Assembly (NCBI GenBank): GCA_028285305.1
Contig: JANQPV010000056.1
Location: 1-64,000, forward strand
Direction of reading: 5' to 3'
From: Alphaproteobacteria bacterium
GTDB taxonomy: Bacteria > Pseudomonadota > Alphaproteobacteria > SMXP01
DNA: 64,000 bases
The notes under the pieces are model-generated. The model ran no database searches. It was not told where the DNA came from and saw nothing but the letters and a program-made list of their open reading frames with translations. Positions 1 to 64,000 of this stretch are shown one piece after another. Both the position numbers and the translations under genes were made by a program. Every line of letters starts with the position of its first letter. Position 1 is the first letter of the stretch.

Positions 1-13
1 TCTTCTCCCGTGC

Positions 14-98
14 GCGGGTGTGGCGGAATTGGTAGACGCGCTGGTTTTAGGTACCAGTTTCTTCGGAAGTGGAGGTTCAAGTCCTCTCACCCGCACCA
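14..98 (+). tRNA. tRNA-Leu (anticodon TAG)
   Basis: Class II tRNA. The acceptor stem GCGGGTG (14-20) pairs with CACCCGC (88-94), followed by discriminator A and an encoded CCA. The anticodon stem CTGGT/ACCAG closes the loop TTTAGGT, giving anticodon TAG (reads CUA and related leucine codons). A variable arm (around TTTCTTCGGAAGT) and the T-loop TTCAAGT are present. It lies directly upstream of tig. Confidence 0.95.
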
Positions 99-174
99 CG
101 CCGTCTTGAGATCAATGAAATCACCGAGATAGGCCGGCATCGGCAGGAACGAATGGCAGTTGGAAGCAAGTAAC

Positions 175-1581
175 ATGGAAATTACCGAAACACATTCTGA
201 AGGTTTCAAACGCGAGTTAAAAGTTGTCGTTGGCGCCAAGGAAATCGAAGACAAAGTCTCCCGCCGGCTCGAGGAGCTTAAGGGACAGGTCAATTTAAAG
301 GGTTTCAGACCCGGCAAGGTACCTGTTTCCCATATCAAGAAACTTTACGGCAAGTCGATCGCTGCCGAGGTCGTACAGCAGACAGTCGCGGAAACCAGCC
401 AGCAGGCTCTCACCGACCGGGATCTGAAACCGGCCCATGAGCCGGATCTCGAGTTTACGGAAGACAAGGATGAGATCGAAAAAATAATGGATGGAAAGGC
501 CGACCTTTCCTACAAGCTCTCCTTTGAAATTCTTCCCGAGATTGAAATCGCGGACCTCTCAAAAATTGAGGTTGAAAAACTCGTTACCGAGGTCACTGAT
601 GAGGCCATTAGTGATGGGCTGGACCGGTTGCTGGAAAGCGGTACCACCTATGAGGAGAAAGAGGGTAAAGCGGAAGACAAGGACCGGGTGACAATTGATT
701 TTGTTGGCAAGATCGATGGCGAGGAATTCGAAGGCGGCAGTGCGGAAGGGACACCGGTGGTCATTGGTCAAAATGCGTTTATTCCCGGATTTGAAGAGGG
801 GTTGCTCGGGGCCGAGAAGGGTGAAAACAAGGAAATTAAAACAAAGTTTCCTGACGATTACCCGGCAGAAAATCTTGCCGGTAAGGACGTTGTTTTCGAA
901 GTAACGGTTCAGGATATCGCCGCTCCGAAAAAACCGGAACTGAACGAGGAATTCGCCACCAATATGGGACTGGAATCGGTTGAGAAGCTACGTAGCGCGG
1001 TGCAGGAGCGCATACAGCAGGAATATGAAGAGGCGTCCCGGGCTAAACTCAAACGTCAGCTTCTTGATAAACTTGATGAAGCCCATCAATTCGAGATTCC
1101 GCCGAAGCTCGTTGAAAATGAGTTCAATGCCATCTGGGAACGTGTCACGAATGAACTGAAACAGGCGGACAAGACCTTCGAGGACGAAGGGACGACAGAG
1201 GAAGAAGCGCGCAAGGACTATGAGAAAGTCTGTGAACGACGCGTCCGACTCGGTCTGGTGCTCTCTGAAATCGGAGAAAAAAATGAAATTACGGTAAGTG
1301 AGGAAGAAATTCGCCGTGCCGTATTTGAGAAAGCCCAGCAATATCCGGGTCAGGAAAAAGAGGTTGTTGAGTTCTACCAGAAAAATCCCCAGGCGATGGC
1401 CGAATTGAGAGCCCCGATCTTCGAAGAGCGGGTGGTGGATTTCATCGTTGAGCTGGCGGATACGAAGGAGAAAACCGTTCCCGTCGAAGAATTATTTGCC
1501 CAGGATGCCGAAGACGATGACGCTGCCGATACAAAAGGTGAGGCATCTGACGATAAAACCGATGACAAGGAAACAACGTAA
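175..1581 (+). CDS. tig: Trigger factor, ribosome-associated chaperone and prolyl isomerase
   Basis: Trigger factor binds the ribosome exit tunnel and helps nascent chains fold. The protein is 468 residues, slightly longer than the 430-450 usual for the family. The N-terminal ribosome-binding domain carries the signature GFRPGKVP. A central FKBP-type PPIase domain follows (DRVTIDFVGKIDGEEF onward), then a long helical C-terminal chaperone domain and an acidic, lysine-rich low-complexity tail that explains the extra length. An in-frame TTG lies 15 bases upstream, but the ATG at 175 has a GGAAG motif 8 bases before it and gives the usual N terminus (MEITETHSEGFKRELKV). The downstream neighbours clpP, clpX and lon form the standard alphaproteobacterial protein quality-control cluster. 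Confidence 0.96.
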   Translation: MEITETHSEGFKRELKVVVGAKEIEDKVSRRLEELKGQVNLKGFRPGKVPVSHIKKLYGKSIAAEVVQQTVAETSQQALTDRDLKPAHEPDLEFTEDKDEIEKIMDGKADLSYKLSFEILPEIEIADLSKIEVEKLVTEVTDEAISDGLDRLLESGTTYEEKEGKAEDKDRVTIDFVGKIDGEEFEGGSAEGTPVVIGQNAFIPGFEEGLLGAEKGENKEIKTKFPDDYPAENLAGKDVVFEVTVQDIAAPKKPELNEEFATNMGLESVEKLRSAVQERIQQEYEEASRAKLKRQLLDKLDEAHQFEIPPKLVENEFNAIWERVTNELKQADKTFEDEGTTEEEARKDYEKVCERRVRLGLVLSEIGEKNEITVSEEEIRRAVFEKAQQYPGQEKEVVEFYQKNPQAMAELRAPIFEERVVDFIVELADTKEKTVPVEELFAQDAEDDDAADTKGEASDDKTDDKETT

Positions 1582-1703
1582 TACAAGCTCTCCCGTCTGA
1601 CGTTCTCTTATGGTGTGAAATACGGAATCACTCTAATTAATTCGAACCGGTGACTTTGATTTAAGCGAAGCACCTGAACTTGCCTTTCCAGAGGAGCAGG
1701 TAG

Positions 1704-2354
1704 ATGAAAGATCCTATCGACACTTATATGAATACTCTCGTGCCCATGGTTGTGGAGCAGACCAACCGCGGGGAACGTGCTTATGATATCTATTCCCGGC
1801 TTCTCAAAGAGCGGATTGTCTTCATGACCGGTCCTGTTGAGGATTATGGAGCCTCTCTGGTTACGGCCCAGCTTCTATTCCTGGAAGCCGATAATCCCAA
1901 AAAAGAGATCTCCATGTATATCAACTCTCCCGGAGGTGTGGTGACCTCAGGGATGGCGATCTATGACACCATGCAGTTTATCCGGCCGGCGGTTGCGACA
2001 TTGTGCATCGGACAGGCCGCATCAATGGGATCACTCCTGTTGTCGGCCGGAGAGGCCGGTATGCGCTTTGCCCTTCCCAATTCCCGAATCATGGTCCACC
2101 AGCCGTCCGGCGGATTTCAAGGACAGGCGAGTGATATCGAGCGTCATGCCCAGGAGATCCTCTCACTGCGCGAGCGTCTTAACCTGGTCTATGCCAAGCA
2201 CACGGGACAGACGGTTGAAACCATCGCCGAGGCCCTGGAGCGGGATAATTTCATGACCGCCGAAGCCGCGCGGGAATTCGGTCTGATTGATAAGGTCATT
2301 GAAAAAAGGGAAATTTCCGAGGAACTTTCCACAGATGAAAGTTCAAAAGAGTAA
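1704..2354 (+). CDS. clpP: ATP-dependent Clp protease proteolytic subunit
   Basis: Serine peptidase that forms the tetradecameric barrel used by ClpX and ClpA unfoldases in the cytoplasm. It has 216 residues, a normal length. The catalytic triad can be read as Ser107 (GQAASMGS), His132 (MVHQP) and Asp181 (ERDNF); the spacing matches the E. coli triad. The start ATG is preceded by a GGAGCAGG ribosome-binding site. It lies 122 bases after tig and is separated from clpX by an unusually long gap of about 500 bases, so clpX probably has its own promoter. Confidence 0.97.
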
Positions 2355-2851
2355 ATTGTTCATGAAGGATCGTTCCCGCTTGTAATTGACATGTTCCTGA
2401 TTTATTCTTGTCCCCGGGCCGAATTTTTGGCCCGGCCTTATCAATCGGGATTTGCGTTTCTACCGGGTACTGAGCTTTCCAGGCTTGGTGCTTACCAATC
2501 TAACATTCTGTAATACTCTGCTTTTTTGACTTTGAGCTTGTCGTTTACATGTCGCAGCGTGTCGAAGTACCGCACGGAGGTCAAACTGGCGCCAGAGTTA
2601 TTGATCATAAAGTGACTGGTTTTCGGCCTTGAACATGTGTTGTAATTCTGACGCGACTTCATTAGTCGTTAGTAAAAGAGGTTAAACATTTGTTGATCTG
2701 TTATGGTTTAACATGTTCAGATTGTCGAATTGATCGCATGGATAAAATTCGCAACGTTAAGAAATAGTGTCGGTGATAGACAGATTTTTCAAGGTCGGAT
2801 TCGAGCAGATCGGCGTGACTGACCTGGATATCAAACTGGCCTGAATATGGG
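2355..2851 (+). other. 497-base intergenic region between clpP and clpX
   Basis: No convincing gene is visible. The left part holds a terminator-like hairpin at 2414-2435. The right part holds nested inverted repeats: GAACATGT (2631-2638) with ACATGTTC (2711-2718), enclosing GTTAAAC (2681-2687) with GTTTAAC (2706-2712). A 27-codon frame beginning near 2549 has no family resemblance and is not called. The region is probably the clpX promoter and operator, though no clear -35/-10 pair stands out. Confidence 0.5.
2414..2435 (+). terminator. Candidate terminator hairpin after clpP
   Basis: Perfect 7-bp stem CCGGGCC/GGCCCGG around an 8-base loop, 60 bases after the clpP stop. The sequence after it (CCTTATC) is not a T run, so this could be a factor-dependent or mRNA-stabilising structure rather than an intrinsic terminator. 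Confidence 0.5.
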
Positions 2852-4117
2852 ATGAGCACGGTGAGCGGAAACGATTCAAAAAATACGTTATACTGTTCTT
2901 TTTGCGGTAAGAGTCAGCACGAAGTTCGCAAACTCATAGCCGGTCCGACCGTCTTTATTTGCGATGAGTGTGTTGAACTTTGCATGGACATCATCCGGGA
3001 AGAGAATAAGAGTTCCCTGGTCAAGTCCCGCGACGGCGTCCCGTCACCCCAGGAAATCTACAGCGTTCTTAATGATTACGTCATTGGCCAGGAGCATGCG
3101 AAGCGTGTGTTGTCGGTGGCCGTGCACAATCACTACAAGCGACTCAACCATGCCACCAAGAACAATGATGTCGAGCTGGCGAAATCCAACATCCTGCTTA
3201 TCGGACCGACAGGTTGCGGTAAAACGCTGCTGGCACAGACCCTGGCCCGTATCCTTGATGTTCCGTTCACCATGGCCGACGCTACAACACTAACCGAAGC
3301 CGGGTATGTGGGCGAGGACGTTGAGAACATTATCCTGAAACTGCTGCAGTCCGCTGATTATAATGTCGAGCGCGCGCAACGCGGGATCGTCTATATCGAT
3401 GAGGTCGATAAGATTTCGAGAAAATCGGACAATCCGTCAATCACGAGAGATGTTTCCGGCGAAGGTGTTCAGCAGGCCCTTTTGAAAATCATGGAAGGCA
3501 CCGTGGCCAGTGTTCCCCCGCAAGGCGGGCGCAAGCATCCACAGCAGGAATTCCTGCAAGTGGACACCACCAATATTCTGTTCCTGTGTGGTGGTGCTTT
3601 CGCGGGCCTTGAAAAGATTATCTCTCGTCGCGGGAAGTCAACTTCCATCGGCTTTGCCGCTCATGTCGAATCCGAGGATGAACGCAAGACAGGCGAACTT
3701 CTCAAGGCGGTTGAACCGGAAGACCTTCTGAGCTTCGGTCTGATCCCGGAGTTTATCGGCCGTGTTCCCGTCCTTGCGACATTGGAGGACCTGGATGAGG
3801 AAGCCCTGGTCAAAATTCTTACGGAGCCAAAAAACGCTCTCGTCAAGCAGTATCAAAGACTGTTTGAAATGGAAGACGTGTTACTCACTTTTTCCGAAGA
3901 AGCCCTCAAGGGCATTGCCCGCAAGGCCATAGAGCGTAAGACAGGTGCCCGAGGATTGCGTTCCATCATGGAAGCGATTTTGCTGGATACGATGTTCGAC
4001 CTGCCAACCCTGAAAGGCGTTGAAGAAGTCGTTATCAGTCCCGAAGTTGTTGAAGGCAGTGCGAAGCCTCTTCGTATCTATTCTGACCGGTCAGACGAAA
4101 TTGAATCGAGCGCCTGA
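2852..4117 (+). CDS. clpX: ATP-dependent Clp protease ATP-binding subunit ClpX
   Basis: AAA+ unfoldase that recognises substrates and feeds them into ClpP. 421 residues. An N-terminal C4 zinc finger (CSFCGK then [10 protein letters not shown], roughly residues 14-41) is followed by the AAA+ module with Walker A GPTGCGKT at 118-125, Walker [10 protein letters not shown], and the C-terminal small domain (KTGARGLRS). The ATG at 2852 gives a typical N terminus; an in-frame GTG nine bases later is an alternative. In alphaproteobacteria ClpXP degrades cell-cycle regulators, so its own regulatory region is of interest. Confidence 0.97.
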
Positions 4118-4412
4118 TCGGACACGATAAAATAGCGTCTGCCGAAGTCCATCAGTTAGGTTGTGGAAATAATTGCAGAATTTTTATTAATTGTGGGTCG
4201 CTGCTTGAATTTTTCCGCCCGACAATTAATTCAAGGTATTGAACATTTACCCGACTGCAATTTAATTAGACTAAACGGTACTAAAGTTGCCTGATTATCG
4301 GAATTCGTAAGTTTTCGAACCTGAAAGCGCAATTCCGGAAAATTGCTGAAATAATTCAATTAATTAGAGTGTCGCAAGCCAATAAGCACACCAACAAACG
4401 CAGGAAGCTGAT
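4118..4412 (+). promoter_or_regulatory. clpX-lon intergenic region with imperfect inverted repeat
   Basis: A 295-base AT-rich region upstream of lon. TTAATTGTGGGTCG (4187-4200) and CGCCCGACAATTAA (4216-4229) form an inverted repeat with 12 of 14 positions complementary and a 15-base spacer. Further TTAATT-containing words occur near 4258 and 4360. This could be an operator or a terminator for clpX. No convincing sigma-70 or heat-shock promoter could be fixed by eye. Confidence 0.4.
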
Positions 4413-6842
4413 ATGACGGATGAACACACAAAAGAGCAAATGAGTGAAGGCGACGGACTGTATCCGGTCCTACCGCTTCGGGATATTGTTGTCTTTCCTC
4501 ACATGATTGTTCCGCTATTTGTTGGTCGTGAGAAATCAATCAACGCGCTCGAAGAAGTCATGAGCAATGACAAGCAGATTCTTCTGGCGGCCCAGAAGAA
4601 TGCCAGTGATGATGAGCCCGAAATCGACGGCATTTATCAAGTCGGGACTTTGGCATCCGTTCTTCAATTGCTGAAATTGCCCGATGGCACCGTCAAGGTC
4701 CTGGTTGAAGGCACAAGCCGGGCAGCGATCAAGTCCTACACGGACAAGGAAAATTACTTTGAAGCCGAAATCGTCTCCATCGAGGAAGAGGTGGGCGATG
4801 AAGAGGAAGCCGAAGCGCTTGCCCGCTCGGCCATTGCCCAGTTCGAGAACTATGTGAAGCTCAACAAGAAGATTTCACCTGAAGTGCTCGGGTCAATCAA
4901 CCAGATCGACGATTATTCCAAGCTCGGCGATACCATCGCATCGCATCTGGCCATCAAGATATCCGAACGCCAGGAAGTGCTCGAGATCTTTTCGATATCC
5001 GAACGGCTCGAGCGGGTCTACGCGCTGATGGAAACCGAGATCTCGGTTCTGCAGGTTGAAAAGAAGATCCGTTCCCGCGTCAAGCGGCAGATGGAGAAAA
5101 CCCAACGCGAGTATTACCTGAATGAGCAGATGAAAGCCATTCAGAAGGAACTCGGTGACGCCGATGACGGCCGTGATGATATCGGCGAACTTGAAGAAAA
5201 AATCGAGAACACGCGTCTGACCAAAGAGGCCAAGGACAAGGCGACGGCTGAGTTGAAAAAACTCAAGCAAATGAGCCCCATGTCCGCGGAAGCAACGGTT
5301 GTGCGCAACTATCTCGACTGGCTGTTGTCCATCCCATGGGGTGTGAAAGGCAAGGTCAAAAAAGATCTGGAAGAAGCCCAGGACGTTCTTGATGAAGAAC
5401 ACTACGGGCTTGAAAAGGTCAAGGAACGGATTGTCGAATATCTGGCGGTTCAGAACCGGACCAACAAGCTGAAGGGACCGATACTGTGTCTCGTCGGTCC
5501 TCCCGGTGTCGGTAAGACGTCGCTCGGTAAGTCCATTGCCAATGCCACAGGCCGTGAGTTTGTCCGCATGTCCCTCGGGGGCGTGCGCGACGAAGCGGAA
5601 ATTCGTGGTCATCGGCGAACCTATATCGGCTCCATGCCCGGTAAAGTCATTCAGTCCATGAAGAAGGCGAAGAAGGTCAATCCGCTTTTCCTGCTCGATG
5701 AGATTGACAAGATGGGCGCCGATTTCAGGGGTGATCCGGCTTCGGCATTGCTCGAAGTTCTCGATCCGGAACAGAACAATACGTTCAATGATCACTATCT
5801 GGAAGTGGACTATGATCTTTCCAACGTCATGTTCATTACCACGGCGAACACGCTGAATATTCCGCCGGCACTGATGGACAGGATGGAGATCATTCGCATT
5901 GCCGGGTACACGGAAGACGAAAAAGTTGAAATCGCCCGTCGGCACCTCATTCCCAACCAGCTGTCTTCACACGGGCTGGAAGAGGACGAGTGGTCCCTGG
6001 ACGAGGATGGCTTGAAGAAAGTCATTCGGCTCTATACGCGCGAAGCCGGCGTTCGAAACCTCGAGCGGGAAGTCGCCAAGCTGGCGCGTAAGTCCGTTAC
6101 GGAGATTTTAAAGGATAAGAAAGAAACGATCACCATCACCGCGGATAATGTTGAAGACTATCTCGGTGTTCCCAAGTTCCGCTTTGGCGAAGCTGAGCGT
6201 GAAGATGCCGTCGGCGTGGTCACGGGGCTGGCGTGGACGGAAACCGGTGGCGAGCTGTTGACCATTGAAGGCGTCATGATGCCCGGTAAAGGCAAAATGA
6301 CCGTTACCGGGAACTTGCGTGATGTCATGAAGGAATCGATCCAGGCGGCCAATGCCTATGTCCGCTCCCGTTCCGTCGAATTCGGCATCGAACCGCCGAA
6401 ATTTGAAAGCCGGGATATTCACGTCCACGTCCCGGAAGGGGCGACACCCAAAGACGGACCGTCTGCCGGTGTGGCAATGGCAACGGCGATCATCTCCGTG
6501 ATGACCGGCTCGCTGGTACGCAAGGACGTTGCCATGACCGGGGAAATTACCCTCCGCGGACGCGTCCTGCCCATCGGCGGATTAAAGGAAAAGCTGCTTG
6601 CAGCCCTTCGTGGCGGCATTAAAACCGTGATTATTCCGGAAGAAAACGCGAAGGATTTGGCGGAAATACCGGACAATGTGAAGAGCGGCCTGGAAATTCA
6701 TGCGGTCTCCCAGATGGAGGACGTGTTGAAGATTGCTCTGGTCGAACCCTTGCAAGCCATTGAATGGGATGAAGAATCTGCCGCCGAGGCAGCCGCGATT
6801 TCCGAAAAGTCAGAGGAATCACCGGGAATTTTGCGTCATTAA
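4413..6842 (+). CDS. lon: ATP-dependent protease Lon (LonA type)
   Basis: Homo-oligomeric cytoplasmic AAA+ serine protease that degrades misfolded and regulatory proteins. 809 residues, normal for LonA. An N-terminal substrate-binding domain ([20 protein letters not shown]) and helical region are followed by Walker A GPPGVGKT at 362-369 and the proteolytic domain with catalytic Ser684 ([11 protein letters not shown]) and Lys727 (GGLKEK); the 43-residue spacing matches E. coli Lon. The start ATG follows GCAGGAAGCTGAT. It sits between clpX and the HU gene, as in many alphaproteobacteria. Confidence 0.97.
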
Positions 6843-7053
6843 GGCGCAAAACCCGGGAAAAATATCAGTCATATGGCAGTAACAGCTGTGGATTCTTCGC
6901 AGCTTTGCGCTTGCCCTTGAGCTGTGGCCAGCGCATTGTGCCTCAAGGAATGGCGGAAATCTGCCATTTAGGTTAGACTGGTTTTGAAATATCTCAAAAT
7001 AGAAGTCCAGAAGAGACCTTTTGGGTTTGAGTTCACCAAGGAGGTGTAAAGCC

Positions 7054-7329
7054 ATGAACAAGAAAGAACTGATTGATCGCGTTTCGCAGGTCACCTCGAT
7101 GTCCAAGGATGATGTGACAACTGCCGTTGAAGCCACGTTCGACAGTATCGTCACCACCCTCAAGGAAGGGGGCAGTGTACGTATCGTCGGATTTGGGAAT
7201 TTCGAAGTGTCCCAGCGTAAGGCCAGCACCGGCCGTAATCCGCGAACCGGGGAGCCCATGGACATTCCGGCCTCGAACGTTCCAAAATTCAAGGCCGGCA
7301 AAGCCCTGAAGGAAGCCGTCAATAGCTGA
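7054..7329 (+). CDS. hupB: Nucleoid-associated DNA-binding protein HU
   Basis: 91-residue HU/IHF-fold protein that bends and compacts DNA as a dimer. The DNA-contacting arm motif GRNPRTGEPMDIPASNVPKF and the N terminus MNKKELIDRVSQ are typical. An upstream in-frame TTG exists, but the ATG at 7054 has the optimal AAGGAGGT at 7038-7045 eight bases before it. The gene follows lon and precedes tRNA-Val. A 6-bp hairpin AATGGC/GCCATT at 6949-6968 lies in the upstream region. Confidence 0.96.
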   Translation: MNKKELIDRVSQVTSMSKDDVTTAVEATFDSIVTTLKEGGSVRIVGFGNFEVSQRKASTGRNPRTGEPMDIPASNVPKFKAGKALKEAVNS

Positions 7330-7476
7330 TTACGTCCCGAACGGGCCGGTCGCCTCCAAACAGGGACCGCCTGTCACTTCAATGTAATTGGACTCTTCAA
7401 AGTCAAAAATTTTTCTGCTAATAAGGGTTGGTTGATCCTTTTACACTGTTTTGAGTTGACTGTGTTGGATTGAAAA

Positions 7477-7552
7477 GGGCGATTAGCTCAGTTGGGAGAG
7501 CGCCACGTTTACACCGTGGATGTCGGCAGTTCGAGCCTGTCATCGCCCACCA
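7477..7552 (+). tRNA. tRNA-Val (anticodon TAC)
   Basis: 76 bases including encoded CCA. Acceptor stem GGGCGAT/ATCGCCC, D-loop AGTTGGGAGA, anticodon stem CCACG/CGTGG closing TTTACAC (anticodon TAC), and T arm GGCAG-TTCGAGC-CTGTC are all present. It is paired with tRNA-Asp 104 bases downstream and probably co-transcribed with it. Confidence 0.95.
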
Positions 7553-7557
7553 TCACA

Positions 7558-7579
7558 CAATAATCTCTGAGGATTATTG
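7558..7579 (+). repeat. 8-bp hairpin directly after tRNA-Val
   Basis: CAATAATC (7558-7565) and GATTATTG (7572-7579) form a perfect stem around TCTGAG, five bases after the tRNA-Val CCA. No T run follows. It is likely a processing or 3'-end protection structure between the two tRNAs; a terminator role is less likely. Confidence 0.5.
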
Positions 7580-7656
7580 ACTTCGGTCGAGTGTTGACTT
7601 AGACCGTGTAAGCCGCATGGAATTCGGGTCGTCATTTTGGCCGCCGGAATTCATAT

Positions 7657-7733
7657 GGGGGTGTAGCTCAGTTGGTTAGAGCGCTGGCCTGTCACGCCAG
7701 AGGCCGCGGGTTCGAGTCCCGTCACTCCCGCCA
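7657..7733 (+). tRNA. tRNA-Asp (anticodon GTC)
   Basis: 77 bases with encoded CCA. Acceptor stem GGGGGTG/CACTCCC (one G-U pair), D-loop AGTTGGTTAGA, anticodon stem CTGGC/GCCAG closing CTGTCAC (anticodon GTC), T arm GCGGG-TTCGAGT-CCCGT. The gap before it (7620-7652) has paired GAATTC words that can form a bulged hairpin. Confidence 0.95.
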
Positions 7734-7784
7734 CGTTTTTGGATTTCGGCTCCGATCCATCAGTTGTCACTCCCCTTGCTGCCC

Positions 7785-7807
7785 GACAAACCTTAGACTT
7801 TGTCTAA
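7785..7807 (+). repeat. Two overlapping, mutually exclusive hairpins upstream of the dehalogenase-like gene
   Basis: GACAAA (7785-7790) can pair with TTTGTC (7799-7804), and TTAGAC (7793-7798) can pair with GTCTAA (7802-7807); both cannot form together. The site is 52 bases after tRNA-Asp and 95 bases before the lipoprotein start. It may terminate the tRNA transcript or be a regulator site. Confidence 0.4.
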
Positions 7808-7902
7808 AGGAGCGATTGGATATTTGATCCATTCGCGTTGTAGTATAAAGGAACGCTGTTCAGCCCATCAACCAAGCCTAGGGAGCCGTTCAGGGGATTG
7901 GT

Positions 7903-8967
7903 ATGACCAGAATCTTGGCCCGTTCTAAATCGCCGATCGTGCTGTTAATGGTTGGCCTTCTGTCCGTTTTCGTCTCCGGCTGCATGACATCAGGAGCCAA
8001 TCGAGAAACGACCCTCGTGGGCCCTTACGAAAAAGAAATGACGCGGGTGAACGGCCATTGGATGGCTTATGTGGAGGCGGGGAAAGGCGATCCCATCGTT
8101 TTTCTTCATGGCAACCCGACATCGTCTTATCTATGGCGGAATATCATTCCCCATGCGGAAGGGTACGGCCGGTGTATTGCCCCCGATCTTATCGGTATGG
8201 GAGATTCCGACAAGTTGAAACGAAAGTCCGGCCAGACGTATTCGTTCGATACGCAGCGGGATTATCTCGATGCATTTCTGAAAAAAGTCGGAGCTGATAA
8301 GAATGTGATCCTCGTAGTCCATGACTGGGGGTCTGCGCTTGGCCTTGATTGGGCCAGAAGGAATCCGGGCGCTGTGAAAGCCGTTGCTCACATGGAAGGA
8401 ATCTTCATTTCGCCTCGGCTAAAGGTGCGCCAAGCTGGCTCATCTCCGCTGTTGGAAATCTATCACAGGGCTGGCGGCGAACGATTTGTGCTGCAGCAGA
8501 ATGGCCTGATTGAACAGGTTCTTATCGGCGAGTTAGGCGGTGTGCTGAAAGAAAAAGACAAGCTCGCCTATCGCCAGCCCTATTTGAGGGCAGGTGAGAG
8601 CCGCCAAGCGATGTTGGCATGGGCTCGTCAAGTTCCATATGCGGGGCGGCCTCCACGGATTTGGCAGATCGTGAGCGACTACAGTAAATGGATGCATTCG
8701 AGCGACATTCCGAAGTTGTTTTTGAGAGGATCACCAGGTGCGCTCGTCCAGGGCGATGTCCTCCGCTATGCGCGCGAGTTTCCGAATCAGCGGATCGAAA
8801 CAGTTGAAGGGCGGCACTTTCTTCCCGAAGAATCTCCGAGCGAGATCGCGTCGGCTCTCAAGAGTTGGTTGGAGAATGATCTCGGCTTGGAGAAGCGGCC
8901 GGTGGAGCGCCGCCTGCTTCCAATTGGTTTTGATGGCGACGGCCGCGAACCGGAGCCGGACCTTTAG
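7903..8967 (+). CDS. Lipoprotein of the haloalkane dehalogenase (HLD-II) alpha/beta hydrolase family
   Basis: 354 residues. The N terminus is a lipoprotein signal peptide: positive start (Arg3, Arg7, Lys9), hydrophobic stretch, lipobox VSGC with the lipid-accepting cysteine at residue 27. The mature part is an alpha/beta hydrolase with a complete HLD-II-like active site: Asp141 nucleophile (VVHDWGS), Glu165 acid (HMEGIF, 24 residues after the nucleophile as in DhaA), His305 base (GRHFLPEE), and halide-stabilising Asn71 (HGNP) and Trp142. By family it would hydrolyse a carbon-halogen bond; epoxide hydrolase or another hydrolase activity is possible. About 49 residues with an acidic tail follow the catalytic His. 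It is a lone gene between tRNA-Asp and nuoA with GGGG upstream of the ATG. Membrane-anchored members are unusual, since most studied HLDs are cytoplasmic. Confidence 0.85.
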   Translation: MTRILARSKSPIVLLMVGLLSVFVSGCMTSGANRETTLVGPYEKEMTRVNGHWMAYVEAGKGDPIVFLHGNPTSSYLWRNIIPHAEGYGRCIAPDLIGMGDSDKLKRKSGQTYSFDTQRDYLDAFLKKVGADKNVILVVHDWGSALGLDWARRNPGAVKAVAHMEGIFISPRLKVRQAGSSPLLEIYHRAGGERFVLQQNGLIEQVLIGELGGVLKEKDKLAYRQPYLRAGESRQAMLAWARQVPYAGRPPRIWQIVSDYSKWMHSSDIPKLFLRGSPGALVQGDVLRYAREFPNQRIETVEGRHFLPEESPSEIASALKSWLENDLGLEKRPVERRLLPIGFDGDGREPEPDL

Positions 8968-9031
8968 CGCATCCTCTATCAGGCTGCTGCAACTGCTCTT
9001 GGTGCCGTGGAACTAGGCAATCCGAATTGCA

Positions 9032-9060
9032 TTGCAAGATGCGGCGCCAGGTCCTATACC
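9032..9060 (+). promoter_or_regulatory. Putative sigma-70-type promoter of the nuo operon
   Basis: TTGCAA (9032-9037), 17 bases, then TATACC (9055-9060), about 100 bases before nuoA in the 194-base gap after the lipoprotein gene. Found by eye from hexamer similarity and spacing only. Confidence 0.4.
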
Positions 9061-9161
9061 AAGCGCGCGATTCCTACGCCATATTAAGGCGTTGATAGCT
9101 TTTTCGGTGTTGGAGAAGCATATCGATGAATCGTCGGCCCCTCGGGGATCCGTGATTTGAA

Positions 9162-9566
9162 ATGGAATGGACAAGTAGAATGGAAACATTCCAAGCAGAT
9201 TGGCAGCCTTATCTTATTGAATATCTTCCCGTTGTGATATTTATGGGGCTTGCCGTTGTTCTCGGAGGCCTTCTGTTGGTTGTGCCGGCGCTCATTGCGC
9301 CAAATGCTCCTGATCCTGAGAAATTGTCTGCTTACGAATGTGGATTCAATGCGTTCAATGACGCGCGTCTTAAGTTTGATGTGCGCTTCTATCTCGTGAC
9401 TTTGCTCTTCATTATCTTCGATCTTGAAGTCGCCTTTCTTTTCCCGTGGGCTATCTCGCTCGGTTCAATCGGTGTGTTTGGATTTTGGTCAATGATGGTA
9501 TTCCTCGGCATCCTGACAATCGGCTTCATATACGAATGGAAGAAGGGCGCGTTGGAGTGGGAGTGA
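9162..9566 (+). CDS. nuoA: NADH-quinone oxidoreductase subunit A
   Basis: Small membrane subunit of complex I with three predicted transmembrane helices (about residues 17-43, 75-98 and 103-125). The conserved loop motif [21 protein letters not shown], which contacts the quinone channel, is present. 134 residues from the first ATG; an ATG 18 bases later would fit other family members equally well and neither has a strong ribosome-binding site. First gene of a complete 14-gene operon; its TGA overlaps the nuoB start by one base. Confidence 0.94.
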
Positions 9567-10105
9567 TGGACAAGGTCGCTGAACCAGGCAACGCGCCTGC
9601 CACCCTAAATGCGGACCCATACAAGGAGCACTTGGCCCAAAGGCTGGAAGAAAAGGGCTACCTCCTGGCCAGTTCCGAGGATCTCGTCAACTGGGCCCGA
9701 ACCGGTTCATTGATGTGGATGACATTCGGACTTGCCTGCTGTGCGGTTGAAATGATGCATGCCGGATTACCGCGCTACGATTTAGAACGATTCGGCGCGG
9801 CGCCTCGCGCCACGCCCCGGCAGTCTGATGTTATGATTGTTGCCGGTACACTCACGAACAAGATGGCGCCGGCCTTGCGGAAGGTCTACGACCAAATGCC
9901 CGAGCCTCGCTATGTGATCTCGATGGGGTCGTGTGCGAATGGGGGTGGCTACTATCATTATTCCTATTCTGTCGTCCGGGGCTGCGATCGCATCGTGCCT
10001 GTCGACGTCTATGTCCCGGGCTGCCCGCCCACCGCAGAAGCGCTGGTCTACGGAATAATGCTTCTTCAGAAAAAAATTCGCCGGACGGGGACGATTGAGC
10101 GCTAG
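9566..10105 (+). CDS. nuoB: NADH-quinone oxidoreductase subunit B
   Basis: Peripheral-arm subunit that holds cluster N2, the last iron-sulfur centre before ubiquinone. 179 residues. The ligand cysteines are seen as the tandem pair in LACCAVEMM, then GSCANGGG and PGCPPTAE. The ATG overlaps the nuoA stop by one base, a translational coupling arrangement; the same frame is open upstream but lies inside nuoA. Confidence 0.97.
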
Positions 10106-10746
10106 TGACAGAGACTGCGGAACAAAATGAGGCCCTCATCGAGTTGGGCGAGCACATTACGTCTGCTCTCGAACAGGCCGTAATAAAGTTTGATGTCGCT
10201 TTTGGCGAATTGACTGTGGATGTGCGCACGGATCACATCACGTCGGTTTTGAAATTCCTCCGAGATGAGCCCAATTGTCAATTCACGTCGCTCATCGATA
10301 TTTGCGGCGTCGACTATCCAGGCCGCGCACGGCGGTTCGACGTCGTTTATCACCTCCTCAGCTTGCGTCAAAACCAGCGCATCAGAATCAAGCTCAGCAC
10401 CGACGAGGAAACGCTCGTACCCAGTGTTTCGGATGTTTTTCCCGCGGCCAATTGGTTTGAACGTGAAGCTTTCGATATGTATGGAGTGCTGTTTTCCAAC
10501 CATCCGGATTTGCGACGCCTTTTGACCGATTATGGGTTTGAAGGATATCCTCTGCGCAAGGACTTCCCGCTTACAGGATACGTCGAAGTGCGCTACGACG
10601 AGGAGCAAAAGCGGGTGGTCTACGAACCGGTTTCGCTGGTTCAAGAGTTCAGAGACTTTGATTTCATGAGCCCCTGGGAAGGAGCTGAGTATATTTTGCC
10701 CGGAGACCAGAAGGCGGCGAATGGTAGTTCGGACACAAACGGCTAG
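10105..10746 (+). CDS. nuoC: NADH-quinone oxidoreductase subunit C
   Basis: 30-kDa-type hydrophilic subunit of the complex I connecting module, 213 residues. The family signature region [16 protein letters not shown] and the downstream [23 protein letters not shown] are intact. It begins with GTG overlapping the last base of the nuoB stop. It is a separate gene from nuoD, unlike the fused nuoCD of enterobacteria. Confidence 0.95.
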
Positions 10747-10749
10747 AGA

Positions 10750-11928
10750 ATGACCGAAAAGCCAATCGACAATATGACATTGAATTTTGGTCCGCAGCAC
10801 CCTGCGGCCCACGGTGTCTTGCGTCTTGTATTGGAGCTCGATGGCGAAGTTGTCGAACGGGTTGATCCGCATATTGGTTTGCTTCATCGCGGCACGGAAA
10901 AATTGATCGAGCACAAAACGTACTTGCAGGCGGTGCCGTATTTTGACCGTCTGGATTACGTTGCGCCCATGAATCAAGAGCACGCCTTTGCGCTTGCTGT
11001 TGAAAAGTTGCTCGGCATCGAAGTTCCGCCGCGCGCTCAATACATCCGGGTCCTGTACTCGGAAATGGGCCGGTTGATGAATCACATATTGAACGTGACG
11101 TTCCAGGCCATGGATGTGGGCGCTTGGACGCTTCCCAACTGGGGCATGGACGAGCGGGAAACGTTGCTGCAATTTTACGAGCGGATCTCTGGGTCTAGAA
11201 TGCATGCAGCCTTCGTGCGCCCGGGTGGTGTGCATCAGGATATGCCGGCCGGATTGGCCGAAGACATCCACGCATTTCTGGAAAAGTTCCCCCGCGTTGT
11301 TTCCGATATGGAAGCGTTGGTCACAGACAACCGAATCTTCAAACAGCGCAATGTTGACATCGGTGTGGTGAGCGCTGAGGACGCAATCAAATGGGGCTTC
11401 AGCGGGGTGATGCTGCGCGGCTCAGGATTGGCTTGGGATCTGCGCCGATCGCAGCCTTACGAGTGCTACAACGACTTAGACTTCGAGGTGCCCATTGGAA
11501 AGCACGGCGATTGCTACGACCGCTATCTCGTGCGGATCGAAGAAATGCTGCAGAGCGTGAAGATCATGCAGCAATGCTTGGACAAGATGCCAAGCGGGCC
11601 GGTTGTCACGGAAGTTGGAAAAATAGCGCCTCCAAAACGCGCTGAAATGAAGAGTTCGATGGAAGCTCTGATCCATCACTTTAAACTGTATACAGAAGGG
11701 TACCGCGTCCCTGAGGGCGAGGTCTATGCTGCCGTTGAAGCGCCAAAAGGCGAATTCGGCGTTTATCTGGTGTCTGACGGGTCCAATAAGCCCTATAGGT
11801 GCAAAATCAGGGCGCCTGGATTTCCCCATCTCCAAGCCATGGACTTTCTGTGCAAGGGGCACATGTTGGCCGACGTGTCGGCCGTACTTGGATCGTTGGA
11901 CATTGTTTTTGGTGAGGTTGATCGATGA
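10750..11928 (+). CDS. nuoD: NADH-quinone oxidoreductase subunit D
   Basis: 49-kDa-type subunit forming the quinone-binding pocket with NuoB. 392 residues, normal. Recognised by [35 protein letters not shown] and the C-terminal DIVFGEVDR. Derived from the NiFe-hydrogenase large subunit fold, without the nickel ligands. Three bases after nuoC and overlapping nuoE by four (ATGA). Confidence 0.97.
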
Positions 11929-12605
11929 GCGTGAGACGACTGGCCAAAGAACAGCCTACGGAATTTAGTTTTTCGCCGGAAAATCTGGCGTGGGCGGAGA
12001 AACAAGTCGCCAAATATCCTGACGGCAAGCAGGCGAGCGCGATCATTCCGCTTTTATGGTGCGCGCAAAAGCAAAATGCCGGTTGGGTCAGTGAACCGGC
12101 CATGCGCTATCTCGCCGAGATGTTGGACATGGCGTATATTCGCGTCTACGAAGTGGCGACGTTCTATACGATGTTCAATCTGGCGCCTCTGGGCAAGTAT
12201 CATGTCCAACTGTGCGGGACGACGCCGTGTTGGCTGCGTGGCGCGGACGAATTGAAAGCAGTGTGCGAAGAAAAGATCGGCCCTAAGGGCACGACCAGCG
12301 CCGACGGCATGTTCACGTGGACCGAAGTCGAGTGTCTGGGCGCATGCTGCAATGCGCCAATGGTTCAGATCAATGACGACTACTTTGAAGATCTGACCAA
12401 AGAGACATTGGGCGCCTTCTTGGACGACCTACGCAGTGGACGCGCCCCGAAGCCTGGGTCAGCTACCGGCCGAACATCAAGCGAACCGTTTGGCGGCCCG
12501 TCAACGCTCACCGATCCGAACCTTTATGACAAGTCAGCTGCGGCACCGGTTGATTTTGCGGGGCGAACGGCTCCTTCCGAAGGAGGCAGCGATGCTTCAG
12601 GATAA
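11925..12605 (+). CDS. nuoE: NADH-quinone oxidoreductase subunit E
   Basis: 24-kDa-type subunit of the NADH dehydrogenase module with one [2Fe-2S] cluster (N1a). The four cysteines lie in [11 protein letters not shown] and CLGACCNAP. 226 residues; the last 50 or so are a low-complexity, serine- and glycine-rich tail beyond the thioredoxin-like domain, as in other alphaproteobacterial NuoE. The 3' end overlaps the nuoF start by 14 bases. Confidence 0.95.
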
Positions 12606-13893
12606 GGATCGTATCTTTACCAATCTTTACGGTTTGCAGGACTGGAGACTTCCAGCTGCCAAGGAACGTGGCGCCTGGAATGGCACGGCGGATATGATGG
12701 CCATGGGCCGCGATTGGATCATTGATCAGGTCAAGGAATCAGGTTTGAGGGGCCGCGGTGGAGCGGGGTTTCCGACAGGTCTCAAATGGACGTTCATGCC
12801 GAAGGAGATTGGCGATCGGCCTCACTATCTGGTTGTGAACGCGGACGAGTCCGAACCCGGCACCTGCAAAGACAGAGAGATGATGCGCCATGATCCTCAT
12901 CTTCTGATCGAAGGGTGCTTGGTGGCAAGTTTCGCCATGGGTGCCCATGCCTGCTACATTTATATTCGCGGTGAGTACATTGCTGAGCGGCTCCGCCTCC
13001 AAGAGGCCATCGACGAAGCCTATGAGGCCGGGCTGGTGGGAAAGAACGCCGTGGGCAGCGGTTGGGATTTTGACATCTATGTCCATCACGGGGCAGGGGC
13101 CTACATTTGCGGCGAAGAAACCGCGCTCCTCGAAAGCCTTGAGGGTAAAAAGGGGCAGCCGCGCCTAAAGCCGCCGTTTCCTGCCAACGCAGGCCTTTAT
13201 GGGGCGCCAACGACAGTCAACAACGTTGAGAGCATCGCTGTCGTGCCGACAATCATCCGCCGCGGCGCATCTTGGTTCGCGGGTCTGGGGCGACCGAACA
13301 ATACCGGCACAAAAGTTTTCTGCATTTCGGGCCATGTCAACAAGCCCTGTAATGTGGAAGAGGAAATGAGCATTCCTCTTCGTACACTGATCGAAACTCA
13401 TGCCGGAGGCGTTCGGGGAGGTTGGGACAATCTCAAAGCTGTTATTCCGGGCGGTTCGTCTGTTCCCCTCATTCCCAAAGACATCTGCGACAATGTTTTG
13501 ATGGATTTTGATGCCCTCAAGGATGTTCAGTCGGGGCTTGGCACCGCTGCCGTTATTGTAATGGACAAGTCAACGGATGTTATTAAAGCGATTGCCCGAA
13601 TTTCCTACTTTTACAAGCATGAATCCTGCGGCCAGTGCACACCGTGTCGCGAAGGCACCGGGTGGATGTGGCGCGTGCTGGAGCGCATGGCAAAAGGCGA
13701 TGCGCAAACGTCCGAAATCGACGATCTCTTGGATGTAGCCGGTCAGGTCGAGGGCCACACGATCTGCGCTCTTGGCGACGCCGCGGCGTGGCCAGTGCAG
13801 GGGCTCATTCGCCATTTTCGGCACGAGATTGAGGAGCGGATCGATGCTTACCGCAGCGACCGGCCTGTTCCCGTCCATCAGGCGGCGGAGTAA
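12592..13893 (+). CDS. nuoF: NADH-quinone oxidoreductase subunit F
   Basis: 51-kDa-type subunit that oxidises NADH through FMN and passes electrons to cluster N3. 433 residues. The FMN/NADH glycine-rich loop [16 protein letters not shown] and the [4Fe-4S] motif [15 protein letters not shown] are present. The frame is open far upstream, but the ATG at 12592 has AAGGAGG six bases before it and yields the expected N terminus, so it overlaps nuoE by 14 bases. Confidence 0.96.
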
Positions 13894-13896
13894 ACT

Positions 13897-16014
13897 ATGG
13901 CTACGTTGATTGTAGACGACAAGGAAATCGACGTTCCCGGAGAGTACACACTCCTCCAGGCGTGCGAGGAAGCAGGGGCCGAGATCCCCCGTTTTTGTTA
14001 TCACGAGCGGCTGTCCATAGCCGGCAATTGCCGCATGTGCCTCGTTGAGGTTGTGGGGGCGCCCAAGCCGGTGGCGTCGTGCGCCCAACAGGTGCGCGAT
14101 CTCAGACCGGGCCGCGACGGTGAACCGCCCGCCATCAATACGAAAACGCCGCTTGTCAAAAAAGCGCGCGAAGGCGTGATGGAGTTTCTGCTCATCAATC
14201 ACCCGCTTGATTGTCCGATTTGCGATCAGGGCGGTGAATGCGATTTGCAGGATCAGTCGATGGGCTATGGCATCGACACGTCCCGTTACAAAGAGAACAA
14301 GCGGGCGGTCGAAGAAAAATATATGGGCCCCCTTGTCAAGACGGTCATGACACGGTGCATCCAGTGCACAAGGTGCGTGCGCTTTGCAGCGGAAATCGCC
14401 GGTGTCGAAGAAATCGGCGCCATCGGGCGCGGCGAAGATATGGAGATAACCACATATCTGGAAAAGTCGCTCGAATCGGAACTCTCAGGCAACGTCATTG
14501 ATCTGTGTCCGGTCGGCGCCCTCACATCGAAGCCCTATGCATTTACGGCTCGACCCTGGGAGCTGCGTAAGACGGAAACCATTGATGCCATGGATGCGGT
14601 TGGCTCGAACATTCGGGTCGATTGCCGGGGCCGCGAAGTGATGCGGATTTTGCCGCGTTTGCACGAAGAAATAAACGAAGAATGGATTACGGACAAAACG
14701 CGTTTCATTTGGGACGGCTTGCGGACCCAAAGGCTGGACCGCCCCTATGTGCGCAAGGACGGCAGATTGCAGCCCTGTTCGTGGACGGAAGCCTTCGAGA
14801 TGATCGCCTCGAAGATCAAGTCGGCGAAGCCGGAAAGAGTAGGCGCAATTGCCGGCGATTTAGTGTGCGTAGAATCGATGATGGCGCTGCGCGATCTAAT
14901 GGAGAAGTTAGGATCGCCGAACTTGGATTGCCGGCAAGAGGGCAGCTTGATCAGCAACGAGCAGCGTGCGAATTATCTCTTCAACACGACCATTCAAGGT
15001 CTGGAAGACGCAGACGCGGTCCTGCTCGTTGGAACAAATCCTCGGGTTGAGGCGCCTCTTGTGAACGCGCGCTTGCGGAAGCTCTATCTGCGGGCACAAG
15101 CGAGAATCGGTGCGATTGGTCCGCAAACAGACCTTCGCTACGATGTGGAGTGGCTGGGCGAGGGTCCCCAGACCTTGCAAGAGATCGCCGATGGCACCCA
15201 TGAGTTTGCTGAAGTTCTCCGGTCCGCGAAACGGCCAGTCATCATTCTGGGGATGGGCGCCCTCGAACGCGAGGATGGCCAAGCGATTATGCATCTCGCG
15301 GCCCAAGCCGCCGCAAAGTTTGGTGTGGTGTCCGGCGCAAGCGAAGACGGCGATGCCGGTTGGAACTGCTTGAATGTGCTCCATACCGCGGCAAGCCGGG
15401 TTGGAGGCCTGGATCTTGGATTTCTCCCCGGTGACGGAGGGATGACCACGCACGACATGGTGTCTGCATTTCAGTCGGGTAACTTGGACGTCTTGTACCT
15501 GCTTGGGGCGGATGAACTCCCCCTCTCAAGGTCTGCAAGCACGTTCATTGTCTATCAGGGCAGTCATGGCGACAGGGGCGCGAGCATCGCCGATGTGATT
15601 CTGCCGGGGGCCGCGTATACGGAGAAAAACGCGCTTTGGGTCAATACCGAAGGGCGGGTCCAGTTGGGCCGCAGAGCTGCCTTTCCGCCCGGCGAAGCCA
15701 AGGAAGACTGGGCGATCGTGAGAGCGCTGTCGGAGCATGTGGGCGCGAAATTGGAGTACGACTCCCTTGCGCAGATTCGCAATGCTTTGTTGAAAGCGAA
15801 CGAGATATTTGCCTCAATCGATTACGCGCCCGGCGCGGATACGGCAGGCACGTTTGATCTGGAAAAGGTCGGACAAGCCGGTCCAATTGACGGTTCGCCG
15901 TTTGTGTATCCGATTAGAGACTTTTATCTTACCAATCCTATCGCGCGGGCGTCTAAGACCATGGCCGAATGCAGTGCTCTAAGTGCCGAAGCTCTTGCGC
16001 AGGCGGCGGAATAG
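13897..16014 (+). CDS. nuoG: NADH-quinone oxidoreductase subunit G
   Basis: 75-kDa-type subunit with the chain of iron-sulfur clusters between NuoF and NuoI. 705 residues. The N-terminal [2Fe-2S] domain (FCYHERLSIAGNCRMCLVEV) is followed by the His/Cys-ligated cluster region (HPLDCPICDQGGECDLQDQ), the [4Fe-4S] site (RCIQCTRCVRF) and a molybdopterin-oxidoreductase-like domain. The extra cluster N7 found in some bacteria is not evident. Starts three bases after nuoF. Confidence 0.96.
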   Translation: MATLIVDDKEIDVPGEYTLLQACEEAGAEIPRFCYHERLSIAGNCRMCLVEVVGAPKPVASCAQQVRDLRPGRDGEPPAINTKTPLVKKAREGVMEFLLINHPLDCPICDQGGECDLQDQSMGYGIDTSRYKENKRAVEEKYMGPLVKTVMTRCIQCTRCVRFAAEIAGVEEIGAIGRGEDMEITTYLEKSLESELSGNVIDLCPVGALTSKPYAFTARPWELRKTETIDAMDAVGSNIRVDCRGREVMRILPRLHEEINEEWITDKTRFIWDGLRTQRLDRPYVRKDGRLQPCSWTEAFEMIASKIKSAKPERVGAIAGDLVCVESMMALRDLMEKLGSPNLDCRQEGSLISNEQRANYLFNTTIQGLEDADAVLLVGTNPRVEAPLVNARLRKLYLRAQARIGAIGPQTDLRYDVEWLGEGPQTLQEIADGTHEFAEVLRSAKRPVIILGMGALEREDGQAIMHLAAQAAAKFGVVSGASEDGDAGWNCLNVLHTAASRVGGLDLGFLPGDGGMTTHDMVSAFQSGNLDVLYLLGADELPLSRSASTFIVYQGSHGDRGASIADVILPGAAYTEKNALWVNTEGRVQLGRRAAFPPGEAKEDWAIVRALSEHVGAKLEYDSLAQIRNALLKANEIFASIDYAPGADTAGTFDLEKVGQAGPIDGSPFVYPIRDFYLTNPIARASKTMAECSALSAEALAQAAE

Positions 16015-16029
16015 AGGCGAAAGGCATCC

Positions 16030-17124
16030 ATGCAGATTCCCATTTCCGCTCTGTTTGATTTCTTCCTTGGGTTTTTCGGCTACAAGCTGGCCAGCGGAAC
16101 CGCCTACTTTATCGACACCACGCTGGGCATCTTTGTGATGATGCTCGTCATCCTCGTCTCCGTCGCGTTCTTGGTGCTCTGGGACCGAAAGATTTGGGCG
16201 TCCGTTCAACTTCGAAAAGGTCCCAATGTCGTCGGGCCTTTCGGCACTTTGCAGCTGTTTGCAGACTTCATCAAATTTGCCGTCAAGGAAGTGGTCGTTC
16301 CAGCGTCCGCTGATAAGTTTGTCTTTCTTTTTGCACCGCTGCTCATGTTCGTCTTAGGGATGGCAGCTTGGGCGGTGATTCCGGTGACCGAAAACTGGGT
16401 CTTCGCCGACCTCAACATCGGCATTCTCTACATTTTCGCCATTTCATCTTTGGGCGTGTACGGCATTATCATGGGCGGATGGGCGTCGAACTCCAAGTAC
16501 CCGTTTTTGGGCTCGTTGCGCTCTGCCGCTCAAATGGTCTCTTATGAAGTCTCGATCGGATTTGTCATTATCACAGTCGTGGTCACGGTCGGATCCCTTA
16601 AACTGAGCGATATTGTCCGGGCTCAGGAAGAGGTGTGGTACGCCTTTACCTGGCTGTTTCCCATGTTCATCGTGTTCTTTATTTCGGCATTGGCGGAGAC
16701 CAACCGCCCCCCCTTCGATTTGCCGGAAGCCGAACCGGAACTGGTCGCCGGCTATCAGTCTGAGTACTCCTCAACGCCCTACATGATGTTCATGATGAGT
16801 GAGTATGTCAGCATCGTGTTAATGTGTGCCATGACGACCATCCTGTTTTTGGGCGGCTGGCTGCCGCCATGGCCCTTTGGCACGGAAGCCATGAGTTGGC
16901 TGCCTATTCCCCCGATTGTTTGGTTCGTGCTCAAAGTCCTTTTTGTGTTCTTTATGTTCGCCATGGTCAAGGCGTTCGTACCGCGTTACCGGTATGATCA
17001 GCTCATGCGACTGGGATGGAAGATCTTCCTTCCGTTCTCCTTGGTCTGGGTCGCTCTGAGTGCAGCCATCGTTGTGTACTTCCCCGACGCGCCTGGGGTG
17101 ATTCAGGGGCAGGTAGGTCCATAG
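16030..17124 (+). CDS. nuoH: NADH-quinone oxidoreductase subunit H
   Basis: Membrane subunit at the junction of the two arms; it forms the entry of the quinone chamber and part of the first proton path. 364 residues with eight or nine predicted transmembrane helices. The conserved acidic loop [20 protein letters not shown] is intact. Starts 15 bases after nuoG. Confidence 0.96.
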
Positions 17125-17140
17125 GACGCAGGAAACCGAG

Positions 17141-17629
17141 ATGTCACGCCTTGTACAAACAGTTAAAGCGGCATTCTTGCTGGATTTCATTGCCGGCTTT
17201 TGGGTCGCCTTTCGTTATCTCTTCAAGCCCAAACCCACGGTCAATTACCCATTTGAAAAGGGTCCGCTCAGCCCTCGGTTTCGCGGAGAACATGCGCTGC
17301 GGCGCTATCCCAATGGGGAAGAGCGATGCATCGCATGCAAACTGTGTGAGGCAATTTGTCCGGCCCAGGCGATTACCATAGAGGCCGAACCGAGAGATGA
17401 CGGCAGCCGCCGCACCACGCGGTACGACATCGACATGACGAAGTGCATTTACTGCGGATTTTGCCAGGAAGCCTGCCCGGTAGACGCGATTGTCGAAGGA
17501 CCGAACTTCGAGTTTGCGACAGAAACCCGCGAAGAGCTGATGTACGACAAAGATCGCCTCTTGGCGAATGGCGATCGCTGGGAGCGGGAGATCGCAAAAA
17601 ACCTGGAATTGGATGCACCTTATCGTTAG
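17141..17629 (+). CDS. nuoI: NADH-quinone oxidoreductase subunit I
   Basis: Ferredoxin-like subunit with two [4Fe-4S] clusters (N6a, N6b). 162 residues. Two classic motifs are visible: [12 protein letters not shown] and [12 protein letters not shown]. It is followed by a 176-base gap before nuoJ, the only sizeable gap in the operon. I see no gene in the gap. Confidence 0.97.
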
Positions 17630-17805
17630 AAAGCCAACGAATTCGTTCAAGCGCGCCGGGAAGCGATTGTTCCACTGGGGAGTTTGGCGCGCGTCTTAGA
17701 ATCGCATACCACATCGTGACCCTCCCGGGGATGCGGCTGTCAATAATCTTATCGCTGGTGCCCTTCGCCAGCCGAACACAGGGAAACTAGAGGCTTCGGT
17801 CGGTC

Positions 17806-18420
17806 ATGGCACTCCAAGCAATCGCGTTCTACCTGTTTTCCGCCATAGTCATCGGGGCGGCATTCTTGGTGATTTCTTCACGAAATCCGGTGCACTCGGT
17901 GCTGTTTTTGATTCTTGCATTCTTTAACGCAGCCGGACTGTTTGTTCTTCTGGGCGCTGAGTTTCTCGCAATGATCTTGGTGGTGGTTTATGTGGGGGCC
18001 GTCGCCGTCCTTTTCCTCTTTGTGGTCATGATGCTGGATATCGACTTCGTCGAACTGCGCCAGGGATTTTTGCAGTATATGCCCATGGGTGTCGTGATCG
18101 GGTCTATCGTCTTGGTGGAGCTCATATTTGTTTTGGGTGCTGTCACGGTTGCGCCCGAAATCTCCGCTCCCGCGGCATTTCCGGTTCCTCCGGTTTCGGA
18201 GCAAGCCAATACGGCGGCTTTGGGACAAATCCTCTATACCGACTATGTGTACTTCTTCCAGGCGGCAGGAATGATCTTGTTGGTCGCAATGATTGGCGCA
18301 ATTGTCTTAACCTTACGGACACGAGAAGGGGTCAGGCGGCAAAAGATTTCGGAACAGGTTGGCCGCCGCCGAGCCGAGGGCGTGGAGCTGGTCAAAGTCC
18401 GCCCGGGAGATGGGATCTAA
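17806..18420 (+). CDS. nuoJ: NADH-quinone oxidoreductase subunit J
   Basis: Membrane-arm subunit (ND6 type) with five predicted transmembrane helices and the conserved patch [19 protein letters not shown], whose pi-bulge region links quinone chemistry to proton pumping. 204 residues. The C-terminal tail is basic and cytoplasmic. Separated from nuoI by 176 bases; 20 bases before nuoK. Confidence 0.95.
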
Positions 18421-18440
18421 GGACGGAAAGATATCTGGGG

Positions 18441-18749
18441 ATGGAAATTGGACTTGGACACTATTTAACCGTCGCAGCGATCCTTTTCACGCTGGGGATG
18501 TTCGGGATCTTCCTGAATCGGAAGAATGTCATCGTGATACTGATGTCGATCGAACTCATGCTTTTGGCCGTGAATATCAATCTCGTGGCCTTCTCCGCTT
18601 TTCTGGGCGATCTCGTCGGACAAGTGTTTGCGATGTTCGTGCTAACCGTAGCCGCCGCCGAAGCCGCGGTTGGCTTGGCCATTCTCGTCGTTTACTTCCG
18701 CAATCGCGGCAACATCGCCGTTGAAAACATCAACGTCATGAAGGGGTAG
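18441..18749 (+). CDS. nuoK: NADH-quinone oxidoreductase subunit K
   Basis: ND4L-type membrane subunit, 102 residues with three predicted helices. The conserved glutamates are visible in [13 protein letters not shown] and [12 protein letters not shown]. Nine bases separate its stop from nuoL. Confidence 0.96.
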
Positions 18750-18758
18750 GCCGCGGAC

Positions 18759-20774
18759 ATGATGTATCAATTGATTGTCCTTCTGCCGGCCATTGGCGCC
18801 TTGATGGCAGGATTATTCGGTCCCTGGATCGGCCATCGCAGCTCAGAGATCGTGACCATCAGTCTCATGATCTTATCCGCTATATTGTCCATGGCGGCGT
18901 TCTTTCAAGTGGCAATTCTGGGTCATGTGGAAGAAGAGGCGATCGTTTTCTTCCGGTGGTTTGATATCGGAACTTTTGAAGCCGAATGGGCCATACGCGT
19001 CGATACTTTAACGACGATTATGCTCGTCGTGGTGACGAGCGTATCGACCCTCGTTCACATTTACTCCGTTGGCTATATGAGCCACGACCCACACAGGTCG
19101 CGGTTCTTCGCCTATTTGTCGCTGTTTACGTTCGCTATGTTGATGTTGGTGACGGCGGACAACTTCATGCAGCTCTTCTTTGGCTGGGAGGGCGTGGGGC
19201 TTGCCTCCTATCTCTTGATCGGATTTTGGTACAAAAAGCCTTCGGCCAATGCGGCGGCTATCAAAGCGTTTATCGTGAACCGGGTTGGCGACTTTGGTTT
19301 CGCGCTTGGGATCATGGCGATCTTCTTGGTCTTTCAGAGCGTGTCGTTCGATGAAGTCTTCCGGCAGGTTCCCGAAAAGGCCGATCATACGATCCTGTTT
19401 CTCGGCCAAGAGTTTCATACGCTGACCTTGATCAGCGTCCTCCTGTTCGTTGGCGCCATGGGCAAGTCGGCGCAGTTCCTTTTGCACACGTGGCTTCCTG
19501 ACGCGATGGAAGGGCCGACGCCTGTCTCGGCCCTCATTCACGCAGCGACGATGGTCACCGCCGGTGTGTTCCTTGTCTGCCGCTGTTCTCATATCTTTGA
19601 GTACGCTCCCGATGCGCTCTTGATGGTCACATTTGTTGGCGCCATCACGGCCTTTTTTGCCGCCACCGTTGGTCTGGTCCAGAACGACATCAAGCGGGTC
19701 ATCGCCTATTCGACATGCAGCCAGCTGGGCTACATGTTCGCAGCAGCCGGGATTGGCGCCTACGACGCGGCCATGTTTCATCTGTTCACCCACGCGTTCT
19801 TTAAGGCGCTGCTGTTCTTGTGCGCCGGCTCGGTCATTCATGCGCTCCATGATGAGCAAGACATGAGGAACATGGGGGGGCTGCTCAAATATCTGCCGTA
19901 CACCGGGGCCCTCATGATTATTGGGACGCTGGCCATCACCGGTGTGGGTATTCCGCACACCCACATTGGATTTGCCGGATTTGTCTCCAAGGATGCGATT
20001 ATTGAAACCGCGTATGCCGTTCACACCGACATTGGCATGTTCGCGTTCTGGATGCTCTTGATCGCTGCCGGCATGACGTCGTTCTATTCGTGGCGCCTCA
20101 TCTTCATGACCTTCTTCGGCAAATCGAGGGCTCCCAAAGAGGTGCTGGACAAAGCGCACGAAGCTCCCATGTCCATGATGATCCCGCTGATCCTCTTGGC
20201 CGTGGGCGCCGTCTTTGCGGGCATGATTTTCTACGGGTATTTCTACGGAGACCATCACGCGGCTTTCTGGGGATTGGCGGCTCACGGGGCCGACCCCAGT
20301 GTTCAAGAAAGCGCCAAGCTCAGCTCCATTTTCCTTTTGTCGGAACACCCGGCCGTTGAGAAAGCCCACCATCTTGAAGTGGACTGGGTCTTTTATGCCC
20401 CGTTTGTCATGATGCTGATTGGATTGGCTTGGGCCTATTGGTGGTACATCTTGAGTCCCGAGATTCCTCGAAAACTGGCATCAACAGGCGGCGTGCTCTA
20501 CAGCTTCCTGTACAACAAATGGTATTTCGACGAAATCTACGACTTCCTCTTCGTTAAGCCGGCCCAGTGGCTCGGCCGGTTTCTGTGGAAACGGGGAGAC
20601 GGCTGGTTCATTGATGGGTTCGGGCCCGAAGGTGTGGCCAGCGCGGTTCTACAGACAACGAAACGGGTGGTGCGTCTGCAAACGGGTTACGTCTACCACT
20701 ATGCCTTCGCGATGTTGATCGGGATCGCCTTGCTGATTTCATTCTATTACGCCCGTTCGATGGGAGTCCTCTAA
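18759..20774 (+). CDS. nuoL: NADH-quinone oxidoreductase subunit L
   Basis: Largest antiporter-like proton-pumping subunit at the distal end of the membrane arm. 671 residues with about 16 predicted helices, including the long C-terminal lateral helix region. The antiporter signature [20 protein letters not shown] and the motif [18 protein letters not shown] are present. Its stop overlaps the nuoM start by one base. Confidence 0.97.
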
Positions 20775-22303
20775 TGGATCAGTGGATTCTCACAGCAATA
20801 ACTTTTGCGCCCACCATCGGTGCATTTTTCATCTTGCTGATCGGCGGTGATCGCGAGGTCGCTGACAAAAACGCCCGCAACGCAGCGCTTTGGACAACTC
20901 TCGTCACGCTCGTTCTATCAATCTGGATGCTGATGAACTTCGATGGGTCAACGGCAGAGTTTCAGTTTGTCGTAAAGTACGATTGGCTTGGGGATAATAT
21001 CTCCTATCACATGGGCGTTGACGGCATTTCTGTCCTGTTCGTAATGCTTACGACATTCCTGATGCCCCTGTGCATCCTAGCGAGTTGGGATGCGATCCGT
21101 GTACGGGTGAAGGAATACATGATCGCCTTTCTCGTGCTCGAAACGCTTATGATTGGCGTCTTCTGCGCGCTTGATTTGGTTCTGTTCTATTTGTTCTTCG
21201 AAGGCGGTCTCATTCCGATGTTCTTGATCATCGGTGTATGGGGCGGGGCACGGCGGATTTATGCGTCGTACAAGTTCTTCCTGTATACATTGCTCGGCTC
21301 GGTCCTGATGCTGATCGCTATGATTACGATGTATGTCCAGGCGGGAACAACGGATATTACCGTGCTGCTTCAACACCCGTTCGCGGCAGACATGCAAACC
21401 TGGTTGTGGTTGGCGTTTTTCGCATCGTTTGCGGTCAAGATGCCGATGTGGCCGGTCCACACATGGCTTCCCGACGCCCACGTGGAAGCCCCGACGGCAG
21501 GCTCCGTCATATTGGCGGGCGTCTTGTTGAAGATGGGCGGTTACGGATTCTTGCGCTTCTCGCTTCCCATGTTCCCTGTCGCTTCAGACATGTTCGCGCC
21601 GTTTGTCTTTGCACTCAGCGTGATTGCGGTGGTGTACACGTCCCTCGTTGCCTTGATGCAAGAGGACATCAAAAAGCTCATCGCCTACTCCTCCGTTGCC
21701 CATATGGGGTTCGTCACCCTCGGTATTTTTGCGGCCAATTTGCAGGGGGTGCAGGGGGGTATTTTCCAGATGCTCTCTCACGGCGTTATTTCCGGCGCAC
21801 TCTTCCTGTGCGTTGGCGTGATCTATGACAGGATGCATACGCGAGAGATTGCAGCCTATGGGGGCGTGGTCCACCGTATGCCGATCTATGCCGCCATCTT
21901 CATGCTGTTCACGCTCGGCAATGTAGGCCTGCCGGGAACAAGCGGATTCGTCGGCGAAATATCAACATTGGTGGGCGCATTCCAGGCCAATTCCTGGGCG
22001 GCATTCATTGCCACGACAGGTATTATTCTCAGCGCAGGATATGCCTTGTGGCTCTACCGCCGCGTCATTTTCGGTGAGTTGACGAAGGATACCCTGCGTG
22101 CGCTCGACGACGTGAATTCACGCGAGATCATAACATTCGCGCCCCTCGTCGTTGCGACGCTCTACATGGGATTCTACCCATCATCTGTGTTCGATCTCAC
22201 CGACGCCTCGGTGCAAAATTTGCTTGATCAGTATACGGCCGCGGTCGAAGCGTTCCAGTCCGCTCAGTTGGAAGAAACCGGACCTGGCGTAGGTGAGAAT
22301 TAG
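20774..22303 (+). CDS. nuoM: NADH-quinone oxidoreductase subunit M
   Basis: Second antiporter-like proton-pumping subunit. 509 residues with about 14 predicted helices. Motifs [18 protein letters not shown] and [20 protein letters not shown] contain the conserved pump residues. Start overlaps nuoL by one base. Confidence 0.97.
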
Positions 22304-22313
22304 GGTTACATAA

Positions 22314-23783
22314 ATGGAAGACAGCGCCCAACATATTGCGACTTTCTCGGAAAGTTTGTCGATCGCATTGCCGGAAATCATCCTGGCCGTCGGCGCGATG
22401 GTGCTGCTGATCTTGGGTGTATTTCGCGGGGACAGGTCCGCGGGCTTAATCGGTAGTTTAAGCATCGCTTTGTTCATAATCGCAGGCTTTGCCATCATCC
22501 AGCTGCCTTCAGAGAGACTGATGGCGTTTGGGGGCACGTTTATTGTCGATTCGTACGCGCGCTTTCTCAAAATCCTGGTGCTGATCGGGTCTTCTGTCGC
22601 GATTCTGATGTCTGTTGCGTTCAATGAGCGCGAGAAAATGAATCGGTTTGAGTTTCCGATCCTTATTGTGCTCGCCGTCCTCGGCATGTGCATGATGCTA
22701 TCTGCGAACAGTTTGATCGCGCTCTATATGGGGTTGGAGCTGCAAAGTCTTTCTCTATACGTGCTTGCGGCTATGAACCGGGACAGCCTTCGCTCAACGG
22801 AAGCCGGCCTCAAGTATTTTGTGCTGGGTGCCTTGTCATCCGGATTGTTGCTCTACGGAAGTTCCCTGATCTACGGATTTACCGGAACGACCCAGTTCGA
22901 TGTATTGGGCGAGCTGCTGCACGAAGGGGACCTCAGCATTGGCCTCATATTCGGGCTCGTCTTCCTTTCTGCCGGGCTCGCATTCAAGATCTCTGCTGTC
23001 CCCTTCCATATGTGGACTCCAGATGTCTATGAGGGCGCACCAACGCCCGTGACTGCATTCTTCGCCGCCGCCCCAAAAGTCGCGGCGATGGGATTATTTG
23101 TCCGCGTTTTGATCACCGGTTTCACGGGCGAAGACGTGACTCCCCAGTGGCAGCAGATCATTATCACGATCGCGCTTCTCAGTATGGTCGTGGGGGCCTT
23201 CGGCGCCATCGGGCAAACAAACATCAAACGTCTGATGGCCTATTCCTCGATCGGCCACATGGGATACGCCTTGGTCGGCCTGGCGGCCGGGAGCCAAGAG
23301 GGCGTCCGCGGCATTCTCATATATCTACTCATCTATTTCGCCATGACTTTGGGCATGTTTGCCTGCATTTTGTCGATGAAGCGGCGCGATGGGATGGTGG
23401 AGAACATCGATGAGCTCTCTGGTCTGTCCCGCAACCAACCGATGATGGCCTTTGGGCTGATGGTTCTCCTGTTCTCGCTTGCCGGCATCCCACCCTTTGC
23501 TGGATTCTTCGCTAAATTCTACGTGTTCATGGCGGCCGTCAAAGCGGAACTCTATCTGTTGGCCGTCCTAGGGGTTGTAACCAGCGTAATCGGGGCATTT
23601 TACTATCTCCGCATCGTGAAGATTATGTACTTCGATGATCCGACCGAATCCTTCGATTTGCCGATGCGGGGAGAAATGCAGGCCGTTCTGACCGCATCGG
23701 GACTGTTCACGGGTCTTTATGCGGTCTTTTCCTTGCCACTGATCCAACTGGCGGGCACGGCAGCAAGCTCCCTTTTTCCATAG
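22314..23783 (+). CDS. nuoN: NADH-quinone oxidoreductase subunit N
   Basis: Third antiporter-like subunit and last gene of the nuo set. 489 residues with about 14 predicted helices. The signature FHMWTPDVYEGAPTPVTAFF is present. The following birA gene begins 9 bases later and is probably on the same transcript. Confidence 0.97.
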   Translation: MEDSAQHIATFSESLSIALPEIILAVGAMVLLILGVFRGDRSAGLIGSLSIALFIIAGFAIIQLPSERLMAFGGTFIVDSYARFLKILVLIGSSVAILMSVAFNEREKMNRFEFPILIVLAVLGMCMMLSANSLIALYMGLELQSLSLYVLAAMNRDSLRSTEAGLKYFVLGALSSGLLLYGSSLIYGFTGTTQFDVLGELLHEGDLSIGLIFGLVFLSAGLAFKISAVPFHMWTPDVYEGAPTPVTAFFAAAPKVAAMGLFVRVLITGFTGEDVTPQWQQIIITIALLSMVVGAFGAIGQTNIKRLMAYSSIGHMGYALVGLAAGSQEGVRGILIYLLIYFAMTLGMFACILSMKRRDGMVENIDELSGLSRNQPMMAFGLMVLLFSLAGIPPFAGFFAKFYVFMAAVKAELYLLAVLGVVTSVIGAFYYLRIVKIMYFDDPTESFDLPMRGEMQAVLTASGLFTGLYAVFSLPLIQLAGTAASSLFP

Positions 23784-23792
23784 TTCGACGTG

Positions 23793-24536
23793 ATGGTGCA
23801 GGTACCCGAAGGCTACAATTGCCTCGTCTACGACGAGGTCGACAGCACAAACAGCCAAGCGAAACGTTTGTCTCAAGAGGGAAAGCTCTCGGGCCCAACT
23901 TGGATTCGCGCTAATCGGCAAACGGCCGGCAGGGGCCGCCAAGGGCGCACTTGGCAATCCGCGTCCGGAAATTTGATGTGCAGTCTTGCGATGAACTCGC
24001 GCTGCGCACCCGCGGAGCTTGCTCAACTGTCGTTCGTTACCGCGTTGGCGGTGCGTGACGCGATCGCCAACATAGCCCCGGAGCTGAACGCCGAATTGAA
24101 ATGGCCCAATGACGTCCTCCTGGAAGGCGCGAAGGTGTCTGGGATCCTTCTGGAATCTTTTCCCACCCCGCAGCCACAGGAAACCTGTCTTGTCATCGGC
24201 ATCGGAGTAAACTTGGCGGACTTTCCAAAAGATACGCCCTATCCAGCGACCTCGGTGGGCGAGAGGGCAGGCAAGACCGTTGATCCAGATACCATGCTTG
24301 AGCACCTCTCGTTTGCGTTCGCCAAGCGCCACGAGAATTGGATGTTGCAAGGTTTTTCAGCAGTCAGGCAAGATTGGCTGGCCCACGCGTGGAATTGGAG
24401 AAAGCCGATCCGCGTAAGATTGCCGAGCGAAGAGCTCCACGGCACATTCGCCGATATCGACGAAGCTGGCGCCTTGATATTGCAATTGCCAAATGGCGCG
24501 ATACGCACCATAACCGCGGGCGATGTATTTTTTTGA
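23793..24536 (+). CDS. birA: Biotin--[acetyl-CoA-carboxylase] ligase
   Basis: Attaches biotin to the biotin carboxyl carrier domain through biotinyl-AMP. 247 residues. The catalytic loop GRGRQGRTW and KWPNDVLL are clear. There is no N-terminal helix-turn-helix, so it is the monofunctional type and not a biotin-operon repressor. A GTG directly before the chosen ATG is an equally possible start. It follows nuoN and precedes coaX by 18 bases, a common alphaproteobacterial order. Confidence 0.93.
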   Translation: MVQVPEGYNCLVYDEVDSTNSQAKRLSQEGKLSGPTWIRANRQTAGRGRQGRTWQSASGNLMCSLAMNSRCAPAELAQLSFVTALAVRDAIANIAPELNAELKWPNDVLLEGAKVSGILLESFPTPQPQETCLVIGIGVNLADFPKDTPYPATSVGERAGKTVDPDTMLEHLSFAFAKRHENWMLQGFSAVRQDWLAHAWNWRKPIRVRLPSEELHGTFADIDEAGALILQLPNGAIRTITAGDVFF

Positions 24537-24554
24537 AACCGCACAAGAATAGCT

Positions 24555-25328
24555 ATGCTTCTAGCCATTGACGCGGGAAACACGAACTGTGTTTTCGCTA
24601 TTTTCGATAAGGACAAGTTGCTCGGCCAATGGCGCATCGCGACCAGTCAATCGCGCACAGCTGACGAATATGTCGTTTGGCTGCGCCAGTTGCTCAAGAT
24701 CGCGGACATTGAACTGGACCAAGTTGATGCCTGCATCATTTCGACGGTTGTACCTCAGGCGCTGTTCAATCTACGGCAAATCACCCGGCGTTATCTGAAC
24801 TTCGAGCCTATGGTCGTGGGATCCAAAGACGTCACGTTGGGTATCGATGTGCGGGTGCCGCAGCCGGAGACAGTGGGCGCCGACCGGCTGGCCAATGCGG
24901 TGGGCGCGCATGCAAAATATGAGGGCAGCTTCATCATCATTGACTTCGGAACAGCAACCACATTCGACGTCGTGGCTGAAGACGGCGCCTATGAGGGGGG
25001 AATCATTTGTCCCGGTGTGAATCTCTCCGTGGAAGCCCTTCACATGGCAGCCGCTAAACTGCCCAACGTCGCAATCGAAAAGCCGGAATCCGTTATAGGC
25101 ACGACCACGGACCAAGCCATGAAGTCTGGAGTGTTTTGGGGTTACACAAGCATGATCGAAGGGCTCGTAACCCGCATCAAGCAAGAGTACCAGAGACCCA
25201 TGACCGTGCTTGCAACGGGGGGCCTGTCTCATTTGTTCCGTCATGCCACCAATCTGATCGATCAATTGGATGACGACCTGACAATTGACGGGCTTCTCGA
25301 AATCTACAAACGCAATCAACAGGCTTGA
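24555..25328 (+). CDS. coaX: Type III pantothenate kinase
   Basis: Phosphorylates pantothenate in the first step of coenzyme A synthesis. The type III family (ASKHA fold) is feedback-resistant and often needs a monovalent cation. 257 residues. The N-terminal phosphate motif [11 protein letters not shown], the central [12 protein letters not shown] and [11 protein letters not shown] identify it. Placed between birA and the RNase J gene. Confidence 0.95.
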
Positions 25329-25341
25329 GGTCGGCTTGTAG

Positions 25342-27021
25342 ATGCCAACCCAGAAAAGCGCGTCATCCGAGCATGAACTGGTCTTTCTGCCTTTGGGTGG
25401 ATCCGACGAAATTGGAATGAATCTGAATTTGTTCGGGTACGGTCCACCGGAGGACCGCGCTTGGATTATGGTCGATCTTGGGGTGACGTTCGGCGATGAG
25501 CGGACACCCGGCATCGATCTCATCATGCCCGACCCGGAATATATATTGGAGTATGCGGACAACTTGGTAGGGCTGGTTCTGACCCACGGTCATGAGGACC
25601 ATATCGGCGCCGTGGCTCATCTTTGGCCTGAAATCGGATGTCCGATCTATGCGACGCCTTTTACAGCGGAACTTGTGAAGGGAAAGTTTCGCGATATTGG
25701 GTGGATCGAAGAGCCTCCCATCAATGTGATCCCGCTGGGAGCCCGCTTTGATTTGGGACCTTTCAACATAGAGCTCATTACCTTGACCCATTCCATTCCT
25801 GAGCCCAACGGCCTGGCCATTCGAACGCCTGCCGGCATGATATTGCACACGGGAGACTGGAAGATTGACCCCGACCCCTTAATCGGTGAGTGTACAGACG
25901 AAGTTCGTCTCAAGGAACTTGGGGACGAGGGGGTGCGCGCGATGATCTGCGACTCCACAAATGTTTTCTCCCCCGGCGTGGCGGGATCGGAAGCGGACGT
26001 GCGCACGCATCTTTTGGAAGTCGTCAAATCCGTTCCCAACAGAGTCGTCATCACGTGTTTTGCCTCCAACGTTACGCGCGTGGAAACCGTGGGACGCATA
26101 GCGCTTGAGACGGGGCGTGATCTGTGCCTGATCGGACGCTCGATGCACCGGATGGTTGGCGCGGCAAAAGAGGTTGGCCTCCTAAAAGACTTTCCGCCGA
26201 TCGTCCCGGAAGAAGAGGCGGGCTACGTGCCCAGGGACAAGATCGTTTATCTCTGCACTGGCAGTCAGGGCGAACAACGTGCAGCCCTTGCTCGGATTGC
26301 GTCTGAAAGTCATCCCCACATCGCTTTGGATCCGGAAGATGCGGTCATATTCTCCTCTCGTGTGATCCCAGGCAACGAAGTTCTCATTTACGAACTCCAA
26401 AATCAGCTAACGGAACGAGGCGTCAAAGTTATTACCGCTGAAGACCACTTCGTCCACGTCTCGGGACATCCTTGCCGCGACGAACTTGCGCAGATGTATC
26501 AATGGGTGCGCCCGCAAATTGCTGTGCCTGTTCACGGCGAGGCCCGTCACCTCCGCGAACATGCAGACCTTGCCAAGTCTCTCCAAATACCCGAGGCCGT
26601 TGTACCGTCGAACGGAACAATGGTGCGCTTACATCCCGGACCCGCAGAGATTATCGACGAATGTCCCAATGGCCGGCTTTATCTGGACGGCAACGTCCTC
26701 ACCACGTCGGATCATCTGCGCGAGCGGCGAAAGCTCTCTTTTGCCGGACTGGTGAATGTGGCGTTGGTCATGGATGAAGACGGACGCTTGTTAGCAAGCC
26801 CCATGACCAAGGCGAGGGGCGTCCCAGATCTGGACCAAGACGAAGAAAGCTGGCTGGCCGAGCTTGAAGATTGGGTGGAAGAGGCCGTCGGCCGCGTTCC
26901 CAAGAAGATCGCCCGCGATGACGAGCAAGTCGAACTTGCCGTTCGCAGAACAGTTCGCCGGTTTCTGTCAGAAGCCTGGGGCAAGCGGCCTCTGATTGAT
27001 GTGAGCATCTTGCGCGCATGA
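25342..27021 (+). CDS. rnj: Ribonuclease J
   Basis: Metallo-beta-lactamase/beta-CASP ribonuclease with 5'-exo and endonuclease activity in RNA processing and decay. 559 residues. The zinc-binding motif THGHEDHIGAV lies near residue 80. The beta-CASP region contains CFASNVTRVET and VHVSGHPCRDEL, and the C-terminal dimerisation domain is present. RNase J is usual in alphaproteobacteria beside RNase E. Starts 13 bases after coaX. Confidence 0.95.
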   Translation: MPTQKSASSEHELVFLPLGGSDEIGMNLNLFGYGPPEDRAWIMVDLGVTFGDERTPGIDLIMPDPEYILEYADNLVGLVLTHGHEDHIGAVAHLWPEIGCPIYATPFTAELVKGKFRDIGWIEEPPINVIPLGARFDLGPFNIELITLTHSIPEPNGLAIRTPAGMILHTGDWKIDPDPLIGECTDEVRLKELGDEGVRAMICDSTNVFSPGVAGSEADVRTHLLEVVKSVPNRVVITCFASNVTRVETVGRIALETGRDLCLIGRSMHRMVGAAKEVGLLKDFPPIVPEEEAGYVPRDKIVYLCTGSQGEQRAALARIASESHPHIALDPEDAVIFSSRVIPGNEVLIYELQNQLTERGVKVITAEDHFVHVSGHPCRDELAQMYQWVRPQIAVPVHGEARHLREHADLAKSLQIPEAVVPSNGTMVRLHPGPAEIIDECPNGRLYLDGNVLTTSDHLRERRKLSFAGLVNVALVMDEDGRLLASPMTKARGVPDLDQDEESWLAELEDWVEEAVGRVPKKIARDDEQVELAVRRTVRRFLSEAWGKRPLIDVSILRA

Positions 27022-27037
27022 GCGAGGGAGAAACCAC

Positions 27038-27274
27038 ATGAGTATCACCGGGAGTATCGTCACGTTTGTCATGATTTGGTGGGTGGTTCTCTTTACCGTT
27101 TTGCCTTGGGGCATCCAATCTCAACTGGAAACGGATGACGTTGAGCCCGGATCGGAGCCCGGCGCGCCCACGGCGCCGCGGCTCAGCCGAAAACTGCTGA
27201 TCACCACCGGTATTACCTTCGTCCTTTGGCTGATCGCACAAGCGGTGGTTCCGCCATTCTTGACACCGCCCTAG
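27038..27274 (+). CDS. DUF1467 family two-helix membrane protein
   Basis: 78 residues with two transmembrane helices (about 5-25 and 51-71) separated by a short acidic, proline-rich loop. The N-terminal pattern VMIWWVVLFTVLPWGIQSQ is characteristic of DUF1467, which sits between rnj and proS in many alphaproteobacteria. Function unknown. The ribosome-binding site GAGGGAG precedes the ATG. Here proS does not follow directly: about 2.9 kb of accessory genes intervene. Confidence 0.85.
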   Translation: MSITGSIVTFVMIWWVVLFTVLPWGIQSQLETDDVEPGSEPGAPTAPRLSRKLLITTGITFVLWLIAQAVVPPFLTPP

Positions 27275-27317
27275 ACTGTGGCGTCAGATATTGGGCACCA
27301 CAACAGAGAGTCCAAAG

Positions 27318-27722
27318 ATGACTGAGGAAATCCCAAGCATCATTTCACACGTTTCCATTGGCGTCAGCGACTTTGAACGATCTGTTGCCTTCTACGACGC
27401 CGTTCTTGCAACGGTGGGCGCCAAACGGGTTGAAGAAGTGCCCGGAGCGGTCGCATTCGGCAAGATGTTTCCGGAGTTTTGGGTTCAGCTGCCCATCGAT
27501 GGTAAGTCTTTCAGCGTAGGGAATGGAACCCATTATGGTTTCATTGCTGGTTCAAAAGAAGAGGTCCACGCCTTTCATGAAGCAGCCTTAAAGGGGGGAG
27601 GAACCTCAGACGGCGATCCCGGTCCGCGTCCGGAGTATGGTCACCCTTACTACGGGTGTTTCGTCCGAGACCCCGATGGCCACAAGATTGAAGCCGCATT
27701 TTGGGATCAATCGAAGGCGTAA
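27318..27722 (+). CDS. VOC (glyoxalase/dioxygenase superfamily) protein
   Basis: 134-residue single-domain vicinal oxygen chelate protein. It opens with the beta strand IISHVSIGVSDFERSVAFYDAVL and ends with GCFVRDPDGHKIEAAFW, where the His and Glu of the usual metal-binding positions appear. The substrate cannot be told from sequence; such proteins act as lyases, dioxygenases or resistance proteins. The TTG at 27291 is in frame, but the ATG at 27318 gives the family-like start. It converges on the DUF4336 gene across a strong hairpin. Confidence 0.8.
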   Translation: MTEEIPSIISHVSIGVSDFERSVAFYDAVLATVGAKRVEEVPGAVAFGKMFPEFWVQLPIDGKSFSVGNGTHYGFIAGSKEEVHAFHEAALKGGGTSDGDPGPRPEYGHPYYGCFVRDPDGHKIEAAFWDQSKA

Positions 27723-27727
27723 TCCAC

Positions 27728-27767
27728 TGCGAAACTCCTGCTCTGGCGGCGGCCCGAGAGTTTCTGC
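27728..27767. terminator. Bidirectional hairpin between convergent VOC and DUF4336 genes
   Basis: GAAACTC (27731-27737) pairs with GAGTTTC (27758-27764), extended by TGC/GCA beyond a one-base bulge, with a 20-base GC-rich loop. It fills the 52-base gap between two convergent stop codons, so it likely ends both transcripts, although no long T run is present. Confidence 0.5.
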
Positions 27768-27774
27768 ACAAAGA

Positions 27775-28473
27775 CTAACTGGTCAACCAGCGAAATGCGT
27801 CTCCAATAAACGCCCGACCTTCCTTTTCAATCGGCGTTCCGTGGGCCATCAGAATACGCTCGCTGGGCCAAGCCTTTATCCGTTCGACAGCGTCTTTAGC
27901 CGCTCGTCGATTGACGAATGCCATTCGAAACTTGCGCGGAACCCGGGGCTGCGAGCCGACAAGATCATCTAAGCCTGCGACAAGAGCGCGCCAGCCGGTA
28001 AACCAACCTTCCTCGAAATTCTGAAGGAGATCGGTGAAGAGAGTTGTCTTGCTCAGATGATGAAAGAAAACAAACTCGGGCGTAATCACATTGCCCCCAA
28101 CGCGGACATGCTGGATTTCCGGCGCCCACGGAGCAGGCAAGGTGTCACAAAGCTCACCGTCAAAACTAAGATCCGAACGGCGCTTCTGAAGTTCCGCAGA
28201 TCCATAGAGCTTTGCGTCCGGATACGCCGATTTCCATTCGTGCAAGAACAAGTGATGGAGGGAGTTCGGAGCGACAATGAACCGGACGGCTCCCAATCTG
28301 TCCACCTCATTGCGAAGCGCTTCGGACAACGGGATGGGCGACCAAGTAAACAAGCTCTGATCCGACAGCCGAAGGATGGCCATGCGTATCGGATATCGAA
28401 ATCCGAACGAAGAAACGGGAGACCCGTTTGCAATCCAAATTCCCTCTGCAAACGGGATCAAGATTGAAGACAT
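27775..28473 (-). CDS. DUF4336 domain-containing protein
   Basis: 232 residues. The family is related to the metallo-beta-lactamase fold but lacks a studied function. Landmarks are GIWIANGSPVSSFGFRYPIR near the N terminus, FIVAPNSLHHLFLHEWKSAY in the middle and ERILMAHGTPIEKEG near the C terminus. The start chosen (MSSILIPFAEG) has AGGGAGA nine bases upstream; a longer frame would overlap the preceding membrane gene. It lies 23 bases after that gene on the same strand, so the two probably form an operon. Confidence 0.75.
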   Translation of the reverse strand: MSSILIPFAEGIWIANGSPVSSFGFRYPIRMAILRLSDQSLFTWSPIPLSEALRNEVDRLGAVRFIVAPNSLHHLFLHEWKSAYPDAKLYGSAELQKRRSDLSFDGELCDTLPAPWAPEIQHVRVGGNVITPEFVFFHHLSKTTLFTDLLQNFEEGWFTGWRALVAGLDDLVGSQPRVPRKFRMAFVNRRAAKDAVERIKAWPSERILMAHGTPIEKEGRAFIGDAFRWLTS

Positions 28474-28496
28474 GCTTTTTCGGTCTCCCTGGAGCG

Positions 28497-29561
28497 TCAA
28501 AACTGCGCCATGAATTCCGTAACCCAGTAGGAAATGACAGCCGCTGCCGCCCAAGTCAGGGGCGGAATGATCGCGAACAGAATAAGACGCGCCGTATTGG
28601 AATTAGACAATGGAAGGGGTTCGATGTTTTCCACCGCCTTGCGATAGGCAACGAGCGAGACAAATTCGAGAGAAGCAGCTCGTAGATCTTGGGGAAAATC
28701 GCGGATACGTGCGTCCACCGCCTCCAGTTCTTTGTTTCGGGCGGCCGCAATCTTAGTACGGACATCCCACACCGGATGCCTCAGTGCCATGAAGATCAGC
28801 AGCACCACAACAATAAGCGCTGTTGAAAAGTCCCACCACCCCACGTCGCGCACCAAGATACTCTGCAACGGGAGGAGGGAGAGAGCACCCACCAACAAGA
28901 GAGTTTGGAGCACGCCCGCCGACACGAAGAGATGATAGGGGCGCAGATCGAACAGGTCTGTACTTGTAAAGGATCTGACCACTTGACCCATGAGCCGCGC
29001 ATTGGCAACGAACAGCACGCTCATATAGGCGATCACCACCCAAAGCAGAGGAAGAATATAGAGAACCCAATACCCATTGAGTGACGGCAGGGAAAAATAG
29101 GGCATGTTTCGATCAGAATCGAAGTCCGTCAGCGCGGCGAACGATCCATAGCACAGTCCGATGACCAGCGCCCCGGTCAAAGCTTTGGGATGCCGGTTGG
29201 CGGTGAGCGCCGAATTTGCGGCTCGCAGTTGAGACTCGTTGCTTGGCGAAAGCGCCGCCAGCTCCGTCAGGATCTCTTTGAACCTAAAGGTGATGAAATA
29301 AAACATCGCCACCGAATAACTGATCGCAGCCGTATTGATAAAAAGTCCGAAGGACGACTGGATGGCGGCTTCGTAGGACCTCGACCCCCGGAATAGGTCC
29401 AACACTACGGGAACGCCCCCGAGGGCGAACAAGGCACAAAAGAGACAGATGCCGATGGCGAGAGGAGGGAGCTGTGTCGCTCGCAAGAGATCGATTGACC
29501 GTAATTGTTGACCCTGCCTTGGCGACGGGGAGTGCTCGGCGTTGACAACTATTTGAGCCAC
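28497..29561 (-). CDS. Unrecognised multi-pass membrane protein
   Basis: 354 residues. No family recognised. Six or seven hydrophobic segments are visible (about residues 31-56, 72-92, 127-147, 160-188, 210-232, 240-260 and a C-terminal one at 330-347). Between the last two is a soluble stretch rich in Arg, Lys and Glu (KIAAARNKELEAVDARIRD) that may be helical or coiled. It is the first gene of a probable two-gene minus-strand operon with the DUF4336 gene, divergent from the secreted hypothetical at 29666. Confidence 0.7.
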   Translation of the reverse strand: MAQIVVNAEHSPSPRQGQQLRSIDLLRATQLPPLAIGICLFCALFALGGVPVVLDLFRGSRSYEAAIQSSFGLFINTAAISYSVAMFYFITFRFKEILTELAALSPSNESQLRAANSALTANRHPKALTGALVIGLCYGSFAALTDFDSDRNMPYFSLPSLNGYWVLYILPLLWVVIAYMSVLFVANARLMGQVVRSFTSTDLFDLRPYHLFVSAGVLQTLLLVGALSLLPLQSILVRDVGWWDFSTALIVVVLLIFMALRHPVWDVRTKIAAARNKELEAVDARIRDFPQDLRAASLEFVSLVAYRKAVENIEPLPLSNSNTARLILFAIIPPLTWAAAAVISYWVTEFMAQF

Positions 29562-29665
29562 AAGAACAGAGCCCTAATCCAGAATAAACCATACCATCAC
29601 TAACAGATTTATGGGTCAAACAGGGCGTTAAACTGTTATCAACGGGTCGCGATGAGTATGGGTCC

Positions 29666-30094
29666 ATGAAACTTTTTTGCGCCCTTGTTTTTTGGACCGC
29701 GTGGACCCTATCGGCGAACACGGCCGAGGACATCGAATTGCGTGGGGCCATCCCGTCAACGGCGGTTGAGCCTGCCAACCCGCCGGTCTGCCGCGCGCCC
29801 GTTCGGCACCAACCGGACGACAGCGTAGAACATAAACCACGACAAGCTACTGGTGGAGTTCCTGCCGATATTGGCGGCCCTTCCTTGCGTCCTGTTTTGC
29901 CGGATTCCATTGAAGTCGAATTGCGTCTTCAAGAAAACTCGCCCCTGGCGGAACCGGGCGACATCAATCCGGAGACATCGGCAGGATCCGCCGTCATCGA
30001 CGTGCAGACCGGCGCCGTGAAGTTCGGCTCCCGAAGCACTGCTGAGAGCGAGCCGGCCCGATCCTCTCGTCCGTGCTCCGCTGTGACCAAATAG
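29666..30094 (+). CDS. Hypothetical secreted protein
   Basis: 142 residues. The N terminus looks like a Sec signal peptide (MKLFCALVFWTAWTLSANTA, likely cleaved after the Ala-rich end). The mature part is proline- and serine-rich, contains two isolated cysteines, and has a beta-like segment LRPVLPDSIEVELRL followed by SAVIDVQTGAVKFGSR. It resembles small periplasmic hypotheticals but no family can be named. No strong ribosome-binding site is visible, and the frame is shadowed by minus-strand frames, so reality of the gene is likely but not certain. Confidence 0.55.
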   Translation: MKLFCALVFWTAWTLSANTAEDIELRGAIPSTAVEPANPPVCRAPVRHQPDDSVEHKPRQATGGVPADIGGPSLRPVLPDSIEVELRLQENSPLAEPGDINPETSAGSAVIDVQTGAVKFGSRSTAESEPARSSRPCSAVTK

Positions 30095-30203
30095 TCCCAT
30101 CGCGAAAATAGCAATCGTATCTCGCAATTTGCCTACTCAATTGGAGCCGAACTGGCGTAAACTCCCGTAGATTCTTTGATTGTCGCGTATCCCTTAGAGC
30201 CCC

Positions 30204-31538
30204 ATGAAACTCAGTCGATATTTCTTACCCACGCTGAAAGAAACCCCATCCGATGCTCAGATCGCATCGCACCGTCTCATGCTTCGGGCAGGGCTCATTC
30301 GTCAGTCTGCGGCAGGAATCTACACGTGGCTCCCACTGGGGCTGCGTGTGCTCAAAAACATAGAGACCATTGTTCGCGAAGAACAGGGCAAAGCAGGTGC
30401 TGTTGAACTCCTGATGCCAACTCTTCAGTCTGCAGACTTGTGGAGGGAAAGTGGCCGCTACGATGATTATGGCGCGGAAATGCTGCGCATCAAAGATCGC
30501 GGCGATAGAGATCTTCTGTACGGCCCAACGAACGAGGAGCTCATAACCGACATTTTTCGTGGCAGTGTGAAGTCTTACAAGGACTTGCCTTTGAATTTGT
30601 ACCACATTCAATGGAAGTTCAGAGATGAAATTCGGCCGCGCTTTGGGGTGATGCGAGGCCGTGAATTTCTTATGAAAGATGCGTACTCGTTCGATCTCGA
30701 CCGAGAAGGCGCCCGTCGAGCCTACAACAAAATGTTCGCCGCCTACTTACGAACCTTTGATCGCATGGGCCTTAAAGCAATCCCCATGGCCGCAGACACG
30801 GGCCCTATTGGCGGCGATATGAGCCACGAATTTCTTATCCTTGCCGAAACCGGCGAAAGTGAAGTGTTCTGCCACAGGACGTTATTGGACCTTCCGGCCC
30901 CACCGGATGGTCTCGACTATGACAGTGATCTTTCAGCCATCGTCGACGAGAGAACGGCCCTTTATGCGGCCACTGACGAGATGCATGACCAGTCGGCGTT
31001 TGAGGCTCAGGTGGCGGAGGCGGACCGCATATCCGCGAGAGGAATCGAGGTCGGCCATATCTTCTTCTTTGGGACAAAATACTCAGAGGCCATGGGGGCG
31101 ACCGTGCAAGGGCCGGAAGGAAAGCTCATTCCGGTTGAAATGGGGTCCTACGGGATTGGGGTCTCTCGCCTCGCAGGCGCGCTGATAGAGGCGAACCACG
31201 ACAAGGACGGCATCATTTGGCCGGCCTCGGTCGCTCCGTTTGACGTAGGCCTCGTCAATCTCAAACCGGGGGATGCCGCCACCTCGGCCAAATGCGATGA
31301 TCTCTACGAACAGCTCAAGACCGCGGGAATCGAGGTTTTGTGCGATGATACCGACGAGCGCGCAGGGGCCAAGTTTTCACGGATGGATCTCATCGGATTG
31401 CCGCATCAACTCATCGTAGGCCCCAGGGGTCTCGAAAAGAACACAGTTGAACTGAAAGATCGCAGAACCGGAGAACGGCAAGAATTGAGTCCCGAGGCGG
31501 CCATCAATTTTCTTACAAGTCAGAAAGAGCGTGCGTGA
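30204..31538 (+). CDS. proS: Proline--tRNA ligase (short form without editing insert)
   Basis: Class II aminoacyl-tRNA synthetase that charges tRNA-Pro. 444 residues against about 570 for the E. coli form: the YbaK-like editing insertion between motifs 2 and 3 is absent, as is usual in alphaproteobacteria. Seen are the N-terminal [20 protein letters not shown], motif 2 region [20 protein letters not shown], motif 3 region [17 protein letters not shown], and the C-terminal anticodon-binding domain. Its stop overlaps the GTG start of the first LolC/E gene. Confidence 0.95.
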
Positions 31539-32791
31539 GTAGGCCCTTTGCGCCTTATGAGTGGATGCTTGCGATGCGCTACCTTCGTGCACGAAGGAAA
31601 GAGAGCTTCATCTCCGTCATATCCATATTCTCTCTCGTCGGAATAGCCCTGGGTGTGGCGACGTTGATCGTCGTTATCTCGGTGATGAACAGCTGGCATG
31701 TGAAGCTCCTGGATGAAGCGATTAGCTTTTCCGGTCATTTGCGCATTGAAAGTACCCAAGAAAGGGGAATAAGCACCTCGGGAGATCTTGCAGAACGGGT
31801 CGGGACCCTCGAAGGCGTGGCGACCGTAATCCCCGTTATCGAATCAAAGGCGTTGGCATCGGTGAATGGAAACGCGACGGGCGTTGAAGTGCGCGGTGTA
31901 CGGCGGGCAGACCTGGAATCCATTCCGTCTGTATACAACAATCAAACGCTTGGTTCTCTTGAGGCGTTCGATACCGCTGGAGGCCTCTTTGTGCCGAGTA
32001 ATTTGTCCATTTCGCTTCCCGCGTTTCCGGGCAGCTTTGTCACGCTCATCTCCCCCAACGGACCCGTAACCTCTTTCAGCACGGTGCCCAACCGAAAAGC
32101 CTTCCGAGTTGTCGGCAGCTATTCGACCCACGAGATGAGATTCGAGCGTCCCTTCGTCTATCTCCCCTTCAAGGACGCTCAACTCTTTTTCGCGCTGGAA
32201 GACCGGGCTTCCGCCTACAAAGTTATCCTAACGGACAAACAAAACACCGATCAAACAAAGACGGCGGTGCGCGAAGTTCTTCCTGCCGGCCTCGAAGTCC
32301 GGGATTGGAAACAGACCAACGGCACGCTCTGGGGTGTATTGCAAGTTGAAAAGAACATGATGTTCATCATTCTTGCTCTGATCATACTGATAGCGGTTTT
32401 CAATATCGTCTCTGGACTGATTATGTTGGTGAAGGATAAAGGCAACGACATCGCCATATTGCGCAGCATGGGGGCGACGCAGGGAACTGTGATCCGGGTC
32501 TTTTTGATCGCAGGGTCGGCCATCGGGATCGTGGGAACATTTGCCGGTTTTCTTTTGGGCACTGTGATCTCGGTGAACATCGTGTTCATTCAAGAGCAAA
32601 TCCGCAGGATACCTGGCCTGGCCCTCAATGATGCCCAACTCGCGCTCTTGTCCGAACTCTCGACTCGTGTTGAGGTAAGAGAGGTTTCCGCTATCATTCT
32701 CATGTCTCTGTTCTTTTCACTCGTCGCGACAATCTACCCCTCCTGGCGAGCCGGCCATTTGGATCCGGTTGAAGCATTGCGATACGAATAA
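31535..32791 (+). CDS. Lipoprotein-releasing ABC transporter permease, LolC/E family, divergent copy
   Basis: Inner-membrane permease that with LolD extracts outer-membrane lipoproteins and hands them to LolA. 418 residues. The first helix follows [19 protein letters not shown]; a large periplasmic domain (about 45-265) is followed by three C-terminal helices ending in [16 protein letters not shown]. Compared with its neighbour, the cytoplasmic and membrane parts are very similar, but the periplasmic domain is divergent and lacks the usual PRLVMGRQLA-like strand. GTG start overlapping proS by four bases. It may be the partner of the downstream copy, as LolC is to LolE. Confidence 0.88.
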
Positions 32792-32889
32792 GGATTCCAG
32801 AACTTATGATGCAAGCCGGCATTTTCGATCTGACGGGTAAGCAGCGCGCCTTTCGCGCGAACCAGCGGTAGAAGCCGGCCGAGGTCCTT

Positions 32890-34197
32890 ATGCCGTCGCG
32901 CGCCCAAGCCAAAGCATCGTCCGTAAGCGCGGCCAAGTCTGGCAAAGCCTTTGCTCCTTTTGAATGGATGCTCGCCGGACGGTTCCTTCGTGCGCGGAGG
33001 AAAGAGGGATTGGTGTCCGTGTTTTCTGTGTTCTCGCTGATTGGGATCGCGCTCGGCGTGGCCACGCTCATAGCGGTCATGTCGGTGATGAACGGCTTCC
33101 GGATCGAAGTCGTTGAAAAGCTTATGGGATTTAATGGCCACATCCATGTGAACGGCAATGTAGACGGTCGTCTTTACGATTTCGAGCCGCTCCTCGATCG
33201 CTTGAACGAGATCGAAGGCGTTAAGAGAGTTGCTCCGATCGTCCAAGGAATGGTGCTCGCATCTTCAAACATTGAGAGCTCGGGCGTCCTCTTGCGAGGT
33301 TTGCGCCACAAAGACCTGCAATCCTTTGAGATTGTATCGCAGAATCTCGTTGAGGGAACACTCGACGCGGACCCGGTGGATCCCCGGTTGGTTATGGGCC
33401 GCCAATTGGCTACGACGCTAAAGGTGGGAGTGGGCGACGAGATCACCGTCTTATCGCCTGATGGTGCGATAACACCGTTTGGCAGAGTTCCCCGTTCGAA
33501 AGCGTATCAGGTGAGCGCCGTCTTTGAGACGGGCCTGTCGAGTTTTGATGCGGACATCGTGTTTCTGCCTTTTGAAGAGGCGCAGCTCTATCTGAATCTC
33601 CACAACGCGGCGAACACGATTGAAATCACGATCGAAAATCCGCGACAGAATGTGGAGAGCACGATCGGGGAGGTCAAAAAGCGCCTGTTTGAACCTGCGG
33701 ATGTTGTGGACATGACCAACATGGATAATCGGTTCTTTGCGATGTTGCAGGTACAAAGCAATATGATGTTCATGATTCTCATGATGATCATCCTCGTTGC
33801 CGCAATGAATATAGTCTCGGGGCTGATTATGTTGGTGAAGGACAAAGGTCAGGAGATCGCGATATTGCGCAGTATCGGCGCTTCACGAGGTTCCGTCATG
33901 CGGGTCTTCTTGATCGCGGGCTCCACCATCGGTTTCAGCGGGACGTTGCTCGGCGTCGGATTGGGCGCTCTGATTTGCCTCAACATTGAAAGTATACGGC
34001 AGGCTTTACAGGCCGTGCTCGGGATCCAACTCTTTCCGGAAACGATCTATTATCTCTCAGAGCTTCCAGCCCGGATGGATCCGAGCGAAATCGCACTTAT
34101 TGTTGGTCTTTCCCTGTTATGCGCGTTCATGGCAACGCTTTATCCGGCCTGGCGCGCGGCGCGGATGGATCCCGTTGACGCCCTTAGGTACGAATAA
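32890..34197 (+). CDS. lolC: Lipoprotein-releasing ABC transporter permease, LolC/E family, canonical copy
   Basis: 435 residues, with an N-terminal extension of about 20 polar residues before FAPFEWMLAGRFLRARRKE. One N-terminal helix, a periplasmic domain containing VDPRLVMGRQLA, and three C-terminal helices with [23 protein letters not shown] and the end AWRAARMDPVDALRYE. The stretch IYYLSELPARMDPSE is typical of alphaproteobacterial LolC/E, so this copy looks canonical. lolD follows 12 bases later. Whether it should be called LolC or LolE cannot be decided. Confidence 0.9.
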   Translation: MPSRAQAKASSVSAAKSGKAFAPFEWMLAGRFLRARRKEGLVSVFSVFSLIGIALGVATLIAVMSVMNGFRIEVVEKLMGFNGHIHVNGNVDGRLYDFEPLLDRLNEIEGVKRVAPIVQGMVLASSNIESSGVLLRGLRHKDLQSFEIVSQNLVEGTLDADPVDPRLVMGRQLATTLKVGVGDEITVLSPDGAITPFGRVPRSKAYQVSAVFETGLSSFDADIVFLPFEEAQLYLNLHNAANTIEITIENPRQNVESTIGEVKKRLFEPADVVDMTNMDNRFFAMLQVQSNMMFMILMMIILVAAMNIVSGLIMLVKDKGQEIAILRSIGASRGSVMRVFLIAGSTIGFSGTLLGVGLGALICLNIESIRQALQAVLGIQLFPETIYYLSELPARMDPSEIALIVGLSLLCAFMATLYPAWRAARMDPVDALRYE

Positions 34198-34209
34198 CGG
34201 GCGCTGCGG

Positions 34210-34920
34210 ATGAAACTTTCAGGAAAACCCGTCTTGGAGCTTAAGGGCGTTACGCGGCATTTCGAGCAAGGGGGCAAGCGACTAGACGTTCTGAAGGGTG
34301 TGAACTTAACGGTTTGGCCCGGCGAGATGATCGCCCTGGTGGGCCCGTCAGGTGCGGGCAAGTCAACGCTCTTACACACGGCCGGCTTACTGGAACGCGC
34401 CGACGCCGGCGAGATCATCATCGAAGGCGTTACCTGCGCGAGTTTGTCCGATCTCGAACTGACCCGGATACGCAGGGACAAAATTGGCTTCATCTATCAG
34501 TTTCATCATTTGCTCCCTGAGTTCTCCGCTCTAGAGAACGTTGTCTTGCCGCAACTGATCGCCGACAAGAACCGCTCCAAGGCGCGCCATCGCGCCACCA
34601 CGCTCCTCTCCCAACTTGGTCTCGACCAGCGGCTCAGCCATCAGCCAATGCAGCTTTCCGGAGGTGAACAACAGCGCGTTGCGATTGCCAGAGCCTTGGC
34701 CAACCGACCGGTTATTTTGCTCGCCGATGAACCGACTGGAAACCTGGATCGCAAGACATCGTCTGCCGTGTTCGGTAACTTGGTTTCCTTGGCAAGAAAC
34801 GAAGGCTTGGCCGCCGTCATTGCAACTCACAATCTCGACCTCGCTAGAGAGATGGACCGCGTCGTTCTGCTGCACGAAGGCCGTTTGATCGATGGCAAAG
34901 ATCTTCTTGTGAAATCGTAG
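34210..34920 (+). CDS. lolD: Lipoprotein-releasing system ATP-binding protein
   Basis: ATPase of the LolCDE-type complex. 236 residues. Walker A GPSGAGKS, signature LSGGEQQRVAIARAL and Walker B VILLADEPTGNLD are intact. Adjacent to two LolC/E permease genes, which supports the Lol assignment over a generic MacB-type exporter. Its stop is only five bases from the stop of the convergent DUF1761 gene. Confidence 0.94.
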   Translation: MKLSGKPVLELKGVTRHFEQGGKRLDVLKGVNLTVWPGEMIALVGPSGAGKSTLLHTAGLLERADAGEIIIEGVTCASLSDLELTRIRRDKIGFIYQFHHLLPEFSALENVVLPQLIADKNRSKARHRATTLLSQLGLDQRLSHQPMQLSGGEQQRVAIARALANRPVILLADEPTGNLDRKTSSAVFGNLVSLARNEGLAAVIATHNLDLAREMDRVVLLHEGRLIDGKDLLVKS

Positions 34921-34936
34921 CCGCATCAATTTGCGG
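34921..34936. terminator. Short hairpin spanning the lolD / DUF1761 convergent ends
   Basis: CCGCA (34921-34925) and TGCGG (34932-34936) flank TCAATT, overlapping the DUF1761 stop codon. A 5-bp stem without a T run; weak evidence for a shared terminator. Confidence 0.3.
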
Positions 34937-35339
34937 ATGCAGCCCAGTTTCCCAACAAAAGTCCTGTAAAGAAATAGCAAAGAGCCGTGTTGCCTGAATC
35001 GATCAAAAAGAGATCAAAACTCGAACGCCTGTAGGCAAACTCTATCATCCGCATAGGAACCGCTGTTCCGAGCCAAACGAGAAGCCCAAGAGCAGCGCCC
35101 GTTTGCCAGTCGAGGAGCCCCCCAACTCCTTCATAGGCATTTAACAACACATCAACGAAGCAACTTCCCAACATCCCAGCGACGAGAATCCAAACTTGCG
35201 TCAAACCGAGTTGTCCGTCCCCGGCCGCTTCGTTTGACCCCTGAGCAAACAGGAGCGGCGAGTACCAGAGACTGCCCAAGCCAACCCACATGACCGCGCA
35301 AAAGGCAATGCCGGCAAGATTAATGTCGAAGAGTTCCAT
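34926..35339 (-). CDS. DUF1761 family membrane protein
   Basis: 137 residues with four predicted transmembrane helices. The family hallmark GLGSLWYSPLLFAQ follows the first helix and LLVWLGTAVPMRMIEFAY lies in the third. Function unknown. Its start codon is 45 bases from the first SOS box of the divergent small gene at 35432, so a shared regulatory region is possible. Confidence 0.75.
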   Translation of the reverse strand: MELFDINLAGIAFCAVMWVGLGSLWYSPLLFAQGSNEAAGDGQLGLTQVWILVAGMLGSCFVDVLLNAYEGVGGLLDWQTGAALGLLVWLGTAVPMRMIEFAYRRSSFDLFLIDSGNTALCYFFTGLLLGNWAASAN

Positions 35340-35374
35340 CTCGAAGCAATAGGTTTCCGTTAACCAAAATTACG

Positions 35375-35404
35375 TTGACAAAAGAACACAAAGGGAACAA
35401 CTAT
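35375..35404 (+). promoter_or_regulatory. Putative SOS-regulated promoter of the 35-residue ORF
   Basis: A consensus -35 TTGACA (35375-35380) is followed 18 bases later by a weak -10 AACTAT (35399-35404). The first SOS box lies between the two hexamers, where bound LexA would block RNA polymerase. The -10 choice is uncertain. Confidence 0.55.
35384..35398 (+). promoter_or_regulatory. SOS box 1 (LexA operator), GAACACAAAGGGAAC
   Basis: Perfect GAAC-N7-GAAC, the direct-repeat operator of alphaproteobacterial LexA. It sits between the -35 and -10 elements of the promoter reading toward the small ORF at 35432, and 45 bases from the start of the divergent DUF1761 gene. Confidence 0.8.
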
Positions 35405-35406
35405 GC

Positions 35407-35426
35407 CCCTCTAAGAACATAGAGGG
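35407..35426 (+). repeat. 7-bp inverted repeat over the ribosome-binding site of the SOS ORF
   Basis: CCCTCTA (35407-35413) and TAGAGGG (35420-35426) around AGAACA. The right arm contains the likely ribosome-binding site GAGGG five bases before the ATG, so a transcript starting upstream of 35407 could fold and hide it. The same bases overlap SOS box 2. Confidence 0.5.
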
Positions 35427-35429
35427 AAC
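35415..35429 (+). promoter_or_regulatory. SOS box 2 (LexA operator), GAACATAGAGGGAAC
   Basis: Second perfect GAAC-N7-GAAC, 31 bases (about three helical turns) after box 1 and ending two bases before the ATG at 35432. Two boxes on one face of the helix suggest tight, possibly cooperative LexA repression. Confidence 0.8.
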
Positions 35430-35431
35430 AC

Positions 35432-35539
35432 ATGAAACAGCTCGCAAAAGATACCTTCGCATCGATTGTTTTCGGTATGCTGCTTTGGTCAGCCATCTTG
35501 TGGATATCCATCTTCAACTCGCCCGCCGCCATAGCATAG
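35432..35539 (+). CDS. SOS-controlled 35-residue single-pass membrane peptide (candidate)
   Basis: ATG to TAG, 35 codons. A short basic N terminus (Lys2, Lys6) is followed by one hydrophobic helix at about residues 9-28 with two tryptophans (Trp19, Trp24) and a short polar end NSPAAIA. The positive-inside rule predicts N-in, C-out. GAGGG lies five bases before the ATG, and two perfect SOS boxes and a TTGACA element lie upstream; a hairpin with T5 follows at 35577. By architecture it resembles SOS-induced membrane micro-proteins such as Caulobacter SidA (a 29-residue division inhibitor) or TisB-type toxins; I claim no sequence homology. A division-checkpoint or membrane-stress role is inference. 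It could be missed by annotation because of its length. Confidence 0.65.
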   Translation: MKQLAKDTFASIVFGMLLWSAILWISIFNSPAAIA

Positions 35540-35576
35540 ACCCATCGGATCTGGTTCTTGGGGAAAACGGTTCGAC

Positions 35577-35595
35577 GGGCACATCCGCCCTTTTT
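35577..35595 (+). terminator. Candidate intrinsic terminator after the SOS ORF
   Basis: GGGC (35577-35580), six-base loop, GCCC (35587-35590) and then TTTTT (35591-35595), 37 bases after the stop of the 35-residue ORF and about 105 bases before dnaE. The stem is short, so termination may be partial. Confidence 0.45.
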
Positions 35596-35701
35596 AGAAT
35601 CAGACACACTCAGCCTAGTGTAGCCCGATGGTCAAAGACTGTACCAACTGGTTGTGCGAGCGCTCCGGACATCTGTTCATTCGGCATGAGAAGAAAAAGC
35701 G

Positions 35702-38700
35702 GTGACTGTTGAACACATAACGGATCAAAGCAATTGTGAGGGCAGGCCCTTCATTCATTTACGCACGCGCACAGCATATTCTCTTTCGGAAGGGGCAATA
35801 ACACCCGGCGCCTGCGTCAATCTCTGCCTTCAGAACGCCATACCGGCCCTAGGGGTGACGGACTCCAACAATCTCTTTGGTGCGCTTGAGATATCGACCA
35901 AACTTGCTTCGGCGGGCGTTCAGCCCATCATCGGTTGCACGCTGTCGATCGATTTGGGTCGATCTCGCTCCGACCGGATCCAAAGCCGGAAAAGCGCACG
36001 TGGCGACGAGCACGCGTATCGTCCGCTCGCGCTGTTGAGTAAGACGAGGAACGGCTTTGAAAACTTGATGCAGCTCTCAAGCGAGGCCTACGTCAAAGGC
36101 AAAGAAAGCGGAGTCCCTCATGTCTCGATCGCCGACCTTCGCCGTTGGCAAGGGGGCTTGCTCGCCTTGACCGGAGGACGGCTTGGCGCCCTCGACTATC
36201 TCCTCAAGAGTAGAGGCCCCGATCACGCTGCCGAATTTCTCAAGCAAATCGAGCCCCTGTTCGAGGGGCATCTTTACATAGAAGTGCAACGCCACTTGGA
36301 CGGTGTGAGTGATGAAACTGAAGAACACCTGCTCGGTTTTGCTTACGATCGAGACTTACCCCTTGTCGCTACCAATGAGCCGTTCTTTTCTACGCGAGAG
36401 ATGGCTGACGCCCACGACGCGCTGCTTTGTATCGCCGACGGCGCGTATCTGAACCAGGCCGATCGCCGCCGGTTGACCCCAGAGCACTATTTCAAATCGG
36501 CTGCGGAGATGAACGCCCTCTTTGCAGATCTGCCCGAGGCTCTGGAAGCAACGGCGGAGATAGCGCAGCGGTGCAGCTATATGCCGGAAACGCGCGACCC
36601 GATTTTGCCGAGCTTCGGAAGCGGCGCCGACGAAGCCCAAGAATTGCGCCGTCAAGCTGAGGCCGGTCTAAAAGACCGCCTCGCGTCGGGAATCGGCCTG
36701 GCCGCTCCTGAAGCGGACTATTGGGACCGTCTGCAGCACGAACTCGACATCATTATTCGAATGGAATTTCCCGGCTACTTTTTGATTGTGGCCGACTTCA
36801 TTAAGTGGTCGAAAGCCAACGATATTCCGGTCGGGCCCGGCCGTGGTTCGGGCGCAGGCTCGATTGTTGCCTGGGCGCTGACAATCACGGATTTGGACCC
36901 ATTGCGCTTTGCACTCCTTTTTGAGCGCTTTCTCAACCCCGAGCGCGTGTCCATGCCGGACTTTGATATCGATTTTTGCCAGGATCGCCGCGACGAGGTC
37001 ATCCATTACGTGCAAGAAAAGTACGGACACGATCGTGTCGCTCAAATCATCACGTTTGGAAAACTGCAAGCACGGGCTGTTGTCCGCGATGTCGGACGGG
37101 TTATGAGCTTACCGTACGGACAGGTGGATCGGATCTCGAAACTCATTCCGAGCGATCCGGCAAATCCGACCTCCCTGGGAGAGGCCGTCGAACAGGTCCC
37201 TGAATTGCGCGCAGAGATGGAGCAAGATGACACCATCGATAATCTCATCACGACCGCTCTGAAGCTCGAAGGGCTGTATCGTCATGCGTCCACCCACGCC
37301 GCAGGTCTTGTGATCGGTGACCGGCCGCTCGAAGAACTGATCCCCCTTTACCGCGATCCCCGTTCAAACATGCCCGTGACCCAATACAATCTGAATTGGG
37401 TGGAACCGGCTGGTCTCGTAAAGTTCGATTTCCTCGGCCTAAAGACACTGACGGTGCTGCAGAAGGCGTGCGAATTGCTGAAACGCTCCGGGGTCCAAGT
37501 GAATTTGGAGCACATCCCGTTCGATGATGAAAAGACCTATCAGATGCTCTCGGCCGGCGATACAATTGGCGTTTTCCAGTTTGAGAGCTCGGGCATGCAA
37601 GATCTCTTGCGTCAGGCAGGTCCGACAAACTTTGAAGATCTGATTGCTCTCGTGGCGTTGTTCCGACCCGGCCCTATGGAGAACATCCCTAAATATTTGG
37701 CCTGCAAGCACGGCGATGAGGACCCTGAGTTCTTGCACGAGTCCCTGTCTCAAGTCGTCGCCGACACCTACGGCGTCATTATCTACCAGGAACAGGTCAT
37801 GCAAATCGCGCAAATCCTGTCGGGCTACAGCCTCGGAGAAGCGGATCTTCTTCGCCGGGCTATGGGCAAAAAGAAGAAGGAGGAGATGGACCGGCAAAAA
37901 GATCGATTTGTTCGTGGTGCTCTAGAAAACGGCGTAGACCAAGATCGCGCCGAGTACATATTTGAGTTGGTCGGAAAATTCGCCGGATACGGATTCAACA
38001 AAAGCCACTCGGCTGCCTATGCACTGCTTGCCTATCAAACGGCCTACCTAAAGGCCAATTATCCCGTGGAGTTTTTGGCGGCACTCATGTGTTACGATAA
38101 ATCGAACACAGACAAACTGCAGATCATTTGCCAAGAAGCGGTCCGCAATGAAATCGAGCTCGTCCCGCCTGACATCAACGCCTCCGAGACGGATTTCACG
38201 ACCCAGGACGGCAAGATTGTCTACGCCCTATCCGCAATCAAGAATGTGGGCACGACTGCGGTTTCTCAGATTGTCAATGAGCGCCACTCGTCCGGACCCT
38301 ATACCGACCTGTTCGACTTCGCGCGGCGTTTGGATACGACCAGCGCGAACCGGCGGCTCATTGAGAACCTAGCCAAGGCAGGGGCCCTCGACTCAGTTTG
38401 GCCCCACCGTGCCCAAAGTTTCGCAGAAGCCGACTTTCTGCTGCAGTACGCCGACCACCAGCGCCGCGAACGCGAAAGTTCGCAATCGAATCTCTTTGGC
38501 GAAGCGGCGGTGGATTTACCAACACCAGACTTGCCCAAACATCCTCGTTGGACCTCAATCGACCAATTGGACAAGGAAAAAGAAGCCATCGGCTTTTTTC
38601 TATCCGGCCATCCGTTGGAGACGTATCAGACCGTCCTGGAACAAGAAGGTGTGTTGACGTTCAAAGCGTTGAGCAGCTCTCCCAACCATGACACCCGGAT

Positions 38701-39298
38701 CGTGAAGTTGGCCGGGGCTGTCGTTTACGCGCGAACACGCCCCTCTCGCAACTCAGATAAGCCAATCACGTTTGTTGCTCTTTCAGACGCAAGCGATAGC
38801 TACGAACTGATCGCGTTCTCTGATGTGGTTGAGACCCACCGCGACCTCTTAGAACCCGGCACTCTGGTCATGACGACCGCCGCCGTAAGGTGGGAGGAGG
38901 GTGCTCCCAAGCTCTCGGCCAAGTCGTTTCGCCGCCTGGACGATGTAGACGGAGAGGCGGCCCACGGTTTGCGGGTCTTTGTCCAGTCGCCCGAGGCGAT
39001 AGAGGACATTCGAGTTGGGTTGGAGCAGGCGCGCCAAGCCTCCCGATCGGAACGCTGCGGGCCGGTCCATTTGATTGTATTGGCGGCCGAAACTGACCCG
39101 CAGACGGCGTGCAGCGATACAGGCAAAGAAACCAGTGATCCCAGCCCTCGGCAACGCTATGAAATTGAGATTACATTGGGCCAGTCCTTCCCGGTTCACT
39201 CCCGGGTCAAGAGCGCTTTGAAGGCGCTTCCCGGCGTGATCGACGTTCAGCAGCTTAAGAGGTCTCTGAACGCGTCGGGAAGCATAGCGGGACCATGA
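35702..39298 (+). CDS. dnaE: DNA polymerase III alpha subunit (DnaE1)
   Basis: Replicative polymerase catalytic subunit. 1198 residues. An N-terminal PHP domain (HLRTRTAYSLSEGAITPG) has lost the histidine pattern of active PHP domains. The polymerase core has GPGRGSGAGSIVAWAL and the catalytic aspartates in MPDFDIDFCQDRRDE; FAGYGFNKSHSAAYALLAYQT is also typical. An OB domain and beta-binding C-terminal region follow. The size and lolD-linked context point to DnaE1, not the error-prone DnaE2. The start is a GTG with GAGAAG upstream; the preceding 162 bases separate it from the SOS ORF, and its own promoter was not identified. Confidence 0.95.
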   Translation: MTVEHITDQSNCEGRPFIHLRTRTAYSLSEGAITPGACVNLCLQNAIPALGVTDSNNLFGALEISTKLASAGVQPIIGCTLSIDLGRSRSDRIQSRKSARGDEHAYRPLALLSKTRNGFENLMQLSSEAYVKGKESGVPHVSIADLRRWQGGLLALTGGRLGALDYLLKSRGPDHAAEFLKQIEPLFEGHLYIEVQRHLDGVSDETEEHLLGFAYDRDLPLVATNEPFFSTREMADAHDALLCIADGAYLNQADRRRLTPEHYFKSAAEMNALFADLPEALEATAEIAQRCSYMPETRDPILPSFGSGADEAQELRRQAEAGLKDRLASGIGLAAPEADYWDRLQHELDIIIRMEFPGYFLIVADFIKWSKANDIPVGPGRGSGAGSIVAWALTITDLDPLRFALLFERFLNPERVSMPDFDIDFCQDRRDEVIHYVQEKYGHDRVAQIITFGKLQARAVVRDVGRVMSLPYGQVDRISKLIPSDPANPTSLGEAVEQVPELRAEMEQDDTIDNLITTALKLEGLYRHASTHAAGLVIGDRPLEELIPLYRDPRSNMPVTQYNLNWVEPAGLVKFDFLGLKTLTVLQKACELLKRSGVQVNLEHIPFDDEKTYQMLSAGDTIGVFQFESSGMQDLLRQAGPTNFEDLIALVALFRPGPMENIPKYLACKHGDEDPEFLHESLSQVVADTYGVIIYQEQVMQIAQILSGYSLGEADLLRRAMGKKKKEEMDRQKDRFVRGALENGVDQDRAEYIFELVGKFAGYGFNKSHSAAYALLAYQTAYLKANYPVEFLAALMCYDKSNTDKLQIICQEAVRNEIELVPPDINASETDFTTQDGKIVYALSAIKNVGTTAVSQIVNERHSSGPYTDLFDFARRLDTTSANRRLIENLAKAGALDSVWPHRAQSFAEADFLLQYADHQRRERESSQSNLFGEAAVDLPTPDLPKHPRWTSIDQLDKEKEAIGFFLSGHPLETYQTVLEQEGVLTFKALSSSPNHDTRIVKLAGAVVYARTRPSRNSDKPITFVALSDASDSYELIAFSDVVETHRDLLEPGTLVMTTAAVRWEEGAPKLSAKSFRRLDDVDGEAAHGLRVFVQSPEAIEDIRVGLEQARQASRSERCGPVHLIVLAAETDPQTACSDTGKETSDPSPRQRYEIEITLGQSFPVHSRVKSALKALPGVIDVQQLKRSLNASGSIAGP

Positions 39299-39305
39299 AG
39301 CATCC

Positions 39306-39334
39306 TTGCTTTTGAGCGTAGTCGAGGATATACA
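39306..39334 (+). promoter_or_regulatory. Putative sigma-70-type promoter of rpsB-tsf
   Basis: TTGCTT (39306-39311), exactly 17 bases, then TATACA (39329-39334). It lies just after the dnaE stop and would give an mRNA leader of about 110 bases before rpsB. Confidence 0.55.
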
Positions 39335-39453
39335 GCGGCCAACTTCCCACACAGGTATTGCGGCATGGCGCTGTGAGGCGCTTATTTCATGTCGTTCCGG
39401 TGCTCATATAGAGCCGTTCGCCTGTGGAGGACCAACCGGAAAAGGAGACAAAA

Positions 39454-40317
39454 TTGGCACTTCCCGACTTTAGCATGCGCCAGCTGCTGGAAGCTGGCGT
39501 TCACTTTGGCCACCAGAGCCACCGTTGGAACCCGAAAATGAGTCAGTACATTTTTGGCGTTCGCAATGGGATCCACGTGATCGATCTCTCAAAGACCGTC
39601 CCGCTGTTGCACCAAGCGCTTGTTGCCGTTCGCGACGTTGTGGCCGGCGGCGGACGTATTCTCTTTGTGGGAACCAAGCGACAAGCAAACCAGCCGCTTG
39701 CCGAAGCTGCCCAACGATGCGCGCAGTATTATGTGAATCACCGTTGGCTGGGAGGCACTCTGACCAACTGGAAAACAATCTCCAATTCGATTCAGAACCT
39801 GCGATCTTTGGAACAAGCATTAGAGTCTGAGAGTGTTGGTCTGACAAAAAAGGAACTGCTGCAAAAAACGCGTGAGCGCGACAAGCTGGAACTTTCGCTG
39901 GGCGGGATCAAAGACATGGGCGGTATCCCGGATTTAATGTTTGTCGTCGATACCAACCGCGAAGCGATCGCAGTGAACGAGGCGCGCAAACTCGGAATAC
40001 CGGTTGTTGCGATCGTTGACACAAATTGCGACCCGGATGCGATCACGCATCCCATACCGGGTAACGACGACGCGGCCCGCGCGATTACATTGTACTGCGA
40101 CTTAGTCGCGCGAGCCGTTCTAGATGGCATTTCCGCGAGTCAGAGCGCAGCCGGTATTGATATCGGCGCTGCTGAAGATTTGGCGGAAGAGGATTTAAAC
40201 ATTATCGAGGTAACAGAAGAGGCAGTGCCTGCCGAAAGTGCCGAAGCTGGCGAAACCTTGAGTGAGGAACCCTCCGCGCCAAGCGAAGACGCGCCCTCAG
40301 GCGGCCCGGCCGAATAA
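39454..40317 (+). CDS. rpsB: 30S ribosomal protein S2
   Basis: 287 residues. The N terminus [27 protein letters not shown] is diagnostic for S2. The start is a TTG at 39454: AAAGGAG lies 8 bases before it and the next residues match family starts, whereas the upstream in-frame GTG at 39424 would add a non-conserved extension covering that ribosome-binding site. The C terminus carries an acidic, Ala/Glu/Pro-rich tail of about 60 residues beyond the E. coli length, as seen in other alphaproteobacteria. Co-transcribed with tsf. Confidence 0.95.
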
Positions 40318-40345
40318 CATTTGAGATGACGAGTTGGAGATCCTA

Positions 40346-41278
40346 ATGGCGAACATTACCGCATCCATGGTCAAAGAACTCCGGGACAAGACCGGGGCAG
40401 GCATGATGGACTGTAAGCAGGCCCTGCAAGAGAACAATGGCGATGTCGAAGCCGCAATTGACTGGCTGAGAACGAAGGGCTTGGCAAAAGCGGCAAAAAA
40501 GGCTGGACGCGTCGCCGCGGAAGGACTGATTGCCTGTGCAATCAGCGAGGACGGCAAGAATGGCGCGTTGGTGGAGATCAATTCCGAAACCGACTTCGTT
40601 GCCCGCAACGAAAAGTTCCAGGAACTGGCTGCGACGATTGCCGACCTGGCCCTTGGCGCTTCAGGCGATCTGGAACGACTGAATAAGATTACCGTTCCAG
40701 GCGCAGGTGTTTCAGTCGAGGACCATCTTACCAACATGGTTGCGACAATCGGCGAGAACATGACCTTGCGCCGGTCTGCAGGACTGTCCGTCGATGACGG
40801 TGTTGTCGTGAACTATATTCACAATCAGGCCGCCCCCGGCATGGGCAAAATTGGCGTGCTGATCGCCCTATCCTCGTCAGGAGACCGCGCCGCATTGGAA
40901 GGGCTTGGTAAACAGCTAGCGATGCACATTGCCGCTGCCGCCCCAGTTGCTCTGGATCAAGAGGGAATCAGCGCCGACCTCATTGAACGTGAGAGAGCGG
41001 TCTTTTTGGAGCAGGCCAAAGAAAGCGGTAAGCCCGACAACATTGTTGAAAAGATGGTCGAGGGCAAGCTGCGCAAATTCTACCAAGACGTTGCATTGCT
41101 GTCTCAGACCTTTGTGATCGACAACGAAACCAAGATCAACAAGGTGCTCGAAAAGGCCGGCAAAGACATGGGCTCACCGGTCGTGATCAAGGAGTTCCTG
41201 AGATACGAAATTGGTGAGGGAATCGAAAAGGAAGAACAGGACTTTGCGGCAGAAGTTGCAGCTGCAGTTGGACAGTAG
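40346..41278 (+). CDS. tsf: Translation elongation factor Ts
   Basis: Nucleotide exchange factor for EF-Tu. 310 residues. The N-terminal UBA-like motif (VKELRDKTGAGMMDCKQAL) and INSETDFVARN are typical. The ATG at 40346 is preceded by TTGGAGAT; a TTG twelve bases upstream is in frame but lies in that ribosome-binding site. Located 28 bases after rpsB. Confidence 0.96.
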   Translation: MANITASMVKELRDKTGAGMMDCKQALQENNGDVEAAIDWLRTKGLAKAAKKAGRVAAEGLIACAISEDGKNGALVEINSETDFVARNEKFQELAATIADLALGASGDLERLNKITVPGAGVSVEDHLTNMVATIGENMTLRRSAGLSVDDGVVVNYIHNQAAPGMGKIGVLIALSSSGDRAALEGLGKQLAMHIAAAAPVALDQEGISADLIERERAVFLEQAKESGKPDNIVEKMVEGKLRKFYQDVALLSQTFVIDNETKINKVLEKAGKDMGSPVVIKEFLRYEIGEGIEKEEQDFAAEVAAAVGQ

Positions 41279-41335
41279 CCGGAACAATCGAGACCCAAAA
41301 AATGCGCCCGTTTATCGACGATCAGCACCGGCGAA

Positions 41336-42058
41336 ATGAGCGATAAAGATCAGCTCCTCTACAAGCGCGTACTCGTGAAAGTTTCGGGAGAAGCACTCAT
41401 GGGGGACGAGCACTACGGCATTTCTTTGGAAACCGTTACGCGCATCGCCCAAGACATTAAAGATAGCCGCGATCTTGGCGTTGAGTTGTGCCTGGTTATC
41501 GGTGGCGGCAATATTTTTCGCGGACTGTCTGCGGCCGCGAAAGGAATGGAACGAGCCAGCGCTGATTATATGGGAATGCTGGCGACCGTGATGAATGCGC
41601 TGGCGATGCAAAACGCCCTCGAGGCGCTGGGTGTCGAGACCCGCGTCCAATCTGCGATCCCTATGGATACAATTTGCGAACCCTTTATCAGGCGGCGCGC
41701 GATTAGGCACATGGAGAAGGGCCGGGTCGTGATTTTTGCCGCCGGCACTGGAAATCCATTTTTTACCACCGACACCGCCGCGGCCCTTCGATCCGCGGAG
41801 ATGGGCTGCGACGCCCTTCTTAAGGCCACGCAAGTGGATGGTGTCTATTCCGCCGATCCGGTCAAGGATCCAAGTGCAGAACGGTATGAAAGACTGTCAT
41901 ATTTGGATGTTCTTCAAAAGGACCTCAAAGTTATGGATGCATCCGCGATCAGCGTGGCACGCGAAAACAACGTGCCAATTGTCGTCTTTGCCATCCGCGG
42001 GGAAGGAGGATTGCCCAAAATCCTCCAGAACCAGGGGCTGTGCACAACTATATCTTGA
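41336..42058 (+). CDS. pyrH: Uridylate kinase (UMP kinase)
   Basis: Phosphorylates UMP to UDP; hexameric, GTP-activated amino-acid-kinase fold. 240 residues. Motifs [24 protein letters not shown] and the nucleotide region [17 protein letters not shown] are present. Follows tsf and precedes frr, the usual bacterial order. Confidence 0.96.
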
Positions 42059-42097
42059 ACGCTCAGGCCCACTATGATGAGATTATGCAAACTCAGA

Positions 42098-42115
42098 GTG
42101 CGCGCGAACGCGCAC
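42098..42115 (+). repeat. Hairpin in the pyrH-frr spacer
   Basis: GTGCGCG (42098-42104), CGAA loop, CGCGCAC (42109-42115): a perfect 7-bp stem in the 189-base gap between pyrH and frr. There is no T run. It may be an mRNA stability or processing element or part of an frr leader. Nothing else is recognised in the gap apart from the frr ribosome-binding site. Confidence 0.45.
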
Positions 42116-42247
42116 ATGAACCCACATCCGCACGGGCTGATAGGCTAAAGGCGCTTGAACCGGTTTCCCTGTCAGTCTTTTTTGGGGATTGCGTCTCACC
42201 CCAACAGGTGGCTGCTCGCAAATTACTCCCCACAAGGAGCAACAGAC

Positions 42248-42814
42248 ATGACCGATGAAACAGAGCTGGACTTTGACGACCTTGAGCGCCGCATGGACGG
42301 TGCTGTGTCCGCACTCAAGTCAGAGTTTGCGGGGCTTCGAACAGGACGGGCGTCAGCGAGTTTGCTGGATCCGATTTCAGTTGATGCATACGGAAGCCAA
42401 ATGCCCATCAATCAAGTCGGCACAGTGAGCGTGCCGGAAGCCCGCATGATTACCGTACAAGTCTGGGATAAGAGCATGGTCAGTGCGGTGGAAAAAGCCA
42501 TTCAGAATTCCGGACTGGGGATCAATCCGGCGACCGATGGTCAGCTCATTCGATTGCCAATTCCGGAATTGAATGAAGAGCGCCGCACTGAATTGACTAA
42601 AGTCGCCTCGAAGTATGCCGAGCAAGCCCGGATCGCAGCACGGAACGTTCGCCGAGACGGCATGGATAAACTAAAGAGCTTGGAAAAGAACGGCCATATG
42701 AGTGAAGACGAGCACAAGATATGGGCGGACGAAATTCAGTCCCTGACGGATCGAATTATCAAGGATATCGATGAGTCCCTTGAGGCGAAGCAGAGCGAAA
42801 TAATGCAAGTATGA
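42248..42814 (+). CDS. frr: Ribosome recycling factor
   Basis: Splits post-termination ribosomes together with EF-G. 188 residues. Motifs [31 protein letters not shown] and [12 protein letters not shown] are typical. The frame is open upstream, but the ATG at 42248 has AAGGAG ten bases before it and fits the family length. Confidence 0.96.
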
Positions 42815-42885
42815 GGCAGCCGTAAAGTTGCCCTAAATGATTGCATGTTAGTGTGAGTAAGTGCCCTACGAAATTGGTGAATGAT

Positions 42886-43668
42886 ATGCGCGGCAACGGT
42901 GCGCTTCTTACTCCGCCTCGACACATTGCAGTGATCATGGATGGAAATGGCCGCTGGGCAAAATCCCGCGGATTTCCGAGAAAAAAGGGACACGAGAAAG
43001 GGGTTGAGGCGGTTAGAGAGCTGGTGCGCTCACTGGACGATGTGGGGCTTGAGTATTTGACACTCTATGGCTTCTCTTCTGAGAACTGGCATCGACCGAA
43101 AACGGAGGTCGACGATCTCATGGGCCTGATGCGCCTCTATTTCAAAAAGGACATCAACGAGATCGCAAAAAACAATATACGTGTGAGAATAATAGGCTCC
43201 AGAGACAATCTTCCCCGTGACGTGATCGAGATCATCAATGAAGCCGAGCGAAAGACTGCAGGAAACAGTGATCACCATCTGATCGTAGCCTTTAATTACG
43301 GCGGCAAAGACGAGATATTGGAGGCAGCAAAGCAGATCGCGCGCGCCGCGGTTTCCGGCCAGGTTGACGTCGACGATATTGACGGTGAACTCTTCCAAAA
43401 ATATCTGTACACAAACGGAATTCCGGACCCGGATATGGTCATCCGCACGAGCGGCGAGCAACGCCTGAGCAATTTCCTGACTTGGCAGTCTGCCTATTCG
43501 GAGTTTGTATTCGATGACGTTCTTTGGCCGGACTTTACCAAGGACCATTTGTTGGCTGCTATTGCCGAGTATAACCGAAGAGACCGTCGTTTCGGAGGAC
43601 GTCCAGGGGAAGCGGACGGGCATGTAGAAGCAACGGCGTCGATGTCAGTGAATGGCACAAACGGTTAA
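42886..43668 (+). CDS. uppS: Isoprenyl transferase (undecaprenyl diphosphate synthase)
   Basis: cis-Prenyltransferase that makes the C55 carrier lipid for peptidoglycan and other envelope polymers. 260 residues from the ATG at 42886; a GTG at 42853 would add 11 residues and cannot be excluded. Motif HIAVIMDGNGRWAKSRG holds the catalytic Asp, and LYGFSSENW and IRTSGEQRLSNF are typical. The C terminus has a short Ser/Asn-rich tail. Followed at 5 bases by cdsA. Confidence 0.94.
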   Translation: MRGNGALLTPPRHIAVIMDGNGRWAKSRGFPRKKGHEKGVEAVRELVRSLDDVGLEYLTLYGFSSENWHRPKTEVDDLMGLMRLYFKKDINEIAKNNIRVRIIGSRDNLPRDVIEIINEAERKTAGNSDHHLIVAFNYGGKDEILEAAKQIARAAVSGQVDVDDIDGELFQKYLYTNGIPDPDMVIRTSGEQRLSNFLTWQSAYSEFVFDDVLWPDFTKDHLLAAIAEYNRRDRRFGGRPGEADGHVEATASMSVNGTNG

Positions 43669-43673
43669 AGTCT

Positions 43674-44540
43674 TTGACCACCCCGCTTGACTCATCGCAA
43701 GTACCTGACCCCGAAAATCATAAGACCGCTCGAACTCTCAAGCCGCCCATGCCTGTTGCCCAGGAGCTCCGCCTGCGGTGGATATCCGCTTTAGTCCTGG
43801 CGCCGCTGGCGCTCTGGGTAGCCTGGCTTGGCGGTTGGCTGTTCGCAAGTTTTGTCGCATTGGCTGCAAGTCTCATGGCATTTGAATGGACGCGGCTTTT
43901 TGACCGAAGAGTATCTCTCACAATACTGGCTCCCATGGTCCTTGGTCTGTGGGCGACGATCTTCATCGCACAAGCAGGGTATTGGGCAAGTGCGTTCCAG
44001 CTCGCGCTTGTTGGGGCGGTCTTGCTGCTTGTCGTTGGGATCGTGACACAACGCCGGGCAGTTTGGTTGGCCATAGGCATGGCGTACATTTCGGTTCCCG
44101 CCATTGCGACGATTTGGCTTCGAAATGGTCCCGAAGACGGCCAGACCTACTTCATTGCGTTGCTCTTACTGGTATGGGCAACCGATACGGGAGCCTATTT
44201 GATGGGTACGGCGTTCGGCGGTCGCAAATTGATTCCCTCGCTGTCGCCTTCGAAGACTTGGGCGGGTCTCGCAGGAGGATGTGCAATTGCGGGGGTCATT
44301 GGCATGTTCATCGCCATGATGACCGAAATCGCTCCAATTGTTCACCTTACGGTATTGGGTCTTGTCGGGGGCCTTACGACCCAGATGGGAGATATAATGG
44401 AGTCCGGTCTCAAGAGAATGGTGAATCGCAAGGACACAAGTGGACTGATCCCTGGCCATGGCGGGGTCATGGATCGACTGGACGGTTTTGTTTTTACGGT
44501 GGTCGTGGCTGCCGTCATTGTGTGGATGTTCAAAGTGTGA
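43674..44540 (+). CDS. cdsA: Phosphatidate cytidylyltransferase (CDP-diglyceride synthase)
   Basis: Inner-membrane enzyme making CDP-diacylglycerol from phosphatidate and CTP. 288 residues with seven or eight predicted helices. The family signature covers SPSKTWAGLAGG to HGGVMDRLDG. Taken from a TTG at 43674; the ATG at 43749 would remove a proline-rich 25-residue extension and is a reasonable alternative. Confidence 0.92.
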   Translation: MTTPLDSSQVPDPENHKTARTLKPPMPVAQELRLRWISALVLAPLALWVAWLGGWLFASFVALAASLMAFEWTRLFDRRVSLTILAPMVLGLWATIFIAQAGYWASAFQLALVGAVLLLVVGIVTQRRAVWLAIGMAYISVPAIATIWLRNGPEDGQTYFIALLLLVWATDTGAYLMGTAFGGRKLIPSLSPSKTWAGLAGGCAIAGVIGMFIAMMTEIAPIVHLTVLGLVGGLTTQMGDIMESGLKRMVNRKDTSGLIPGHGGVMDRLDGFVFTVVVAAVIVWMFKV

Positions 44541-44592
44541 CATCGTAAGAGTCGATTTGGGGGCCAAGAGAGGGACGGGGACCGGGTAACCG

Positions 44593-45843
44593 ATGCTCAT
44601 TGCTGACCACGAGACTACTTCTGACAAATCACCCGTTCTAAGCGCTGCCGACAGATCCATCAGCATCTTTGGTTCCACGGGGTCGATTGGTACGAGCACC
44701 CTTGACCTAATTGAACGGGCTCGGTCTGGAAACGGTCGAGATCACGATGTCTATCCGATCGAAGTGCTTACCGCTCAATCCCGAGTAAAAGAACTCGTTG
44801 AGCAGGCGCGAAAGTATCGCCCATCCGTTGCGGTTATCGCCGATGAATCCCTTTATGCCGAATTGAAGGATGGCCTTGCCGGAACGGATGTCGAAGCGGC
44901 GTGCGGGCGCCAGGCCCTCAAAGAGGCGGCGTGCCGTCCGTCCCAGTGGACGATGGCGGGCATCGTAGGCGCCGCGGGATTAGAGCCGACACTCAACGCG
45001 GTTCGCCGCGGCGGTGTCGTTGGTCTTGCGAACAAGGAGTGCCTTGTGTGCGCGGGCGATCTGTTTATGGCGGCGGTTGAGGCCCATGACGCGACATTGC
45101 TGCCCGTGGACTCCGAACACAATGCCATCTACCAGGTCTTTGACCAGGTGAACCCAAAGTCCGTTGAAAGCTTGATTTTGACTGCATCAGGTGGGCCCTT
45201 CCGAACCTGGAGCACCGATGAGATGCAACCTGTGACGCCTGAACAAGCGGTTGCTCACCCCAATTGGTCAATGGGTGCAAAGATTTCGGTAGATTCGGCG
45301 ACCATGATGAACAAGGGCCTGGAGCTCATCGAGGCCGCACATCTTTTTCCCGTATCGGAAGATCAAATTGAAATCATCGTCCATCCACAATCTGTCGTTC
45401 ACTCGATGGTCCGCTATCGTGATGGCTCTGTGCTGGCACAAATGGGTACGCCGGACATGCGTATTCCCATCGCCTATGCTTTGGCTTGGCCCGATCGCAT
45501 CGAGACTCCGGCGGACCGGTTGGACTTTGAAAATCTCGACCAACTCACCTTTGAAACTCCTGACACGATCCGCTTTCCCGCACTCAGACTAGCGCGAGAG
45601 TGTCTCCAGGCCGGAGGAGGGGCCGCGACGGTGATGAACGCGGCCAACGAAGTCGCCGTGGGACATTTTTTGAACAAAAATATTGGCTTTCTAGACATTG
45701 TGCGCATCGTTGAACGCACGGTTGAAGTCATGCAAACGGAATGGGAAGAAACACCTCTGTCTGAAATCGAAAACATTATCGACTTAGATTTAAAGGCGCG
45801 CGGCGAAGCCAACGGGATCTCGTCGCAATTCAAACAAAAATAA
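44593..45843 (+). CDS. dxr: 1-deoxy-D-xylulose 5-phosphate reductoisomerase
   Basis: Second enzyme of the MEP isoprenoid pathway, converting DXP to MEP with NADPH. 416 residues. The dinucleotide loop ISIFGSTGSIGTSTLDL, metal/substrate region LPVDSEHNAIYQ and NWSMGAKISVDSATMMNKGLE are intact. With uppS and cdsA it groups precursor and lipid synthesis. Confidence 0.96.
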   Translation: MLIADHETTSDKSPVLSAADRSISIFGSTGSIGTSTLDLIERARSGNGRDHDVYPIEVLTAQSRVKELVEQARKYRPSVAVIADESLYAELKDGLAGTDVEAACGRQALKEAACRPSQWTMAGIVGAAGLEPTLNAVRRGGVVGLANKECLVCAGDLFMAAVEAHDATLLPVDSEHNAIYQVFDQVNPKSVESLILTASGGPFRTWSTDEMQPVTPEQAVAHPNWSMGAKISVDSATMMNKGLELIEAAHLFPVSEDQIEIIVHPQSVVHSMVRYRDGSVLAQMGTPDMRIPIAYALAWPDRIETPADRLDFENLDQLTFETPDTIRFPALRLARECLQAGGGAATVMNAANEVAVGHFLNKNIGFLDIVRIVERTVEVMQTEWEETPLSEIENIIDLDLKARGEANGISSQFKQK

Positions 45844-45914
45844 TGATAAGCGCGTGCGGCGAACCCAGCGCCGCTCCTTTTACATCAACACCTTTGGGTT
45901 AGTGAGGGCTGCGA

Positions 45915-47072
45915 ATGGACCTTTTCGGCACACTGTCTGGAATTGCACATGTTCTTATTTTTTACGGGATTCCGTTCCTGTTTGTGCTCACAATCGTTGT
46001 ATTTTTTCACGAGCTCGGACACTTTTCCGTGGCTCGCTTCTTCGGCACACGGATAGATACTTTTTCTATTGGATTTGGCAAAGAAATCTTCGGTTGGAAC
46101 GATAAGCATGGAACAAGATGGCGCGTGGCTTGGATTCCCTTAGGGGGGTATGTCAAGTTCTTCGGCGACGAAAATGCCGCAAGTGTTCCGGACAAAGACC
46201 AGCTTGAGCAGCAATCGTCGAAACTTACCGCCGAGGAACGCGCGGCGTGCTTTCATTTCAAACCTTTACATCAACGCGCTGCCATCGTCGCGGCAGGCCC
46301 ATTTGCGAACTTTCTCCTTGCCATCGTAATCTTCGCGCTCGTTTTTGTGTTTGTTGGCGAGCGGCAGTTGGCGCCCGTGGCCGATCAGGTTGACCCGGAC
46401 GGCGCCGCGGCGGCGGCCGGTATTTTACCCGGTGACGTGATCACGCAAATTAACAGCCGAAAGATATCGAGCTTTTCCGATTTGCAGGCCATCGTCAGTT
46501 TGTCTGCAGACACGCCTCTAAAATTCATCATCAATCGCCAAGGGGAAGTCCTTGAGCTCATGGTAACTCCGCGCCGCGAGATCAGAGAAGATCGCTTTGG
46601 TACCAAGCACAAAGTTGGTCTGGTCGGAATTCAGCGCAGTGCAGATCCCGAATCAGTGCAAATTAGGCGCTATGATCCGATCACAGCCATCGGCAAAGGC
46701 GTCCAAGAAACGTGGATGGTTATCGATCGCACATTTGTCTTTCTGGGTCGTCTCATAGTTGGAAAAGAAGACGCCACACAGATAGGAGGACCAATAAAAA
46801 TCGCCCAAGTTTCGGGCCAAGTTGCAACGCTTGGAATTATACCCCTCATCACACTGACGGCAGTTTTGTCAGTGAGTATAGGATTGATTAACCTTTTTCC
46901 CGTTCCGATCCTTGATGGAGGCCATTTGTTGTTTTATGGGATTGAGGCCGTAAATGGCCAGCCTTTGAATGAACGAGCGCAAGAATTCGGATTTCGGGTG
47001 GGGTTAGCACTAATACTCGGTCTAATGACCTTTGTGATGTGGAACGACATCACGGGCATGACAATTTTGTAA
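45915..47072 (+). CDS. rseP: Site-2 intramembrane metalloprotease RseP
   Basis: Zinc protease that cleaves anti-sigma factors and signal peptides inside the membrane (MmpA in Caulobacter). 385 residues. The active site HELGH lies in the first helix (VVFFHELGHFSVARFFG), one PDZ domain is central (about 150-235), and the second catalytic motif NLFPVPILDGGHL lies near the C terminus. GAGGG precedes the ATG. Upstream of bamA, as usual. Confidence 0.95.
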   Translation: MDLFGTLSGIAHVLIFYGIPFLFVLTIVVFFHELGHFSVARFFGTRIDTFSIGFGKEIFGWNDKHGTRWRVAWIPLGGYVKFFGDENAASVPDKDQLEQQSSKLTAEERAACFHFKPLHQRAAIVAAGPFANFLLAIVIFALVFVFVGERQLAPVADQVDPDGAAAAAGILPGDVITQINSRKISSFSDLQAIVSLSADTPLKFIINRQGEVLELMVTPRREIREDRFGTKHKVGLVGIQRSADPESVQIRRYDPITAIGKGVQETWMVIDRTFVFLGRLIVGKEDATQIGGPIKIAQVSGQVATLGIIPLITLTAVLSVSIGLINLFPVPILDGGHLLFYGIEAVNGQPLNERAQEFGFRVGLALILGLMTFVMWNDITGMTIL

Positions 47073-47120
47073 CGACATACTGCGATTGCGGTATTCATCT
47101 AGGGGGTTGCTGAGAGATCC

Positions 47121-49460
47121 ATGAGAAACTCGATCGTCCGGACGGGGTTTACCTTTGCGTTCTCTTTAATTTTGGTGGCGGCGACGACGTTCGTTACCAG
47201 TTCCGGGGCGCTGGCTCAAACGGGATCTTCGAACAGCTGCCGCGGGACCATTCAGCGGGTTCTCGTAGCTGGGAACCAGCGGATCGAGGCAAGTACTATT
47301 CTTTCGTACACGGTTCTGGGGCCTGGAGATCCGTTCAACGAAGAGGTTATGGATCTGTCTTTGAAGACGCTCTTTGCGACGGGTCTCTTTGAGGATGTAT
47401 CGTTGGGGTGCTCAGGGCGTGACCTGGTCATATCCGTTAAGGAAAACCCGATCATCAACCGTGTGGCCTTTGAAAACAACAGATCTCTCGATGACGGCGA
47501 ACTTGCGGAAGAAACGGAACTAAAGCCGCGTTTGATCTTTACACGAGCAAAAGTTCAAGAAGACGTTTCAAAGATTATCGAACGTTATCGGCGCTCTGGA
47601 CGATTTGCTGCGAACGTCAGCCCAAAAATTGTACGCCTTGAGCAAAATCGCGTTGATGTGATCTACGAGATCAGCGAAGGGCCTGTAACAGGTGTCAGCA
47701 AAATCAACTTTGTCGGCAACGAACGGTTCGGTGACAACAAACTGCTCGATGTGATCGCAACGCAAGAATCAAAGTGGTGGAACTTCTTTGAATCGAACGA
47801 CAATTACGATCCTGACAGATTGGCCTTTGACCGAGAACAGCTGAGACAATTCTACCTCTCCGAAGGATATGCGGATTTTCGCGTTGTGTCGGCCGTCGCC
47901 GAGCTAACCAGGGACCGCAAAGACTTCTTCATCACCTTCACGGTGGAGGAAGGGGATCGCTATAACTTTGGCACGGTTGAAGTTGACAGTTCCATTGACG
48001 CGTTGCAGCCAGAAGTCCTTCGCAGAGCCGTGCCGATTAAAGAGGGATCGACATACGACGCTTCTGTAGTCGAAAATGGTGTCGAGGCTCTGACTTTTAT
48101 CGCGGGTGCTCAGGGCTACGCCTTCGTAGATGTCGCGCCTCGGCTGCGCAGAGATCCCGAAGCGCGCATCATCAATATCGTCTATCGGATCAAAGAAGGC
48201 CCGCGCGTTTACATCGAGCGCATCAACATCAATGGCAACACGCGCACGCTCGACAAAGTGGTGCGCCGCGAGTTCCGGCTCGTTGAAGGCGATGCATACA
48301 ACAAAGTGCTAATCAACCGATCCAGAGCCCGTATCCGGGGCCTCGGCTTTTTCAGCGAAGTTGAAATCGAAGAAGAACCCGGTACGTCTGCGGACAAGAC
48401 GGTTTTGAATGTGAATGTGGAGGAACAATCCACCGGTGAACTTGCTCTCGGTGCGGGTTTTTCCTCCACCGACAACTTTCTGGCAGATTTTAGCATAACG
48501 GAACGTAATCTCTTAGGACGAGGTCAGTTCTTACGTCTGCGGTTATCCATTAGCGGTCGCCGTCAGCAAGTGGACATCCGGTTCACGGAACCTTATTTCT
48601 TGGGGCGCAAATTGGCGGCAGGCTTCGATGTCTTTAAGCTTCTCACGGATTTCTCGGACGAATCGGGTTTTGAGACGGATAGCCAGGGCATTGGCCTGCG
48701 AACAGCTTCGCCCCTCACGGACTTTACCAATCTCTCGTTGCGCTACACGTTTCGGACCGATGACATTGAAGTCTCGGACTTCGACTGTCAGTTCGGATTT
48801 GTCTCGCGCGCAATTTGCGACCAAGTGGGTCAACGAAGCACGTCGGTCGCAGGATACACCTGGTCCATCAATCACCTGAATGATCCCATTGAGCCCTCGC
48901 GTGGATGGCGCGGTTCTGTAACTCAGGACTTTGCCGGTATCGGCGGAAGCGTGAACTATGTGCGAACTGAGGTTCAAGCCGGTATCTATCGCGGTGTTTT
49001 CGACGATAACCTGATCGGCAGCCTGACAGGCTCAGCGGGACACATACTCGGTTGGGGCAATGACAGTGTTCGCCTGACGGACCGCTTCTTCAAGGGTGGA
49101 AACACGTTCCGAGGCTTTGACGTCTCGGGCATAGGCCCCAGAGACCTAACGACAGATGATGCCTTGGGTGGCAGGACATTTGCAATTGGCTCGGCAGAGC
49201 TGAAGTTTCCGCTCGGGCTGCCTGAAGAATTTGGCATCAAGGGCGGGTTATTTGGCGAGGTCGGAACTCTGGGCACTTTGGATGATGTCGACCTGGTAGC
49301 CGGCGTTGTTGATGACATGAGTATCCGGGCTTCAGGAGGCGTCAGCGTATTTTGGAAGTCTCCTTTTGGCCCAGTTCGCGTGGATCTTGGCGTACCGTTT
49401 TTGAAAGAGGATTACGACAAGACCCAGAATTTCCGCTTCAGCGCTGGAACGCGGTTCTAA
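47121..49460 (+). CDS. bamA: Outer membrane protein assembly factor BamA
   Basis: Core of the beta-barrel assembly machine. 779 residues. A signal peptide (about 33 residues, ending SSGALAQ) is followed by five POTRA domains (about 40-420) and an Omp85 barrel. The barrel includes the GGNTFRGFD loop ((V/I)RGF-type motif) and ends with NFRFSAGTRF, the expected C-terminal aromatic signal. Confidence 0.96.
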   Translation: MRNSIVRTGFTFAFSLILVAATTFVTSSGALAQTGSSNSCRGTIQRVLVAGNQRIEASTILSYTVLGPGDPFNEEVMDLSLKTLFATGLFEDVSLGCSGRDLVISVKENPIINRVAFENNRSLDDGELAEETELKPRLIFTRAKVQEDVSKIIERYRRSGRFAANVSPKIVRLEQNRVDVIYEISEGPVTGVSKINFVGNERFGDNKLLDVIATQESKWWNFFESNDNYDPDRLAFDREQLRQFYLSEGYADFRVVSAVAELTRDRKDFFITFTVEEGDRYNFGTVEVDSSIDALQPEVLRRAVPIKEGSTYDASVVENGVEALTFIAGAQGYAFVDVAPRLRRDPEARIINIVYRIKEGPRVYIERININGNTRTLDKVVRREFRLVEGDAYNKVLINRSRARIRGLGFFSEVEIEEEPGTSADKTVLNVNVEEQSTGELALGAGFSSTDNFLADFSITERNLLGRGQFLRLRLSISGRRQQVDIRFTEPYFLGRKLAAGFDVFKLLTDFSDESGFETDSQGIGLRTASPLTDFTNLSLRYTFRTDDIEVSDFDCQFGFVSRAICDQVGQRSTSVAGYTWSINHLNDPIEPSRGWRGSVTQDFAGIGGSVNYVRTEVQAGIYRGVFDDNLIGSLTGSAGHILGWGNDSVRLTDRFFKGGNTFRGFDVSGIGPRDLTTDDALGGRTFAIGSAELKFPLGLPEEFGIKGGLFGEVGTLGTLDDVDLVAGVVDDMSIRASGGVSVFWKSPFGPVRVDLGVPFLKEDYDKTQNFRFSAGTRF

Positions 49461-49476
49461 ATTGAAAGAGTATCGC

Positions 49477-50169
49477 ATGTACAACGACAAGAATAAGGTT
49501 GCACGTTTTGTATCCGCAGCGTCAAAGAGATTGGCGGTCACGTGTTTAAGTGTGTGTTTGGTCGCTTCGGTGGGAGCAGCATCTTTGGTCGCTATGCCGA
49601 CCAAGGTTCAAGCTCAAATAACGATCCCAATCATCTTAGTGATTGATCGCAACAAAATCTTGAGTGAGTCCCTGGCGGGGAAGAGCGTAACCGAACAAGC
49701 TCAGAAGCTACAGGAAACGATCGGCAAAGAACTCGAAGACGAATTCACCAAGATCAAGACCGAACAAGAGCAGCTTAACGCGCAAGCAGCGCTGCTATCG
49801 GCAGAGGTGTTGAAGACGCGTACGGACAAACTGAGCGAAAAGATTCGCGTCTACGAGCGCAACCAGCAATTCAAGAACACGGAATTTCGCGCGTCCGTGA
49901 GCTATGCGACTGGAAAAATCTCAGAGTCGTTGACGCCCATTCTGGAGCAGGTTTTGCGGGAACGGTCGGCCACACTCTTGCTGGACAAGTCGGTCACCAT
50001 CTTTGCTTCGTCCGATGTCGAAGTAACAGCAGACGTCATGAAGCGGCTCGATGAGAAACTCAAGACCGTGCAATTGGTCCGGATAAAGGTGGATGAAGAG
50101 GGCAATCCGATCTTCCCCGAAGCGAAAGAATCCGCCTCTGCCGATGACGGCAAAAAGAAAAAGAACTAA
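49477..50169 (+). CDS. ompH: OmpH/Skp family periplasmic chaperone
   Basis: 230 residues. A long signal region (hydrophobic AVTCLSVCLVASVGAASLVA, ending VQAQ) is followed by a strand IPIILVIDRNKILSES and two helices forming the tentacle (QKLQETIGKELEDEFTKIK and following). It holds unfolded outer-membrane proteins for BamA. The ATG at 49477 has AAAGAG before it; a TTG at 49462 would add five residues. Lysine-rich C terminus. Confidence 0.88.
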   Translation: MYNDKNKVARFVSAASKRLAVTCLSVCLVASVGAASLVAMPTKVQAQITIPIILVIDRNKILSESLAGKSVTEQAQKLQETIGKELEDEFTKIKTEQEQLNAQAALLSAEVLKTRTDKLSEKIRVYERNQQFKNTEFRASVSYATGKISESLTPILEQVLRERSATLLLDKSVTIFASSDVEVTADVMKRLDEKLKTVQLVRIKVDEEGNPIFPEAKESASADDGKKKKN

Positions 50170-50231
50170 GGTCTGCGCAAGCCGTGCTAGTGTCTCACGG
50201 AATTCCTTCTTTGCAGTTCCTGTGAGTTTTC

Positions 50232-51260
50232 ATGGCAGATCCACGTTTTTTCTCTGCTCCGGCGAGTTTGACACTAGCGCAAATCGTTGAGCTGACGGGC
50301 GCTACTCTGGTCGATCAGGGCCAAGCTTCGATCGAGATCGTAGGGATTGGTTCCTTAGATCGCGCATCTGGAAACGAAATCAGCTTCTGGTCGGATGCAA
50401 AGCACAAAGAAAGTTTTGCCGGGACCAAAGCGGGGGCGTGCTTCGTCCGACCTGATGCCGATGTCTCAGGGACCACAACCATTGTCCTTACAGCAGACGA
50501 CCCTCAGCTTGCCTATGCGCGCGTCGCGCAAGCCTTCTACCCTGACGAGGCGCCTGAAGGAATCAGCCCAAAATCTTACGTCTCCGAGGGCGCCGAATTG
50601 GGAAGAGACTGCTCCGTATCGGAATTTGCGGTCATAAGGGAGGGAGCCCAAATTGGCGACGAAGCGCGTATTGGGGCGAACGCGGTGATCGGCAAGGGCG
50701 TGACAGTCGGACGTCGCTCAACCATTGGCGATAATGTGACTTTGAGTCACTGTTTGATCGGGGATGACGTTCGGATCCACAACGGCGCCAGAATTGGTCA
50801 GGATGGGTTCGGCTACGCTCCGTCACTTGAAGGACACATAAAGATCCCTCAGATTGGCAGAGTCATCATCCAGAACAAGGTGGAAATTGGCGCTGGAACT
50901 TGTATCGATCGCGGTGCTCTTGACGATACGGTCATCGGCGAGGGAACGAAAATCGACAATTTGGTGCAGATCGGTCATAACTGCCGCATTGGGCGCCATT
51001 GCATCATCGTAGCGCATTGTGGTTTGTCGGGCAGTGTCGAGCTGGACGACTTTGCGGTTTTGGGTGGTGCCGTAGGTGTTGCCGATCACGTAAAAATAGG
51101 TAAAGGATCTCAGGTCGCCGCAAGAAGCGGCGTTCACCGCGATGTACCCGATGGCGAAATTCACGGTGGCTATCCCGCTCAGCCCATTGCCGACTGGCGC
51201 AGAGAGTTTGGGTTATTGAGAAGGATGGTCCGCCAATCCAGAAAGCCGGATAAGTCGTAA
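50232..51260 (+). CDS. lpxD: UDP-3-O-(3-hydroxyacyl)glucosamine N-acyltransferase
   Basis: Third committed step of lipid A synthesis, transferring a hydroxyacyl chain from ACP. 342 residues. An N-terminal uridine-binding domain is followed by a left-handed beta-helix of hexapeptide repeats ([17 protein letters not shown] onward). The conserved [16 protein letters not shown] contains the catalytic His region. Confidence 0.95.
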
Positions 51261-51306
51261 CCGGTTACATCACACGTTGGGACCCATTCAATTCGATTGA
51301 TTGCTC

Positions 51307-51801
51307 ATGCAAGACGAAAACGCTACTGCTGATAACGATCTGGGGCACGCTGATATTCAGCGTTTGCTGGAATTGCTGCCCCATCGCTATCCTTTCTTGA
51401 TGATTGACAAGATCCGCGACATGAAGGGGGATAAGTCGGCAGTTGGGATCAAGAACGTCACGTTCAATGAACCCTTTTTTCAAGGCCACTTTCAGGGTCG
51501 GCCAGTCATGCCCGGGGTCTTGATTATTGAAGCAATGGCGCAGACAGCCATAGCGCTCGTCGCCAGCTCGGGAGAAATCGACACCAACGATAAGCTCGCG
51601 TTCTTTATGTCGATCGACAATGCCCGATTTCGGCGTCCGGTCGTACCAGGCGATACGCTGGAGATTCCCATAGAGATTGTAAAGGTCCGCAAACCCGTTT
51701 GGAAGTTCCACGGCGAGGCTTACGTCAACGGAGAACTCGCCGCGCAAGCCGATTACGCTGCGATGGCCGTCGATCCCGACACTCAAAACAAGGGCCGTTG
51801 A
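51307..51801 (+). CDS. fabZ: 3-hydroxyacyl-[acyl-carrier-protein] dehydratase FabZ
   Basis: Hot-dog-fold dehydratase of fatty acid elongation. 164 residues. Catalytic His in [14 protein letters not shown] and Glu in [12 protein letters not shown] are present. The ATG at 51307 is preferred over a TTG six bases earlier. Between lpxD and lpxA, as in most Gram-negative bacteria. Confidence 0.95.
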
Positions 51802-51802
51802 C

Positions 51803-52600
51803 GTGGCGGAAGTTCATCCAACCGCAATCGTGGAAGACGGCGCTGAACTCCACGAAAGCGTGAAAATTGGCCCGTACTGTATCGTCGGCGCGAATGTGAA
51901 ATTGGCTCAAGATGTGGAGCTGATGTCTCACGTGGTCCTGATGGGGTATACCCAGATCGGCGAGAACACCAAAATCTATCCCTTCGCCTCTTTGGGACTG
52001 GGCCCACAACATTCAGCATACAAAGGCGAAGAGGTCCGGCTCATCATCGGCAAGAACAATGTGATCCGCGAGCATGTCACAATGCATCCCGGGACCACGG
52101 TCGACAAATTGGAGACCCGTGTTGGCGATGACGGACTGTTCATGGTCGGCAGTCACATCGCCCATGATTGCATCGTCGGAGACAATGTCATATTCGCCAA
52201 CAACGCGACGTTAGGAGGGCATGTCTCCGTTGGAGACTACGTGATGATTGGCGGCTTGGCGGCGATCCATCAGCACTGCCGGGTCGGTCAGCATGCTTTT
52301 GTCGGGGGCATGGCTGCGGTCCCAAACGATGTCATTCCCTTCGGGTCGGTACAAGGAAACCATGCCCATTTGGCCGGCCTCAACCTTGTCGGACTAAGAC
52401 GCCGGGGCTTTTCACGAGAGACCATTCACACACTCCGCAATGCCTACCGATTGCTTTTCGCTTGGGAAGGCAGATTCCAAGAACGGATCGACGATGTTGA
52501 AGAAGAGTACGGTGATTGCGGGGAAGTGGCGGAAATCATTGATTTCATCCGAACAGGAACCAATCGTCCGATCTGTATGCCGAAATTTGATCCTGATTGA
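51803..52600 (+). CDS. lpxA: UDP-N-acetylglucosamine O-acyltransferase
   Basis: First step of lipid A synthesis. 265 residues. A left-handed beta-helix from [19 protein letters not shown], the catalytic His region [17 protein letters not shown] and a helical C terminus are seen. GTG start one base after the fabZ stop. Confidence 0.95.
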
Positions 52601-52617
52601 CCGAATATCGTGATCCC

Positions 52618-53448
52618 ATGACATCGAAACTGGCAATAATAGCGGGAGGCGGACGCTTGCCGCTCTTACTTGCGGAGGCGTGCGTTGCCTCGGGGCGGTC
52701 CTATGTCTTGGTTGGCCTGAAGGGATTTGCAAATGACAGCGATTTGGGACCTCATCCCCATGTGTGGACGTCCTTGGGGCGGGTAGGTGAGCTCTACAAT
52801 CACCTTAAAGACCATAAGTGTACCGATGTCGTGATGGCAGGGCGGGTGGTACGTCCGGACTTCAAGAAACTGAACCTGGATGCAAAGGGCGTCAAGTTGC
52901 TTCCAAAAGTGCTAAAGAGCGCGTTGCAAGGAGATGACAGCCTGTTCAGGGTTTTGGTAGAATCGATAGAAGCAGACGGGTTCAATGTGATCGGTGCCGA
53001 TGAGATATTGAGGTCTCTGCTTGCTCCCAAAGGGCCGCTGACCAGTTTGAGCCCATCCGATGAAGACACACGGGACATCGACCGGGCACGTGAGGTGATA
53101 GCGGCAATGGGGGCTCTGGACATCGGCCAGGCCTGTGTTGTGTGTCGAAGCCTAGTTTTGGCGGTTGAGGCGGCCGAGGGAACCGACAAGATGCTGGACC
53201 GGTGTATCGGGCTGCCGGCGGAACTCAGAGGTTCACCGGGCGACAGAAAGGGTGTGCTTGTAAAGATACCCAAACCTGGACAGGAACGCAGAGTTGATCT
53301 TCCCACAATTGGTCCCGATACAGTTCGCAAAGCGTCTCGAGCAGGGCTTGCCGGAATCGCCATTGCGGAGGGCGGGTCACTTATTCTCGACAAAGAGAAA
53401 GTCGTGGAGTTCGCAAACAGTGAACGAATGTTCGTCTTTGGTATTTGA
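52618..53448 (+). CDS. lpxI: UDP-2,3-diacylglucosamine pyrophosphatase LpxI
   Basis: Alphaproteobacterial replacement for LpxH; hydrolyses UDP-2,3-diacylglucosamine to lipid X. 276 residues. The start MTSKLAIIAGGGRLPLLLAEA and the C-terminal GLAGIAIAEGGSLILDKE match the family (formerly DUF1009). The ATG at 52618 gives the normal N terminus; an overlapping TTG at 52597 would add seven residues. Between lpxA and lpxB. Confidence 0.94.
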   Translation: MTSKLAIIAGGGRLPLLLAEACVASGRSYVLVGLKGFANDSDLGPHPHVWTSLGRVGELYNHLKDHKCTDVVMAGRVVRPDFKKLNLDAKGVKLLPKVLKSALQGDDSLFRVLVESIEADGFNVIGADEILRSLLAPKGPLTSLSPSDEDTRDIDRAREVIAAMGALDIGQACVVCRSLVLAVEAAEGTDKMLDRCIGLPAELRGSPGDRKGVLVKIPKPGQERRVDLPTIGPDTVRKASRAGLAGIAIAEGGSLILDKEKVVEFANSERMFVFGI

Positions 53449-53460
53449 AATCAAATCCGC

Positions 53461-54672
53461 ATGACCGACGCCGCTATGGACCCCTTGCACATCATGCTGG
53501 TCGCCGCTGAGCCGTCCGGGGATCGCCTCGGAGGACAATTGATGGCGGCGCTCAAAAGCACCGCCAAAAGGCCTCTCAAGTTCTCGGGCGTTGGCGGACC
53601 TCGAATGACGGACAAAGGTATCGACTCGCTCTTTTCCATCGATGATATGGCGGTGATGGGGTTGGCGCAGGTTGCCCCCATGGTGTTCAAAGCGCTGGCG
53701 CGTGTGGACAAAACAGTTGCCTTTGCTATGGAACACCAGCCACACGCGGTTGTGCTGATCGACAGTTCGGGCTTTACGGACCGAATCGGTGCTCGCCTCA
53801 AAAAAAAAGGCTATTCGGGCGCAATCATCAAATATGTCGCGCCTCAAGTGTGGGCGTCGCGTCCCTATCGAACCCGGCAAATCGCGAAGTTCTTAGATCA
53901 CGTACTGACGCTGTATCCCTTTGAGCCCGGGCATTTCACGAAGGAAGGACTTGCCGCGTCATTCGTTGGGCACCCGCTTACAGAAGAGCGAATAGAGCAA
54001 ATAGAAGACAGTGAGTTCATTCGCACACATGGCATTGATCCGCAGGCGACAACGCTGTGTGTCCTTCCCGGTAGCCGGAGCAACGAAACACATTTCTTGC
54101 TTCCGGTGTTCCGCGAAACGATTGAACTTTTGGCTACAAGCTTTCCAGATCTGCAGCTTGTCTTACCTCTCTCACCAAATGTGGCTGACCGGGTTCGGGC
54201 CGAAGTGAGAACGTGGCCCTTGCCGGCAATATGTGTTGAAGGAGAGGCAGACAAGCACGCCGCCTTCCGTATAAGCCGTGTGGCCTTGGCGGCTTCGGGC
54301 ACGGTCACTTTGGAGCTCGCAAGGGCCGGACTTCCGATGGTCGTCGCTTATAAAGTCGGATGGCTGACATCCACAATATTTCGTCCATTTGTCATATCGA
54401 AGCACATCTGTATCGTGAACATTTTAGCCGGAGCGAGAATCGTACCGGAATTCATCCAAGAAGAGTGCCATCCGCAGCTCATTTCGAACGCCCTTCGTCT
54501 GCTGCTGCAAAACGAGATGGCCCGTTCGGTACAAATACAGAATATCACGCAGGCGTTCGCCACCTTGAAAGACACAGAAGGACAACCGGGCCTGCGAGCG
54601 GCCGAAGCCGTTCTCTCGACAATCGAACAAAAGCAAAAAGAAGTGGGGACGTTGCTATTGGCGCCCGCTTGA
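53461..54672 (+). CDS. lpxB: Lipid-A-disaccharide synthase
   Basis: GT19 glycosyltransferase joining lipid X and UDP-diacylglucosamine at the inner membrane. 403 residues. N-terminal MLVAAEPSGDRLGGQLM, YVAPQVWASRP, LPGSRSNE and the sugar-nucleotide region ALAASGTVTLELA are present. Its stop codon abuts the stop of the convergent gltA gene with no space. Confidence 0.95.
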   Translation: MTDAAMDPLHIMLVAAEPSGDRLGGQLMAALKSTAKRPLKFSGVGGPRMTDKGIDSLFSIDDMAVMGLAQVAPMVFKALARVDKTVAFAMEHQPHAVVLIDSSGFTDRIGARLKKKGYSGAIIKYVAPQVWASRPYRTRQIAKFLDHVLTLYPFEPGHFTKEGLAASFVGHPLTEERIEQIEDSEFIRTHGIDPQATTLCVLPGSRSNETHFLLPVFRETIELLATSFPDLQLVLPLSPNVADRVRAEVRTWPLPAICVEGEADKHAAFRISRVALAASGTVTLELARAGLPMVVAYKVGWLTSTIFRPFVISKHICIVNILAGARIVPEFIQEECHPQLISNALRLLLQNEMARSVQIQNITQAFATLKDTEGQPGLRAAEAVLSTIEQKQKEVGTLLLAPA

Positions 54673-55983
54673 TCACATCCGCTTGTTGATCGGAACATAG
54701 TCCCGCTGCATTTGCCCGGTGTAAACCTGACGGGGACGTCCAATTTTCTGCATGGGATCCGCAATCATTTCTTCCCACTGAGCGATCCACCCCACGGTGC
54801 GGGCTAGGGCGAAGAGAACCGTGAACATGGTGGTAGGAAAGCCAAGCGCCTTGAGTGTAATGCCCGAATAGAAGTCGATATTGGGATAGAGCTTCTTTTC
54901 AATAAAGTACTCATCGCTGAGAGCTATTCTTTCCAACTCCATAGCGACTTGCAGAAGCGGATCATCATCGATCCCAAGCTCGTCAAGGACTTCATGACAG
55001 GTCTTTTGCATAACCCGTGCCCGCGGGTCGTAGTTCTTATACACACGGTGACCAAACCCCATCAGCCGGAAGGGATCGTCCTTATCTTTGGCGCGGCGAA
55101 CATATTCCGGGATGTTTTCGACCGATCCAATCTCAGCCAACATGTTGAGCGCGGCCTCGTTTGCACCGCCATGCGCCGGTCCCCACAGACACGCAATTCC
55201 GGCCGCAATGCAAGCAAAGGGATTTGCGCCCGAGGATCCCGCCAATCGCACGGTCGATGTGGAGGCGTTTTGCTCATGATCGGCATGCAGAATAAAGATT
55301 CGATCCATCGCACGAGACAGGATCGGATTGATCGTGTACTCTTCGGCCGGCACAGCAAAACACATCCGCAAGAAGTTCTCAGCATAGTCAAGCTTGTTCA
55401 AAGGATAGATAAACGGCTGCCCCACTGAGTATTTGTAAGCCATGGCCGCAATGGTCGGCATTTTTGCGATCATGCGGTGACTGGCGATGGTTCGTTGCTG
55501 ACGATCATTAATGTCGGTGGAGTCGTGATAAAAGGCCGAAAGGGCACCCACAACGCCCACCATGATCGCCATCGGATGAGCGTCTCGCCGGAAACCGCGA
55601 TAGAATTGACTGATTTGTTCGTGCACCATCGTGTGATTGGTGATTGCACGGCGAAACTGCGCCATCTGATCTGCGTTCGGTAATTCTCCGTGGAGGATCA
55701 AATAGCTGGTCTCCAAAAAATTGCCTTCTTCAGCGAGTTGGTCGATTGGATATCCTCGATAAAGCAAAACGCCTTCATCCCCATCGATATAGGTGATGGC
55801 GGATTCGCAACTGGCCGTGGACGTAAATCCCGGATCAAAAGTAAAGAGGCCGGACTCGCCGTAAAGTTTGCGCACATCAATAGCTGATGGTCCAATCGCC
55901 CCGTCATAAACCGGAAGATTTAGTTCTTTATCGTTCAGTTTCAGCGACGCGGTCGTCTGCGACGGCTTTACCTGATTTACCAT
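54673..55983 (-). CDS. gltA: Citrate synthase (type II)
   Basis: TCA-cycle entry enzyme. 436 residues, as in hexameric NADH-sensitive enzymes. The substrate histidine lies in [14 protein letters not shown] and the second in [14 protein letters not shown]; the C terminus ends [11 protein letters not shown]. The start ATG has GAGGAG nine bases before it. It lies 54 bases after gltX on the same strand, with a hairpin in the gap. Confidence 0.97.
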
Positions 55984-56010
55984 TTAGCTTTGCTCCTCAA
56001 ATTTTTCTTA

Positions 56011-56029
56011 GGCGCCCTGAAGCGGCGCC
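56011..56029 (-). repeat. GC-rich hairpin between gltX and gltA
   Basis: Two copies of GGCGCC (56011-56016 and 56024-56029) separated by seven bases can pair. No T run follows on the minus strand, so it may be a weak terminator or an mRNA-stability stem between the two genes. Confidence 0.4.
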
Positions 56030-56037
56030 CCATCCCT

Positions 56038-57447
56038 CTAAACTTGATCCGTAATTCGGCCCACGGCCTCTTCTTGCCCCAGAGCCACTAAAACATCGAA
56101 AATCCCGGGTGAATTCGCCCCTCCAGTGAGCGCCGCACGGAGAGGCTGAGCGATTTTTCCGAGCTTCATATCACGGCTGTCGCAGAACTGTCGAATAACC
56201 TTTTCAAGCTCGTTCGCGCCCCAATCCTCAACGCCGCGCAAGTCGTCTAAAAGTGCACGAAGTGCAGCTTTTGCCTCATCGTCTAGCAGCTTCTTTGCCT
56301 TTGAAGTGAGTTGCAAGGGGCGCGAATTAGCAAGAAACAAAGAGTTCTCAGCCAGCTCCACCAGTGTTTTGGAACGCGGCTTCAGTTCGTCCATCACGCG
56401 TCTCAGACGTTGGCGAACGTCATCCGAAATTTTCTGTCCAGTAAGTTCGGCCAGATGCGGCAAGAGCACGTCAATCAAGTCTTCGTTTCCACAGAGCTGA
56501 AGATAGTGCCCATTGACGAAGTCCAACTTGTCGAAGTCCAGACGAGCCGGCGCTTTGTTTATGCCTTCCAGCGCGAACCACTCAATGGCCTTTTCGGTGG
56601 GGATCAATTCATCATCACCATGGGACCAGCCCAGCCTTAAAAGGTAGTTCTTCATCCCGTCCGGCAAATATCCTTTGTCCCTGTAAGCCGAGATCGCTGG
56701 CGAGCCATGCCTTTTGGAGAGCTTCGCGCCGTCTGGCCCGTGAATAAGGGGTAGGTGAGCGTGGATGGGCACCTGCCAGCCCAGCGCCTCATAGAGATGC
56801 GTTTGACGGGCCGCGTTTACCAGATGATCATCCCCGCGAATAATGTGCGTTACGTTCATGTCGTGATCGTCCACCACCACCGAAAGCATATAAGTCGGTG
56901 TTCCATCGCTGCGAAGCAGTACGAAGTCATCCAGAGTTTGGTTCGAAAGGACGACCTCTCCCTGAACGACATCAGCAACGAGTGTTTCCCCCTTAAGAGG
57001 GGTCTTTAGCCGGATAACGGGATCGACCCCGCTGGGGGCCTCCGCGGGATCCCGGTCCCGCCACCGCCCGTCGTAACCTTGGTGCCTGCCCTCTGCCTTG
57101 GCCGTTTCTCGCATTTGCTGGAGCTCTTCCGGTGCGGCGTAGCAGCGATAGGCATGGCCCGACGCAAGCAGAGACTCCGCGACTTCAACGTGACGCGCCG
57201 CCCTTTCAGATTGGAAGACGATGTCGCCGTCCCAATCGAGTTCTAGCCAACGCAATCCTTCTAGAATCGCATCAATGGCTTCGCTTGTGGATCGCTCCCG
57301 GTCCGTATCCTCGATGCGCAGCTTAAAGTGCCCCTTTTGGTTGCGGGCAAACAGCCAATTAAACAGAGCTGTCCTCGCGCCCCCGATGTGCAACATGCCC
57401 GTGGGGGAGGGGGCGAATCTGGTCACGATTTGTGGGGTCTCAGTCAT
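56038..57447 (-). CDS. gltX: Glutamate--tRNA ligase
   Basis: Class I synthetase. 469 residues. The HIGH-type motif is in [19 protein letters not shown] and the KMSKS-type motif is KLSKRHG. The ATG at 57447 is preferred; a TTG 18 bases upstream is in frame but gives a non-family N terminus. Alphaproteobacteria often carry two gltX genes, so this copy may be discriminating or non-discriminating. Divergent from comEC. Confidence 0.95.
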
Positions 57448-57578
57448 CGGGCAGACATGTACCAACCGATGTCACAGATGGCCAGATGTAACCGCGCCAA
57501 TTGATTTTTTTCCAAGCATTGATTTTGATTAAACGCATGGTTGCGCAAGACGCGAGCTTGCTCGTGTATCAGGGAGTA

Positions 57579-59783
57579 ATGAACTTCGGAAAACGTGCTT
57601 TTTGCCGTGTGCGGGCGCTCGTTCTTGACGTCTGGGATTGCATCCACTCACCAGCCGCCTTGACGAGAACGCTGTTTCTTGAGCAAGCCCGATGGGTCCT
57701 ATGGGTGCCGGTCGCTTTTGCTGCGGGTGTCGTTTTCTACTTTGCCGCTCCAACTGAGCCATCCTTGCGGGTCTCGGGGTTGCCATTGGTAGCGTCGGCC
57801 AGTCTGAGCATTTTGTGTTTGGCGCGGCTTAGATCCAAGAATTCGCCTCAAACGGTTCTTTGGCTATGCGGGGCTTTGCTTACAGTTTGTTGTTCGGCCG
57901 GATTCTTAACCACCAAAATTCGGACCGAAATTGTCCGGGCTCCTGTTATCGAACGCAAGATGGGTCCCCTTGATGTGGTCGGAACAATCGAAGAAGTCTG
58001 GCCACAGTCCAACGAAAACTCAAAGATGAGTTGGCGCCTAACGCTGCGTCCCAGCCAAATTGGCCGATTGGAAAAAGAGAAACTACCGCGACGCGTACGC
58101 CTCACGGTCCGCTCAGATGCACAAGAACTGCGGCCTGGAGACATGGTCAGGATGCGAGCTATTCTCATGCCGCTTCCCGGACCGGCAATTCCGAACGGAT
58201 TTGACTATGCCCGAACGGCCTGGTTCGACCGGATCGGGGGGTTGGGGTTCGCACTGGGCAAACCCCACGTGATACCGTCCCAGTCTCCCCAAGCGGGACT
58301 TCACAATCAATTTGTCACCTCTATCGCCAATCTTCGATACAATATCAGTGAGCAAATACAAAGCACGATCGCGGGTCCTGCAGGTGCGGTGGCCTCCGCC
58401 TTGGTCGTCGGTGTACGGCATTCCATTCCGCCTGATACCGCAGAAGCGTTTCGCGCCACGGGCATGGCGCACCTTTTGGCAATTTCCGGCCTCCACATGG
58501 CCATGGTCGCCGGCTTGGCTTACTTCGTCTTTCGTTTGGGCCTGACACTAATCCCCGCATTCGCTCTGCGCCTTCCCGTCAGGAAGTGGGCCGCGATTCT
58601 GGGCTTGCTTACAGCAACTGCCTATTTGCTGCTTTCCGGAGCATCGGTCTCAACCCAACGCGCCTATATCATGATTAGTCTCGTATTCCTCGCGGTGTTG
58701 AATGACCGCCAGGCAATCTCCATGCGGACAGTCGCGGCTGCGGCATTCGTGGTTTTATTGGTGTCACCCGAAAGCGCCATTGAGGTCGGATTTCAGATGT
58801 CATTCGCCGCCGTTGTTGCGTTGATCGCGGTTTACGAAACTTGGCAATACCGTGCCGCCCGGGTTGGGACGCAAGAATACGGCCTTATCGCGAACATTGG
58901 TCGTAAGATCTTTCTCTACTTTGGGGGCGTAGCTGTTACGTCGATTATCGCCGGTCTCGCCACCGGATTCTTTGCCACGTACCATTTCAATCGCATCGCC
59001 ACGTTCGGCGTCGCGTCAAATCTGATCGTCATGCCGCTGGTGTCGGTCTTCATTATGCCTGCTATCTTTTGGGCTCTAATTTTACTTCCCTTCGGGTTGG
59101 AACAATTCGCCCTCAAACCGATGGAACTCGGCATAAATTCCGTAATTGGTTTGATCAGCGAAATACAATCTTGGCCTGGCGCTGAACAATATGTGCCTCA
59201 ATGGCCTAAAGCTTCACTGAGCGCAATTGTCATCGGCGGTCTATGGCTCGCTTTGTGGCGCCAACCTTGGCGTTTGCTTGGACTGGCTCCGTTGATATTG
59301 GGATATGCGATCCTCCCCTTTGCAACGCCCCCTGATATTTTTATTGAGCGTGACGGTAAAAACATCGGCATGCTTACAAAAAGAGGGGATCTCGTAATCC
59401 TGTTCGAGAATCGCTCTCGTTTTGCCCAAGAGTCTTGGAAACGCTCGAGCGGTATCCATCCCGACGCGTCCGTTCGACCAAACCAAGACGAGGCATTCTC
59501 ATGCGATGTGCTCGCGTGTGTTGCCAGGCTCCCGAACGGCCAGTTGGTATCCTACGTCTTGGACAGGCGGGCGTTCGAAGAAGAATGTGTTCGCTCAGAT
59601 GTCGTTGTAAGTGAATTCTACTTGCCGCGAAGACTGAGGTCCCGGTGCGAACGCCACACCTACATTATCGACCGCCGGACTTTGCAGGAACGGGGTGCAC
59701 ATACGATCACTATTGAAGCCGAAACTCTCGATATAAAGTCGGCCCTTGACCATCGAGGTCGAAGACCCTGGAGCGAGTTTTGA
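57579..59783 (+). CDS. comEC: ComEC/Rec2 family DNA-uptake channel-like protein
   Basis: Multi-pass inner-membrane protein related to the channel that imports single-stranded DNA in competence. 734 residues. An N-terminal DUF4131/OB-like region (about 120-220) is followed by the competence domain (VASALVVGVRHSIPPDTAEA, MAHLLAISGLHMAMVAG) with about ten helices. The C-terminal 180 residues do not show the HxHxDH metallo-beta-lactamase motif of full ComEC. The ATG at 57579 has AGGGAG just upstream; in-frame TTG at 57501 and ATG at 57537 lack one. It converges on lexA. Confidence 0.88.
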   Translation: MNFGKRAFCRVRALVLDVWDCIHSPAALTRTLFLEQARWVLWVPVAFAAGVVFYFAAPTEPSLRVSGLPLVASASLSILCLARLRSKNSPQTVLWLCGALLTVCCSAGFLTTKIRTEIVRAPVIERKMGPLDVVGTIEEVWPQSNENSKMSWRLTLRPSQIGRLEKEKLPRRVRLTVRSDAQELRPGDMVRMRAILMPLPGPAIPNGFDYARTAWFDRIGGLGFALGKPHVIPSQSPQAGLHNQFVTSIANLRYNISEQIQSTIAGPAGAVASALVVGVRHSIPPDTAEAFRATGMAHLLAISGLHMAMVAGLAYFVFRLGLTLIPAFALRLPVRKWAAILGLLTATAYLLLSGASVSTQRAYIMISLVFLAVLNDRQAISMRTVAAAAFVVLLVSPESAIEVGFQMSFAAVVALIAVYETWQYRAARVGTQEYGLIANIGRKIFLYFGGVAVTSIIAGLATGFFATYHFNRIATFGVASNLIVMPLVSVFIMPAIFWALILLPFGLEQFALKPMELGINSVIGLISEIQSWPGAEQYVPQWPKASLSAIVIGGLWLALWRQPWRLLGLAPLILGYAILPFATPPDIFIERDGKNIGMLTKRGDLVILFENRSRFAQESWKRSSGIHPDASVRPNQDEAFSCDVLACVARLPNGQLVSYVLDRRAFEEECVRSDVVVSEFYLPRRLRSRCERHTYIIDRRTLQERGAHTITIEAETLDIKSALDHRGRRPWSEF

Positions 59784-59811
59784 CCACTCCCCTGAAAAGG
59801 CGGACCAGCGG

Positions 59812-60528
59812 CTAGTACCTTCGAATGAGGCCGACGAGGCGCCCCTGGATTTTGACCCGGTCGGCCCCGAAGATCATGGTTTCGTAGGCTGGGTTGGCTG
59901 CTTCTAGAGCCACGGAAGATTCGCCCTTTTTGCGAAGTCTCTTGAGGGTTGCTTCTTCGTCGTCAACCAACGCAACCACGATATCTCCGTTGGCGGCGCT
60001 GTCGCCGCGATTGATCAAAGCCAAATCGCCATCCAAAATCCCGGCATCTTTCATGGAATCCCCGCGCACTTCGAGTACGTAGTGATCACCGCTCGCCAGA
60101 AGTTCGTTCGGCACACGGATCGTATCGAGTTCATTTTGAAGCGCCTCAATGGGCGTGCCGGCCGCAATGCGCCCAACGATCTTAAGCTCCGTCGCTGCCT
60201 CAGAACCCGCACCTTCGCCTCCAACCGATTGCCGGTGGCCCAGATCTCCCTCAATGACACTGGGACGAAAACCTTTCTCTCGGGGACGAACGGCACGCAG
60301 ATCATTAGCTACATCATCGGGCAGACGGACAACTTCAATCGCCCGTGCCCGGTGAGCCAGCCTGCGAATAAAGCCCCGTTCAACCAGGGCCGAAATCAAA
60401 CGATGAATGCCGGACTTGGATTTGAGGTCCAAAGCATCTTTCATTTCGTCAAAGGAAGGGGCGATCCCGGTTTCCTGGATTCGCTCATGAAGAAAGAGCA
60501 GGAGCTCCTTTTGCTTTTTGGTCAGCAT
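59812..60528 (-). CDS. lexA: LexA repressor, self-cleaving SOS regulator
   Basis: 238 residues. The N-terminal winged helix-turn-helix ([17 protein letters not shown], then [16 protein letters not shown] as recognition region) is followed by a linker and the S24 peptidase domain. The autocleavage site is Ala123-Gly124 ([10 protein letters not shown]), with Ser158 (RGDSMKDAG) and Lys196 as the catalytic pair. RecA-stimulated self-cleavage would induce SOS genes. The promoter carries its own SOS box, and the only other perfect boxes noticed in this window precede the 35-residue ORF at 35432. Confidence 0.96.
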
Positions 60529-60594
60529 ATTCCGGATGATCTCCTCTGTTACATCTCAGGGCTAAAAGAACAAAACAACAACATATAGTTACTT

Positions 60595-60609
60595 GTTCTA
60601 CTTTAGTTC
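60595..60609 (-). promoter_or_regulatory. SOS box of lexA, GAACTAAAGTAGAAC
   Basis: Perfect GAAC-N7-GAAC on the minus strand, overlapping the lexA -10 element. It gives an internal reference for the operator motif in this genome. A degenerate second copy (GAAC-N7-CAAC, 60568-60582, plus strand) is closer to the gene. Confidence 0.85.
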
Positions 60610-60623
60610 TTATATGTGGTCAA
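60595..60623 (-). promoter_or_regulatory. lexA promoter
   Basis: On the minus strand TTGACC (60623-60618), exactly 17 bases, then TAGAAC (60600-60595). The -10 hexamer is part of the SOS box, which explains autorepression. The transcript leader would be about 60 bases. Confidence 0.6.
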
Positions 60624-60743
60624 GCAGGGGTTAAACGCCGCAGGAATCCAATTGAGCAATTTCGGGGGAGCTCGCCGGTTTGGCGAATCTTAGAAACAAA
60701 GCAAAACCATAAAGGGAGTAGATCGGTTGCCGTAACCCCCGTT
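60624..60743 (-). other. Spacer between moeA and the lexA promoter
   Basis: No gene seen. A 5-bp hairpin TCGCC/GGCGA at 60672-60686 may help end the trp-moa-moe transcript; it has no T run. Confidence 0.3.
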
Positions 60744-61946
60744 TTAGGCGTTGAGACGAAGGATAGGGACCAGATCGCCGGCTTCCGACGGCGGTGCATG
60801 CGGGGGCCGCACGATTAAACAATCACTATTCGCAAAGATACTCACCACGGAGCTGTCTTGCAGGTCGAATGGCGCAACTTCAAGCCGAGGCGAATGAACA
60901 AGCCGGGCACGCATATAGTCCTGCCGCTTTCCATTCTCAGGGACCGCGCTGGCGAGCGGGAGCATATCTTGGCGTTTGGCGGGATGATGATCTTCATCCC
61001 CATTCATCTTCCGCAGGGCCGGCTGTAAGAAGAGCAGTGCACAAACAAAAGCCGAAACAGGATTACCCGGAAGTCCCAGAACCGGTTTCTGATGAAACTC
61101 ACCGAACATAAGGGGTTTGCCCGGCCGCATGGCGATCTTCCAAAAGTCGAGTTTCATACCAAGCTCGTTGAGCGTGGACTGCACCAAATCGTAGGCGCCC
61201 ACGGAGGCGCCCCCGAGAGTCACCAATACATCGATATCGGTCGCATTGCTCAGAACTTCAGAGAGGCTCTCACGCGTATCTTTGGCAATCCCTAGATCCA
61301 TCGGGACACCGCCCCATTGTGAGATGTAGGCGGAAAGACCGTACACGGTCGACGAGATAATGCCCGCTTCTCCCGGTGTCTCGCCCGGCCGGACAAGTTC
61401 GTCGCCCGTCGCCAAGACCCCCACTTTTGGCTGACGATTGACCTGCAGCCACGGTTGGTTCAAGGACGCAGCAAGGGAAAGGTCACGCGCGGTGAGACGG
61501 CGTCCCGCCCGAAGGCAAACCTGACCTTTCTCGAAGTCAACGCCTTCGGCGCGCACATTTGCGCCGGGCTTTGGGAGTTCGTTCAACGTGATTGTGCCGT
61601 CATCGTGAGCTGTGACGTTTTCTTGGATGATAACCGTATCTGCACCACCGGGCATCGGGGCACCGGTGAAGATACGAACTGCGGTGTCGGCTTCTATGCT
61701 CCGTAGGGGAACGCTTCCGGCAGCCGACTCGCCGGAAACTTTGAGCACGCTCTTCTCTCCGCGCAGCGTGTGCGAGGCAACCGCATATCCGTCCATGGCT
61801 GAAACGGCGGTCGGTGGCTGGGAGCGCGGAGCGGCAATGTCAGCCGCGAGAACCCGGCCCGCGCCATTCGAAAGCGGAATCGTTTCTCGGCCAAGCGGCT
61901 TAACCGGCGCCAAGATGCGCTCGAGAGCGTCCTCAACGCTGATCAT
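60744..61946 (-). CDS. moeA: Molybdopterin molybdenumtransferase MoeA
   Basis: Inserts molybdate into adenylylated molybdopterin. 400 residues. Recognised by AMDGYAV, the region [37 protein letters not shown] and [13 protein letters not shown]. The start overlaps the moaC stop by four bases, so the two are translationally coupled. Confidence 0.95.
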
Positions 61947-62434
61947 GAGCTTTTCTCGCTGGCGACGTAGGTGCCGGACTTGCCGCCTTCTTTCAAAGCC
62001 AGTCGTGCATTCGTAATGGTCATACCCCGATCAACGGCCTTTGCCATATCATAAACCGTCAGGGCACTCACGGTGGCAGCGGTGAGCGCCTCCATTTCAA
62101 CACCGGTCTTGCCGTTGACTTTGGCTTCGGCGGTGATTTTGACGCAGCTGCGTGCCTTATCTAACACCAGATCAACTGAGACGGAGGTGAGCGCTAAAGG
62201 GTGGCAAAGCGGGATGAGGTTGGACGCCTGCTTTGCGCCCATAATCCCGGCGAGGCGCGCGACCCCCAAGACGTCTCCCTTTTTGAGGTTGCCCTCTTCG
62301 ATGAGTTTCAGCGTGCCCGGTTCCATATGGACTTCTGCCTCGGCAATGGCACGCCGTTGGCTATCGTCTTTGTTCCCGACATCGACCATACGAGCCGCGC
62401 CTTCGTCATCAAGATGCGTCAGTTTTGCACCCAT
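61943..62434 (-). CDS. moaC: Cyclic pyranopterin monophosphate synthase MoaC
   Basis: Second step of molybdenum cofactor synthesis, forming cPMP. 163 residues. [20 protein letters not shown], the conserved [13 protein letters not shown] and [21 protein letters not shown] are intact. Directly abuts the trpC stop codon and overlaps moeA. Confidence 0.96.
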
Positions 62435-63238
62435 CTAGTTTGTATCTCCCGTCATCAGAGCTTTTGTCGCCTTTCGGACATCGGTTTGACGCATGAGGCT
62501 CTCGCCGATCAAAAAGGAGTTCACACCACATTCCGCAAGCTGATCAAGATCGCTCCGCGTCGAAAGGCCACTTTCGGCAACCAAGTGATGTGTGTTGGGG
62601 ACCTGGCCGCTGAGTGTCTGTGTAACCTCAAGGCTGGTATGAAAAGTATTGAGGTCGCGGTTGTTGATACCAATCAGTGTCGAAGAAAGCGCCAAGGCGC
62701 GCCCCAGTTCTGTTTGATTGTGGACTTCCACCAACACATCAAGGCCCCATTGGCGGGCCGCAGCTTCGAGATCCTTTGCTTGGACATCTGAAACGGCCGC
62801 CATGATGATCAGAATACAGTCCGCATTCAAAGATCGGGCTTCAACGACCTGGTAGGGATCGAAAAAGAAGTCTTTCCGAATGACCGGGAGCTGAACGACG
62901 GCGCGCGCGTCCGAGAGGTAGTGGTCAGCCCCCTGAAAACTGGGTGCGTCCGTCAACACCGAAAGGCAAGTGGCACCGCCGTCCTCGTAGGCCTTGGCAA
63001 GGAGCGGAGGGTCGAAATCTTCTCGGATCAGGCCTTTGGAAGGACTGGCTTTCTTTATCTCACAGATAAGGCCATAGCGGCCGGCCTGTGCCGACTTCTC
63101 AAGTGCAGATTTGAACCCGCGCACGGGTGATGCCGCGCGCGCCTCGTCCTCAAGGGCACTGAGAGGCACTGCACGCTTGCGCTCAGCAATTTCGCGCAGT
63201 TTGTATTCCTTGATCTGCTCAAGAATGGTCGCTGCCAC
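62435..63238 (-). CDS. trpC: Indole-3-glycerol phosphate synthase
   Basis: Tryptophan pathway TIM-barrel enzyme. 267 residues. IKKASPSKGLIREDFDP, LSVLTDAPSFQG, IRKDFFFDPYQV and LVAESGLSTRSDL are the usual active-site strands. Monofunctional (no fused TrpF). Seven bases after trpD and abutting moaC, the common alphaproteobacterial trpD-trpC-moaC-moeA order. Confidence 0.96.
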   Translation of the reverse strand: MAATILEQIKEYKLREIAERKRAVPLSALEDEARAASPVRGFKSALEKSAQAGRYGLICEIKKASPSKGLIREDFDPPLLAKAYEDGGATCLSVLTDAPSFQGADHYLSDARAVVQLPVIRKDFFFDPYQVVEARSLNADCILIIMAAVSDVQAKDLEAAARQWGLDVLVEVHNQTELGRALALSSTLIGINNRDLNTFHTSLEVTQTLSGQVPNTHHLVAESGLSTRSDLDQLAECGVNSFLIGESLMRQTDVRKATKALMTGDTN

Positions 63239-63244
63239 CGGGCT

Positions 63245-64000
63245 TCATCCTTCGTTCGAGACAGAAACGAGCTTTTCAAGAGCCAACTTGGCTTTGCCTG
63301 ACTCAATAGCGCTGGCCGCCAGCTCCGCGCCGCTCTTCAGAGTGGAGGCCTTGTCCGCAATCATCAGCGCCGCCGCCGCATTCAGAAGCACAATATCCCG
63401 GTAGGGACCGACTTCTCCTTCAAGAAGGTTCGAGAGCTTTTCGGCATTGTGGGCCGGATCTCCACCTACGAGTTGCTCCAATTGACACGTTGCCAGGCCA
63501 GCGTCGGCGGGTGTGATCTCACGGACGCTGATCGATCCGCCACGAAGCTCCGCAACTTTCGTCGGCCCGGTCAGAGCGATCTCATCCAACCCATCTGAGC
63601 CATGAACAACCCAAACGGTTTCAGACCCCAAGGACTTAAGAACTTGAGCGAGGGGCTCCACCCACGCCTTGCTAAAGACCCCGACAAGCTGCCGCTTTGC
63701 GCCTGCGGGATTAGAGAGAGGACCCATGAGGTTAAAGATCGTTCGCGTACCTAGTTCTTGGCGAACCGGCCCCACATGCTTCATCGCAGAATGGTGAAAC
63801 GGCGCCATCATGAATCCGATGCCGGCGTCTTTGATGCACTTTGAAATCTGCTCCGGGGACGCCGAGAGCTTTACACCCAGATGTTCAAGAACCTCTGCCG
63901 ATCCTGATTTGGAAGACAGGGCTTTGTTGCCGTGCTTGGCAACCGGCACACCGCACGCGGCAACCACGAAGGCAACCGCGGTTGAGATGTTGTACGTCCC
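63245..64000 (-). CDS. trpD: Anthranilate phosphoribosyltransferase, partial at window edge
   Basis: Transfers phosphoribosyl from PRPP to anthranilate. The frame is open to the right edge of the window, so the first part of the protein (about 90 of roughly 340 residues) lies outside. 251 residues are present, beginning in the PRPP-binding region [20 protein letters not shown], followed by [18 protein letters not shown] and [20 protein letters not shown]. Confidence 0.95.

Follow-up and report, generated by a model that had tools for sequence, protein, structure and literature searches.

A putative SidA-type SOS microprotein gene upstream of dnaE in an alphaproteobacterium, and related peptides across the class

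Short DNA damage-induced membrane proteins

To our knowledge, a division stop after DNA damage is well known, among Alphaproteobacteria that lack SulA, only for Caulobacter. SidA of Caulobacter has a published length of 29 amino acids (aa); it blocks division via FtsW and also contacts FtsN, and the Z-ring is not dispersed (PMC4211646). DidA of C. crescentus, too, is small, spans the membrane once, inhibits the divisome and is induced by DNA damage. However, it is 71 aa in length, is induced by DriD and not by LexA, and is encoded at another locus. In Gram-positive bacteria, YneA, SosA and ChiZ are SOS-induced single-pass division inhibitors that act on the septal wall synthesis complex. They are larger than the 35-aa peptide described here. 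TisB of E. coli is a very short SOS-induced membrane peptide whose membrane helix is charged and amphipathic. DinQ of E. coli is likewise very short, SOS-induced and membrane-located (PMC3567139). TisB and DinQ differ from the unit described here in that they act on the membrane and have antisense RNAs as a further control, and they show no relation to it by locus.

The unit upstream of dnaE

The window, i.e. the whole 64,000-nucleotide stretch of alphaproteobacterial DNA that was analysed, carries a unit between a lolD-type gene and dnaE. Its features are as follows (L010 and L212 are the corresponding loci of two relatives).

35375..35380, + strand: -35-like TTGACA, 9 nt 5′ of operator 1 (from the sequence; TTGAC-like elements occur in homologous units)
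35384..35398, + strand: putative LexA operator 1, GAACACAAAGGGAAC, between the -35 and the expected -10 (top matrix score in the window)
35415..35429, + strand: putative LexA operator 2, GAACATAGAGGGAAC, which includes the Shine-Dalgarno sequence (second matrix score; layout as in L010 and L212)
35422..35426, + strand: Shine-Dalgarno sequence GAGGG inside operator 2 (from the sequence; GAGGAG in L010 and L212)
35432..35539, + strand: 35-codon open reading frame (ORF), predicted membrane microprotein with a single pass, assigned to the wider SidA family (translation, hydropathy, AlphaFold2, profile rank)
35577..35595, + strand: weak 4-bp hairpin (GGGC/GCCC) followed by T5, a doubtful terminator (folding, terminator scan)

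A preliminary description, made from the sequence alone, had pointed out the TTGACA, the two exact GAAC-N7-GAAC boxes, the GAGGG as ribosome-binding site, and the ORF that begins two bases past the second box. All are present as described. The ORF starts with ATG at 35432, ends with TAG at 35537-35539, and has an intact reading frame; its product is MKQLAKDTFASIVFGMLLWSAILWISIFNSPAAIA. The single hydrophobic helix and basic N terminus proposed for the peptide are also borne out. Residues 9-27 form a hydrophobic helix (Kyte-Doolittle 2.11) that is free of internal charges and whose hydrophobic moment is low (0.08), and the AlphaFold2 model is a single helix spanning residues 2-29 (mean pLDDT 89). 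The N terminus is predicted to lie on the inner side of the membrane, because it is basic and the positive-inside rule applies. The hairpin and T5 reported after the ORF fared less well: the 4-bp stem and the T5 exist, but the terminator scan gave no call at this position and the stem is not more stable than those of shuffled sequences.

The preliminary description held that twin exact boxes beside a start codon are very unlikely by chance. The bare motif GAAC-N7-GAAC occurs six times in the window against 3.1 expected, and 220 times genome-wide against 266 for the reversed pattern. On its own the motif is thus not rare, and what counts for the boxes is their spacing, their spacer and their conservation. 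A LexA-box matrix was derived from 141 boxes that belong to homologous units in other lineages. With this matrix the two boxes rank first and second among all 15-mers on both strands of the window (scores of 19.4 and 18.2; training mean 22.6), although exact cores served as its training set, which means that the core is rewarded by construction and the remainder of the score comes from the A-rich spacer.

The leader at 35405-35428 can form a hairpin in which the Shine-Dalgarno sequence is paired (-10.9 kcal/mol, z -2.3). This hairpin is strong in the window, weaker in L010 and missing in L212, and masking of the Shine-Dalgarno sequence was therefore not adopted as a mechanism.

Neighbouring genes and the SOS core of the genome

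The genes that bear on the unit are the following.

34210..34920, + strand: lolD-type ABC ATPase, 5′ neighbour, also present in Caulobacter and in genome G003 (best match LolD)
35702..39298, + strand: dnaE, for the alpha subunit of the replicative DNA polymerase III; conserved neighbour on the 3′ side (NF004226, 1392.6 bits; synteny)
59812..60528, - strand: lexA, the likely repressor (TIGR00498 above cut-off; Pfam LexA_DNA_bind and Peptidase_S24)
60595..60609, - strand: LexA box of lexA, GAACTAAAGTAGAAC, 66 nt 5′ of the lexA ATG (motif scan)

The recA gene of the same genome has the box GAACATAAGAAGAAC upstream. As lexA and recA both have GAAC-N7-GAAC boxes, the SOS core of this genome uses the same box type as the unit. 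SulA had been suspected to be missing in this lineage; its domain, PF03846, was not found in the genome and was detected in the E. coli control. An FtsW homologue is encoded in the genome.

Other aspects of the gene neighbourhood can be mentioned. A DUF1761 membrane protein gene (34926-35339, minus strand) points away from the SidA-like unit; its place in Caulobacter is occupied by a nucleoside hydrolase gene. Two tandem FtsX/MacB-type permease genes (LolC/LolE-like; 31535-34197) lie ahead of lolD. The lexA gene is ∼21 kb downstream of dnaE, and in C. crescentus lexA (CC1902) and dnaE (CC1926) are likewise near each other, 24 locus numbers apart.

Relatives within the family

A single-sequence search with the window ORF in the same order found one relative only, because the order comprises five genomes. 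Genome G003 (locus L010) encodes the peptide MKQIVQDCLALVVLGGCFWTCLLWMQLAEAGALS with two boxes, within the lolD-dnaE interval, and genome G001 (locus L212, at the end of a contig) encodes MARIIEAHIIEDCLAALTLSAFLGALLFWSALAEAALVG, which likewise has two boxes. In the window, L010 and L212, which represent three genera of one family, TTGAC lies 5′ of box 1 and a single-helix peptide is encoded downstream. In all three, box 2 holds the Shine-Dalgarno sequence and ends 2-4 nt before the ATG. Operator 2 and the ribosome-binding site are one sequence here, and the operator is therefore also constrained as a ribosome-binding site. Conservation of frame, boxes and position in relatives, which the preliminary description had proposed as a check, is clearly evident in these two loci and at dnaE loci across the class.

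Distribution across the Alphaproteobacteria

Regions upstream of dnaE were surveyed in about 170 alphaproteobacteria, and 167 were scored for boxes. A sense-strand box is present between -650 and -60 of dnaE in 48 of the 167 regions; the reversed control CAAG-N7-CAAG is found in none, and boxes with N6 or N8 spacing in four and three, respectively. At 47 loci an ORF of 26-47 aa with one hydrophobic helix follows shortly 3′ of the box, and the ORF of a further box-bearing locus (L112) was recovered by profile. Of 168 homologous units, 126 have a TTGAC-like element in the 22 nt that precede the first box, most often at -9 to -12; among control 22-mers the share is 10.5%. Loci L110, L176 and L194 display an additional GAAC-N7-GAAC 500-550 nt upstream of dnaE, separate from the short-ORF box, which may serve another gene.

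The dnaE-linked ORFs align nearly gap-free and share a short N terminus, a [RKQE][DEN] motif, and a helix rich in A, G and F, often with W. A profile of these ORFs detects 51 forward-strand ORFs at E<0.01, and none on reverse strands or in shuffled sequences. A whole-genome profile search, blind to box and dnaE, was positive in 43 of 387 alphaproteobacterial genomes. All 32 inspected profile-match loci that contain dnaE have the ORF upstream of dnaE together with an exact box, among them all 20 from non-training genomes. When the profile was trained without the window's family, the window ORF outscored every other of the 1019 ORFs in the window (E=1.7e-5; next, 0.86). A few weak matches, L206 and L217 among them, have neither box nor dnaE. 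The sole match outside the class in a phylum sample (G632; 56 aa, no box, no dnaE in the locus) was taken as a false positive.

Many alphaproteobacterial lineages show nothing at dnaE. Neither box nor ORF is found upstream of dnaE in L104, L113, L118, L143, L159, L168, L173 and L179, which belong to Pelagibius, Azospirillum, Skermanella and Rhodobacterales. In such lineages the ORF may have been lost, moved or replaced.

Selection on the protein

In genus g237 the ORF is present in 80 of 80 genomes, and its peptide is shared with named Bradyrhizobium loci. Every one of the 49 distinct coding sequences is 32 codons long, and dN/dS is 0.114. Variation is highest at third codon positions (0.334, compared with 0.026 at second positions), and an exact box is present in 54 of 54. 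Judged by the low dN/dS, the fixed length and the most variable third positions, the ORF product is a protein under purifying selection in this relative genus.

That a chance ORF happens to stand beside chance boxes is hardly credible: the bare motif is common enough to allow it, but conservation across genera and orders, selection, and the leave-clade-out profile match refute this explanation. It can also be asked whether the boxes serve dnaE; the replicative polymerase would then be under LexA control, and the ORF would be a by-product or encode a leader peptide. The dnaE gene follows the ORF on the same strand in all profile-match loci that contain it, and the weak terminator between the two makes read-through possible. 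This reading is nonetheless very unlikely in view of the strong protein-level selection in g237 and the ORF's own Shine-Dalgarno sequence. In addition, the distance from the box to the start of the ORF is 20-50 nt in most units, and that to dnaE roughly 130-500 nt.

Relation to Caulobacter SidA

In Caulobacteraceae, 128 of 149 genomes have a dnaE-linked ORF, and nearly all the ORFs examined encode 29 aa. The gene order in Caulobacter is lolD, inosine-uridine nucleoside hydrolase, ORF, dnaE. Published C. crescentus locus tags are consistent with the order hydrolase-ORF-dnaE: CCNA_02005 is the hydrolase (PMC3667746), CCNA_02004 is sidA (PMC10769358) and CC1926 is dnaE (PMC1839093). The Caulobacter ORF (L301) scores 71.3 bits against the NCBIfam SidA equivalog model NF033228 (cut-off 35). 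By its length, gene order, locus tags and model score, the dnaE-linked ORF of Caulobacter is SidA.

The window peptide gives no match to NF033228, and a profile built from Caulobacteraceae only assigns it E=2.7. Brevundimonas, itself a member of the Caulobacteraceae, also falls under the NF033228 cut-off (23.9 versus 35 bits). The relationship appears to run through intermediates. A profile built without Caulobacteraceae recovers every Caulobacteraceae sequence, 15 of 15, at E values between 3.6e-10 and 0.0033. Profile-profile comparison gave 96.2% for non-Caulobacteraceae versus SidA and 96.4% for the window's family versus non-Caulobacteraceae, compared with 80% for the window's family versus SidA directly. 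Accordingly, as neither the curated model nor the Caulobacteraceae-only profile matches it, the window peptide is here called a divergent homologue: it would belong to the wider dnaE-linked family of which SidA is a part, outside the curated SidA model. NF033228 matches one of 377 alphaproteobacteria, versus 43 of 387 for the new profile; existing family models thus overlook nearly all dnaE-linked candidates. In a literature search, mainly of papers available without subscription, no report of SidA relatives outside Caulobacter was found.

The window unit thus resembles the sidA locus in several ways. It encodes a very short protein, predicted to have one transmembrane helix, directly upstream of a dnaE gene transcribed in the same direction; lolD is on the 5′ side, and direct-repeat LexA boxes, here two exact predicted ones that score best in the window, lie just upstream. 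Profile comparison links the two by way of intermediates. They differ in that the window peptide is 35 aa and not 29 aa in length, has an additional C-terminal tail, shows low identity to SidA and lies below the SidA model, and in that the second operator ends 2 nt from the ATG and includes the Shine-Dalgarno sequence.

The preliminary description had left the choice between a SidA-type checkpoint peptide and a TisB-like membrane effector. A real SOS-induced peptide of the TisB/DinQ kind would depolarize the membrane and slow growth, with the divisome not blocked. Equal size class, a single helix and LexA control suit this reading, and the target cannot be read from sequence. It is unlikely, however, since the charged, amphipathic helix of TisB is not seen in the uncharged, low-moment helix of the window peptide, a structured leader is not conserved (the hairpin is missing in L212), and position, profile chain and operator tie the peptide to the Caulobacter sidA gene. 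The SidA-type reading is thus favoured over the TisB-like one by the helix, the homology through intermediates and the common locus, and is further supported by the conserved frame and boxes and by the identity of the Caulobacter gene in the same place.

Proposed mechanism

The unit is probably a SidA-type SOS checkpoint gene, and inhibition of division under LexA control is the most likely role of its peptide. For the window unit, binding by LexA, induction, insertion into the membrane, the target FtsW and the arrest of division are inferred here from its sequence and its relatives. In the undamaged cell, LexA on both operators would silence the gene. The operator 1 site is within the promoter, and LexA there would block it; the operator 2 site would cover the leader and Shine-Dalgarno sequence. 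After DNA damage, activated RecA would lead to LexA cleavage, the gene would be released and the 35-aa peptide made. The peptide would insert in the inner membrane as a single helix with its N terminus on the inner side, and most likely keep FtsW and the rest of the late divisome inactive for as long as repair takes, as SidA does in Caulobacter. Target specificity is hard to judge, because a short hydrophobic helix offers little sequence.

Concluding remarks

Rather than being peculiar to Caulobacter, SidA is probably a single branch of an old family of alphaproteobacterial peptides that stop division under the control of LexA and stand in the place of SulA. Such a family would have been passed down next to dnaE in lineages that include Caulobacterales, Hyphomicrobiales, Parvularculaceae and the PS1 type, with operator and ribosome-binding site as one sequence in the window's family. 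Candidate inhibitor genes can now be listed for rhizobia, Bradyrhizobium, Parvularculaceae and others, and every one of them lies at the same place, which is simple to inspect. The constant linkage to the gene of the replicative polymerase raises a new question. The presence of dnaE-linked related peptides in many Alphaproteobacteria suggests an old and widespread damage-triggered division stop.
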